Origin: Sphaerolaimus hirsutus
Taxonomy: Eukaryota > Nematoda > Chromadorea > Monhysterida > Sphaerolaimidae
DNA: 64,000 bases
Assembly: GCA_964036195.1 (NCBI GenBank)
Contig: OZ038460.1
Span: 5,025,504-5,089,503, forward strand
Direction of reading: 5' to 3'
The position numbers were made by a program, and so were the translations under genes. The notes beneath the pieces were generated by a model, which had not been told where the DNA came from, did no database searches, and was given only the letters and a program-made list of their open reading frames with translations. Of the stretch, positions 1 to 64,000 are shown piece after piece. Every line of letters begins with the position of its first letter. The first letter of the stretch is position 1.

Positions 1-3000
1 TACGCACAGAAACTCGGCCCGCACATAGCTGATGCCATGTGCGTGCCGAGTTTCTGTGCCTACAAAGTTTGTGTGATTTTGCACATTCTCTTCTATTCTA
101 TTCCCTATGTATAGCAGTAGTTGACAACCGAAATTTTGCCAACCGTTACATCTGTTTTCTACATATTTGACTTTCGCGATTGCGAATGTAAAATATGTAG
201 AAAACAGCTGTAACAGTTGATGAAATTTCAGGTGTCAACTACTTCAACGCACATGAAAATCCTGAACTCAGATGGCCGACTTGTCCGACAGGGCCCAGTT
301 GTGTGCGTAACGGGCGTCTGTGTGTGGCGGGTTTTGATTCTGTGCGTAATGGGTGCGTGTGCGTAATGGGTTTCTGTGCGTAATGAGCCTGGCCCGCATC
401 ATATATGCAGTGTACATGGTGTATTTTTTTGCTGCTAGTTTGTATCGTAGAAACACATAAACTGGTGACACATTTAAATAGAAAATTGACTACATCAATT
501 TTAAAAATATTCTCATGTGCAAATGATCAGCCCAATCTAGCTAAAATTTTGTGTGAATGTGGGGCCCACATTTCTTTACATTGTCCCCAAATGGCACCCC
601 CCAGCACCCCCAATACAGCCTTCTATATATTTTCTTCTATTTTTTCTGGCAAATATAATTGGAAAATTTTTGGAATCCCACACTGAATATTGGTGCAGGA
701 AAGCGCGCTGCCATTTTTGGCATGCTGCCAACACAAGCATTGGATACACTTGTGCTGGCAGTTTTTTATGGAAAAAAATCACTAATGGCTCGCTCAGAGC
801 CGCACATAGGTTGCAGGGTGATTTTTACCTGCTGCTGTCCCCCCACTGCTGCCGGCTCACAAAAATCCATCCCAATTTGCAGATATCAGCTACTTCATGG
901 CATTCAAACATAATGAGAACTTTATAAGTGCAAACATTTTGATTGTGATTGCAAAAACCACAAATTTACACTTTCTGGGAATGACCTCTTCATCTGTCTG
1001 GCCCATTTACACAAAATACAGGACACATTGCCAGTTGTCCCCTGGTATATATTTAACAGATAATTGTTGCCTGAATTCAATGCACACTAGCATTTAATTA
1101 TTTGCATGCATATGCTGCAGAGGCCGGTCACTCTCTTAGGGAAATGCTGTCTTTGAACAGTGGTATTTTTACTGATGGTCATAAATGCAAACTTTGTGCA
1201 ACAATAGGGTGCAAGACCAGCCACATGTTGCTCATGGCACTTAGGAAGCCAGTCCTGGCCCCCATGTGCTGTATGATAAGCCTGGGGGTGTGTAAGACAC
1301 ATTAGTTCCAATATATGTTTTGTTCAAAAAAATATTTCAGGTTTGATCTTCAGCAAAATTTTGGTGTGGGGATTGTGTGGGTTGTGAGGGGGTGGAAAAG
1401 TTGCAGGAAGTTACCATCTCATATGTCTAACAAAATCTGTGACCTAAACCATCCCGAACCTATTATAAATAAATCAAATTCTGGCCTGAACAAAAATTTG
1501 TATGGATTTTCCACTTAAACCCCTGATCACCATAGTTGGCAGCTTTACATTTTTTTCATTCAAAAATCGCTACCCCCCGAATGTTGGCACTTAGCCAGAA
1601 ATTGAAGTATACAAAATATACTACAAAGTGACCCTCAGCTTACTCATATGTCACTGTTGGCAAAGTTCCAATGTGGGTCGTATAAACGGCCCACACATTT
1701 GTTGATATAATTTTTGCCTGATCACCATGGTTGGCAAATCAGTCTTTATTGATGTATAACTCTGCCAATCTAGGCGGGATCGTGCCTCAAAGGCCAGAAT
1801 TTGTCAGAATTGGCACCCATCCAGCTCTGAGTGCAGTGGCAATGTTTGAATAACTTTTGTAGGGCTACAGTCGTTCTTTTTCTGGCGAATGACCAAATTA
1901 GGCAAAAAATGGTCGGTTTAACCATTCTGAGACTTTTCAGCAGCAGAAAAGGCTTGCGCTACATCTATGGAGCTACACAAGTGTGTGCATGCCCTACAGG
2001 TTGGGGACAGGTCAGTGGGTAACATTTCAATCATTATTGCAAATGTCAAATTTGCCATTGCTGAGCTTTGGTGCTTCATTGCAAATGCCAGCAGGTTTGA
2101 GCAGACATGGCAGAGCCACACATTGCACAGAAGGCTTTGTGCTTTCAGCTAAAGCGATCTGCTATTCCTGCAATATTGCAATTTTTATGAGAATTTATAA
2201 GGCAAAATTAAATGTTAGAAATTAGTGTGTTTTTCTTCCTGTTTCTTGCTTCTCAAGAAGAATTTAGTTTTGCCTTTAAATTTCTCGTAAAAATTGTAAT
2301 ATTGCAGGAATAGCAGATCACTTTAGCTGAAAGCACAAAGCCTTCTGTGCAATGTGTGGCTCTGCCATGTCTGCTTGAACCTGCTGGCATTTGCAATGAA
2401 GCACCAAAGCTCGGCAATGGCAAATTTGACATTTGCAAATATGATTGAAATGTCACCCACTGACCTGTCCCCAACCTGTAGGGCATGCACACACTTGTGT
2501 AGCTCCATAGATGTAGCGCGAGCCTTTTCTGTTGCTGAAAAGTCTCAGAATGGTTAAATCAACAATTTTTTGCCTAATTTGGTCATTCACCAGAAAAAGA
2601 ACGACTGTAGCCCTACAAAAGTTATTCAAACATTGCCACTGCACTCAGAGCTGGATGGGTGCCAATTCTGACCAATTCTGGCATTTCAGGCACAATCCCG
2701 CCTTGATTGGCAGAGTTATGCATCGATGAAGATCGATTTGCCAACCATGGTGATCAGGTAAAAATTATATCAACAAATGTGTGGGCCGTTTATATGACCC
2801 ACATTGGAACTTTGCCAATGGTGACATATGAGTAAGCTAAGGGACACTTTGAAGTATATTTTGTATACTTAAATTTCTGGCTAAGTGCCAACGTTCGGGG
2901 GGTAGCGATTTTGAATGAAAAAAATGCAAAGCTGCCAACTATGGTGATCAGGGGTTTATATTTACCAGAAAAAATGTGAAAACAAAATATTTACAGCAAC

Positions 3001-3640
3001 AAGGCTGGCCCGAGGGGGTGCCACTTTGGTTATATATAGTATATACTTTGGGGCACCCTCACACTAAGTGACAGCCTGATCGCTTGCGTGTATGATTTTT
3101 AAAATGTGATTTTGTGAATTTTCCATTTATATTTTCCACCAGTATACTAGTTTGTGCCACCAGTATACTAGTTTGTGCGTTTGTGTAACTATATAAATAC
3201 GTTAATATGTCCCAATATATCCTAAATGGTCACATTTATTACCGGTTTTTGGTATGTAAAAGTGTATTCTTTATTATGAATTTCACTAAAAATTTCTGAC
3301 GAAACAAATAATATCCTCGATTAAGGCCCCCTCAAAATTTTCACTCTGAAAAAATAAACCCCCTGGGGGTATTTCGAGGAAATACGCTAAGCAAAAAACT
3401 AGACCATGTCCATTCGTAGAATCGATACTGCCTGGCTCCCTGTATTTTGAATGTACAATACGCGACACATAATATCAATGTGAACTCCGACGTGAGCTCA
3501 CAGCAACATTTGAACGTCATGCAAGCTGTCACCCTGCCTTGCTGGCATTGCACACATGTGCGCATGAAACACCTTGTGTATGAATACGCTTGTAGCGGTT
3601 GGCTGTCCCCACCCTTCAATCAAGATTCTCTAATTTTGGC
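1..3640. other. repeat-rich intergenic region
   Basis: No convincing exon is visible before the SUMF2-like gene. The first 60 bases form an imperfect inverted repeat (GAAACTCGGC near the start, GCCGAGTTTC near position 46). At 112-245 a second pair of inverted arms brackets a short loop: TTGACAACCGAAATT with TAGAAAACAG on one side, and their complements on the other. From 1518 to 2956 there is a long foldback element, listed separately. At about 3283-3395 lies a degenerate C-rich TA-type MITE ending in GGGGGTATTTCGAGGAAATACG. Short open frames here are scattered and lack domain similarity. Confidence 0.6.
1518..2956. repeat. 1.44-kb foldback element with ~710-bp inverted arms
   Basis: The sequence from 1518 (AACCCCTGATCACCATAGTTGG) runs to about 2225 and is then repeated as its reverse complement from about 2253 to 2956, with only about 30 bases between the arms. 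The arms are about 95% alike by eye. A TA dinucleotide sits at both outer edges (1516-1517 and 2957-2958), compatible with TA target duplication, though the edges are AT-rich and this is not proof. Neither arm has a long open frame, so it is non-autonomous. Similar small ORFs on opposite strands in the two arms are a by-product of the palindrome. Confidence 0.85.
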
Positions 3641-3666
3641 CATTCGTCACAAACAATTTGTCGATC

Positions 3667-6600
3667 ATGTCCCGCTCCGGCGTGCTGTTCGTGTTGCACT
3701 GCTTCCTGTGCGAGTTGGCATTTTGCCAGCGCATGGTGAACATACAGGGCGGTCTGTTTGAGATGGGAATAATGGACAGGAATGGCGTCAATGGCGAGGC
3801 TCCGCCTTACCCCACTGGAGTTAAGCCGTTCAAATTTGACGTGACCCCGGTTACTAATAAACATTGGATGTGAGTTGCTCTTGATTTTGTATGTTTCATT
3901 ACTGTATTATGTTTTTTTATTGTAATCAGTTTTATTACCTATCTGAGGCGTCTACTTCTAGAAGTCGACAAGTCCAAAATATGAAAATTTAGAGTTAGGC
4001 CCGGGAACGTTATCTGGGGCTACTTCCGCGCATTTTTTTATCATTTTCCATAAATTTTTTGACCTCACATACCCATATGGCAAAGTGCCAAATTTGACAT
4101 TTTTGGGGAAAAATGCAAAAATTTCAGGCAAGAAGTTAAGTCCACTTCGTTTCGGGCAAGAAGTCGACAAGTCCACCCTTTGTCTTCGTTTTTGTTGGGA
4201 AACAATAGCAAGAAATGTGATAAGTCCGTCATGGACAGCCACTTCTAAAAGTCGACAAGTCCATAAATTGCCCATAAGGCAGGCGCAACGCCAGCGGGAA
4301 CAAAAATTTTCTCGAGTGCAAGAAGTCGACAAGTCCATTTCCCTCCCAAAAACAGTTTTGCTCTGACCGAATGGAAATTTATGGACACCCCATTTTTCAC
4401 ATAAAGGTTAAGAGCAGGGGCTGAAAATTTGACACTTTATTGTCAACATATGTAAATTAATGGAAAGCATGAGAGAGCCAAATTGGACACGCACCACGGG
4501 ACTGGAATTGGATCGGAAACTTAAAATGAGATTTTTTCAAACACACATCTTGTGGACTTGTGGACTTTTCGACTTTTAGAAGTAGAGGCCTCATTTGTTT
4601 TACCGTGCAGTTGTAGCTTACGAACACCGTGATGCGCGGCTACAGGGCATTAACTGTACTTAACTGAATGGGCGTTTGGCCGAATTATGCATTTTACTTG
4701 ATAATCTGACGAAAAACTAATACCACCCTCGGATAACTCCAGACAAAAAAGTCTGATCAAAAATAACTCCCCTGGGACTTATTCGAGGATATACAGTAAT
4801 TATGTATCGACGCCTGTCACGTATACCCACTGGAACGGCCGCGCAAAATGTGCATGATAAAAATTTTCATAATATTGATAACTATTTGTTTTTCGCACTT
4901 TCAATTATTTATAAAAACACCAATTAAAAAATTCAGGGAATTTATCGAAGCAAAGCCGAATTTTCGCACGGACGCGGAAACCCGTCGCTGGAGTTGGGTG
5001 TACGCCGGTTATTTGAGCAATATCACCATTGAAATGCACGGCAAGGAAAACGAGACAAATGAAAGATATCCCGATTATATGGTCGCGATGTATGGAGCTA
5101 CCTGGAGAAGTGTCAGTTTTTTGCCAAAAAAAAGAAATATTTGATGAAAAAATCATCATTTTAATTTTTCTCAGCCCCTGGGACCAGGATCAAAAATAAT
5201 CGGGAAACTGGACCACCCTGTAGTGCACATTTCAAAACGTGATGCGAGTGCTTACTGCCTTTGGAGGGGGAAACGGTTGCCTACTGAATATGAATGGGAG
5301 TTCGCTGCCAGGGCACCAACCAAGGGTTACTTTCTTCACAAATTTGAAGTCAATATAGTAGTGAAAACGAGCCATTGCGTCTCACAGCAGATTACGCATA
5401 ATGGCGCTTTACGCACTAGTTTACTTCCAGTAAACTAAAAATTTTGTAAACTCGTCAAATCAATTTGAATGGCATTTGAGTTTACTGGACTTAGATGTTG
5501 ATCAACTGCAGTTGACAGAGAGTAAAAAACTCATTCAAGTAATTAAACCTAAATATAACCTATGCTATGCTATAAGTAACCTACCTATGCTGATTTATGA
5601 GTTTACTAAAAAAAATTAAAACTTCATTTTAGTAAACTAGTGTGTTTGGCACAAAGCCAACAATATTCCCAATCTCGCCAGCCCAAGTTCGCGAGGGGCG
5701 CGGCAGCAGCGGAGAATTCCCTTGGGGCGAGTTCTATCAGACTGGCCGGTGCAATCTGTGGCAGCGGTCGACCGTGGGCACCTTGATCGACTCCGGCAAC
5801 GACGGCTACAACGGCACCTCGCCCGTCACGGCTTTCCCGCCGCAGAATAAGTCTGTACTAGTGATGGAATGGCGCCATGGCGCTGGCGCCCTTTAATGGC
5901 GCCAAAGGGCGACAGCGCCATGGCGCGAGTGGCGCCCTTTTCTGTGGCGTCATCTGGCGCCCCGCACCATATTTTTGAATGGCGCCATTTTTCCTGGCGC
6001 TTTTCCATCACTAGTCTGTACATTTTTGTGTATGTTCGATGGTGGACGCGTCGTGTAGAGTGTGTGGCACGTATGAGATCTTTCAGACAAAACTTCGAAT
6101 TTAACCTAAGCTTTGTATTACCGTGCTATAGCCTATAGGCATTCCTGGCCAAGCGATAGGTGAGACTGTTAATTTCAGATGATATTTCAGACCTGGAAAT
6201 CGGTCGAATCTTGCATGATATTCAACACTTAACATGACACTTAAAAAGTTGCACTGGTACTGCATCGTTAAATCCCCTGAAATCATTTCACATGCTTGTG
6301 AACCGGGTATACAATTCACCATTCGAATACAACCCCCACCCCAATATCACACCACCGCAATCACAAACGTTCCACAATCATTGTGCCACCTTGCATCGCA
6401 AAACAGACTGGGCCTGTACGACTTAATCGGCAACGTGTGGGAATGGACTAACACTCAGTGGCATATTCGCGGCACCGCGCTTCCCGCTAGCTACAGGCAC
6501 CATTTTGTGCTCAAAGGGGGTAGTCATTTGGATACGAGAAAGGGACACTTTGGTGAAAGGGTTAGGATTGCTAACAGGTCGGTTTTTGACGGTTTTTGGT

Positions 6601-8061
6601 TGTTTTGTTGGAGGAGTGCCAAGTTGAAATGTATCTGTATGAACCTTGTAAGGTGAAAAGTCAAGTGTCGAACGTCATGTAAAATGTCAATCAATACAAA
6701 AATAATAATATGATATTTTACACTTGACTTTACAGGGCCCGGGATAGGCGCCTGGTGCCAATTCCACAAGTTGAGAAATACAAAAAGTCCAATTGAGAAG
6801 TGAAATGAAAAAAAAGAATTTAGAACTGTGAAGTCAAAAGTTGAATGAAAAGTAAGTATTTTAGGTAGATTATTTTTTTTAAATTTATTCTTATTATACT
6901 TCTAATTTGTTTTTTACTTCTTAACTTGCGGAATTGACCACAGGTGCCTATCGCAGGCCATGTAAAGTCAAGTGTAAAATATAATATTATTATTTTTGTA
7001 TTGATTGACATTTTACATGACGTTTGACACTGGACTTTACACCTTACAGGGTTCGGGACTGCCTCCTGGTTTACCTATGATATAGAACATTCAGCGTGTA
7101 TTAAAATTAAAAATTTTACTCGAATATGGTCATCTACAAATCTCACATGTGGACCGGCAGCGGCAGCTTTGAGGATCCACTAAACGTCAAGTGCAAAAAG
7201 TGTCATACCGCATTTACTCGATTTACCTCCCCCTTGAATTAACCCCCCCCCCTCGAAATACCCCCAGGTGTTTTTGAGCTGGGGAAAAAATAAAACCCCC
7301 TCGAAATACCCCCCGTCTGGAATTATGTACATGATGTATGCAATGTACATGATGTATGCAATGTACATGATGTATGCAATGTACATGATGTATATGTTGG
7401 TCCAGTTTGCATCGTAGCTACACATGTACTAGTTTGTGTAGCGATGGACGTTGATGTACCCAGATATACCCTACTTGGGCACGTTGATTACCTGTTTTGG
7501 GTATATAAAAGCGTATTCATTACTACGAATTTCGTGAAAATTTCTGACAAAATAATAACCCCCCCCCCTCGAATGAGCCCCCCCCCCTCGAAATCCCCCC
7601 CCTCAAAATTTCCACTCTGAAAAAATCAACCCCCTGTGGGTATTTCGAGGAAATACGGTAAATACTTTTGTTTTTTATGCGAACCCTGCATACGGCAAAT
7701 CGTTCTGGTCTGGTGATGTAAATATTCCCAAATAAGTTATTCCCCAGTCCTCACGTAATTTGAGCGAGAAATATATGCACGGTTTACCGATATGGTACAT
7801 TCATGTGACAAGATTAGATTACAAGAAAATGTTTCCTTATTAAGCGCTGTTTACCGACGTTTCATTTCATAGTGCTGAGTTGGCTAACTTTAAATCGAGA
7901 AAACGTTAATAATAATAAAATTGAAAAAATTAACATCCATTCGCAGAATACCACAAATGGTCTACTATTCTGCAAGTAATGTGGGTTTCCGTTGCGCTAA
8001 GGATTTGCCCAAAAATCCAGAGGTGCTCCGACGTACAGTTGTTTTCCACAGCGAATTGTGA
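3667..8061 (+). CDS. SUMF2/pFGE-like secreted protein (formylglycine-generating-enzyme fold), six exons
   Basis: Exons read as 3667-3869, 4937-5111, 5175-5325, 5682-5850, 6407-6577 and 7947-8061. All have GT-AG borders, and joining them gives an uninterrupted 327-codon frame ending in TGA. The start ATG opens a signal peptide ([20 protein letters not shown]). The FGE-sulfatase fold is seen in order: [80 protein letters not shown] and ASNVGFRCA. The two catalytic cysteines of SUMF1, which follow GGS in a CHRSYC-type motif, are absent, as in SUMF2 (pFGE). So it probably binds or modulates sulfatases or FGE in the ER rather than oxidising cysteine. The C-terminus ends HSEL, a KDEL-like ER-retention tail. 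MITEs occupy much of introns 3, 4 and 5. Convergent with the P450 gene. Family call is secure; the SUMF2 versus SUMF1 choice rests on the missing cysteines. Confidence 0.88.
3945..4596. mobile_element. ~650-bp non-autonomous DNA element in SUMF2-like intron 1 (copy 1)
   Basis: The ends are inverted repeats: GAGGCGTCTACTTCTAGAAGTCGACAAGTCCA at the left and its imperfect complement, with GGACTTTTCGACTTTTAGAAGTAGAGGCCTC, at the right. The motif TAAAAGTCGACAAGTCCA recurs inside several times. A second copy lies at 52255-52860 in the same orientation, matching along its whole length at roughly 85-90% by eye. No transposase frame is seen. Confidence 0.8.
5398..5648. mobile_element. palindromic CACTAGTTTAC-family MITE in SUMF2-like intron 3
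   Basis: The left side reads CGCACTAGTTTACTTCCAGTAAACT and the right side reads TTTAGTAAACTAGTGTG, with internal GAGTTTACTGG / GTAAACTC segments. It fills about 250 of the 356 bases of this intron and ends about 33 bases before the splice acceptor. Related copies are listed at 19235-19432, 39625-39825 and elsewhere. Confidence 0.65.
5859..6013. mobile_element. hAT-like MITE, 155 bp, with perfect 8-bp target duplication
   Basis: The terminal inverted repeat TAGTGATGGAA...TTTCCATCACTA is flanked on both sides by the identical octamer GTCTGTAC (5851-5858 and 6014-6021). An 8-bp duplication is the signature of hAT transposons. The interior is built from GGCGCC-rich palindromic repeats. The left duplication is exactly the first eight bases of SUMF2-like intron 4, so the element sits directly on the splice donor and has duplicated it. 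Confidence 0.88.
6640..7070. mobile_element. inverted pair of GGTGCC/CAGGG-family repeats in SUMF2-like intron 5
   Basis: A segment at about 6645-6765 (AAGTCAAGTGTCGAACGTCATG...GACTTTACAGGGC...CGCCTGGTGCC) is repeated as its reverse complement at about 6940-7068, which ends GGGTTCGGGACTGCCTCCTGG. The terminal motifs are those of the short palindromic family that forms an intron at 45.7 kb. This copy is diverged and expanded, with an AT-rich spacer. Confidence 0.65.
7208..7658. mobile_element. TA-flanked C-rich MITE (CCG.ATTTCCTCGA family), intron 5 of SUMF2-like gene
   Basis: The element begins CCGCATTTACTCGA and ends TTTCGAGGAAATACGG, with TA on both outer sides (7206-7207 and 7659-7660). 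Inside are runs of CCTCGAAATACCCCCC and four 18-base tandem units ATGTACATGATGTATGCA at 7325-7395. It is one of at least a dozen family members in the window. TA duplication and short TIRs suggest mobilisation by a Tc1/mariner-type transposase. Confidence 0.75.
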
Positions 8062-8954
8062 TTTTTGTCAATTGTTGCATTTATTTACTTATTGTAGGTC
8101 AATACCTAGGTATTTATATTGGTATTTACATTTGAATTGTTGCATGAACAATTTGGCAAATATTAAATTATGCATTCATTTTTCAGTAGTGATATAAAAG
8201 GTGATACGCTGATGGTGATGAAAAATGGTGATAGAAAGAGTATATTTAGTTTTGTAAAAAGTTAACAAATGCTGGAAGAAACCTTGGCAAGTGACATAAT
8301 AAGGTGAGTGAAATGACATGAGTAAAAATGTGTAAACATGAATTTGTCTGGCAAAAAATGGTGTAAAGATTACATCAAAAACGGTGTTATGTAGGTAAAA
8401 GTAGGAAAACCCTACTTTCAATGTGAAAACCGTACAAATGTTAAAGAAATTGTACCCAAATATGGAGATAAACGGTGTGAAAGGTAACATTCCAAAACAT
8501 GATGAACCACAACAGTCCCAATAAATATTTTACAAATACATTTACCGTATATCCTTGAATCAGTCTTCCCCCTTGAATAACATCCCCCCTTGAAAAACTC
8601 CCCCCTCCAAAACTTCTGACGAAATAATAACTCCCCTGGGGTCTTATTCGAGGATATACAGTAATCAGATCCGAGAACCACAACCAGTAGAAAAGTTGTG
8701 TGTATTGTATTTATTTACAAAGAAGGTGCGCACTTTGTATATATTATTTTGCATTTTTATGAAAGATATCATGTCAAAACTGAACACCAATATCAATAAA
8801 CATAGGTAAATTAAGTTAAAAACAAATGGAAAAAAGGGGCACCAGTCGAAGAATTCTCGAAAAATGACAGCAATTCGAAAATTCACTGAATGAAAATACA
8901 AAGTCCAAAAATCGTTCTCAATTTTTGTATATCCACACAACTCGTCCACACTTT
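8062..8954. other. convergent intergenic spacer
   Basis: This lies between the stop of the SUMF2-like gene and the stop of the P450 gene. ATTAAA at about 8163-8168 (+) and AATAAA on the minus strand at 8710-8715 are candidate polyadenylation signals for the two genes. A TA-type MITE relic lies at 8543-8664 (ACCGTATATCCTTGAATC to GGATATACAGTAA). No other gene is seen. Confidence 0.5.
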
Positions 8955-11900
8955 CTACTCCAAAGCCTTCACACTGATCATGTAGGGGAAAGCTTGTCTG
9001 GTGGCCCACATCAAGCCGTCCATGTTTTTCGGCTCCGTGTGCATTCTGATGTCGAACTCGGACAACAGCTTGGCCAGAATGAGGAAAAGTTCCGCGCGCG
9101 CCAATGCTTCACCTGTGGACGGTAATTAGGTACATAACTCTTGTGGAAAATACTGAACTTGTAATCTATTGGGTACTGTTATGTTAACAGCTGCCAATTC
9201 CGTAAGTAGGTGACGAGAAAAGTCGTAAATGGCATGCCTAAATATTTACATCACTGGCAGGTCAAGTGACAAATATTTTTTCACTTTTTTAACTATTTTG
9301 TAGAAGCTTACGGACTGGTCGCTTGACTTGGCGCGTTAAATGACACCACTGTACGTATTTTCACTATCCCACTTGCAGAATTGGCACTACATCAAAATCC
9401 AGTTAGTAGAAGCCGGCTAGGCATAAAATCACAGTTTATTCAGGATATCTTGAACTATGAAAGCCGTAAAATTTGTAATTCCATACCTGGACAAGCCCTT
9501 TTGCCCAGCGCAAATGGTGTCACATTTTGCACATTGTTCTGCTCCTGGCCCGGCACTTTTTCCATCTCTGCATATTTGTCCTCAGACAGGAATTCCGCAG
9601 AGAGCTGCAAATTGAAAGTTTACTTTTAAATTAGATACACAAAGAATGATTTAAATGCCTACAATTGATTTCACATGTCAATTGAATTTTTGTTTGAAAG
9701 CGTGATACAAATGATTATTTTAATTTCATTAATTAAAAATATTCAATTACCGTAATCAAAGATGACCTCGGCGCATTGAAATTAAAAAAAATTCAAAGTG
9801 CGTGCAAACCCAACCCCCAAAAACAACCTCAAATCCACCAACATTTTCATCCAAACAATTAGCATTCTCATCAGCCAAAAATCGATCCGGCTTAAACACA
9901 TCCGGCTGTGGAAACAAGTCTCCGTCGCCCAAAACACTGGAAATCTGAGGAATGACCGCGGTGCCGGCGGGCAGGGAGTGCCCCTCGCCGATGGTGACCT
10001 GCTTGGTGACGCGGTGCTGCACGTTGATGGGCACGATGTTGCCCAGGCGCTGGATTTCGTGGATTGTAGCCACTGGGGGGAGGGGGGGTTGTGAATGTGT
10101 GTGGTGATATTTGTGTTTGAATATTTTTTTATGCTGTCATTATTATTGATGTTGATTAGATAACACATTTTTCCAAGTTCCATCGGCCACCCTATGGGAA
10201 ACTCCAAAATTTGAGTGTAACACTTTGGAATTACTTTTCTCCATTGTGCATTTTTAGTTAAATGCGAAAGATTTTTTTGAAAAATTTCTTCCATTCCACA
10301 ATCCCTCAAAGTACACTCAAAAAGTGACCAACCAAAGTAAGGCACATGATTCTTCAGGCTCATTTCAAGTTTCCTTCCATCATCCCGAGTCGCCTGGAGC
10401 AACTCTTCCCTGCAGCGCCGCTGGACATCTTTGTTCTGAGCCAGGTAAATCATAGCCCAAGTGACTGTTGTAGCAGTGGTTTCAATGCCTGCCAACATGA
10501 GTTCTGTCGCGGTGCACATCAAGTCTTCCAGGCTGTAAATTGTTGTTTTTTGGATTTGAAATGGTTTTTATTGAGTTGTATTTATGTGTGTGCTGTTTTT
10601 GATTACGCAGCTCAGGTGCCACACCCAGATACTGTAAAATGTCCTGCAACGTGTGAAAAGTTATGTAAAATTTCCTGTAATGCGGCAAACTCGTTTGCCA
10701 TTTACCAGTGTAAATATACTGTTGACACTTTGGATGACATTTTACAGGGTCTCACTCTGAAATCGTCATTGGCCAAGTCAATGGTAAAATTCCATTTTCC
10801 TGGTTAATCGCTCCCAAAGCATTTTAACTTCACTTTTTTAAACTTTCAACAAATTTATCAACTCACTGAAACGTCAAATTCTCTCCATTCTGATCCCATT
10901 CCGAATTCATCTGTTTCAAATATCGCTCGATGAAATTGTCCGACTGGTCGATTTCACCGTTGCGTTTTTCCTTGCTCATCGACCTGGTGATGTCGATTTC
11001 CTTTTCGATCAGCTCGTGCATTCCGTCGATGCACGCGGTCAGCGGCTTGTGGTGGAAGTAGCCGAAAAGTGGGATTTTTGTGATCCAGGGGCATGTTTCC
11101 CTGCGGTTTTGGAGGGAGAAAATGGATGTTTGAATGGTCGAAGTGAAGACAAATTCATTTTACAACATAAAGATACCGGCAGAATCAATTTCCTACATTT
11201 CAAAAGACAAGACACATTTCTAGAATAGAGAAAAGTTACAAACTGCGCGTAAAAAGTTCATCACACGGAAAATTGACATTCAATTTGAAGTTGAATTTGA
11301 AATTTCAATTGATATACTCCGTAAGCTTTTTAAAACTTATTTTTCCATTTACATTCTCAACGCTTATCCTATCACTTGAACAAATGCCAAACCAGTCCCC
11401 AGACCAACCAAAGTCTAGTGGGCCAATCAAAGCACATGCTGTTATATTGATCTATGTACTTTTTCAACTGCAGCATGGTTTCATTGTCGATAAGTCGACC
11501 AAAAGTCACCTCTGCGATTATGTTGGCAACGGTGACTTTAATTTGCTCGCACGGGTCGATCGGTTCGCCAGACTCGCTGTGGGCCTGCGCGGGTTGATAA
11601 ATATAGTGCGGTTCAGGGAGCACTCCCGGACCCTGTAAAATTCCCTGTAAAATGTCAAATGTCATGCAATGTGTCAAAAGTCATGTAAAATGCCCTGGAA
11701 AATGGCAACCGAGTTTGACCTTTTATAGAACTTTTCACATGACTTGACACTTTGTACGAAATTTTCACGTTTTTTAGGGTTTTTTACCGGATCAGGGAGT
11801 GTGGAATCAAGGGTCACCCATTCAATGGTTAGGAAAAAACATGTAAGACACCCGACGCGCGAGTAACAGCGTAAAATGTTGTTTTTTTTATTCTTAGCAC

Positions 11901-14200
11901 GATAGAACGATTATGGTAGGAATCATAAATTCATCAACATAATGCAGCGTTAACGTTTGATTGAGCCGGTGGGTAGAAGGGTAGATTTGCGCTTAGCCTG
12001 GCGCCCTTGTTGGCCTCTCTTGTTGGCACTCTGTTGAGCGATGCGGCGCTTGGTGTCAGTTTTTTACACGGCACCATTTCAACCTGCCAATTGTGTTCCA
12101 AATGATGTCAACTCTCTCAACTACCGACTGCACAACCGCGCTTTTGATTGTACGGCACTTTTAGGTAGCGCACAGCCCCATCTTTATGACACTGACACTT
12201 TTGGTCCATTTTTCCCTATTCAATCACAAAATCAACCGCAAAACGCACAACCAACCAAACCGACCCTAAACACGTCAGCCAACACTTCCGCCTGTCTGAG
12301 TATCTTCAACTCGATGGCCTTGGTGCCGATGCCGAGGTCCCTGAGCGTGCGCAGGGCGAACCGCCGCCGACTGCTCCAGTTGTGCCCGTCGCTGAAGATG
12401 ATGCCGTTGGAGCCGGACAGCGCCTGGATGAGCGGCGTGTGCGGCCGGCCGGAGAAAGAGTCGGCTGGAGATTTGGGGGGATTTTGGGGGAAATTGAGGG
12501 TTTTGTTGTTGAAAATGTTTATTAAATTCAAATATTCTGGTAAATATTTAACTATAATATTCCTATTACCTAAATATTCAAGATAAATAAGCAAGGTAAA
12601 GGTGGATGAATATCAGATTTTTCACTTATTTTTGACCACTTTGTTCGCTTTTTAGAACTTGAAATAAGTTTTTTTGATTTTCAAATAGGGAAAAAGGTTT
12701 TTATATACATGGTCGGGCTGAAAAGTCCCCGGGCAGTGCTCGCCATTCGCGCTAGGGGTAAGCTACGGTTAAAATTTTTTAACACGTTAATATATCAGGT
12801 GTTTTGAGTTTTCACCCAAAATTTCGCCCCTCTAGCTCCACCCACTGCAGAACTGCGGGGGTTACAATTTCGGTCATTTTGTACTGATGTACAAATGGTG
12901 CTCTAGCTCAACGCTGCTTTAAGTTGTGATCATGAAACTTTGGCTAGTGTAAGCTACCAGTGTTGGCAATGTGCCAGCACTAACCAAAATCAGCTATGAT
13001 ATCAAAAGCCTAGTCCGTATTGCCATGACTGTCACTACTCTCACTACCAAATTCATCATTCTGCCTCTACGGTTGGTCAATACAGGTTAATACAGGAGGC
13101 GTTTTTCATGCACACTCCTGTTGAACAGGTAATGTGTCCACTACAGATTAGTAATGAAACACAAATGAAATTTAATTGACATAATAATTTACTGCACATT
13201 TCAAAACAACATTAAAATCACTGCAATACAACATGATCTCAGATGATCACCAAAAACATCCATCACAGTTCCCACGTTTCTTGCACATCACCCTGCTCTG
13301 CATATTAATTTTACCTTAATAGCAATGATGTTGATGAAAGTGTTGAATACTATCAGCACATTGCCAACACTGGTGGCTTACACTAGCCAAAGTTTCATGA
13401 TCACAACTTAAAGGAGCATTGAGCTAGAGCACCATTAGTACAAAATGACCGAAATTGTAACCCCCACAGTTCCGCAGTGGGTGGAGCTAGAGGGCTGAAA
13501 TTTTGGGTGAAAACTCAAAACACCTGATATATTAACGTGTTAAAATTTTATAACCGTAGCTTACCCCTAGCGTACATGGCGAGCACTGCCCGGGGACTTT
13601 TCAGCCCGACCATGATGTACCTATCTAGTATAGGTAACTAGGACTCACCATTTTTGACGAGCGCCTCCCTGAGTTCCTTGGCGCCGGCGATCACCACGTT
13701 GGGCGTGGGAAAGTGCACCGTGTAGATGGGGCCGTAGATTTTTCCCCACTTCGCCAGGGTCTCCTGCGAGAAGTTTTGGGAAATTTGAGGATAAAAAATT
13801 CAAATATTTCTGGCTTAAGCTTCGAATTTTGCGAATTTTATGCAAACTTGCATAATTCAACGTTTTCTTCAACAGTATTTACCTAGTCTCAGAATCGCGG
13901 AATTTCAAAGCTCAAATATCTCATGCCGACTTCTGCGGCCTCTGCAATGCTGTTTTTTAATAACGTAAAAACTATTGAATCGCTCCTTCACACTTCAAAA
14001 TCTGATCTGATCACATAAAACATTCAAGGAGCTTCCAGGGCTCGCACATATTATCAAACCTGCGGTTTAGCCAAATTCAATTGATGCAAGTTTCCAATGA
14101 GCGGCAGCGGGGTGGGGCCGGGCGGGTACTTCTTCAAGCTGGAATAGAACTTGAACAGGTAGCATAGCACCATCAAAACGCACAGGACGATGCCCAGCAT
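8955..14200 (-). CDS. cytochrome P450, CYP2 clan, nine exons
   Basis: Exons on the minus strand are 14200-14060, 13763-13649, 12464-12265, 11584-11409, 11100-10867, 10532-10333, 10072-9843, 9604-9487 and 9112-8955. All borders are GT-AG, phases agree, and the joined frame is 523 codons ending in TAG. Residues 2-17 are a hydrophobic microsomal anchor, followed by the hinge YPPGPTPLPLIGN. The I-helix has AGIETT, the K-helix has EIQR (the ExxR motif), then PDVFKPDRF and the heme-thiolate loop FALGKRACPG with the ligand cysteine. This is a haem monooxygenase of the ER membrane acting on small lipophilic substrates; the substrate cannot be told. I chose the ATG at 14200 because it gives a normal N-terminus; an in-frame ATG at 14293 would add 31 residues. 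Nine exons is also the usual number in vertebrate CYP2 genes. The insertion between PDRF and the heme loop is somewhat long. Confidence 0.92.
10613..10769. mobile_element. palindromic GGTGCC/CAGGG-family MITE, P450 intron 5
   Basis: The left end reads CTCAGGTGCCACACCCAGATACTGTAAAATG and the right end GACATTTTACAGGGTCTCACTCTG, with internal complementary TGCGGCAAACTCG / TTTGCCATTTACC. It is a diverged member of the family. Confidence 0.6.
11614..11801. mobile_element. palindromic GGTGCC/CAGGG-family MITE, P450 intron 3
   Basis: It begins CAGGGAGCACTCCCGGACCC and ends ACCGGATCAGGGAGTG, with TGTCAAATGTCATGCAATG in the left arm and GACTTGACACTTTGTACG in the right. It lies about 30 bases upstream of the exon 4 acceptor on the minus strand. 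The right arm is more decayed. Confidence 0.6.
11885..12068 (-). other. short basic ORF with poly(A) signal inside P450 intron 3 (nested 3' exon or retrocopy)
   Basis: On the minus strand a frame open from about 12068 encodes a strongly basic tail (DTKRRIAQQSANKRGQQGRQ, then AKRKSTLLPTGSIKR) and ends in TAA at 11950-11952. About 60 bases later comes AATAAA followed by more A (11885-11892). The composition is like a nucleic-acid-binding or ribosomal protein tail, but I do not recognise the family. It could be the last exon of a nested gene or a truncated processed copy. A possible second piece starts at an ATG near 12210 (MDQKCQCHKDGAVRYLK) in another frame. Confidence 0.3.
12709..13614. repeat. 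0.9-kb foldback element in P450 intron 2
   Basis: Arms of about 270 bases begin CATGGTCGGGCTGAAAAGTC at 12709 and return as the reverse complement ending GACTTTTCAGCCCGACCATG at 13614. Matching internal blocks include the GATCATGAAACTTTGGCTAG region. The arms are about 95% alike. The central 350 bases are not inverted. There is no coding capacity. Confidence 0.85.
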
Positions 14201-14284
14201 GATGATATGATTGTTAGCGCGGATTGAATGACAGAAGTTTTGATTGCTTGATTCTGAGGGTTGATTTGGGTTTAGTCGATTTTG

Positions 14285-14526
14285 TGGCCGCATAAGCTAG
14301 TTTTCATGGTTCCAATTTGAAAACTCGTTCAAAAACTAAATGGCGACGTGAACACTGATTGACGCCTCCACCATTCTGTAAGTGACCATTTAGACTCAGC
14401 GCACTAGTATTTGGTTGCGATTATCAGTTTACATAAATTATCAGTCCATGAAGTACAGTTTATGGAAATCGACAATATTTAGGCCGAGCTTTCGAATTGG
14501 AACCATGAAAACTAGCTTGTGCGGTG
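14285..14526. repeat. palindrome just upstream of the P450 start
   Basis: GCCGCATAAGCTAGTTTTCATGGTTCC at about 14286 is repeated as its reverse complement, ending at about 14523. Between the arms lie segments like those of the CACTAGTTTAC family (GCGCACTAGTATTTGG). The left arm covers the upstream in-frame ATG at 14293, so the extra N-terminal codons of the longer P450 frame would come from this element. Confidence 0.6.
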
Positions 14527-17500
14527 CCTTTATGTGAAGTTTTGAATGTCTCCCTGCTGTTGCCTTACTACAGTATGAAAATGTTTACCGCAGAAGGATA
14601 TGCAGTAGTCTATACAAAAGCGGACTACAGTAGTCCCAAAAGGCAAACGTTCTAAAAATGGAAAATGGGCGGGCGTTCAACTCTGGGAACGTCTGACATC
14701 GCGGCGCATATTTATACGTTTTTGGACACATTATGCGGAGATGTGACGAGTAGATAGAGCGCCGAAAACCACTCGAATGTCCTGGACAGAGCCAAGCCAA
14801 ATTTGCGCTTCTAGGCGAGGCCAAGTGAGGGGGGGGGGGGGGTTGGCTAGTTTGAAAGTGTTGAGACACCAATGGGCCCACACACCAGTTGACGTCAGAA
14901 TTCGTGTCAACTAAATTTTGGTTCATCGAGTAATTTCAACTTTACCGTGTGAGAGAGCATACTGTCAATTTTATATATTTAGTGACATTTAATTTTTTTG
15001 TTTCTGTTAAGTAATGCTTTAAAAATTTGTTTTGTATTGTTTAGTTGACATTCAGTTGACACGAATTTGCGATGTCAAGTCACCGTGTGTGGGCCCAATG
15101 TGGATCTGGTGTTGTGTTGTGGCCAGTTTCTTACAGAAATAGCTAATTTTTGAATTTTGTAAATAGTTAAGGAATTTTTGACACTGTATTCCTGATGTTT
15201 CAATGGTTTCCAGCAGTTTTGAAACTTTCTGTTGAACATTTTTAGAATAGAAATTTTTAGACGTGAAAGCTTCGCGCGATTTTACCTAGTTTTTCACGTT
15301 TGTTTTATCTCACCGCTAACATACCGGAATTGATTTCTATCGCACGTGGGCAATTCTGGGACCTTAAAAGCCTAAAATATTCTAGCATTATTTTGGAATA
15401 TTGTCGAAAAATCCATTCTTTAGTGCCTTCTCGAATTGCGAAAAAAATATGAATATGTTTGCTATCGTTGTTATCGAGGTTCCGTTGATTTTTGCCCGGA
15501 TTATTTGTCGTGCAGCCCGGCTGCGAGTGTGTCGGTTAACTTTACTTTGAACAGTCCACTGATAAAGATTCAGTTGATGCATGGCATTTTGTGTTGTGTG
15601 CTGCATGAACAATGTGAACTCGTCGTTGATATCAATGTAAATGTTTAGGTATATAAATACAGTGCCGCTTCCGTGAAGTAAAAAACGACAAAAAAAATGC
15701 AAATATTGTGGCATAAAATAATGTTACAGATAATATTATTGTCGTATTGCATGCATTGTAATGAAGAACATGATAAGGTCAAAGAATGTCAACAATTTTT
15801 GCACCTTGATTGAGCCGACGGGAAACATTTCAGGAAACATGAATAGCAAATTAGGTATGTAATTTTTCTATTCGTGAGCTTGATCTTGCATAAGCTTCGT
15901 GAGCTCGATATTTTCCCTCAAAATTTTGTTCAACTTATAAGCAACTTCCAATAAAACACCCAATCATTCAAATCAATGAAAATCAATAAGAAAAATGTGT
16001 AAAAATGTAATAAAAAATAAATCCTATTTTCTTCAGAAAAAAATCATGCTAAATATTGTTCTCGACAAAAAATAATCGCTCTATAAATTTCCGCTCAAAA
16101 GACATGTTTGTTTAGTTGACAGTTGCTCATCCAAATTGTGAACAAAATTCAATGTCATTTCACACCTGTGTGGGTATGAACATTCCAGAATTTCCAAGGA
16201 GTTCAGTCATTTTTAATAGCAGAGCCGCAAAACGTTTCTATGTGCCTAAACGCACTAGTTTTCAACAAAAATTCCGAAAACTATAAATCAGCTTTGAACG
16301 CATTTGAGTTTACCGGAATAAGTTCTTTCATCATCAACAGTAGTTGACAAATACCACATGGCACACTGCGTTCAAAACTGATCTATGAGTTTTCAAAGTT
16401 TTAGTTGACAACGAGTGTATGTTGAATCTGAGTGAAATGCAACACTGTGTAAAATTCATTCAAGCCAGGAATTTCGATCTAAGGTCCAAAAATGAAGCCC
16501 ACAACCGCAGTTATGGTGATTTTCCGCCGCCGCCCCAACTTATATGTCTTTGAAATAATTATACGAAACTTATATTATACGTATTTATGTATAACAGATG
16601 TCATCGAAAGATATGCAGCCGACGCCCGAATCGGCCGCGCCGCGAGATTATTATCTTCGAAGTTCTATTTTGGAAGAAATTTGCAAACTTTTGAAAAAAA
16701 TAATGGCGCCAGCGCCAGTTTTTTGGCGTCAATGAAGTGAAGTGTGTTTTTGGGTTGCAACGAGTAAAGCTTTATTCAGTATTTAAGCTTCAAGTATGTA
16801 AATAAGTACAACCACACTAAATTACAAGCATTGAATTAAAAAATATCACAAAAGTCATTGAATCGATCCAAAATGCGTGTCTCAAGGTGTAAATACAAAA
16901 GTTAAAGAAATCCATTGCTAACTCAAGTTCACACATTCAAATTAACATTTCCCGGACATATTGTCCCCCACCTGAGAACACGAAAGGGGGGGCTAATTTT
17001 TATGTGTCCCGTAGCGATAAGCATCTAAACATGCGGCCCCATCTGTCACTGACAGCATCGAGATCGCATAAGATTTCACCGACAGATATGCAAAAATTTG
17101 ATGCGAAAATTTTGGCTGTAAAATATTTTATGTGAAAAGCGCGAGGACACGTGTGTGCGCGTTATGTAAATAGGTAATTTTTATACGTATAAATATTTAT
17201 TTGGACCAAAATATACACGGGTGTAAATATACGTCATGCCTAATTATACAACACTCCATAAATTATGGGAAATATCGTTTGAACAGTTGATTCCACCACA
17301 TAAATTATGTGATGTTAAAGAAAAATTTCGAATAGGTATATTTATTTACATATATACATATTTTTAGGCGCTACGCACACGAAATTTTGACTCACGCTTC
17401 CGAATATTTTTGGTTCCGCGGTTGCGGAACTGATATTCTCGAAAAAATTTCATTCTTGGAGAAAATATATCCACCGCAGAAGGTTTGAGGGAATTTCTAG

Positions 17501-18167
17501 TAAATATTGACTTTAAGGAATTGACCCGACTTTTTATTCTTCCTTATACGAACTTCCTTTCGATATATTTTTCCGCATTTGTAGTTCCGCGTCCAAAAAA
17601 TCGTTCGGAGGTTTAACTCAAAAATTTAGTGTGCCTGGCGCCCTACATATCAATTTTTCTACACAATCATAACCTGGAATGGAACAAAAGCTTCAAGCAT
17701 TTTCTTTAAAGCCTTTCGTGAGAACGCGTGAGATTTATAAGAACACCAACCAATGTGTGAATAACTTTAGAAAAATGAGAAAAATTTCAAGGCAATGTCT
17801 GCAGTGGTGCACTACCATGATGCATCTGTTGAGAAAAGAGTATACTCGGCGGATCCGATACTCTGCACTCGCACTTTATGTCTCATGTTGGAAGAGTGCC
17901 AATGGTAATTAATACATGCAATAGTTGTTATAAAATAAAAAATGTATTGTTTTGAATAAGTTAATGGATAATGATATAACCGCAATGAATGGTTTCAACT
18001 TATCATGAAAATCGCATGCGTTATATACTGTTGGCTCGCTTCCAACGTGAACGACGCGTGCGAGGTGTAAAGTCGCTCGAGTATGCATAATATACTAAAA
18101 AAATACCCACTATAACATGAAATTTTCCAAAGCGGAATCTCAAAGAACGAATCCGAAAAAACCCCAC
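14527..18167. other. intergenic region between P450 and multi-VWA gene
   Basis: No gene is recognised. An inverted pair (GGGCCCACACACCAGTTGACGTC near 14874 and its complement ending near 15094) marks a 220-bp MITE. A CACTAGTTTTC-type element lies at 16245-16425. A run of G is at 14829-14843. The plus-strand ORF at 17679-17912 has no domain signature. The region should contain the P450 promoter and the 3' end of the multi-VWA gene. Confidence 0.5.
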
Positions 18168-19546
18168 TCAACACTCTTCAGTAATCTCAGAAAGTAGCCC
18201 AAAAAAGTCCCCGATATTTTCCTCCGTAAAAATTCTATTTTCGTCGCCAGTAATTAATCTCATCTCATGAAAATTTATTGCCGCGTCGCTTTCGCCGCTC
18301 AGCCCGACTGCATAAACGTGCGGCACGCGTTCGCGCAGCGCGGCGGCGACTTTTGCGTGCGGCTTGTTCGAATAGCCGTCGGTGAAGATTATCATTATGG
18401 GCACTGATGAGGTGGAGCCTGTGAAGTGTGAAGCGGTGAAGTGTGAATGTGATGGTGTATTGAGGTGGTCGTGAGTTGTGATTGAGTGACGGTATCGGTA
18501 TTTTTTTAGTGATATTGGTGGTTTCCGAGCGGTCTATCCGACACCATGTAAGAAAATTGACAATTTGAGGACAAATTTTCAAAGAACTGAAAAAACGGGG
18601 TATGACTCTATATATTTATTTGTCACTTGACGGTGGATATGAAACTGTCACACACTTTTTCACCGGGAATTTGAAATTTGAACCTGATACAGCACATTGG
18701 TCGGCGTAAATACATTGCGACAGAAGACGCAGCTACATCACCACAAAATCAAAAAACCATTGACCACAACCCAACACAAATACAACCAAAACCATTCCAA
18801 CCCACCCCGAATGCTCTCAAATTCCTCCAAAGCCAACTTCAGCGCCCCAGCCGTATCAGTAGTGCCGCCCACGAGCTCGACTGCAGCAATACGTCGCGCC
18901 AACGCCGACACCCGTTCCATTTCCGGCCGCGCGGCACTTGCAGTCGCCGTCGCGGCGGCATCATTGAACGAGACGTCTACGAAGGCGCGCCGCGGCCCGC
19001 TGTAGTGGAGGAATGCGAAACGAGCAGCTGAGAGGTCCAGGTGCTCGGTGATTAGGTCGATCGCCAGCTGGTTGGTGGTGAGTTTGGGGGGTTATTTGAG
19101 GGTGTTAGTGGATTTGGATGTATAGTGGGTTTTGGGAGTGGCATTGGCACCAAAAGCTCTTAATTATGGCAGAAAAAGCAGTAAAACCTGCGCAAAACCT
19201 ACACACCTTTCTGCATAAGCATATTGGCGCTGCACACACTAGTTTACTAACGGTAAACTAAGAATTCGGTAAGCTCATTTTTCAGTTTCTGATCTGAGCG
19301 CATCTGAGTTTACCGGTAATGAACTACAATTGACGGAAATAAATAATAACCCATTCCGGTAAACTCAGAGGTGCTCAGAAGCTGAAAAGTGAGTTTACCA
19401 AATTTTAGTGTTAAACTAGTGTGTGCAGTGCCAATACATCACACATTGATTGACAATCCACAAACCTTCTTGGCGAAGTCAAAGGTGTCGCGCACGCTGC
19501 TGGACGCGTCCAGGATCAACATCAAGTCCACATTGCACCCTGCATC
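18168..19546 (-). CDS. multi-VWA gene: module 15 (last three exons)
   Basis: Exons lie at about 19546-19468, 19066-18807 and 18410-18168. The metal site reads VDLMLILDASSSV (DxSxS intact). Then come ELVGGTTDTAGALKLALEEF and MIIFTDGYSNKP, where TDG supplies the second acidic position. The module ends FGLLSEITEEC with TGA. This is the best preserved of the C-terminal modules. Confidence 0.75.
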
Positions 19547-22500
19547 ATGGCACACTGGTGTTAGGTTAGGTATGGCGGATTAAGTTTAGGCAGTGAGTTT
19601 AGAATGATTAGGATTTTGGGATTAGGTTAAGTAAGCATGAAACTGGTGCCATTTTCGACAAGTGGACAAGCGATTAGGGAAGTTGTGAGTTTTGAGTCAA
19701 GTGACACGTAGACGTATAAAAAAGTAAGTTCTCCCTTCAATGAAAGTCTTGTTACATTGGAATTTGCCTGTCACTTGACTTATAACGTTACGTTTACAAC
19801 TTGACACTTTTATTATCACTTTTCCACTTGGAAAAACGGTCCCGGTTAGAATTGCAATGTTATTTGATTATGTATTGTTTTAAAGCACGGGGGATTAGAC
19901 TACACAGCTAAAAGTACATAGGTATTTACGTATTTCAGGGTGAGATGGATAAATTCTTTATTGTCATACTGGAAAATTGTTTTCAAAATAATCTAGCGTG
20001 ACTAATTTTTCTATACCCTTCTGGGTGATCGTCATCAAAACAGTATAAATAAAGCAGTTGAGTTGAAGTGTTTAAAAAAGAATATCTAGCTTAGAGCTAA
20101 ATTACCATTACAAATATACTACAGAATCACATTTGAGCCTTTTGAATATGGGCAAATTACGAGTCACCTCACCGGGAAAAAAATTGAGAGTGATTTTACA
20201 CGGCTAAGAAACCAACAGAGCGAAAAAAACACAACAACGAGATGCATAGATTTTTGGTGTCCTTACTTGCACAAGGAATTATGATTGCGTGGAGTAATAA
20301 ATATGTAACTATATACTGACCGGGCCGCACACTTTACAGAGAGTGTTACCATATTTTGATAAATAAAGTAACATGAAAAATACTGCACCAAATTTACAAA
20401 TCGTGAGTGCAATGTACTTTGATGAGGAAACTGTGTTTTTTTTGTGTTTTTTCAGATAGGATATGGTAGATTTCAGTGTGAAGTGTGCAGTCAGTGAACT
20501 ATATCCACGTGAAGTGAATATAAATACAGCGTATTCATTTTGTTCTGTAAAAATCGATGTGGCACAGCCTCCAAACCGCACGAAATTCGGCAGATGCATG
20601 CACCGCCATTACGCACCTGTAATAAATTTGGCAGTGGTTGTGGTTTCCCGCTTCTCAGTGGTACTCTGGGGTGTCAAAGTGGTACTCCGAGGGGCTACAG
20701 TCGTACTCTGGGCGGTCACACTGCTACTGTCGGGGGACACAGTTGTACTATGTGGGGTCACAGTTGTACTATGTTGGGTCACAGTAGTGTGCCCTTCAAC
20801 AGGCACACCAGCGGTAACCCCACTCGGTGCCACCAACACAGTCGCACCTTCGCTCTTCAAATCGGTCTCAGGTCTGGGCTTGAGCACGGCCAAGTCGGGC
20901 AGCACGTTGTCCACGTCGGGTTCGGGCTGGATGGCGAACAGATTGGCGCCGGGCGCCTTTTCGCCCGCTGGGGAACACTCGTCCCGGGTTGTTAGGTCGC
21001 GGAGGGCCACCAGAAATTGTTGGAGGTCGTCTTGTAGGTGGACCCGTTTTTCGGAGCCAGCTAGAGCGACCAGACCCTCTGGGGCCTCGGTTAAGCTGAA
21101 TGCTGTCACGTGCACCTGGGTGGGTTGAGTGTGTTGGGGTGTGTATTTTGATAGTGTTTATTAATTGTGAATTCGTCATGAGTGACCTTCACATTTATTT
21201 ACACTTAGATTGGTTGTGCAAAAACAAATACAGAATAGAAAAATTCCTTTGCAGCATCTCAATCACTTCTAACGGGTTGAAAAATTTCTCCGCACAAGGC
21301 GGAATTTCACATTTCATTCTGCATATGCAAATTCATTGGCTTGGATCTCAAAATCACCAAAAATATATGAAAGTAAAATTAACCTCGATATTCAGTGACT
21401 CTAGTTGCTTTCTGACATCAGCAATAGCTTCAGGAGTATCGCTGGGCGCCAGTTTTTCCCTTGTCAACTGCACAATTAGAACACCCTGGCTGTTCTCCCG
21501 TTGCATTGCTTTGAGTTCCCTGCGGAGTTGGAGATATTCGCAAATGCGAGAAAATGCGTCAGCTAATAATGAGTTCAATTCTATTCTAGTCATCATGAAC
21601 AGGGTCATCACAGGGTCAGCAGGCGTTTGGTTCCGTAACTCGATAAACGCCAAAATGAAAAAAAATTGAGTTAAGTGCATATCTGATATATATATACCGT
21701 ATTACCTCGAATTATCCCCCCCCTTGAATTAACCCCCCCCCCTCGAATTAACCCCCCCTCAAAATGGGCTGGGGAAATAATAACCCCCCCCCTCGAAATA
21801 CCCCCCCCTCGGAATGATGTACGTCATGTACATAATAAATACGTCATGTACGCAATGTACATGATGTATATTACTGTTAATTTGCATTGCAGCTACACAT
21901 AGAGTAGTTTGTGTAGCTATCTACGTTTTTATGTCCAAATATTTACTGTTTGGACACATTTATTACCTATTTTGGGTACGCAAATGCCTACTATTGACTA
22001 CGATCCCTACGAAAATTTCTGACGAAATAATAAAACCCCCCTCGAATAAACCCCCCCTCGAATTAACCCCCCCTCAAATTTTGCTGGCGAAATAATAAAC
22101 CCCCATGGGGGTATTTCGAGGTAATACGGTATATATATATATATACTTTTTTCTTCAAAATAAAAAAATACCGTTCCCGAGATACAGAGACACCGATTTT
22201 TGAAAAAATGTAAATTTTGATCCGAAACTCGATATCTCCACCATCAAAATGGTGAATTTTCACTCGAAACTCGATAACTCCATAAATATCTACCATATTT
22301 TTCACTCGAAACTCGATATATCCACTGAAAAAACTAATCATCCGAAACTCGTTATCAATTTATAAGGAAATGGCTTAATCCCCATACAAAAATGAAGTTT
22401 GCATCGTAAACTCGTTATAAAATTTTGTTAGTTAAATTTGTTGTCATAATGACAGTAAAATGGACCTAACTCTAGCCATATTTGCCGGCCAGAGGATTGT

Positions 22501-25500
22501 AAATATGGAAAATGTAGAGAAATTCGTTGGCTTTTCAAAAAGATTTTGCAAGGGTTGTCACTCACAGCGTGCGTGCTCAGGCCACTCTCAAAGTTTCAAA
22601 TGCAATTTTCACAAAACTGAAAAACATGGAGTTATCGAGTTTCGGAAGCAAACTCCTCAATTGACCATTGCTATTGGCCGTCGTGCGCAGCGCACCCTTC
22701 AATACGCTTACCCTCGTGCCGGGCGCCTTACGTGACCATACGTTCTAATTCAATCTGGCCCCAGGACAGATAAAGACATACTCGAGAGCTTTGAAGACTC
22801 CGCCCACAACGGAACCCTCTTGGGTGGAGTCGCCGTTGTGCTCCACCTTGCCGACGGATTTGAGAACGGCTTGCGACGTTTGCTCGTCATCAAACGTGTG
22901 GTACGCTTCCACGGTGTCGCCTGGGAAGTTGGCAAACGTCCAAAAAAGTATTTGGGTGAACTGGGCTGACTTGCTATGTAATTTTCCTGGATGACAGAGT
23001 GTTTACAATAAAGTGCCAAATGCGCAACTGAATGCTGGCACTGATCCAAAGGAACGTTATGTGGTTAAATTTGACTCAAAAAGATCAGAATGAATTAAAT
23101 TAATCACGAACGAATGAAATCCGTCCAATGACATAAAAAATGAAGACATAAGTGTTGATATTTAACTGGTCATCAGTTGTAAACATAATTATTCATAACT
23201 TGTTCAAAATTGTATAGCAGTAGGTACGTCTCTCAGTTTAGCAGCCGCTTTTTCCACAGTTTTCCAATTAAACGTAAATATTTTACCGATTGAGATGGCC
23301 GCAAAACGGGCCTTGTCACTTTCTGGGGCCAGGGGCAAACTGCCCAGCAAATCGAGCATGCGACTTTTTTCCTTCTCAAAGATTTGCTTGTCGCCGGCCG
23401 TGTCGTGCACCATCATCACGTCCTGCAAAAACGTTTTTTTTTGTGGGTCTACGTTTTCGATGGAAAAACGTCTCTTAACTACAAAGTTTGAGCGCTACAC
23501 TATCCCACTCGATTAATGAACCACAACATTTATATCTTGTTTCACACAATAAATTCTTTTCACGATGGGATAAGTTAATTATAACCGAATTTATCACATT
23601 ACTGGATTGACAAAAATACGGTTGTGCGATGCACGCGGGTCAGTTATTAACGTTACGACGACAGTATTACAAAAACGACAGTATTACAAAAACGACAGTA
23701 TTTTTGTTAAGCTTACCAAATCAATGAAGTCGCACACTGTCTCATCAATTTCGGAGCAGCGCCGCTGGCCGGGGTCCCGCAGCAACGCTTCAACGTCGTC
23801 AAAGAATCTGTGATACAATATAGGGGGATTATTCGAGCTCACACTGCCTCCATACAGTTAAATAATGATAAAAAAACAACATACTGAGCAGTTCTGCCAG
23901 CGGTGTACACTCGGTCCATTGTGCCTGAATAATGCACTAATTCGGGCAGGTAAATATCAGGTGCCACGGCTACAGAGAACCTCTGGTAGCCAGTCTTTTC
24001 GAGTTTCTGTGCCGTCGACACCACCTGTGAAATGTGAGGAATGAGGTTGTCTATTGTAGATAGAATATGTAGCCGATGAATATTCCTGTACAATGATGTA
24101 CCGTATTACCTCGAATTACCCCCCCCCTTGAAATACCCCCTAAAATTTTGCTGCGTAAATAATCAACCCTCCCCCCACATAGAAATACCCTATTTGAGTG
24201 TAAAGAGAATGCAAATATCGCAGTTTTTGATCTGTATGATGCAGAACACATGCGCTGAGCCGGTGCGCAAGTAAAACCGGTGCCCATGTACGCCCGTTGC
24301 CCAAGTATTATTTCCGGTGCCCAAGTACGCCCGGTGCCCAAGTAAAGTGTCCGTACTTGGGCACCGGGACACTGCCCTGCCCGGTGCACAAATATTGGAG
24401 CGATAGGGGGGGCGATAGTGTATGGGAGCGGTGCAGATCAGGGTTGGTTTTATAAAAATGATTTGTATACAAATTGTAAAAAATTTTATAAAAATGTATT
24501 TTCTTTTTATTTTATTCTTGTTTCATTTTATTTTATCTTTTTCCAAAAAAAATATAAAAAATGGGACCATTTTACAAAAAAATTACAGAAATTTTACAAA
24601 AATCAGAATCTTGCATGCAAGGCCAGAAAAATGTGATAATAAGACCTAAACATGAAAAACGTGTGACAAATTTTTCCATTACGTTGCAAAATTTGCATGC
24701 AGTAGGTATTTTTAGCTAGTTGCAAGTGTAAAGTTACAATTATTGATGATACACTACCGTGCATAATAGTGCGGAATGTGGTACCATGCATTGTTTTGGT
24801 GACACCCCAACGCAGAAAAGCATGGCTGCCGAGTAAATAGGCATTCGTTTGATGCACATGAGTGCTGACAATACGTGTACAAAAACTTAATTTTCTATCT
24901 TACTCATGAGGAATTCTAGAACAAAAGATTTGCACACACCTCACTTTGTTCATCGTGCATAATAGTCCGGAAAACGTCACTAAAGCTATTCTAAGTTGAA
25001 AATTTTTCGTTAAAAAGCTGATGTTCTGATGGATGGAATGATTCACAACATAAATGCCAAAAAATATCACCCGATTTTACTCCCAGGTAATGCTTTTTGA
25101 GAAAAATGTTCACAATCGAGTACCAACATCTGGTAGCAATTGCTATGAAATAGATCATGCATTATTTCCTCATAAGCAGCTTTATAATGAACATAATATG
25201 TTGTACAGAATTTTGGACTTATTTAAAAGATTATGTAAGGGGCCTAATAAGTGATTTGAACTATAAGTAAGCACCCACACAAAAATACACTTACAAGGCA
25301 CTGACACCACAACATCAAAACTGACATACAGACCCTGTACAACCACACATAGCTGAGATTGGACTGGCACACAACTTAGAGCATTCTTGAGGGTACTTGA
25401 CCATATAACTCACAAAGTACACATGAGTCCAGTTAAATCATGTTCTTAAGCCAAATGAATATGTAGAAATTATCTACATTTTCAGGAACAAATTTGATGA

Positions 25501-28500
25501 ATCTCATCATCAAAATTTTTGGCCTAAGAACAAATACTTTCGGGTCATCAAGATTCACTGTAGGTACTGTATCTAGGTACCTACAAGTGTCTTCAAATGA
25601 TAAACAACTCAAAACACCAATGTGCAGTTTGAAGATGTAATCCAAGCTGCAGATTACTGACCCATACTATGGGAAACAGGCTAAGCTAAGCATTGTCACT
25701 TTCATTTTGTTTTATCCTTTAAGATCATATATAACATAAATATGGGAATGTTTACTGAAATTTCATGTTGGAAATCATTCCCTCCATCAAAACATCAGCT
25801 TTTTAACGAAAAAATTTCAACTTAGAATAGGTTTAGTGACGTTTTCCGGACTATTATGCACGATGAACAAACTGAGGTGTGTGCAAATCTTTTGTTCTAG
25901 AATGCCTCATGAGTAAGATAGAACATTAATTTTTTTGTACACGTGTTGTCAGCACTCATGTGCATCAAACGAATGCCTATTTACTCGGTAGCCATGTTTT
26001 TCTGTGTTGGGGTGTCACCAAAACAATGTGTGGTACCACATTCCACACTATTATGCACGGTAGTGTAATGGTTTGAATTTTCAGTAGAAGGATTACTGGA
26101 GTGTGCTGGGCGCATTTGTAAAACGTCATGCAAAGTGTCAATTGTCATGACAAATGTCATGCAGAGTGTAAATTAGGTATCTGAATTTTGTGTTTTGGTA
26201 TCCAAATTTTATGCTTTTGTATTCAAATGTTCGCATAAGATTTGGTCACAAAAACAACAAGATTTGAATACAAAAGAAAAGATTTGGATACAATTTGCTT
26301 TACAGTTTCCACTTCAATTAATTTATATTTGTCATGACAATTGACACTTTTAACATTTGTCACGACAATTGACACTTTTCATTTCATTTCATGACATTTT
26401 CATGACATACTTTGCATGGCTTGGGACTGCCCCAGCTCCGCGAATAAACAGGTTGAACCATAAACAACAGAAAAAAATTTTTTACAAAAAATATGAATTT
26501 GTATACAATTTTATAAAAATTCGAATTTTTATACAATTTTTATTTTTATTTTGAAATTTTTCATTATTAATTTTTTTATTTTTCAGTTTATCATTTTATT
26601 TTAATTTTATTTTTATTATTTTCTGAGATTTTGCCAACCCTGGTGCTGATCACATACCCCCCAGAATTGCTATTCTCATACAACATACCCTGACACACGC
26701 AGACACGTGCGTCGCCAGTTGCAGGGACGCGGCGTGTGTCGGGTAATGCACAAGTGTTGCCCAAGTGTTGCCGAAGTAAACAGCCGCCCGGTGCACAAGT
26801 AAAGTGCACAAGTAAAGTGCACAAGTACGGGCACTTTACTTGGGCACCGGGCGTACTTGGGCACCGGTTTTAGTTGGGCAACGACCCGCGCAACGGCGCA
26901 GGACCAGTGCACAAGTGAACCCGGTGCACAAGTTGAAACCAATGACCGAGTGACGAGGAAATGCGGTATTTATCACTGACAAAACAACACAGAAAATTCC
27001 CACTGATCCCCAACCGACCTTTGGCCACAAGTCCTGACTCCACCCATCATTTATGAGACAAACCACTTGCACGGCGTTTTCTCGTTTCTTCTGGGCGACG
27101 TGCTCCATGCCGAGCAACATGGCGTCCGCTGTGTGCGTACTGCCGCCCAAATGTTCCAGACCTTGCACCATTTTTCTGGGGGGGGGGGTATTCGAGGGTT
27201 ATGGTAGCGGGTGTTTTTGGAAGGGAAAAGTATTTTAGTGTACTTTTTATATTATTTGTTTGTGATGGTGCAGTCTTCATTTTGCTGTGGAGATTTTAGA
27301 CAGTGGCGCCATGTCAAATATAAGGAACAAAATGATCAAATTTTTTCATGCTACCTTCCACGGTATTTTTTCCATTTTTTTCTAGTATCTGGCGCCATTT
27401 ATCATTAGTAATTTACACACTACAACGCTAGTCCTCAAGCTCAATGTTATATTTATCTAAAATCTACTATGCATTTTTACTTTTTAAAATCAAATGTGCT
27501 AAATTTCATAATAAAACTTGATATTGTCTGCAAGATCGTCACTTTGAAATTTCCTGAACAAAACACAACTTTGGAGTCAACTTGAAAAAACTTTTCCTAT
27601 TTTAACGTCACCAACCTGATATTATCCAAATCCTGTTCATTTTCCATATCCAAAATCAGTTTAGGCGATTTCGTGAATGCAACAAGACCAACAGCCATTA
27701 TGCCTCTGCCCCCTTTTCCCACTGGCAAACGTTCAATTAAACTCAGCACAATTTCTTTCTGGTGTTCGAAAACCTCCGTTATTGAAGTTGATTGATCGAA
27801 AACGATCATCAAATCCATGGCGTCATAGCCGCAGACTGCGAATTGGGGGGGGGGGGGGTAAATATTTGCAGTTGGAATTTAAATTTATTTTGATTCGGTT
27901 TAATTTGAGTTTGACCGGGTTTGGTTGAAAACTGCCGCGCAATTTACACGTTTTTCAAGATGATTAAAAATCGCCCGAAAATCTTCTACCGCCGTGGATA
28001 GCGCCATGAAAATGCTGGCGTTGGCGTAGACAGCACCATTTACAAAGCGCCAGTTTAGGTGGCTGCACGTCAATTTACTGTCACACACTTGTTCCCACTG
28101 TGCCAACCATGTGATGTCAGTCATGTCATGGCATCCCTCCAGCCCCTTTCATTGGGCGCATAGGGTGCATAGATGCGCCGAGAACACATTTACATGCGCT
28201 GCGCATCAAGATGCGCTGAGAGTCTAGGTGCGCTCAGGCACACCCTCACGGATTGACAGTGAATTGTGGTTTTCGCAATCACGCTACAATATGGCGGTTT
28301 ACCTCAATGGCGCTGAGAACACTATAGTACACCGACGAATTTTGGGGAGCTTATAAATATGTTTTAACACATCTTAGTTTACCACAATGAGAAGTCTGTC
28401 AAATACTGTTGCCGGTGATCAAACATCATTCATTGTGGTAAATTCAAATGTATTCAATAAGGATTTATGAGTTTCCCAAATTTCCACGGTGTGCTAGTGT

Positions 28501-31500
28501 GCATGGCCACATTGGTCCATTATTGGCCTCAATCTGATTATTATAGAGACACCTGGTGCCAATCCCAGACCCTGTAAAATGCTGTGTAAAATGTCAGATG
28601 TCATGCAAAGTGTCAAAAGTTATGGAAAATGCCCTGCAAAATGGCAACCGAGTTGCCATTTTGCAGGGCATTTTCCATGACTTTTGACACTTTGCATGAC
28701 ATTTGACATTTCACAGGGCATTTTACAGGGTCTGGGACTGCCCCCTGATGAAACTAACAAGTTGTATTCACGGACATTCTCCGGCGCTGCTGTTCAATGC
28801 GGGTGATTTCGCGCCGCAGCGGTGGCAACGTGAAGCTATTCTTGTTTACCGTAAAAACGCGCTGCAACGTGCTAGTTTCCTGCGACGGGAGTATCAGCTT
28901 GAGAGTGAAAACATATGGTTGAATTGATGGATTTCCGTGGGTGGACGAGTGATGTGAAAAGTGTAAGGGATAAGTGAAGGTATAAGTGCCAAGTCAGCCA
29001 AGGTATTAGACAAGTAAATTTTCCACTATTCAGTCACATGACAAGTATTTTCACGGTCAAATTTACATGTCAGCTGTAGGGTAAGTTCACTCATCATAGA
29101 ACACTTTTCTTGTTACTTGTGCACTTACACGGAATTATAAGGCACAAGATCTGGGAAATAAACAATAAAAAAAGAAAAATCAACAGACATTATCCTGTGT
29201 TGCGGTGGTGGTATTTGTGGCATCCAGTGGCGCAGCAGTGGTACCCAATTTGTCCGATTTACTGACTTTGTGTGGCGATCTTGGCTTGGTAGTGGTTCTT
29301 CCCTGAGCTGTGTGTCGTGTTTGTTCCTCGGTTGATGGTGCGCTTTCAGTTGTGCTCAACCTTTCTCCACTGGTGGGCACTTTTCCTGTAGTTGTTCTCA
29401 CTTCTCCAGCAGTGGATGTCAATTTTTCATCAGTGGGTGTAAATTCGTCATCAGTGGATGTCAATTTTTCATCAGTGGGTGTAAATTCGTCATCAGTGGG
29501 TGTCAATTCTTCATCAGTGGGTGTCAATTCTTCATCAGTGGGTATCAATTTTTCATCTGTGGGTGTCAATCCTACATTTGTGAGTGTCAATTTTTCATCT
29601 GTGGGTGTCAATCCTTCATCAGTCGGTGTCAATCCTTCATCAGTGGGTGTCAATTTTTCATCTGTGGGTGTCAATCCTTCATCAGTGGGTGTCAATCCTT
29701 CATCAGTGGGTGTCAATTCTTCATCTGTGGGTGTCAATCCTCCATCAGTGGGTGTCAATCCTTCATCTGTGGGTGTCAATTCTTCATCCGTAGGTGTCAA
29801 TCCCCCATCAGTGGGCGTCAATTTTTCATCAGTGGCTGTCAATTTTCCATCAGTGGTTGTCACTCTTCCACTGCGTGTTGTCAATTTTCCATCAGTGGTT
29901 GTCACTCTTCCACTGCGTGTTGTCAATTTTCCATCAGTGGTTGTCACTCTTCCACTGGGTGTTGTCACTCTTCTAGCAGTGGTCTCTGCCACCCTTCTAT
30001 CTGTTGTGCTTGGCGCGCGCGTACTCGTGACCACGTTTGGTTGCGTTCTCGGCACAGCTCTTGTGGATGCAGATCCCTCAGTTGTCGCCGTCGCGGCTGG
30101 AGTTTTTGTCGCGCAACTTTGCAGGGAGTTGATGAAACTGGATATGTCGCGGACAGCTTTGCTGTGTTGGTGCGACTCGTACACACGGTCTCTGACGCCT
30201 GTGAAACGTGAAAATCGATTGGGATTGATCAATGAACATCGCGAACAAATTGAGGTCAACCGCACCTTGTAAAGTAACAAGTTGACAAACTTCTCAACAT
30301 CGTATTTCATCGAAATACCTAAAGTTTTTGTTGCAAATTTGAATGCAACTTTTGAGGGGGGGGTAATCGAGGGAGGGGGTATTTAGAGGTAATATGGTAC
30401 TTTTCAAGATATCACTGGTGACTTTTTCTCACGATCATTTTCGCACCCGACAGAACGGCAATCTTCACCCAAATCCACAAAACAACCACACCACCCACCA
30501 ACCAACCAGCATACAACACCAACTCGGGCATATAACTGTGCGCATTGGGCGACACCACGAAAGGCACCACATCCTCAGTACCATTCAATCGATTGGCCAC
30601 GCCCAAAGTGATCGGCCAGGGGGGCACTCCCAGACCCTGTAAAAAAGCCCTGTAAAAAGTAAAATGTCATGCAAAGTGTCAAAAGTCATCGAAAATGCCC
30701 TGCAAAATGGCAAACGTACGTTTGCCATTTTGCAGGGCATTTTCCATGACTTTTGACACTTTGCGTGACATTTGACATTTTACAGGGCTTTTTACAGGGT
30801 CTGGGACTGGCACCAGGGGTCTTGACTCTGCCCGTCGGATATGTGCACGAGCACGTCGGTGTGCACGCGCGGCAGCTGCACGGCGAGTTCGCGCAGTGCG
30901 GCTGACACGGCGTCGGCGGCACCGGTCGCCCCGCCCGTGTGGGAGACGGATAGGATGGCGGCGAGGAACTGATTGGGGGGGGGGGGTTGCGGCCGCGTAT
31001 TAGTTGACCAGTTGAAAAATCCAGAAAAATGACAAATTTAACATTATTTGTCCACAGGATTTCACTGAACTTGACAGTGACTGCCTTAGCATTCTGTTCC
31101 CAGTTGTCATTTCGAATATTTACAAATGAAAAACCTACTACTGGCACCGAATTTGACTTAAATACATTCAAAAATAAATCTAACCTGTTCCTTGTTCAAT
31201 TCATCATCAAACGTAACATCAGTGGCCACATAATCAGCAAAAGTAACCAGTGCATACTTCATTTTCCCATCATCATTGTCAACAGACTCGACCAATTTCA
31301 CGGCAAACTTCTTTGCCTTGTCAAATTCCTGTTCAATTGAACCAGAAGTGTCCAAAATGACCACCATTTTGACCCCATTCACACATTTGCCAGCATCTGC
31401 AGGGTCCCCTGGGCCCTTTGATGCTGCCACAACGAGTGGCAGCTGAGTGGCTGCAGTTTTCGTTTGGCTGAGCGGCACTGAGTGAGTGGCTGTCTTTTTG

Positions 31501-34500
31501 GGATCCACTGTTGTTGTGACCACTTTGTGTGGTTTTTGAGCCTTTGGCAAGCGGTCCAGTCCTGGAAAGTGAGGTGATTGAATTAGTTTTGGCTTTTGAA
31601 TGGAGTATTGTGTTTGGGAAATTGCTAAACAGGGGTAAATGCTTATTTAGTTAAAGTGTCAGTTCAGGAAAATATGGTCAGGTTTGATTTGACAAGTTGA
31701 GGTATTAAGTTACAATTTGAAGAAAAATATAAATATTAATAGCACACAAACAGCACTACACTTTTCAACAGCCTAAGACACACTACATGCGTTAAGTATT
31801 GACTACAACATATTCATTTGTAACCAGAATAATAATGTGATAAGCCCAGATCAATTTTTGGAATAATTTTTTCAATTACCGCGATACTTCACTGGTGCGA
31901 AAATGAATCCCTTGAAAAAATCCCCACTAAAGTTATCAGGAAAACGACGGTGCGGATGCGTAAATTTTGACAGAAAAAGTCTATTGTGGGCCTCACATAT
32001 TTACTTTGCAGTTACACATATTTACATAGATATGCTTATGCACAGGGAGTGAGCAGCGTTATTTGTGACAGAAATGGGTAGTCGGAAGTGCGCCATGGGG
32101 CCACCCCCAGACCCTGTAAAATGCCCTGTAAAATGTCAAACTTTTTTGCAGGATGCTTGACTTTTCTCATGACATTTTGAATGACTTTTAACACTTTGAA
32201 ATACATTTTACATGTTACGGAGCATTCTACAGGGTCTAGAAATGACCCTGAAAACGGATCCAATTCCGTTGCCAAGTCCAGTGTCAAGCTGAAAGTGACA
32301 CGATTACTCGGATTTTATTGTGACTCTGACGTTTTCTTGTCACTTGACTTGGTCGCGGAATTTACACATGAAGGTATTCACAGATAGGTTATAAAACTAG
32401 AAAATAAGAAAAAAAGGAACTCTACAAAGTAAAATCTACATACAAAACACACTAAATTCGAAACTACCTTTCGAATATGCAAACTTTATAGTTTCCCAGC
32501 GTCATCTGAACAACTCTATGAAATATTTATTGATAATGAGCACTGCGGGGGCAAAATATTCGAAAAAATATATTTTAAAACACGAAAATCAAAATACCCA
32601 AACACGAGAGATTTCATTTCATCATAGTCTTACAGATGCACACTTCCAGTTGAAAACATATATGTACTGTATTTTACCGTTTGGTATCTGTGTAAATATT
32701 TACCATAATCCTAGAATAAGTCACCCGGAAAATTATTTTTTGATCGGATTTTTTGACTGGTGAGTGATTCAATAATGGGGATTATTCAAGGGGTCTTATT
32801 CGAGGATCTACGTATTTATTTACCTCGGTGATAGTATTCAAATACCCCGACACGTTTAATCGGGCAACCCGGTTCATGTTAATTTGAATACATTCTGAAA
32901 TTCTGCCCAGCACGAAAAACGTGTCGGGATGAATGAATTTTAAGTGACATGTAAAATACTACAGTGTCCCATTCTTTGGCCAGAATAGCTCATTTCAAGT
33001 GCCGAAAATACTTTTGTAACTTTTGTCAGTTTGGGGGCAGGAATATCGATAATTATCATCGAACTGTGATTTTTCACGCAAGAGGCAAGTGACAGCGGCA
33101 GTGGCTACAAATATAATATTTGTTTAAAATGCCTATGAAATGCGAGAAAGCTTCTACTCCCTATACAGATGGAGGAAAATTATCTGTAGGAGTGCGGAGT
33201 GGTTATCATCACAAAATACGCCTAAATAAGTGACCTACCTATGATACGGTGTGTTGAATACTTGAAGATGTTGAATACTTGTAGATCTTAAAAAAATAAT
33301 AATAAATGATAATATTTAAAAATGTGATCGTACTTTGTACCGCTTCGTATGAGACTGTTCTCGGAACATGCTGAAGTAAATATTAACAGTACTCCTAAAT
33401 CTGTATAGGTACACTGAATCACATGCAAACATGAAAATTGAACAGGGGGCACTCCCAGACGCTGTAAAAAGCCCTGTAAAATGGCAAATGTCATCCAAAG
33501 TGGCAAAAGTCATTGAAAATGCACTGCAAAATGGCAACTCGGTTGCAATTTTGCCGGGCTTTTCCATGACTTTTAGCACTTTGCATGACATCTGACAGTT
33601 TACAGGGCTTTTTACATGGTCTGGGATTGGCACCAGTAATACACGTGCAAACGTGAAAGTGAATGCGCTGCAGCGCGTTCAATATTGAATTTCAGGGCTT
33701 TTATTTGACTTTTAAAGGAGAAACAAAAAGAAAATCACCCTTTCTAAATGAATAGCTTTTTAACAACACGCTAAAGCGCATCCACACACAGGGTGTGAAC
33801 ATTTACCGTAACGCAGCGGTAATCTACCGAAATTTAACACCGTACCGTTTACGCACCGGTACTGGAAATTCGTAACACTAACCCACTATCCACATGAATA
33901 CACCAATCCAAAAAATACAAATTGCATGGTAAATATTAAATGGTAAATAATTTACATATTTAAATATAAATACGCGCGAACGTAAAGCGAGCCAATGCGA
34001 ATAAATCACCTAATGCCTAATCCTCCTTTTCTTACCTTTGCATTCCCCTTGAAGATCATTATTAGCCACCAAATGGTCCAAGAACTGGTTGACTCTGAAC
34101 CCTGCAAAGACCCTGTCCTTGGAGCCGGCGTACAGCTCCAATTCGGGCAGGTAGTACGACTGGGACAGGGTGACGGCGTAGGTGCGCGCGTTGGACGCGC
34201 GTAGAGCGGCGGCGGTTGCCCGGGTTAAGGGCCAGTTGTCCTGGGTGGGAGGGATGGGGATTTTTTGGTGGTGGGTGTTTTTTGGAGGGATTTCGGGGTT
34301 TATTTGTTTGTATTTAATGTGTTGCTGTAGAAAATGTGAGAGTGAACACTATTTACGTTATCTTTAATTCGTAATGCCAGTGTTGATAATTCGCACTATG
34401 TGACTATCCTACAAAACGCCTGAGGCCAGTACCGCACCAAAACAAAAATTCCAGGGAAATTTTAAATGATCAATATGCGAAATATATTTGTCTGATTTTA

Positions 34501-37500
34501 CATCCTCAATATATTTATGACATTTTCCAGCGTCTTGGTGGGACTAGCCATGCCCCCCTTAAGAGCCGGGCTATCCATATAAAGACAAGTAAATATATAT
34601 TATATGTATACTACAAATTTGATGCTATCCTAAAAAGTTCACAATTAATCCACTAAAACCCACCTGCGAATTGCCGTCGCTAATCAAAATGAGCACTTTG
34701 CTGGCGTCTCGCCTGGCGCCGCGCTGCATTTCGCTAATCGCAGTGCGCAAGCCGCTCGCCGCCGAAGTCGCACCGCCGGAAAATTCTATCGATTGAATTT
34801 GCTCCATCAACTCGGTTTTGTCCTGGGAAGGAAATTAAAGGTGTGAAAATGGTGGTGAGGTTTTCAGGGTTCGAGATAAATGAGAGAGTGAATATTTACA
34901 AATGTTACGCGCGATGGAATGTGGCTCTAATTGGTTTCCAAGCGTAAAAAAATCAACTGCAATGGCCCTTAACATAATTACAATTACAATTACAATTACA
35001 ATTGAATTGGCCCTTTACAATTGAATTGAAAGTGTCAAAATAACTTTGCAATAATTCACATTTAATGATTCATTGAATATTTAAATGAGCGTCCATTCGT
35101 ATTTTTACACCTTGACAATAAAAAATTCAACGGACAACTAAAATCAATTGACGCCGCGTCAACTAGTGTGTCTAGGGCCAATGAATCAGGCCTACTAAAT
35201 CAAGTTCCAGGGTTCGACAGGAAACTCATTCCGATCTACTTACCGTTTCATCACCAAACGGAATCTCCACCTTTGCATGTTTGTGGAATTTCACAGTAGC
35301 CACGGAAACTCGCACATTGTCCAAATCGCTTTCGGGCAGCAAGTCGACGATATCGGCAGCTAATTTACGTTCGCGTTTAAAGGCCGGTTCCACTGACCCG
35401 CTGGTGTCCAAAACTATCATCAGGTCCACTTTGCCGCATGCTGATTGAAGAAAAAGTGATGGTTTTTTATGGAGGTTAATAACAAATACTTAGTTTAATA
35501 TATACTTGGCTGACTGCAAAGTGTGCACCCAAAATCACTTATGTCTCAGTAGAAAACGCGTGAACAGGATACTTATGCACGCTTTTTAATAAGAAGAAAA
35601 ATATTTTAAAAAGAAACAGATGGAGTTACATGTACAACCAACATAATATGTTTCGTGCCTGAAAAAATATTTTTTAATTGCGTTTTTGTTCTTTTTAATC
35701 ATAACGTCATGATGGAGTGTCTCATTCAGAAAAATGCATAGCATGCGGTCCGCAGAGTATAAATAACTATTTCTCAGCAGTTGTGTGGATTATGTTATAG
35801 GCAGTCCACTTTCAATATGAGATTTGTTTAAGTATTGTGGTAATAAAATGAGGAGGTAATTCAAGCAGTGCTTATAGCGATAGGGATATTGTAGGGATAT
35901 TGTAGGGACTGGTAATTTATAAGGACTTTTCACAGGGATAGGTAATGAAAGGGTTGGAGTGAAATGATTCAAGGGGCGGTTAAACCACCTCGAGCAACCT
36001 TTAAAAAAAACACAGCTCACAAAAAAACCCACTCACCCAGTTCATCAGGTTTCGGCTGAATAACAGCACACTCAGCACTATTTGTAATCTGGGTCACATC
36101 GCTCACAAACTGATTAATCCTGCTATCAACATAGACCCTTTGTTCACTGCCCGTATATATGACGAGTTCCGGTAGGAAATAGTCGCCCGACGCTGTGCCA
36201 GCATACACGGTGGCGTCCAAATCGTGAACTCTGGCTGCAGTGGCTCTCACGGCCGACCAGGGCAGATCCTGTGAAGTGTGAAGGGAGTGGTGAAGTGTGT
36301 GTGAAGGGTGTGTGGGAAGTTATTAGGTGTGTGTTGAGAGTGAAGGGTGGCGGTTGATATTCAGTGTGAGTTGAGATGAAATATTTTCACCGGTGATAAG
36401 TGATGCGACTTTGTGCATGTTTTCTACAATGTATTTATGTCAGGTGGGGTAGTTATTCAAGCTGGGTTTTTATTCATGTATCTCATTGACAGGGAAGTGA
36501 TTCATCAGGTGTCACCAATGGAAAAAATACTGCATTTCCTCAAAATACCCGCTTGAATTAACCCCCCCCTCGAAATACCCCCACAAAATTTGCACTCTGG
36601 AGTATTTGGAAAAAAAACGCCTGGGCTATATCCCAACTCACCTGACTATTTCCATCGCTCAACAGCACCACGATCAACTGGGCGTCGGGTCTGCGTCCCC
36701 GTTGAATCACACTGTGCGCCATGTTCATGCCGGCCATGGCGGACGTGCTGCCGCCCGTGTGCTCGATGCCCTCCAACTTGGCGAGCACCTCCGATTTGGA
36801 ACGGGGCCCTTGGAGGTCCATGTGTGTAGTTGCCCGGTCTGAGGGGGTGGGGGCGGTTGGTTGGTCGCGTTCTATTGATTGCAGAGTTTACAATGGAATC
36901 TATCTGAAAAAGTCCAAAAAAATTCCAGGGGCCATGTCAATACAGAGCATTTGACGTGTACTTATAGCGTTGTTAATGCACTTAGCATTTACACGGGACT
37001 TGACAGAGCATATAAATATGGTATTACGGAATTTTCTCCACAGTTTGACTAGATCTTTTATCTATTCCAGCCTTTCTAAATATTTATGTGACACCTTTGG
37101 TACAATAACACGATTCAACGATTACAAACCCCTGAAAACCCCATCCAACCCACTATTAAACCCTATAGCGGCCACATTGACTCTTCCACCCAAAAACGCC
37201 TGGTCGCCAATTCTCTGAGTCAACTCAATCGCGAACTGTCTCTCCCTGGTGAACTCATTGGCAACTGAGCCACTGGTATCCACTACAAACACCAAATCGA
37301 CTTTGCCGCAGCCCACATCCGGCAAGGGGGTTGTCACCGGCAAGGGGGCGTCTTTACATTCTGGATTTTCAGCTATTGAGAGGATGTCATTTCTGCGGGG
37401 GGGGGGTATTTGAGTGTGAGGGGTTTTAGTGATGTTTTTTGGTTGGGAAGACAGTTTTTGGTTGGAACAGTGAGGAATGTGAAGGGTTTTTGTATGCCAT

Positions 37501-40500
37501 CAGTTTTTTTGAAAGGGTGAATAATAACATCTTCGAGTTGATAAATTATAAATGACTCACATCACGACCAATTCAAAATAGGACAGGCTAACAGTGATAT
37601 TATCGAAATCATCGATAAAATTATCTATGTGAAAAGCGCCAGGAAGTGCATGAAATAAATGTATCTGCCATGTGCTGGCATCATATCCAAACAAAAGGCC
37701 ACTCACCCCATGTTCAAGCATTTTTCGCTCAAAAGCGACGATAGCACCATGGCTATCATGTCTATACCAGTGCCGTTCACCATGGCCGCAAATATAAATG
37801 CGGTATTTTACCACAAGGGTTTTAAATTTGATAATATTTTTATAGATTGAAGATCTAGAAAGAAGGCGCAACTCCTTAGGAAATATTTAGCTGTCGAAAA
37901 TAAAGAGCAAATTTTCAGAAAACCACGATTAGGATGCAATCATGCAATAAATATATATCGAAAACTCCTAAGTGTATTTTGTTATAGTGCCCCGGGTGAG
38001 GTCAAAAGTTATTGTGGCGTCAATTTTTACAGCGCTGCGTACAATTTCGAATATTTATGATGCGCGCACGCGACCGCGGCGCCGCGATGCATGATACACG
38101 ATTATGACAAAAACGACAATGACTTTTGCTATCATTCATCATGGAAAAACTAGCTTCTGCAACAGGATTTTTTCACCCGTTCTTATTTACACTGTGGCAC
38201 CTTTTTTGTGCGGTAGATAAATAGTTACCTACTTACGAAAACAGAACACACACATGGTGAGGGTCCTGATCTGAAAATGTTATACGAAAAGTGCCCATGC
38301 AATGCTTGATGATAAACAATGTCAATTTGACAGGGATAGAAGTAACAAGAAAAATAGATAGTAAATAGGTAACATAGATACCAGATTACAAGTGGAAAAT
38401 CAATTCACAAGTGAGTAGTGAAAAGTATTTATTTTCATCTACAAATTTACTTGTTGCATGAACTACAACTTTCCTTATCACTTGTCATTTTTATTTCCTC
38501 CTATTTATCTACTTCCGGAAATGGGCGACCGCAATAAAAAATCAAAAGCGGAAGGTAGATGTTTTCTACCGGGCAATTTAAGTTTTAGCGATTCAAAAAT
38601 TCCATGCGTTGTTGTACAGTATTCTAATTCTGCAGCGTCCACAAATGCGCAGATGCCACACACCTAGAGTTTTTTTTCCCGCGACAGTTAAATACAAACG
38701 GCTATTTTTACAACACTTGGCCCATTCCGTTAACAAACATGGAAGGTTAAAATCAATTGCACTCAAAAAACTTGAAGGTAATGAAAGTGTAGCGCCTTTT
38801 CACTTTCAAAGGTTCACAACAAAGACATTTTAAATGTCAGGTATTTATGTGCGCACATTCGTTTTGTACCGCCTGTAAATTTCGAGAATGCAATCGATAT
38901 GGAATGCGTTTTGTAAGTTTTCGAGAATCGTTACTTTCAGCAAACACGAATATCGTAATTTACCGGTGGTAAATTGAACGGAAAATTGCTAAAATAGCCA
39001 ATGGTTCGTGACCTTTGGGATTTAATACTACAAAAATGGAAAAATTCTACATTGACCTAGACAATAGCAGTAAAACCAAATTCTCGCGCCCACACATTCC
39101 TCAAAGATGGCCATTTCTATTTCGGCGCGAAGAAACAATTCCCGAACCAAAAAAACCCGGCGCCACAAAACAAACGTCGCTTTTATTTTTAAAATAATAA
39201 ATAAAAATCGGGAGGCGGCCGCGCGCGCGAGTGCAAAAAAAACTCTTCAAACCTGAATTGCTCCAGTCTTTCCCAGGTGTAAACTCGGTCGCGGGTACCC
39301 GCGTAAGTTCTCAATTCGGGTAGGTAATAATCTTGGCTGAAAGTGACGGCGAACACCTCGGCGCCGGTTTCGTACAGCCTGCGCAGATTGAATGCGGAGA
39401 TAAGAAAATTCATGTGGCGCCAGTGGAAGCGGTGATTTTTTTTTGACAATATTTGACGAAGCGAAATTGATATCGACCGTTTGAAAAAAAATCTACCTTT
39501 GTGCGATTGTAATTTCCGGTTGGGAATGAGGAAGGGAAGATTTCGAGATTTTTATCGTTACTTTTTCTAGCATATAGTCAGTCATTGTGATGTAATTTAC
39601 GTGTTTGGTTTGTCTCAGTATTGGTGCTGCGCACACTGGTTTACTGCCAGATTGTGGTAAGCCCACAAATCAGCTTTGAAGGCATTTGAGTTTACCGGAA
39701 TGAAGCGTCCGTCAACTGCAGTTGATGGGGATGTGGATTAAGAATAACTCATTCCAGTAAACTCAAATGCGTTCAAAGCCGTTTTTGAGTTTACCAAAAT
39801 CTGGCAGCAAAATAGTGTGCGCACATGCATTGCATTTTGTGTGCACTGATTTAATCTGTCGATAAATTAAAAATCGCCAAAGCCCGGCGGCAGAATCAAT
39901 TAGCAGGGGGTGGGGTGGGGTTACCCGCCCCCTTTGGTACCCTTGCGGGTATAATGTGTCTTTAACGGGTCTACATGCATAATGGGTTTACATGCATAAT
40001 AGACCTGACTAAGTTAGGTTAGCAACAACACACACAAATCACAAACCACCAAAAAAACCGAACCTCCTAGCGGCATTGTTCATCACAGCAAAAGTGTCTT
40101 GAGCGTTCGAATTTCCATCGGACACGTGCACAACGATGAGTCTATTCTTTGAGTTTGTGCCGCGGTGGCGAATTATTTCATCGACAGCGGTGTTCACGGC
40201 GCTGGCGGCGCTGGTGCCGCCGCCCTCGTGTTCGATTGCGGCCACCTGTTTGGGGGTGGGGGGATTTATCGAGGGGGAGGGGTGGGGAGGATTTTTTGTG
40301 AATTGGATGTTTGGCAACGTGTGGTTGGTGTGGAAACGTTGAAATTGAACTGTTGTAATTTTTTTAGGTAGTTGTCGACAATTGTCTTTTGAATGTGATG
40401 ATCAGAGTATCAGACCACACATCATTAAAATGCGTCACATTTATATCTATCTATTAGGCAATTTTTCTAGTTTTTACTTCTAGTTTCGTTTCTTATCACT

Positions 40501-43500
40501 TGTTTTTTCTGGCCCCCCTGTCTGGTCTACTGAAACGAATCTCGAACCCTGCGAATGGCAAATTACAGAAAAAATCCCAAATACTCGGTTAAATGTTTTC
40601 AGGGAATTTGAAAAATAATCCGTTTAAATTTGTGTGTTGTAAATAGATTCCAAAATTATGTCAACTGTCCATTCCAAAAATGTTCTACAACTGTGTACAC
40701 TGCAGAGGTGATTTTGACAAACTCGTCCAAAATTTGCCGTTTGACAGCCCACAGCCCCTTTGTATTATCAATCAATAGAACACTGCGAAAAAAATTAGCC
40801 AGTACTTAAGTATTTAAAACACAAACCAACCGCATCAACATATTCCTGCTTGCCTCTGCCCTTCTTGAATGGCACAACCACAGTGCCGCGCGTGGTAAAC
40901 TTGACAATAGAGCCAGTGATTCTGGAGGCAAAGGCACCTGCAGCCGGGTGGTATACCACGTCGGCAACGAAGTCACGCTCCTGTCGGACAGTGGAAATTT
41001 TTTAGATTTTTTTGTTGGAAAAGTCTATCAAATACATAGTGCAGACAATGCCAAAAGTTTTTTTCCAGCACATTATTGTTTTGACTGTGGAGTTTTCAAG
41101 GGGTGTTAATTTTTAAAGGTAGGTCTGCGTGAGACTGTGTCACCATACTCTGAGTGGATATTTTATCTACCATGGCCTGGGGGCAGTCCCAGACCCATCA
41201 AAGTGTAAATTAGAGCGTCAAATGTCATGTAAAATGTCAATCAAAACAAAAAAGCAGATTTTATTACTGAACTTTGCATGAAAATTAACACTTTACTTTA
41301 CTTTACTTTACATTACATTTATCATGACAATTGACACTTCGCATGACATTTTACATGACATTTGACACTTTACTCCACACTCCACACCCAGGGTCTGGGA
41401 CTACCCCCAGAGCACTTTTCAAGGCTACACCATAAAAACACCCCAAAAGTCAAAACCCAACCATACATCATTGAACTCCTCCTCCACACTTCCACTAGCA
41501 TCAATGATCAACATGGCGTCCAGCTCGCACTCGTTCTCGTCGGGCAGCGGCTTGGGCTCGACCCTGGTGCACCAGTCGTCGTTGACCAACGCCACCACGT
41601 CGTTGGCGAAGTCGTCCAAGCGGCGGTCGGTGTAGACGCGTCTGGGTGGGGGGAGGGGTGGATTGAAGGGTTGTCTAGGGGGCAGTCCCAGACCCTGTAG
41701 AGTGCCCTGTAAAATGTCACGTGAAATGCAATGCAAAATGGCAACCGAGTTACCATTTTGCAGGGCATTTTACGTGACTTTTGACACTTTGACTGACATG
41801 TGACTTTTTTCAGTGCATTTTACAGGGTCTGGGATTTGCACCAGGACAGTATGGATTGCTGTATGAATGGCGGAAGGAAACGGTCGCCTTACCACAATAC
41901 CTTATGAAATTTTTTGGCGAAATAATCAACCGCCCTCGAATCAACCCCCAATACTATTGGCGCAAAATTATCCATTGCACTACTTCCAACAACACATTAC
42001 CATAAACCAACAAGTAAAAACAAAAATTTATAACCTCTCAGTTCCCGAGATGGCCGACAGTTCAGGCAAATAGTAGTCGCTGCTGAAAGTCACTGAAAAA
42101 ACTTCGGCGCCGGTTTCTTGCCGCATCGCTTTGGCATCCTCCCGGATCACGGACAGAAAATCTTGTGAATTTCCATCGGACACGTGGATTATTATCAAAC
42201 GGGCTTCCTTGCGTCTGTTGCGGCGGATCTGAAATTTGGGACGGAAAATCGGATGAGAATTGTGATGAGAATGAGATATTTATTTGCAACTGATTGATGG
42301 AACAACGCAGGTTCCGCGGAGGTATAATAAATGTAAAAAAGCATGTTTTTGCAATACCTTAATGGAAAATGTGAAAAATTTGGACCCTTGATGCAATTTG
42401 TGTTCGGGCCTATACCGTATTTCCTCGAAATACCCCCCGGGGGGTGATTGTTTCATAGTGGTCCCGAGAGGGGGGGGGGGGTTAAACGAGGGGGGGGTGT
42501 TTCGAGGGGGGGGGTTATTATTTCACAAGAAAATTTTTGAAGTACGAAATTGTCGTCTGAAACGTACGCAGACGTCGAAAAATGCAACAAAAACTGCCGT
42601 TTATAAGGTTCTGTAGACTAATATTAGTATGTAGATGGTATGTACACTGTTCTAACGTGACACCGACATTGTTTTAACGTGTGTTCTGCAGTACACAGAA
42701 CACAAACTACAGTTATTGTCATGTACGTTCCCTTTACACTCAATTTGGGGGGGGGTATTTCGAGGGGGGGTGATTGTTTCATAGTGGTATCGAGAGGGGG
42801 GGGTCAAACGAGGGGGGGGGTATTTCGAGGGGGAGGGGTATTTCGAGGAAATACGGTATATGTATTTAGGTACATTGTTTCCTCATTTTCACTTTCCACT
42901 CGGCCGACTTCTCAGAGTCTCGTATCTAAAAATATTCGTCGGAGAAAATAAATTTCGATCCAAATATACACCACAAACTTTGAATAAAAAATATCAAATA
43001 CCGTGTTTTCTAGGAATACCCCCAAGGGCCATGGGGTAATATTTTCCGTGTGTAAATTTTTAGGCGGGGGGTAATATTTGGGAGGGGGTAATATTTGGGA
43101 GGGGGTAATATTTGGGAGGGTGTATTTCAACACAGTAAATCAAACCAAACCCAACCTCCTCCAAAGCAACCCTCAAAGCGGCGGGTGCGCTGGTCGCCCC
43201 GCCGCTGTGTTCAATGCCAGTGATCAAGTCCAACATCTCCTGCTTGGTGGTCTTGCCGAAGCCCTTCACCAAGCTCGCGTCGCCTGCGAAACGCACCACT
43301 GCGCCGCGTACGCGACCCGAACTGAGTGTGGGTGAGTTTTGATGGGGTTGTTTTTTGTTGTTTTTGATTTTTTTGAGTTTTGAGCCAAATATGAGACAGT
43401 GCTAGGTATCTACACTGTATTTTTGCACCCAGATTAAGGAACCGATATTATTGGGTGCAACAAGGTCATTTCTTAAACTCCTTAAGTTTCCCGGAAATTT

Positions 43501-46500
43501 TTTCGCCACGATTTCCACGCGCAGAATTAAATCGGTAGAGCTTTTTTGCAAATTCATCAACACCGACTGAAATATTAGTGTGCTGCATAAATAAAATACT
43601 TGCTGCTCACAAACAAAGTATTCTAGGTATTTCAGAGGTTCATTCTCCTTCCACGTTGACAACGCTTGGAATAATACCGTATTTGCTCGAATAATTCACC
43701 TTGTGAAATATTTTTGTCAGGCTATTCTGAAAGAATGTTCAAGGTGGAATTTTTCAAGGGGGGATAAAAATGCTGTCAAAATTTTCAAGCATGTTTCTAT
43801 CATATCAATTAATGGAATATGGTTAATTAGCAATTTAACATGCCATTTTTGTTCGAATTATACACAATAATTTTGGATATGCCTAAAGAGGGGAATTATT
43901 CGAAGGGGGAATTATTTTTTCCTAACTAGTCAAACAGTGGGGATTATTCAAGCAAGCACAGTATACCACAGCTCCCCATCCACAAAAACACGCCCCCAAA
44001 AACACACGCGAAACTCCTCTCATCCAAATACTGCACCGCATCCAGGGCAAATTTCTTCTCACTCTCGAAATCGTCGACAACACTGCCGCTTGTATCGACA
44101 ATGATCAACGCATCAAATGGGCATCTATCATCGATAATTGGGTCGTGCGTCACTGGGGGCGGAGTCGAGGGCAGGGGTTTGTCCTCGCATTTGACATTTT
44201 CGACTAGGGACAATATGTCGGTTCTGTGAGTGATGGGTGGGGTGTAAAATGTGATGGAATGGTGTCTTTTTGGGCTTTTTTGCTACATTTGTTTTGAGAA
44301 AATTTTATCCGCAACTGCGGCGGGCGGTGTCAAGTGCCCGCTGGGTATGAAAAAGAAATGCGTGTAGAGAGAAATACACAAGGATGTTTAAATACAATGC
44401 ATTTTATTTACATCTGAAATGTTTAATCATCACATCCCGAGCTAAAACTGGGTTCAAGGCAGTTCCTGGTGTTATGCGCATCAATATCGTGGTACACCTA
44501 AGGATCGGAAAAATATAACTTTCTGGAGTTCACCATTGTGCCACAACCAGTTCACCCAGAATTAATATTAAAAAATCAAATAGAAACAATTTAGGCATAC
44601 CTGAATTCGTCCAGTCTCTCCCACGTGTAGACACGTTTCTCCGACCCGGCATAAGTGCGCATCTCTGGCATGTAGAAATCTTGGCTGAACGTCACCGCGA
44701 ATACCTCCGCACCGGTATCATACAGCCTGCAGAACGTGTTGAGTTTTGTAAAAATATTTTGCCACTGGGTGGCAAATTGAATTAGAATGTGATCCCAGAT
44801 CATGTGAAATTCATGGTAAAATGTAAAATGCCATGTAAAGTGTCAAGTCATGTGCGTATTTAAGTGGGACTTATGTGCGTATTTAGGTATCATGTTCTAA
44901 TTTGGATCCATATCCCCTGAAACCAAAACAATTCCCGCACCTCTGTGCAGCCGCTTCCATAATATCAAAAGTATCGTCCCGATTCGAGTTGCCATCCGAC
45001 ACGTGAATAACGACCAGCTTATTTTTCGACCCCCTATTCCTGTAGCGCCTGATTTCATCGACTGCGACATCGACAGCTGTTGCCGCAGAAGTGCCACCGC
45101 CTTGGTGTTCGATCGAGTTCACCTGGTAAATTAGTAGGTAGGTAAATAAGTAGGTAAATTTGCAATATCACAACTGTGTCATGGATAAGAGTTTTTACAC
45201 ATGGCTATTTTACTGAGTAAGTATGATTGTGGTCCGCAAGACATCTTGAATGCTTTTATGCACCATCATTTTTTGCATAGCTATCTAAGTGGTTTGCAGA
45301 TGCAAATGTACCCCCATTTGAATGTGAATATATTTATGGCCTTTTGTCTCAACTATACTTCTCACAGTTCATCTCTCAAAAAAATGACATTAGGTAACTA
45401 ATATCATAAAAGTAGAGATGTCCACAGACACAGCACTTTCAACCACAAAAAATTTACTCAAAATCAGCCCACCTTATCCACATATTCCTGCTTAGGTCTT
45501 CCCTTCTCAAACGGCAGCACAACTTCCGCACTCTTTGTAAACTTCACAATGGCTCCAGTAATCCTAGAAGCGAACGCCGCAGCCGAAGGGTGATAAACAA
45601 CTTCGCTGATAAAGTCCCTCTCCTGGAGGAACTCGTCCTCGACGCTGCCCGACACGTCCTGGGGGGCAGTCCCGGACCCTGTAAAACGCCCTGAAAAAGG
45701 TAAAATGTCACGCAAAGTGTCAAAAGTCGCGTAAAATAACCTGCAAAATGGCAATTGAGTTGCCATTTCGCAGGGCATTTCACGCGACTTTTGACACTTT
45801 TCGTGACATTTGACATTTTACAGAGCATTCTACAGGGTCTGGGACTGGCACCAGGATGACCATGGCGTCGATGTTGCACTGGTCGATCTCGTCGGGGTCG
45901 GGTTTGGGGTCGATGCGCGAGCACCAGTCGCTGTTGATCACCGCGCCCACGTCTTGGGCGAACTCGGACAGGCGCGAGTCGGTGTAGACGCGTCTGCGAG
46001 GGTTTTTGATTGTTTGTTTTTTGCTGGGGGGTAGATTGAGGGTGTTTTTTTTGGGGGGGGGGGATTTGACATAGGTAATTCGGTTCTGATGAGTCGTGCG
46101 TGAATGAATGAGACAGCTCCAATGGATTTTACTGGGATTTCTCAAATTTTACGCTGCGTCGGTGAAAATTTGAGTACATTGAGTTTGAGTACATTTGCTT
46201 TTAGCGTAGGGAGGAGAATATTATAAAAATACCATATTTTGGTGAATGAAGTAAATTATAAATGATGCTCCAAATTATAAAAAAGTGAAGGGATGTATTG
46301 TGAAGAGAACATTTGTTTGACTCGTTTTCATTTTTTCACAGCTTATTTGTCCAACCTTATTTATCACAACTCATTTCTCACAACTCTCCCAGTTCCATCA
46401 TTTTCCCAACTGACCTATCAGTGCCAGCAATAGCCGACAATTCAGGCAGGTAATAATCTCCACTAAATGTCACTGAGAACACTTCAGCGCCAGTTTCTTG

Positions 46501-49500
46501 CCGCAGAGATTTTGCATCGGCTTTGACCACGGAAAGAAAGTCTTGTGAATTTCCATCGGAAATGTGAATTACCACTAGACGGGCATCTTTGCGACGTTTG
46601 TTTTGAATCTGCAGTGAAAGATTTTTTTTAGGACTTTGGGATACTTGTATTTGTTAAATTGGTTCTTAGTTGTTTGAGCAACCAGTAATTGCGAGTGAAT
46701 TTAAATGGATTTTTGAGCGTATTTGCGCACTTCCACCACCCAATTAGGTAGGCAGTTTTTTTACATCTTATTGAAATGCCTTGACACCTGTGAATCCAAA
46801 TGCCTTGAATCAAAAGCGATTTCAATTCAAGATCAGAAAACGTCACCCATCACTCTAACTAGTCAGTGCCCACCAATAAAAAAAATCATACACAACTATA
46901 AAATCAATACCTCTGACAGTGCCAGTCGCAGTGCAGTCGGTGCACTTGTGCTGCCGCCAGTGTATTTAACTCCAGTGATTGTGTCCAAAAGTTCCTGTTT
47001 TGTGGCTGGGCCGAGATTTTTGATCATCTTCGCATTACTGGAGAAGCTAATGATGGCTCCTTGGACACGGCCAGAGCTGAACATTGTAGTTGAGAGATTT
47101 TTTAAATTTTGTGTGGCATTTATCTATGAAATGATGTCAAGATCCACAGCTTTTGAATTTATTTTACAATTTTATTTTATAGTGTGTAACTGTCACATAA
47201 AGATAAGTTGGCCCCAACTTCACACATCACATTTAACCTTACTTAACACTTAACACTTAACCTCACGAGGTGTGGTGGAACCGACCACTGGGATTTGTAG
47301 CCACAAAAAATGTATTTAAATATATTTGTAGCAAAATAAAAACCCAAAAGTGAACACCCTCACCCCCACCCACTTGAAACTCTTCTCATCCAGAAAATCC
47401 ACAGCATCAAGTGCAAACTGTCTCTGTCTCAAATACTCATCTTCAACACTTCCACTAGTGTCAATAATGATCACTGCATCAAAGGGGCACCTATCATCAG
47501 TTACAGGTTCCCTGGTAGGGGGTAGGGTGCTGCTAACTGGAGGTTTGTAGGGGCAGTCAATGTTGACTGTGTCTGGATTGGCTACTGTTAGGATCTGCGT
47601 GTGGGTTTTTTGTGGGTTTTTACATGTGGGTTCAGAGTGTCGAAGAGGTTGGATTTGGACTTTGGAGGTAGGTAATTCTCAATTCAGTTAATCGCCTATT
47701 TCTAGCATGAATTTGTGCACCCCCCTCCCTCTGCATCCTGTTAAGTGACAAAGTTCAGAAAAGTTGCAAATTGTGGGACATGATTCTCAGGTCATCTGAA
47801 ATTCTATACTCATCATTTAACAGAGAATTTGCATTTTTTTACCTAACCATTACAATATTTGTGTAACATTTGTCACTTAATAGGGCACTATACTTGGTGC
47901 CGGACACTTCAAAACATTTAGTTTCCGTAGCAGCGGGTTATTGGCACCTTTCGAAGAATTTATCATAACTAACTACCATCCACCACTGCTCACTGTACCA
48001 TAATTTAATTAATAATCTCTTGTGAATAATTTGTAATTAATTATTCCACTGCAAAAACGAGATATTGTGATGAAAAACAGTATAATTGTTGGTTCATTAT
48101 TCATATGGGTTATGATAGGTTGCCATACTAATTGTGATGTTCGTCGAGTATACCTATGCGAGACAATCCTTACACTCAAACCTCCCAGAACCCCCACTAA
48201 CATCCTGTTCAAACTGGTCCAATCTGTTGTCGACGTAGACGCGCTTCTCAGAGCCGGCGTAGGTGCGCAGCTCGGGCATGTAGAAATCGTGGCTGAACGT
48301 GACCGCGAACACCTCGGCGCCCGTTTCGTACAGGCGGTCGGCCGTGGCGCGCATCTGCGTTGTGGGTTGGGTTTTGTGAGGAGGGTTATTGAGGGGTGGG
48401 AAATGGGTCGGTTTTGATAAGCGGAAACTCTCTGCACAAGTAAACTCCCAGCGCAAGTAAGCTCTCAGCGCAAATAATTGCTCAAATTTGCAATTGTTAA
48501 TTTGCATACCTTTTAATAGTTTTCCCCGTTACAACTACAAAATCATAATCATTCATGTGAATTATTGCCTATTTTCAACTTCAAAACCTATTTCCTCAGT
48601 TTCACACTTCATGCCATCCCCATTTCTTTCTGTGAATAAACAACGGTAAATAAATACAGCAAACAAAGCCAAACCTTGGCGTAGCTGTCATCATTGCCAG
48701 AATTTCCATCAGATACTAGAATCACCACCAGTTTGTCACCCTTGTCCCTGGACGAACGATGTCTGATGATTTCATCGATTGCCATATTGACTCCAGTCAC
48801 AGCTGATGTACCGCCGCCTGCAGATTGAATTTGGTAAGAAGTTGTTGTTTTTTGCACTTTCTTTTCCACTAAAAAATATATATTTTAAATTTAAAAAAAA
48901 TTTTACATTATGCATAAAATAAATATTATGCAGAATATTATATGTAATGTGAACTTTAGAGTTTTCCAGCAAACTAAGTCACAGAAGAATTACTAAAAGC
49001 TGTATGACTAATAAGCTCTAGTTTGTCTAGAAATACAAACCAAATCACTGTAACATTAACATCCACAGAAACAATCGCCCACCAAAACAATGGTTCTTAA
49101 TTACTCATCATAGCACAAATTGGATATATCCCTTTCTTCACCAATTTTAATGTAAAATTATATGTAGTGGAGTTTTTTAATCTCACAATACACCGTAATT
49201 TTTGAACCTTTAGATTGAATTGTGTGATTTAAATTTGTTCAGTTCAGTAAATACTCACCTGTGTGTTCAATATTCCTCACAGTGTTAACAACCTCATCTT
49301 TGGAGCGATTTCTCTGGAATGGCAGCGCCACTCGTGCGGTTTTATCAAACCTGACAACTGACGCAGTGATTTTGCCACCAGAATAGTCAACTGGCGCGGG
49401 ATAGTCAAGTACATTTGTGATGAATTCACGCTCCTGTAATTATTTGGTTGCATTTACCATAAATTCTGTATTGGGTACATATTTGATGTTATAAATACCA

Positions 49501-52500
49501 TGCGTACCCGTTCATATTCTTCTTTAACACTGCCAGAAGTATCCAAGATTATCATCAAATCTACAAAGCAGTATTCTTTTGGCTTTTCCTTTGGCTCCTC
49601 CTTCAGACAGGCATCATCATTTGCGTATGAGAGCAGTTCAGCTCTAGAAAATGGGGTTAAGTTTTTGTTATTTTTTAAATGACTACATTTATTGTGAGTG
49701 AAAAAAATTGTCACCTGAATTCTCTGGCCCTGGAGCCGACATAAACTCTCCTTTCACTGCCAGCGATCGATCTCAATTCTGGCATGTAAAAATCGGGTGA
49801 AAATGTGGCTGAAAATACTTCGGCGCCGGTGCGTGCCAAGCGGCCCGCCTCATCTTTGACTACTTGCAATTCATCCTGCGTTGAATTAATGGTGGAAATT
49901 GGATTTTTTTTGTTCTCAATTCAATTACTTTATTTGTTAAAAACGGTTCAGCTATATCTTCTTGAATAAAAATGTGATACATAGAGTTAGAGCAGTGCCG
50001 CAGCTGCACATAAGCCCCTACATTGCTAGTGTGACATGCCGTGTCTGGTAGCTCAGTCGGGTAAATAAGAGCATTCACACGTTCAGTGATCCCCGGGTTC
50101 GATTCTCGGCCAGAAAACATGACATTTTGCACCTGGCATACTGGCTGGTAAAAACGGCGCTATGGCGCTTTTCAGTCTTTTCTCTCTCACATAAAAATTT
50201 CCAAACCTGGCTCTTTCCATCGCTGATGTGCACCACAACCAATTTGGCATCCTTACGGCGGCTGCGCTCAATTTCTGGCACAGCTATGCGCAGTGCACTG
50301 GCCGCAGAAGTAGCGCCGCCTGAGATATTTTAAATAAATTAATTTATTATCTAATTACATCATTTGAAGCTAAATTTTATGAATAAACCAAGATACGGTA
50401 TTTGCTTGGATAATTCCCCTGGGGAATTATTAATTCGTCAGAGTTTTTTTGAGGGGGGAGCTATTCGAGAGAGGAATTATTCAAGGGGGGTATTATTTTG
50501 TCGAAATTTTCAAGCATGTTTCTATCCACTCGTTCCATGAAATATGGATTATTAACACAAAAACATGTCATTCTTGTTCAGATTGAATTGAACACAACAA
50601 ATTGAACACATGACTTAAGGGGGGGTTATTTTTTCCTCGCTCATCTTACAGGGGGGGGCAATAATTCAAAAGGGGGAATGGTTCAAGCAATAAAGGTATT
50701 ATAGCAATTAGCTTATTCGATTTATTCGTTGCGTTACTTTTGACTGTTACTGTGTGTGTACCCTTTTGCTACGGGAAGACTGAGTGGTATATGAAGAATT
50801 TGAATTTGAATTTGAAAGGTACATAGGTAGGTACCGCACCAGTGTATTCAATGGCTTTGATAGCGGCCAAAGCTTCGGCCTTGCTGGAGCTCTGGCTGAA
50901 GGCCTGCTGCAAGCGCGCCGACCTGTAGAAGCTGACCAGGGCCAGGCGCACGCGGCCCGAGGCGAAATCGCCGTCCGTCATCTGGGGGGTGGTGGGGGTA
51001 GATTGGGTTGAGGGGTGGAATAAATGTGTGTTGTAATCACTTTCACATTTTAGTATAACTTTGATAAATGTTTCATACACTAGATCACAGATGGCTAACT
51101 GTCAACTAAAAATGCTTAAAATACGTTTTGGTTGATGGCAAAGCGTAAATTTGTACACTAGTAAAAAGTACTAGATGGCGTTCAAAAATTATGCATTAAT
51201 ATAAACCAAAACGTTTTCAAAATGGATTTTTCTGTCGACAGTTTGCTGACGGTCAACTAGTTTGTGTGGCCACAATATATTGTAAACGATAACACTTTAG
51301 CATCGAATTGTGGAAGCTAAATTAATATGCAACACAATCAAGTGATGAATTTCAGCCAGATTCACATAAAACAGTAGAATTCCTATAGATAACCTGTCGT
51401 GCAGTTGTCTCAAATCCCTGTGAACAAAAGTTCAAATCCACACTCCAAGATTCCACACAGGTCACAGAATTCCATCAGCACCCCCACCCCAAATACACCC
51501 CCCCACCAACCGCCTGCACAACCTCCTCAGCGAACTGTCTCTCCTGCAAGTATTCCTCCTGCACGCTGCCGCTAGTGTCCACGATGATCATGATGTCGAT
51601 GTCGCAGGGTCCGCTCTTGTCGGGCTCGTCGGGCACGGGCGTGGTCACCGGCTGCGGGCCCGGCTTGCAGTTCATGCCCGCCGTCGCCTGTGGAGGGGGG
51701 GAGATTGGGGTGTGAAGTTGAGTGGGTTGGGTTTGATGTCTGTCTTTTGGAATGAGTGTGGTCTTACTATTGACCAGGCTGTGTGTGGCATTATTTGTGT
51801 GCAGGAGGGCTTGCGTAAATACCTTAAAGCCGTACTTTATTCCCGATAAAATGTAGCCTCGAGGCTAAAAAGCCAAACTTTGAACAACATAAGCTAAAAA
51901 TCAATGTTCCTATACGGCCATTATTAGATCTCCACCACCTCCCCGGGCGTCAGTCGTCCCGCACACTGTAAAATGACACTCAATTTGTCAAGTTTCATGA
52001 AAAATGTGATGTGCGTGGTTAAACTTTTCTATTGCATTTTATATAACGTTTGAAAAATTTCAGCTGGCGTTTTACATTTATTTTCATGAAATTTGACAAA
52101 TTTTATCTGACATTTTACATGACGCCGAACTGCCCTTGTACTGCATGAAAAAGTGTATTGATGTAGAGAAAAAGTGTAGAGAAAATGTAAATACAAACAT
52201 TGATATTCTAAAAGATATCAAATATTCAAGTAGTATTTGTAATTCGTAATTAGTCCAATTCTAAAAGTCGACAAGTCCAAAATATGAAAATTTCGAGTTA
52301 GGCCCGGAAACGTCATCTGGGGCTACGTCTGCACATTTTTCATAATTTTCCATAAATTTTTTGACCTCACATGCCCATATGGCATAGTGCCAAATTTGAC
52401 TTTTTAGTGGAAAAATGCAAAAAAAAATTGGGCAAGAAGTCGACAAGTCCATCCTCCGCATCCTTTTTTATGGAAAAAAACGCAAGAAATGTGATAAGTC

Positions 52501-55500
52501 CACTGTGGACACCGATTTCTAAAAGTCGACAAGTCCATAATTTTCCCATAAGGCAGCCTCAACTTCCCCGGGAACAAAAACGTTCTCGCATGCAAGAAGT
52601 CGACAAGTCCATTTCCCTCCCCAAAACAGTTTTGCTCTGACCAAATGGATATTTATTGACACCCCATTTTTCACATATAGGTTGAGATAAGGGGCTGAAA
52701 ATTTGACACTTAATTGTCAACATATCGAACTAAATGGTAAACATATGAGAGCCAAATTGGACACGCACCACGGGTCTGGAATTGGGTCTGAAACTTAAGA
52801 TGCGATACTCAAAATCGCATTTTGTGGACCTGTCGACTTTGAGAATTAGTCGCCTCAATTATATTTTACTGAACTGTGGTGAAAATACTGCTACACATTT
52901 AATTTGAATGGACTATCAAACATGTAAGCATGCTAAGTATAGTGTTGCTATAATACGGAGTGGAGAGTATGTGGAAAGCAGCTAAAAATGTGTAAAAGTG
53001 AGAAAAGTGCAAAGACCTTAAAATTTGCATTTTGCACCACATAAATAAATGCATACACGAAATTCAGATACCACCTTAATATTGAGAAATATCTTTTTTT
53101 GGCCTGAAAGACACAGCTGACAGGGGAAGTGATGTTAAAAGCACCAATGCTTTGTACCGGGTACAGATGATTGAAAAAACTTTCGGGTCTCAGACCCGAT
53201 TCAATCTCATTTTGAATTCATCTCAACATAGTAGATACATAAATAAATTTTTACATTATTAGCTGGTGCTGGTGGATTGTGAATGTGGCTGCAAAAAAAT
53301 CTCCCCACAGGCACCAAATTCTTTGGTCAAGTAATACACACCGGTATTTGCAAATTTATATTTACAAACACACAAAAATGAGGTTCATGTAAATAAGGTG
53401 CAGTAGATTTACATTTACTAAATATTTACATGTATTTTTTACACATATCCAAGCCTGTAAAAGCAAAAAAACTCACACCGAGGGACTTCAGCCCGATCTG
53501 GAATAACATTACGATGAACTGACACATCTATCTGATGCACCATGATGTTTTATTATTTTTTATACATGCATGAAATTTAAATTTAAAATTTGATTAATCA
53601 TTTGATTAGTTCAGCATAAAAAAACTTAATCGACATGACATGGACACGGACGAAAAAAAAAGTTGACGAGTTCAGTTGGAAACAGATTTCCTATAACGAG
53701 ATTATGGGCTTACAAAATGTTCGATTCCGATGATTACGTGTGGCCTCCATAGAGCAAACAGTGAATTGATTCCAATCCATATTATTTATTCAGTGTCGCT
53801 TTTATAAATTTTTGTAGTGGGGCCAAGGCTTCAAAACATTCACTGTATGCAGAAAAAATTCACCACTAAACCGCCACATCACACTAAACTTTAGAAAACT
53901 TTTTCATAGAAATTATATTATATTTTCCTGAACTATTTTCAGAAGTTAATTTAATTGGCATGTAATTCTGACTATACTGGAACGCTATGCAAAGAATGTT
54001 ATCATATTCTGATGACTGAGGTCACAAAAAATTGTAAATCAAATTCACCATCAATATGAATGTACTGTGGTGATAAAAACATATCTTTTGGTTTGTTAAG
54101 AGTACATCCAATAGACTATAAATCTAATAGAAACATAATCAACAAGTACCCCACAAACCTGCGCAATATCTCTGAGCAATTCCTGTTTCCTGTTTTCTGG
54201 GTACACCCGATCCTCCCTTCCCGCATACAATTCCAATTCCCGTTTGATGTAATTTCTACTTAAAGTGGCCGCGAAACGCTCCGCTTTGGTAGCCTCTAGG
54301 AGGGCGGCTGTGGACCGAATTTGACTCCATTCATCCTGGGAATATTGAATGGCAAGTTTTTTGATCATGGTGAGATTTTTAACTTGGTGAATTAAATTGA
54401 AACCATTTTTCCTGTCAGTTTTCCATCACTAACACAGTCATAATCCATTCTGTTTTCTCCAATAAAACAATTGCATTTATAAATATCATATTTCCTCGAC
54501 CCCCCCCCCCACGAAATACCCCCCTCGAAATACAGCCAGGTCTACGGTAGTTAAAAGTATTTTGGGGAAATACGGTAGTTGAAATGTAGCCTTCTAATTA
54601 AATATCTAATCTACCTATCACCGCTGCACCACTCACAAAATTCCCAACTCAACAAACCTGTGAATTTCCATCACTAATATGCACAATTATCAATTTAGCG
54701 TTCGGTCTCTTTGATCTGCGGATTTCTCCCAAAGCCGCGGTGACGCCGCGTACGGATGAAGTGCTGCCACCCTTATTGTCTATGGCTGATAAGCGGGCGA
54801 TTATCTGTGGAGGGGGGGTTAAAATGAGTGATTTTGACCACTTATTGAAAAAAAGTGAAAATATTGGGGGGGGGGTTGTTAAAAGGAGTTGATAAACAGT
54901 GGTGAGTAATAACTGTTCAATTTGTTTGCATTTTGGCAATGAACGTGGTTACATTAGGTATTTCTAGATGGTTTGGTGGTTCTCAATTTTCTTTAAATAT
55001 CAATTTTATTGACTAGACAACTGAGGGTAGTAAACAATATAGGTAAAGATTGAAGGATCAGATCATATTTCTAACCTTTTCTCGGCTCTGTTCAGTACCA
55101 AATGGAATCTCTACATTTGCACTGGAACTGAAGCGAACCGTTGCCAGGGCCACACGCGTTGCATAATCACTCACTGGTACCTGAATTAGTATTAATATAT
55201 TTGTAAATGTGTCAGCTCAATTCATTACTCATTGAGTTTGCACCTAATAAATGAAAAGAAATACAGTTGAACAAAGTAGGTAGTTTAGATAAACAAGTAC
55301 ATAATTCAAGTTTACACACCTGCTTGATAATATCAATAGCCAGCTGTTTCTCCCTCTCAAACTCAGCATTCACACTTCCACTTTCATCCAAAATGATCAT
55401 CAAATCAACCAAATCAGTTGAGCATTCCTTCACTGGCACATCAGGCACTCCATATGACTCTGGGTTGATTCCAACTTCAACATTTGGCTTGTGTTGGGCC

Positions 55501-58295
55501 TTGTCTGATGCCAGTGGATTGGCATACACTTTGTAGCCTGGAAGTGTTTTGATTGAAAATATTTATAGGGATGACTGAAACAGGCTGCTTGTGATATGTA
55601 CAAATTGTAATAAAATGGTGTGGTGAAGTTCTTTGTGAAATTTTGCACAGCACATATATTGGAGCGGCTGCAAAAAGTATAAAGAGTAAAGATTTTTCTG
55701 CTATTATAATTATTTTTAATCAACACAAAAATTACGCATAAAATCATTTCATTGAAGCAATCAAAAATACCAATAGCAAAAGCAACACAATGCGATGAGG
55801 AAAAATCAGGTCATTTATTCAGATAGAATATGGTAGCGTTCAATGTAAAGTGTACATTGAGTACATTATTACCAACCGTCAGGTGGGTTAGATCCCGGCC
55901 CAGAATCAGCAAACAAAGCCCTTGCAAAGAACTCCCTTTCCCTAGTTGGGCCTTCGGGACCCTTCTTGGCACATTTGTCAGTGCTTTTTAGATCATGGAG
56001 CTCATGTCGAATGGTTGAGACCAGTGTGTCCATTTTTTCAAGGGTGAAAACTCTGAAAAATGATATTTATGATGATTTTTGCTTGGTTTTGGTTATCACC
56101 ATTCAAGTATCTATGTTAGAGTGAGGAGGAACTTTTGCAATGCCCAAAACAAGACCTTTTTTCCTGCTGCACATACAGCATCAGTTGTGCAGCATTTTCA
56201 TGGTGAATCAATGTGCTATCCTCATCAACATGAATAGCTGCATAGACTTGTAGTGGAGATTGACTGTCATACAAAGACTCCACTGCTTGCATTGTCATTA
56301 CTAGGTTATCTGTTGATGGTGAATCAGAGAAAACAACCATTAGCTGAAATGTGAGATTTTGACATTGCGCAGGGAGTATACCTGAAATGCCTAAATGTTA
56401 TGTAAAATAGGACAAAATGAACCTGTCGTCTGCCTTGTAAGCTTGTCCTTCTCAATTCGTTGCCAGCCAATGTGATAGCATTTGCCAGATGTGAATCTTT
56501 GATTGAGTCCCCTTCATACTCCAATGATTCAATGATGCGCTTGGCATGCTCTACTGTCAAACCACTATCCATGGTCAGGGTCAAACGTGCTGTGCCTGAA
56601 TGTTAAGCAAATTATGAAATGAAAGTAGAATTTACATTTCACACATTTACATTTCACATTCACACTCTATTTCCCTTACCAGAATATTGGATAATTCCAA
56701 CTCTAGCCTCTTTTGGTTCAGGTAGATCATGCAAACTGGACATTGTTTTCTGAAGCATGTGCTGTCTTTCTGCCTCCTCCAATATTCTCATTGCAGTGGT
56801 CAATTGTGCATCAAATGTCATTTGATCAACTGAGACGGTGTCCATTAGGAACAATATATCAGCCTGCGTGGTTAAGGGTACTTATTAAGGAATTGGATAC
56901 AATTTTAGATTCTGCTTAACTGAGAAATCTAATTTTTGTGTTTAAAATAGTCACACACCTCACAAGATTCCTGCGCCTGGTCTAATTGAAATGAAACTGG
57001 TGGCAAAATGCCTTTGCACTTGTCAGCATCAAGCCCAAGCTGGACTTGAACATCAAAGTCAATCCAAAACTGTCCCATTTCTGACAATGAGTAGACTGTG
57101 TCATCTGTGCTGGTGTATGCAGCCACGTTGTGTGACACTGGGGAGTCAGTCAGGGGCAGCATGAAAACCTGCAGACAATTGTGGGATTTATTAAAAGATC
57201 TATTGTTATATGACATTGAGAGTGGCACTATATTTAGGTGAACAGTGTCTGAAAAAAGTAATCATTAGGTAGTTGTGGCTATATAAGTACCTATGCTAGT
57301 TTTGTCTTCCACAAAAATAGCAACTCATCAAACAATTCCACCAAACCATACCCAAAAAACAACCCACTCACATTGATGTCACTTTTCATCAACTTCTCAG
57401 CAACAGCAGCCACACTTCTCTGGTGGCTTTGCAAAGTTGCTGCAGCATCGCTGCCATCCAAAGCTGGCACCACCAGTAACATTCTGGTATTTCTACCTGG
57501 CTGACTTGTGACTGTCAAATGCGTCACAGCCTGCCGCATGGCATTCAGCAATGTACTTGCGTTTGATTTTGGCTGCAGGGCGTTCAGTTCTGTGTGAATT
57601 GCTTTGGTGTGAGATTGGTCGTTAAAGGTGACACACACACACTAGTTGACACACGTGTGTCAACTGGTCTGTGTCAACTAGGATTTCTTGTTCGCGTGTC
57701 GCAGAGAGATCTTCCAATGCACTTGTCGTAAAACTTTTTCAACATTGCCGCATGCGCATTTGAAGATCGCTCTGTACTGTGACACGTGAAGCCTGAAAAG
57801 TTGACACACATGTGTCAACTAGTGTGCGGGCCGTCATAGCTGTATGAGTCATTTTTTGTGCTATTTACCCATGTCAATTTGAGCAGTGGCGTCAAGAAAC
57901 GCAGCAGATTGGTCAATTTGAGCGTTGTTCACTGGCAGCCAGGTTTTGACACCGCTGGCATCGTACTCCATCAGACCAACTCTGAAATGTGTATTGGAAA
58001 AAGTGTTGTGAAACATTTTCGTGTTTCTCGCGTGAAAGTATGTCGGTAGACATTTTACCCACCTGACATGTCTCAACTGCTGTGACTCTGGCAAAATTCT
58101 GGCAACATTGCTCAACAGTTTTTGTCTGTGCTCCAGCCACAACTCCCTGACAGTGTCATCTTTTGGCAAACTGCCATCTATAACAGCCAAAATGTCCAAT
58201 GAGGGACCGCAGGCTATATCAGCATTTTGACTAAATGCGGAACTTGTAAGAAATAGAAAAAGTGATAGCAAATAAATCGGGGTTGGTGGCGCCAT
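18168..58295 (-). CDS. giant secreted multi-VWA-domain protein, ~56 exons, ~3,600 aa
   Basis: The first exon (58295-58063) starts MAPPTPIYLLSLFLFLTSSAF, a signal peptide. About 56 exons with GT-AG borders follow, and phases agree at the junctions I checked, including the junction after module 2 where an in-frame stop lies just past the donor. The end is TGA at 18168-18170. Fifteen VWA modules are present, each with a DxSxS metal-site region, a G(G/A)TS segment, an HISDGNSQ-type strand and a (Y/F)(M/L)PEL.YAG strand. Two Thr-rich stretches (29189-30196 and 20617-20900) look like O-glycosylated spacers. There is no membrane segment or GPI-like tail, so it is probably an extracellular matrix, mucus or adhesion protein binding ligands through divalent cations. 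Modules 5-6, 7-8 and 9-10 are duplicated pairs. One gene is my reading; two or more adjacent genes cannot be excluded without transcripts. Confidence 0.75.
19235..19432. mobile_element. palindromic CACTAGTTTAC-family MITE, multi-VWA intron
   Basis: It starts GCTGCACACACTAGTTTACTAACG and ends GTTAAACTAGTGTGTGCAG, with internal CATCTGAGTTTACCGG and CCGGTAAACTCAGAGG. A clear full-length family member of about 198 bp, 35 bases downstream of an exon. Confidence 0.75.
20617..23424 (-). CDS. multi-VWA gene: module 14 plus second Thr-rich spacer
   Basis: Exons lie at about 23424-23288, 22938-22786, 21521-21384 and 21121-20617. The metal site reads DVMMVHDTAGDKQ, so the two serines are lost and cation binding is unlikely. 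KVEHNGDSTQEGSVVGGVF and GVLIVQLTREKL follow. The last exon continues past LVALAGSEKRV into a Thr/Ser-rich segment (about 20620-20830) of repeated TTVxPxS units such as HSTTVTPHSTTVSPDSS, a candidate O-glycosylation region. Confidence 0.7.
21697..22129. mobile_element. TA-flanked C-rich MITE
   Basis: CCGTATTACCTCGAATTATC at the left and TTTCGAGGTAATACGG at the right, with TA on both sides (21695-21696 and 22130-22131). The interior holds repeated CCTCGAATTAACCCCCC units and ATGTACATGATGTAT-like units, as in the 7.2-kb copy. It lies in a multi-VWA intron. Confidence 0.8.
23718..28104 (-). CDS. multi-VWA gene: module 13
   Basis: Exons lie at about 28104-27952 (a linker with WEQVCDSKLTCSHLNWRF), 27837-27603, 27178-27019, 24026-23886 and 23807-23718. 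The metal site reads MDLMIVFDQSTSI (DxSxS present), followed by EHLGGSTHTADAML and CLINDGWSQDLWPK with no intron after SQ. An intron of about 3 kb, filled with nested foldback repeats, falls after the K. Then VVSTAQKLEKTGYQRFSV and IYLPELVHYSG. The 28.1-kb exon start is the least certain. Confidence 0.65.
24752..26065. mobile_element. 1.3-kb element with ~300-bp inverted arms and TA duplication
   Basis: The left end CACTACCGTGCATAATAGTGCGG and the right end TCCACACTATTATGCACGGTAGTG are inverted, and the similarity continues inward for about 300 bases. TA lies on both sides (24750-24751 and 26066-26067). The internal repetition of GTGCATAATAGTCCGGAAAACGTCA about 200 bases inside each end recalls the two-site ends of some Tc1-like elements. 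The middle (25080-25740) has no intact transposase that I recognise. Confidence 0.75.
26098..26442. mobile_element. diverged GGTGCC/CAGGG-family element, multi-VWA intron
   Basis: GTAAAACGTCATGCAAAGTG at the left and CATGACATACTTTGCATGG, then CTTGGGACTGCCCCAG, at the right. The arms contain GTCATGACAAATGTCATGC and its complements, and a longer central loop. It abuts the inner foldback element. Confidence 0.55.
28330..28510. mobile_element. diverged CACTAGTTTAC-family MITE
   Basis: CATCTTAGTTTACCACAATGAG in the left half and CATTGTGGTAAATTCAAATG in the right half are inverted copies, ending GTGTGCTAGTGTGCATGG. It is intronic. Confidence 0.45.
28554..28747. mobile_element. GGTGCC/CAGGG-family MITE, near-perfect palindrome
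   Basis: It reads CTGGTGCCAATCCCAGACCC at the left and GGGTCTGGGACTGCCCCCTG at the right. The arms pair through TGCCCTGCAAAATGGCAACC at the centre. At about 194 bp this is one of the best preserved copies. It is in the opposite orientation, relative to the multi-VWA gene, to the intron-forming copies, and lies inside a long intron. Confidence 0.8.
29189..30196 (-). CDS. multi-VWA gene: Thr-rich mucin-like exon with ~30 heptad repeats
   Basis: One long exon of about 1 kb starts GVRDRVYESHQHSKAVRD, the tail of module 12. After a Thr/Arg-rich lead (RRVTTPSGRVTTTDGK) it has about 30 tandem copies of a seven-residue unit, LTPTDEG/LTPTDEK/LTPTDEE, then TTTKPRS and TNTTTATQ. In DNA this is a 21-bp minisatellite at about 29400-29960. 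It is an extended, acidic, O-glycosylation-prone spacer between modules 12 and 13. Copy number is probably polymorphic. The antisense strand is also open because of the repeat, but that is a shadow. Confidence 0.75.
30507..31561 (-). CDS. multi-VWA gene: module 12, interrupted by a MITE
   Basis: Exons lie at 31561-31185, 30968-30814 and 30616 (or 30649)-30507. The first exon starts with a Thr/Lys-rich linker (AQKPHKVVTTTVDPKK) and has the metal site VKMVVILDTSGSI. Then VSHTGGATGAADAVS, VLVHISDGQSQDP, and after the inserted element WPITLGVANRL and SYMPELVLYAG. Module 13 has the same stretch unbroken (SQDLWPKVVSTAQKL), so the 197-bp element at 30617-30813 sits inside ancestral coding sequence. 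Confidence 0.75.
30617..30813 (-). mobile_element. GGTGCC/CAGGG MITE inserted in a multi-VWA exon (candidate nascent intron)
   Basis: On the gene's strand it starts GTGCCAGTCCCAGACCC right after CCCCTG and ends GGGTCTGGGAGTGCCCCCCTG right before GCCGATC. CTGG is found at both edges. Removing exactly this segment restores QDPWPITLGV. A GT donor is present at the left edge, but the right edge reads CCCCCCTG, not AG. The nearest in-frame canonical acceptor is TTTTTACAG at about 30650, which would add 11 codons (AFLQGLGVPPW) with no stop. Confidence 0.8.
32092..32252. mobile_element. GGTGCC/CAGGG-family MITE
   Basis: GGCCACCCCCAGACCCTGTAAAATGCCC at the left and GCATTCTACAGGGTCTAGAAATGACC at the right, with the centre shortened. 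It is intronic in the multi-VWA gene. Confidence 0.6.
33443..33636. mobile_element. GGTGCC/CAGGG-family MITE, full length
   Basis: CAGGGGGCACTCCCAGACGC at the left and GTCTGGGATTGGCACCAG at the right, 194 bp, with a palindromic centre ATGGCAACTCGGTTGCAATTTTGCC. It has the same orientation relative to the multi-VWA gene as the two exon-interrupting copies, but lies deep inside an intron. Confidence 0.8.
34034..35443 (-). CDS. multi-VWA gene: module 11
   Basis: Exons lie at about 35443-35245, 34822-34662 and 34240-34034. The metal site reads CGKVDLMIVLDTSGSV, followed by IEFSGGATSAASGLRTAI, VLILISDGNSQ then an intron, DNWPLTRATAAALR and YYLPELELYAGSKDRVF. All metal-site residues are present, so this is probably a functional ligand-binding domain. 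Confidence 0.8.
36038..37392 (-). CDS. multi-VWA gene: module 10
   Basis: Exons lie at about 37392-37154, 36838-36642 and 36268-36038. The linker NDILSIAENPECKDAPLP leads into VDLVFVVDTSGSV, then GRVNVAAIGFN, IEHTGGSTSAMAGM, VVLLSDGNSQ (intron), DLPWSAVRATAARV and YFLPELVIYTGSEQRVY. The metal site is intact. The partner module in the duplicated pair is module 9. Confidence 0.8.
39253..41641 (-). CDS. multi-VWA gene: module 9
   Basis: Exons lie at about 41641-41467, 40980-40831, 40245-40064 and 39378-39253. RRVYTDRRLDDFANDV leads into CELDAMLIIDASGSVEEEF. An intron follows FND, exactly where module 5 has one, and exon 2 starts ERDFVADVV. Then EHEGGGTSAASAVN, VVHVSDGNSN and YYLPELRTYAGTRDRVY. 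The FND intron carries a GGTGCC-family element (41175-41414). Module 7 is its closest relative but has lost this intron. Confidence 0.8.
39625..39825. mobile_element. palindromic CACTAGTTTAC-family MITE
   Basis: GGTGCTGCGCACACTGGTTTACTGCC at the left, an internal CATTTGAGTTTACCGGAATG with its complement CATTCCAGTAAACTCAAATG, and AAATAGTGTGCGCACATG at the right. About 200 bp, in a multi-VWA intron. Confidence 0.7.
41175..41414. mobile_element. expanded GGTGCC/CAGGG-family MITE in the module 9 intron
   Basis: GCCTGGGGGCAGTCCCAGACCC at the left and GGGTCTGGGACTACCCCCAG at the right. The middle differs from the 190-bp copies, with TTTACTTTACTTTAC repeats and CATGACAATTGACACTTCGC. It takes up half of the 486-base intron. 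Confidence 0.75.
41677..41848. mobile_element. GGTGCC/CAGGG-family MITE
   Basis: AGGGGGCAGTCCCAGACCCTGTAG at the left and TACAGGGTCTGGGATTTGCACCAGG at the right. The palindromic centre is AAATGGCAACCGAGTTACCATTTTGC. It lies 36 bases upstream of the module 9 first-exon acceptor. Confidence 0.75.
42035..44223 (-). CDS. multi-VWA gene: module 8
   Basis: Exons lie at about 44223-44008, 43321-43156 and 42228-42035. TDILSLVENVKCEDKPLP leads into DRCPFDALIIVDTSGSV, then ASGRVRGAVVRFAGD, IEHSGGATSAPAALRV, IIIHVSDGNSQDFLSVIRE and YYLPELSAISGTE. Exon borders and sequence match module 6, showing that modules 5-6, 7-8 and 9-10 arose by duplicating a two-module block. Confidence 0.8.
42415..42856. mobile_element. 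TA-flanked C-rich MITE, 442 bp
   Basis: CCGTATTTCCTCGAAATACC at the left and GTATTTCGAGGAAATACGG at the right, with TA on both sides (42413-42414 and 42857-42858). Long G runs with GGTATTTCGAGGGGGG units are repeated near both ends. A further partial unit with AATATTTGGGAGGGGGT repeats follows at 43000-43130. Confidence 0.8.
44601..45993 (-). CDS. multi-VWA gene: module 7, containing an introner
   Basis: Exons are 45993-45852, 45658-45473, 45122-44941 and 44726-44601. RRVYTDSRLSEFAQDV leads to DQCNIDAMVIL at the end of the first exon. The 193-base intron 45851-45659 is entirely one MITE, and the next exon resumes DVSGSVEDEFLQERDF, rebuilding the metal site across the junction. Then EHQGGGTSAATAVD, VVIHVSDGNSN and FYMPEMRTYAGSEKRVY. 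Modules 5 and 9 instead have an intron 36 bases further on; it is missing here. Confidence 0.85.
45659..45851 (-). mobile_element. introner: GGTGCC/CAGGG MITE that is a complete intron
   Basis: On the gene's strand the intron runs from CTG|GTGCCAGTCCCAGACCC to GGGTCCGGGACTGCCCCCCAG|GAC. The arms are complementary and meet at TGCGAAATGGCAACTCAATTGCC. The left terminal repeat supplies the GT donor. The right one supplies a C-rich tract and the AG. Nothing but transposon lies between the splice sites. Splicing restores the reading frame and the DVSGS motif. Related elements elsewhere in the window are ordinary intronic insertions. Confidence 0.9.
46415..47594 (-). CDS. multi-VWA gene: module 6
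   Basis: Exons are about 47594-47374, 47076-46911 and 46608-46415. ILTVANPDTVNIDCPYKPP leads into DRCPFDAVIIIDTSGSV, then NSGRVQGAIISFSSN, VKYTGGSTSAPTALRLAL, VVIHISDGNSQDFLSVVKA and YYLPELSAIAGTD. Same three-exon layout as module 8. Confidence 0.8.
48202..49643 (-). CDS. multi-VWA gene: module 5
   Basis: Exons are about 49643-49508, 49433-49259, 48817-48675 and 48354-48202. CFVDLMIILDTSGSVKEEYER is followed by an intron and EREFITNVLDYPAP. Then IEHTGGGTSAVTGVN, VVILVSDGNSGNDDS, MRATADRLYETGAEVF and FYMPELRTYAGSEKRVY. It is the first member of the duplicated odd-numbered modules (5, 7, 9). Confidence 0.8.
49715..51687 (-). CDS. multi-VWA gene: module 4
   Basis: Exons are 51687-51511, 50981-50840, 50319-50207 and 49875-49715. 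ATAGMNCKPGPQPVTTPVP leads into CDIDIMIIVDTSGSV, then FASGRVRLALVSFYRSARL, IEYTGGATSAASALRIAV, VVVHISDGKSQ (intron), DELQVVKDEAGRLARTG and FYMPELRSIAGSERRVY. The metal site is intact. The intron after KSQ carries a tRNA-like repeat. Confidence 0.8.
50042..50116 (+). repeat. tRNA-like sequence, probably a SINE head
   Basis: An A-box (TAGCTCAGTCGGG) and B-box (GGTTCGATTCT) are correctly spaced, and a cloverleaf can be drawn: acceptor TGTCTGG/CCAGAAA with 6 of 7 pairs, D stem GCTC/GAGC, anticodon stem with 4 of 5 pairs, T stem CCGGG/CTCGG. The anticodon loop (ACGTTCA) lacks the invariant U33, so a working tRNA is unlikely. It is intronic and antisense to the multi-VWA gene. Confidence 0.55.
50394..50702. 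mobile_element. decayed TA-type MITE
   Basis: TACGGTATTTGCTTGGATAATTCCCC at the left, with GGGGGAGCTATTCGAGAGAGG and ATTCAAAAGGGGGAATGG further right. A closely related decayed copy lies at 43675-43965 (CCGTATTTGCTCGAATAATTC to CAAGCAAGCACAGTATACC); both share the CATGTTTCTATC segment. A smaller one is at 54488-54580. Confidence 0.5.
51955..52135. mobile_element. diverged GGTGCC/CAGGG-like palindrome
   Basis: CACTCAATTTGTCAAGTTTCATG at the left and CATGAAATTTGACAAATTTTATC at the right are inverted, with TAAAATGACACT / GACATTTTACATGACGCC near the ends. It is in the long intron between modules 3 and 4. Confidence 0.45.
52252..52862. mobile_element. ~610-bp non-autonomous DNA element (copy 2)
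   Basis: It is the second copy of the 3945-4596 element, in the same orientation, with TIRs AATTCTAAAAGTCGACAAGTCC and GGACCTGTCGACTTTGAGAATT. Internal GTCGACAAGTCCA motifs are conserved. Lies in the intron between modules 3 and 4. Confidence 0.8.
54159..55537 (-). CDS. multi-VWA gene: module 3
   Basis: Exons are 55537-55320, 55180-55076, 54804-54658 and 54335-54159. YKVYANPLASDKAQHKPN opens the linker and DLVDLMIILDESGSV is the metal site. VALATVRFSSSANVEIPFG, IDNKGGSTSSVRGVTAAL, IIVHISDGNSQ (intron), DEWSQIRSTAALLEATK and YIKRELELYAGREDRVY follow. It is the first module from the N-terminus with a full DxSxS. Its first exon joins the module 2 exon in phase. Confidence 0.8.
55877..56863 (-). 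CDS. multi-VWA gene: module 2 (degenerate metal site)
   Basis: Exons are 56863-56680, 56595-56423, 56343-56156 and 56052-55877. ADILFLMDTVSVDQM replaces the DxSxS motif, so metal binding is probably lost. EARVGIIQYSG, LEYEGDSIKDSHLANAI, LMVVFSDSPSTDN and KRVFTLEKMDTLVSTIRHEL follow the usual order. The last exon uses the donor G|GTTGGTAA; reading through instead would reach a stop at 55869-55871 and would end a shorter protein of two modules. Confidence 0.75.
56959..58295 (-). CDS. multi-VWA gene: signal peptide and module 1 (degenerate metal site)
   Basis: Exons are 58295-58063, 57981-57869, 57589-57372 and 57168-56959. After the signal peptide comes CGPSLDILAVIDGSLPKDD, where D-G-S-L replaces DxSxS. 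HVRVGLMEYDASGVKTWLP, NASTLLNAMRQAVTHL, MLLVVPALDGSDAAA and VFMLPLTDSPVSHNVAAY follow. I chose the ATG at 58295 because its context (AAAATGG) is good and the frame upstream has no other ATG near the hydrophobic stretch. Confidence 0.8.
57640..57836. mobile_element. CACTAGTTGAC-type palindromic MITE, multi-VWA intron 2
   Basis: ACACACACTAGTTGACACACGTGTGTCAACTGG at the left and GTTGACACACATGTGTCAACTAGTGTGCGGG at the right. Each arm is itself a small palindrome. It fills most of a 280-base intron between exons 2 and 3. Confidence 0.65.
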
Positions 58296-58571
58296 TTTGA
58301 TAAATCGCACCTGAGAATCCGGAATGATTTTGGGATGAGATTGACAAATTCAATCTCGTTTACGAATGTCAAGAATGGTGCAGTCTTTTAAAAGTGATTG
58401 AACACAAACAGGACAAGTACTTTGTATTTATATGTGTTCCCGCAGAATTTACTAAGTTTGTAGGTGACATTGGACTCATTATCAGTCATCGTCTCCGTTC
58501 GGAAGAGATTCGACGCAAAAAGAACTTTTGACCGGATAAAAATTGCCCAACCAAGTGCAAAATGTAATCAT

Positions 58572-58856
58572 GGTTAGCGTTCCAAAAATGGGTGTTTTTA
58601 AGAAAATATACTCAAATATAATCTCAGAAAATCTCTGAAAACATAAAATATAGATAAATCTCTTTGAAAAAGACGCTGGGAAAATATAAAAAATATTTAT
58701 AAATGAGATTTTATATATTATCTTCTCATAAAATAAGCATATTTAAATCTCTCCGTGAGAACCCGGAGAAAATATAAAAAAATATAAGATTTTTTATGTT
58801 TTTCTTATATTTTTAATAAGATTAATTTCCCGAGATTTTTGGAACGCTAATCACGG
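58572..58856. mobile_element. 285-bp AT-rich MITE upstream of the multi-VWA gene
   Basis: GGTTAGCGTTCCAAAAATGGG at the left and CCGAGATTTTTGGAACGCTAATC at the right are inverted ends. The interior is AT-rich with repeated AAAATATAAAAAATAT and GAGAATCT-like motifs on both halves. It lies about 280 bases before the start codon, so it may overlap the promoter. Confidence 0.7.
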
Positions 58857-59275
58857 TGTTGGTAACGTAAAAAAACTCCGCATTTGTTTAAAATACATGG
58901 GAACCGCGTCGCACACATTTTCCTTTAAATGTTTCTCAACCCAATTTCAAAAATCTTCCAGAATTATGTCGACATTCAGAGAATGCGTCTAGGGAAAATA
59001 CTGGTTTATGGAATTCCGTCGATCAAAAAATTACAAAATCAAAATCTGGATATAACGTTTTGTATCGTAAAAGCACCGTGTCTATCTTCTCCAGTCAGCA
59101 ACACAACAGACAAAAAACTGTGACTTTTTGGGTGTGATCTTTGCCGCGTCAGCGATCGGATCCCAGAAACGGGAGAAGGTTTTAACCTCATTATTAGTAT
59201 TCAAAATAAATACTTGAACGCCAACTCCAGGCGGCGCATGTTTCACACAAATTATAATAGCGACGGAATAATGCC

Positions 59276-59432
59276 ATGCCCCTGGCGCCATTTTATTACA
59301 AGACACCATGGCGCCATTTCATTACAAGGCACCATGGCGCCATTTCATTACAAGGCACCATGGCGCCATTTAATTACAAGACACCATGGCGCCATTCCAT
59401 TACAAGACACCATGGCGCCATTTCATTACATT
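59276..59432. repeat. 26-bp tandem array (six copies)
   Basis: The unit ATGGCGCCATTTCATTACAAG followed by GCACC or ACACC is repeated about six times with one or two changes per unit. GGCGCC is palindromic. The same ATGGCGCCATTTT core occurs inside the hAT-like MITE at 5859-6013, so the array may be an amplified internal piece of such an element. Confidence 0.8.
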
Positions 59433-59934
59433 TTACATTCCATTTTTACGAAATTTACGTTTACTCTGAAAAATTTAGTACTTTCAACAACTTTGGTTTG
59501 GATAACGGAAATTCGGGCATAGCCCTTTTCCGTCGGTGAAGAAGTGATCAAAAGGCCGCTTTGGGGGCACCGTGGTGCCATTTTCACTGTCACTTTTCCA
59601 CCACTAATTACCAGCAGCCAGGATCATTAATTATCAGAGACACTTACTCAAAGTCATCAAAACTGTTATTTTTCTCGCTGAAGGCGTTCAAAGTTTATGA
59701 CATTATTACAGCGTTTTGGAGCAATATTATTTTCCACCCGTTATGCAGCGGGGGCATAAAAAATTGACGCTAAAAAATTTGGTCAACGGCAAGACATGTC
59801 TTTTGGCACTGTTTTTTTATACATCTACATATTTGATGTGCACCAGACGCAGTGGAATTCGAACAGAAACAAAAACAGTTAATTTAAGGGTTTCGTGAGA
59901 ATCCTGAAGCTAAAATCTGTCGATCAGTTTCATA

Positions 59935-60041
59935 CCGTATTTCCTCGAAATACCCCCCGGGGGTGATCGTGTCAGAGTGGAAAATTTGAAGGGGGTTCAA
60001 CGATGGAGGTATATAGGGGGGGGTATTTCGAGGAAATACGG
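59935..60041. mobile_element. minimal TA-flanked C-rich MITE, 107 bp
   Basis: CCGTATTTCCTCGAAATACC at the left and its perfect complement GGTATTTCGAGGAAATACGG at the right, flanked by TA (59933-59934 and 60042-60043). This is the most compact copy and defines the family ends best. Confidence 0.85.
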
Positions 60042-60488
60042 TATATAACAATTTTAAACTTTATCGTGGCGCTTATTTTAATGCTGACATGAAATGTGAA
60101 ACTGATGAATCTGTTAAAAACAAATTCGAGTTTATCAGAAGTAATCATTTTCGACCTCCTAATGAAGAGTTCGTCAACCGTAATTGACGAACTCTGCATT
60201 CCGGTGAACTCAACCTGCTTCAGAAACTAATCTGCGTGGAGTCATTTTCACTCACTCTGAAATTCGACAGGTAAATATAGACCTAGGTACCTAGGTATTT
60301 TGGTTATCGACACGGACGTCCGGAAAAACGCGATAAAAAATAATGAAAAAAATCGCGTGACCGCTGATCTGATTGTCAGGCGATTTTTTACCGCCGCTTT
60401 TTCTCCAATTTTCGCCGGCAATCAAGGTGGTTGTTTGGTTCACGTTGAGGAAAAAATGAACCAATTTTCAACAGCCCAATATTATTGG

Positions 60489-61429
60489 TAGTGATGTAAA
60501 GGCACCGGGGCACCGGTGCCTCGGTGCTGGGCACCGAAGGGCACCAGCACCGGTGCTGGTGCGGTGCCATTGCAATCTTCAGGGGTGCCATGCCGGTGCC
60601 GGTGCCATTTTTTTCAGAATAGCACCGGTGCCGGTGCGGTGCGGTGCCATTTTTTTGCCGGTGCCAAAGGTGCTAGCACCAGGGCCAAAGTAAAAGGCAC
60701 CGGGAAAGGCACCGGCCAAGGCTTCATGTGCTGTGCAATTTTGTCCATAGTATGTGCTTAGGTATTCATATTTCAAAAAACAGCGATATATTTACCCAAC
60801 CGTTTTTGCCTATTTTGTAAACCTCCCATCAAATAAATATACCTACTGTGAAATCCATTATTCCCGATACGTGATCTGATGAGCGAATCTAAAATTTTGT
60901 TGAATTTTTAATCATTTTTATATTTTATATTTATCTTACTTGTTTGTTCAAAATTTGTTGACAGTTTATGACAGAGATAGTTCCATTCTCTGTACAGCAA
61001 CGACTCCGATCAGTATGCAATAGTGGCTATGGACATTGCAGTGAATTAAATATTTTATCTTTCATTTGTAATCATTGTAATTGCTTCATAAAAGTGATTG
61101 CCACATCATTCTGATCATTTTAAGTGCTCAACCATCAAAATCGGTTGAAAATTCATGGTAATATGCATTTTCAAAGGTGAGACCAGTGAGAAACTGCCCG
61201 ATATTTACTTCAGAAATTCCAGCCCGGTGCGGTGCCTTTCGGTGCTAGCACCGGCAACCCGCCGGTGCCCTTCGGTGCCGGTGCCATTTTTTCCAAAAGG
61301 CACCGGTGCCGGTGCGGTGCGGTGCCATTTTCTGGCCGGTGCCCCAGGGTGCCAGGTGCCCTTTTCATGCGTTGGCAAAGGTGCCGGTGCGGTGCGGTGC
61401 CATTTTTCCCGGTGCCTTTAACATCACTA
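60489..61429. mobile_element. 941-bp hAT-like element with GC-rich GGCACCGGTGCC arrays
   Basis: The ends TAGTGATGTAAAGGCACCGG and CCGGTGCCTTTAACATCACTA are inverted and are flanked by the identical octamer ATTATTGG (60481-60488 and 61430-61437). Dense arrays of GGCACCGGTGCC/GGTGCGGTGCC lie just inside both ends (60500-60720 and 61220-61415). The middle 500 bases are AT-rich with no transposase frame. The same TAGTGATG end motif and 8-bp duplication are seen in the 155-bp element at 5859. Confidence 0.88.
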
Positions 61430-64000
61430 ATTATTGGGCGTCGAAATCGCATCAAATTGGAGCAAAAAAATAATTAACACGATATAGAGAGGTTTCTCAT
61501 ACAATATATACCATCACCTACCCGATCAAGTATAGGGCGTACTGTAGTATAAACTTTAGCGGGACACAACATGATGTATTTTTAGGCAGGTGGTATAGTA
61601 TTCATATAGATTTGTATTTACAAGTAGAAACAGATGCGCAAAATCTACACAGAAGATAAGCTCCAGAAAGCTTTAATCTGGGCAGCAATACAGCCAGAAT
61701 ATTACCACATGATCGTCTTGAATGTCAATCACTGAGCAGTTATGATCTTGCAAATGTAATTTTACACGCGCAAATGTACAGACGTCTCTATTTCGCCAGC
61801 AAGCAACAACATTCGATTTCAAGGAAATTTTTACACTGACGACAAATTGTTTTAATATCACATTTCTATCCGGATCATACATATGGCTCAAACTTTTCTA
61901 AAAGTGCGCGAAGTGACTGTAGGACAAATTGCAATGTGATTAAACACATCATAGGTAACTATATTTTTACAATGATATCGATGAAATTACATTTTTGCAT
62001 TTTCCGTTAAAAATAAAGTGATAGAGGAAAAATGAAGTGGCCAATCACAAATCACGGCACAATATTGTAAGAAATCATACCATTTTAGGTATTTGATTTT
62101 CGCTTTCCGCATGAATAGAGGTGATAAAACGAATGCGTAATTTCCATTAATTCAGCATGGCGATTGTAAAAATCATGCCCATCATTTTACAGCTTTATTT
62201 TGGGGCATGAAATTTGGCACATCAAAGTGCCGAGAAGTTTTAGTGCGATTGTAAAAAGTCAAACAGCCATTAAAATCATCATGGCTTTGAAGTGAAAATT
62301 TCATTTTACCGGTGTTTACACTTAAAATTAGTAACTTAAACAGTTGACATGGGTGATTCTGATTAGGCCCAATTAATGTTTTTCTGGTATACTCGGAAGA
62401 TATCACACTTACCGGGCATGGAAAACTATTTACCATTATCCATCAACCATTTACAACAGAAACTTAAAAAGATAATAAAAAAACTTCGAGCGCATTTGAG
62501 TTTACCCGAATAAGTAGATTCTTGTCTCCGTCAACTACAGTTGACAGACATCTCATTCTGGTAAACTCAAATGCATTAGAAGCTGTGTTATGAGTTTCCG
62601 AAGTTTCGTTGTAAACTACCGTTTTATACCTATAGATGTATAGGTAGGTTGTATAGGGGCATATAAATATTTACAAAATGACTGTTTTTATTATAAAGTC
62701 GGCGGACATTTCACCCTACAAAATCGGAGAGTTAGAATTCGCTCGCGAATAGAGCGAACCCAAAACTTGGGTCCCACCCGGACGCTATGAATTGAAAAAG
62801 AAAAAAATATTAAAAGCGAAATGGACGCTTCGCCGTGTCCGTGCGTGCACGCCGCCCATTTCGACGTTTCGTTTCAACGTTGTCCGTTGAAAGCGAAAAA
62901 ATTTGACTGTTCAAATGACCCTTTTACCGTTTTTGTTAATTTTTCATTCGTTGGCTCCGTTCCAATGGAAGAGTCCCCATATGAGAACTTGGCAGCCAGC
63001 CAAAATTGCGAAATCCGCTATAAATGTGAATAAAAAGGATAACACTAACTAAATAACCATGTATATAAACAAAAATAGCGATTATAAAGGTGGAAATTGG
63101 CAAAGTGGAGCAACTTTTAACGATTATTAGCTAACTTTGACTTTTCACTCGCATTTGTGTAATGCGCAACTGGTAACTGGGATAAGGGCCAAGTTTTCAT
63201 ACGTGACCCGATCCATTCCAATCATTAAAATATTGCGTCACAATAATGACGACATGCACTCTCCACTGGAGAGACTGACGCAAATGTTTGTAGGGCGATA
63301 CGTCTGCCGACTTTACCTAGGTAGGTGCCACTTCCAATGTAAATGTGGTGGATCGTTTAATCATTTAAAAACAGTTTTATATGAGTAATATAACTCTAAT
63401 AAACAGTTGTTTGCCTAACTTGATTTTCGTGTTACCTAAACCTAACATCGACCAATCCATGCATGCACAACAAAGTTAAAAAAAATTATGATATATATAA
63501 AAAATATTCCATGTACATAAATACTATACGTCACTTCGAATAGCAGAATAGATCTTGAAGCGATTTTTTCTGCATCATAATAGTGAATTTTGCATTCCCA
63601 GATCACTCGTCTAATAAAATCCTCACAATGCATGAACTTCTAACTGAAAAATATACCATGACGTTACAAAAAATGTAAATATATCGGGGGAACATTTAAG
63701 CGACGCTTCCCGATGCGCATACAAAAGATCATAAATACAAAATAAAGAAATTGATGGTAATTCGCTCAAAATGTCGGCCATCAAAGTTGTCTAAATTCCT
63801 CAATGCACCAATGCACACATATTTATTTAGGTACAATTTACTATTTTCGGCAACTGGGGTATTTTAAAAACAAAATTACGATATGCCCTTGAAGTATTTT
63901 ACTTCCTGACTCGTTTATCCATTAAAAACGATCGCTGAAATGATCGAAATGCCCAGTCCCAGCATTTTTATGGTGCCCAACTTTACAAAAAGTTGGGTTG

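Follow-up and report, generated by a model that had tools for sequence, protein, structure and literature searches.

The window analysed here is a stretch of 64,000 nucleotides (C16:5025504-5089503) in a genome of 348.5 Mb in 762 contigs. The COX1 gene of this genome is on C762; the two most similar proteins share 89% and 79% identity with it, and the most similar ones from named species, insects, about 65-67%. Together with a nematode cuticle collagen domain (L021), a weak Srx GPCR match (L095) and an innexin (L026) in the flanks of the element described below, this suggests that the host is probably a nematode or some other ecdysozoan. Its minus strand carries a gene with a cluster of repeated modules, one of which is broken by 193 nt at 45659-45851. 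We take the interrupted module to be a VWA module and the broken segment to lie within its metal-site motif; the short pieces that were tried against Pfam gave no VWA match. Elsewhere in the window lie a cytochrome P450 exon (9782-10567, minus strand; Pfam p450) and a 400-residue open frame (29180-30382, minus strand) with many T-P-T-D-E-x-L repeats, which looks mucin-like by eye. This low-complexity frame matched no Pfam family and had no homologue in a protein search.

Read on the minus strand, the sequence around the interruption is ...GCCATGGTCATCCTG | GTGCCAGTCCCAG...GGGACTGCCCCCCAG | GACGTGTCGGGC... The upstream coding exon part (45852-45993, minus strand; RVYTDSRL...AMVIL), delimited by eye and with a putative acceptor of its own in ...CCCTCGCAG, ends in the codons GCC ATG GTC ATC CTG. 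The downstream coding exon (45473-45658, minus strand; DVSGSVEDEF...), likewise delimited by eye, opens with GAC GTG TCG GGC AGC and would end at the donor AAG|GTGGGC. Taking out exactly the 193 nt joins the frame as AMVILDVSGSV, and the protein then reads AMVILDVSGSVEDEF; the restored VILDVSGSV bears out the original prediction, in which this excision rebuilds ILDVSGSV in frame. That prediction also held that the other modules lack an intron at the motif, and nine other modules of the cluster do read straight through a D-x-[ST]-G-S motif. By comparison with these intron-free paralogous modules, the interruption would represent an intron gain, as had been claimed, and the interruption of the 45659 module is confirmed as a sequence observation.

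The 193 nt are made up of a 190-bp transposon body and one copy of a target-site duplication (TSD), all on the minus strand. The left TSD copy, CTG (45852-45854), remains exonic and encodes Leu, and the right copy, CAG (45659-45661), is the source of the AG of the putative 3' splice site. Between them, the left terminal repeat GTGCCAGTCCCAGACCCTG (45833-45851) holds the donor GT, and the right terminal repeat CAGGGTCCGGGACTGCCCCC (45662-45681) has a reverse complement that begins GGGGG. The predicted splice sites of this candidate spliceosomal intron are a GTGCCA donor and the acceptor CCCCCCAG. The claim that the repeats of a MITE provide both splice sites therefore stands for the donor, which is in the left repeat, but not for the acceptor, since the terminal AG lies outside the right repeat and belongs to the second TSD copy, the duplicated target being a 3-bp CWG. 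GTGCCA is a weak donor, which counts against the explanation that we favour below; a GTAAAA located 18 nt inside the element would, with the CAG acceptor, add six in-frame residues. The intron RNA, extended by 15 nt of exonic sequence at either end, is predicted to fold into one hairpin of -145.8 kcal/mol (z -18.6; 0 of 200 shuffles equally stable), with both splice sites near its base.

The same element recurs in the window and throughout the genome. Full-length or nearly full-length copies lie at 28556-28745 (plus strand; match coordinates) and 33445-33633 (minus strand), a diverged copy was found at 11616-11801 (minus strand), and the window also contains fragments of the family. A shortened copy at 41675-41841 (minus strand) ends 33 bp before a VWA exon, as judged by eye, and probably sits within a pre-existing intron. 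The VWA gene contains a further exonic copy at 30617-30813 (minus strand; near-full match 30619-30813), which has CTG on both sides. Genome-wide, 686 exact left ends follow a CAG and 587 follow a CTG, and reversed-pattern controls occur 0 times; the recurrence is therefore not due to chance. A DNA similarity search gave at least 80 matches, with 40 of 3527 first-look candidates scored and the two orientations of the palindrome counted separately, and 30 of these matches were made into loci, 28 of them distinct. In total, 92 of the 1273 exact left-end places and the 30 similarity loci were read in detail.

From 39 copies with bodies of 183-200 bp (mean identity 92.6%) we derived a consensus that is a near-perfect palindrome. 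Its ends are unlike only at the outermost bases (left GTGCCAGTCCC; right, as reverse complement, GGGGGCAGTCCC), and all three of its forward frames contain stops. The family is thus that of a MITE: short, built as an inverted repeat, flanked by a TSD, without coding capacity and present in many copies. The high identity among copies means that it has been active recently. In two places, opposite-strand exact left ends start 149 bp apart (C1:30745337/30745486 and C1:30980503/30980652). Such elements apparently begin with GTGCC whichever strand is read and would thus offer a donor in either orientation. Three near-identical copies (L077, L078 and L079) have their flanks and left end in common, with no right end found, and we read them as a larger repeat bearing a truncated element.

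We evaluated the coding context of the copies by removing the element with one TSD copy and translating across the junction, keeping at most 45 residues to the left and right of it. For each strand, the best frame with a composition score above 4 was submitted to Pfam, and a match was counted if it had E <= 0.01 and spanned the junction. Fragments came from loci L001-L030 (21 sense, 16 antisense), L031-L112 (47 sense, 31 antisense; the duplicate L097 dropped) and the hand-picked L114-L123 (5 sense, 6 antisense). Junction-spanning matches were found in 14 of 73 sense fragments, 11 of them above Pfam's own cut-off, versus 0 of 53 antisense fragments (Fisher p = 0.0003 for the 14 and 0.0025 for the 11). 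Those above the cut-off are Oscp1 (L039), Cation_ATPase_C (L055), Rcd1 (L112), Xan_ur_permease (L101), Cyclin_N (L100), attractin (L004), Col_cuticle_N (L021), IRK (L019), CAP (L022), Sugar_tr (L115) and AMP-binding (L118), the last with merely four residues left of the junction. E1_dh (L099), a weak Srx (L095) and Calpain_III (L116) span the junction below the cut-off, and matches that lie beside it were left out of the count (RsmB-F in L057, a ligand-binding domain in L011). Against solved structures, the best match runs gapless over the junction for CNOT9 (E 1.3e-40), cyclin-Y (9.8e-35), Kir2.2 (7.9e-22) and BCKDHA (1.9e-13). The innexin of L026 fits solely if the AG of a nearby TCCCAG serves. 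On this sample, the outcome that would have refuted the original prediction, no other copy falling at intron borders, did not appear, and the sense-only matches support the claim that the palindromic MITE is itself an intron.

Orientation was also evaluated by composition, using a position-specific first-order model trained on 24 exon pieces of the window (4080 nt). For 97-98 copies the middle setting gave 29 sense to 3 antisense, and the nine settings together gave 23:3, 30:7, 18:0, 29:3, 33:7, 22:3, 34:8, 38:11 and 28:6. Sense calls thus range from 18 to 38 and antisense calls from 0 to 11, the antisense always being the minority. CTG/CTG copies taken alone gave 4:1, 6:1, 3:0, 5:0, 7:1, 5:0, 7:1, 9:2 and 7:1 over the same settings. 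The three antisense calls at the middle setting were L053, L055 and L067. Of these, L053 stays antisense, whereas the Pfam domain of L055 is found in its sense frame, and the sense frame of L067 is zinc-finger-like by eye.

The TSD is a 3-bp CWG, copies being typically flanked by CAG/CAG or CTG/CTG. Among 69 distinct two-ended copies, taken from the first 80 loci, 50 of which had been picked for a left CAG, the pairs were CAG/CAG (49), CTG/CAG (4), CTG/CTG (3), CAG/CTG (2) and other (11). Mixed ends among 99 copies were 11 CTG/CAG against 2 CAG/CTG (p = 0.02), an excess consistent with gain of AG, although some such copies lie in apparently non-coding sequence. C precedes the TSD and G follows it, so that the target is near the palindrome CCWGG, and the sense orientation of the copies is therefore not due to the target. 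The training exons (4080 nt) hold 44 CWGG targets in sense and 32 in antisense, somewhat more in sense, and target-site asymmetry was rejected as the cause of the bias.

On these sequence features, we consider it very likely that the interruption at 45659-45851 is an introner, a non-autonomous palindromic MITE that formed an entire intron when it inserted into an exon, and the introner interpretation of the original prediction is supported. The family has the many copies with ends at exon borders that are expected of introners, and a source for its splice sites in the GT of its left end and, at CAG targets, the AG of the TSD. The element would insert at CWG and duplicate its target; the left end, which begins GT, would serve as the 5' splice site, and the second TSD copy, directly after the C-rich right end, as the 3' splice site. 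Most likely, then, the element supplies the donor and the TSD the acceptor. A CAG target would at once give CAG|GTGCC...CCCCCAG| and leave the protein unchanged, and a CTG target would give the same borders as GT...TG. The window copy, with CTG on its left and CAG on its right, is most readily explained as a CTG insertion whose right TSD copy would later have changed from T to A, gaining a canonical AG. The closeness of the splice sites at the base of the hairpin may help weak sites such as GTGCCA and TG. The sequence, the TSD, the number of copies, the restored frame, the bias in orientation and the predicted hairpin are direct results of the analysis, and splicing itself and the T-to-A history are what we infer here.

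The canonical GT-AG pair is present at the 45659 copy and at CAG/CAG copies but absent at exact CTG/CTG borders, where the TSD contains no AG. Exact excision of the second exonic copy at 30617-30813 restores HISDGQSQDP|WPITLGVANRLNGTEDVVPFVVSPNAHSYMPELVLYAG with borders GT...TG. Eight CTG/CTG loci have a sense match across the junction (L004, L019, L095, L099, L101, L112, L115 and L116), five of them above Pfam's cut-off; L095 is an Srx-like GPCR match and L116 a Calpain_III match, both below it, and E1_dh of L099 is also below the cut-off, yet its BCKDHA alignment is gapless. In a pattern-chosen sample, 8 of 25 CTG/CTG and 13 of 36 CAG/CAG places are coding-sense (p = 0.8), a class for which homologues listed by hand were used as well. 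Of 99 copies, 37 resisted classification, which weighs somewhat against the introner reading. By left flank, the coding-sense share is 14 of 50 for CAG and 12 of 42 for CTG. Coding copies diverge from the consensus by a mean of 0.092 (CAG/CAG) and 0.099 (CTG/CTG), compared with 0.128 and 0.108 for non-coding ones, and the coding CTG/CTG copies are no younger than the CAG/CAG ones. In a duplicated GPCR-like gene, L095 (C1:8164348) and L097 (C1:8180711) have a CTG/CTG insertion at the same site (169 and 197 bp, respectively), which is probably older than the gene duplication.

We enumerated GT-AG alternatives in 11 CTG/CTG copies. Donors could lie anywhere between 15 nt upstream of the element and 70 nt within it, and acceptors between 90 nt short of its end and 30 nt past it. 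L099 has no in-frame alternative within these limits, L095 and L101 have alternatives solely with at least 51 nt added, and those shown for L081 and L092 add at least 24 nt. Others are cheap: net 0 for L004 and -3 nt for the window copy at 30617, both using an exonic donor 11-13 nt upstream and the AG of a GGGAG close to the right end; either 0 or -6 nt for L088; -6 or -12 nt for L109; -9 or -15 nt for L112; and -3 nt for L019, with seven residues replaced. The internal AGs of the consensus, 19 and 31 nt from its end, were rejected as a rescue of CTG/CTG copies, for they shift the frame. Either the TG acceptors are spliced, or splicing goes to an AG in the vicinity, or the alleles concerned are defective, and the enumeration makes the GT-TG reading appear compelling for some copies only.

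That the CTG/CTG exonic copies are real GT...TG introns, their splice sites possibly brought together by the hairpin, we put at slightly below an even chance; it would extend the introner reading rather than oppose it. Such introns would account for the interruption of domains in sense orientation at eight loci and at 30617 in the window, and for the similar coding-sense shares and divergences of the CTG/CTG and CAG/CAG copies. They also fit L099, L095 and L101, with no alternative or only costly ones, and the predicted stability of the hairpin. TG 3' splice sites are known from human U2 introns, where they have been verified as alternative sites in 36 genes (PMC2374985); here, if used, TG would serve as acceptor for an entire class of transposon-made introns. 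The cheap GT-AG choices in several of the 11 copies count against this reading, as do the mixed ends, which favour AG and suggest that TG may be inferior. An unlikely reading is that exonic copies, chiefly CTG/CTG ones, represent insertions that recently disabled their genes, or heterozygous alleles picked up by the assembly. The high copy identity speaks for recent activity, but antisense insertions should then be equally common in exons, and none of the 53 antisense fragments has a domain, the composition model gives fewer antisense than sense calls at all nine settings, and coding copies show much the same divergence as the rest.

Removal directed by the hairpin and independent of the spliceosome, by SOS splicing or in the manner of euglenid nonconventional introns, is somewhat less probable still. 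SOS splicing occurs in C. elegans and human cells and depends on RTCB. The very strong inverted repeat with its ends meeting near the base, the seeming indifference to AG or TG and the occurrence of a TIR transposon in a probable nematode would all suit such a process. Excision would have to be base-exact, however, and the hairpin is identical both ways, so that orientation should not matter; yet coding copies are mostly sense, which points to recognition of the GT and argues against purely hairpin-directed removal. That an element merely landed in a pre-existing intron, or that the interruption is an assembly artefact, is highly improbable. The copy at 41675-41841 is probably a case of the former kind, but at 45659 and at 30617 the coding sequence borders the TSD exactly, left and right, on which grounds we reject insertion into an old intron for both, and at 45659 the nine intron-free paralogous modules speak against it as well.

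The CWG TSD, judged by its sequence, suggests an affiliation with NuwaI transposons. NuwaI is a group of PHIS (PIF/Harbinger-like) transposons defined by 5'-CWG-3' TSDs, with TIRs of 12-61 bp that usually begin GGG (PMC4482050). Reports of the group come solely from animals, and the 16 hosts reported include no nematode. An autonomous relative would be expected to have a DDE transposase, a Myb/SANT ORF and the same TIRs. The present family has the CWG TSD in common with NuwaI and a right end that begins GGGG, but its left end begins GTG, which creates the donor. The replacement of GGG by GTG may be the change that made the MITE an introner. In contrast to NuwaI, no autonomous element was found in the present genome, and introns go unmentioned in the sections of PMC4482050 considered. 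The genome has at least 163 DDE_Tnp_4 matches (150 of 306 candidates scored). With 132 exact left ends on C1, 1 of the 15 matches listed there lies within 6 kb of a left end (0.7 expected by chance), so that co-location among the listed matches does not exceed chance, and they gave no autonomous partner. Eight loci with a left end only had no convincing partner end within reach; at L033 a right end with 3 mismatches lies 1152 nt away. The DDE_Tnp_4 (PIF/Harbinger) family is itself very uniform and looks recently active: most of the matches listed span ~633 bp and share four TGA stops, which may mark an intron.

The fuller scenario would be a NuwaI-type MITE that invaded an animal genome, making GT-AG introns at CAG targets and working GT-TG introns at CTG targets, tolerated with the help of the hairpin and maturing by T-to-A change. 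We propose this only tentatively and regard it as rather less than an even bet. If true, the W of the target would amount to a natural, genome-wide series of A/T mutations at the 3' splice site. Because targets are CAG or CTG, the family is a built-in experiment, with similar introns that differ mainly in having A or T at the acceptor, and the requirement for AG and the help of the hairpin are thereby directly measurable. There are 1273 exact left ends genome-wide, and about a third of sampled copies are coding-sense. Intron gain can here be read at base resolution, with paralogous modules and antisense copies as internal controls.

Introners are the best current answer to the origin of new introns, and they are rare in animals. 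Huff, Zilberman and Roy reportedly described MITE-like introners with TIRs and a TSD in Aureococcus and Micromonas in 2016, in which the element is said to provide one splice site and the TSD the second. These differ from the present family in TSD length and in their algal hosts, and they are not known to mix AG and TG acceptors. A later and wider introner survey is said to have appeared in PNAS in 2025, and the present family could be described in it. Our literature search, with most subscription papers and bioRxiv preprints outside its scope, turned up no account of this family among the papers listed. A study of Caenorhabditis found no source sequences for the intron gains there (PMC9169325).

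The introner survey of Gozashti et al. 2022 (PMC9860276) found only two groups with introners among 835 animal and land-plant genomes, both of them animals. Its Chrysochromulina family brings a 5' splice site of its own and recruits the 3' one where it inserts (PMC9860276). The likeness to the present family is close: near-identical introns spread by DNA transposition, with the donor carried and the acceptor taken from the target, and in most families of that survey, too, mRNA length is unchanged. In contrast, the Chrysochromulina TSD is 4 bp, with no evidence of TIRs, whereas the present family has a 3-bp CWG TSD, a long palindrome and an animal host. Introner elements of Amoebophrya have non-canonical splice sites, borders with 3-5 nt direct repeats, and inverted repeats whose hairpin joins the exon boundaries (PMC7789003). 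Hairpin-forming inverted repeats, short direct repeats and, putatively, non-canonical sites are common to both systems. Amoebophrya, however, is a dinoflagellate with highly variable borders, and only 10% and 31% of its elements were assignable to putative MITE families (PMC7789003), whereas the putative introns described here belong to one family with a GT donor and an acceptor that varies between A and T.
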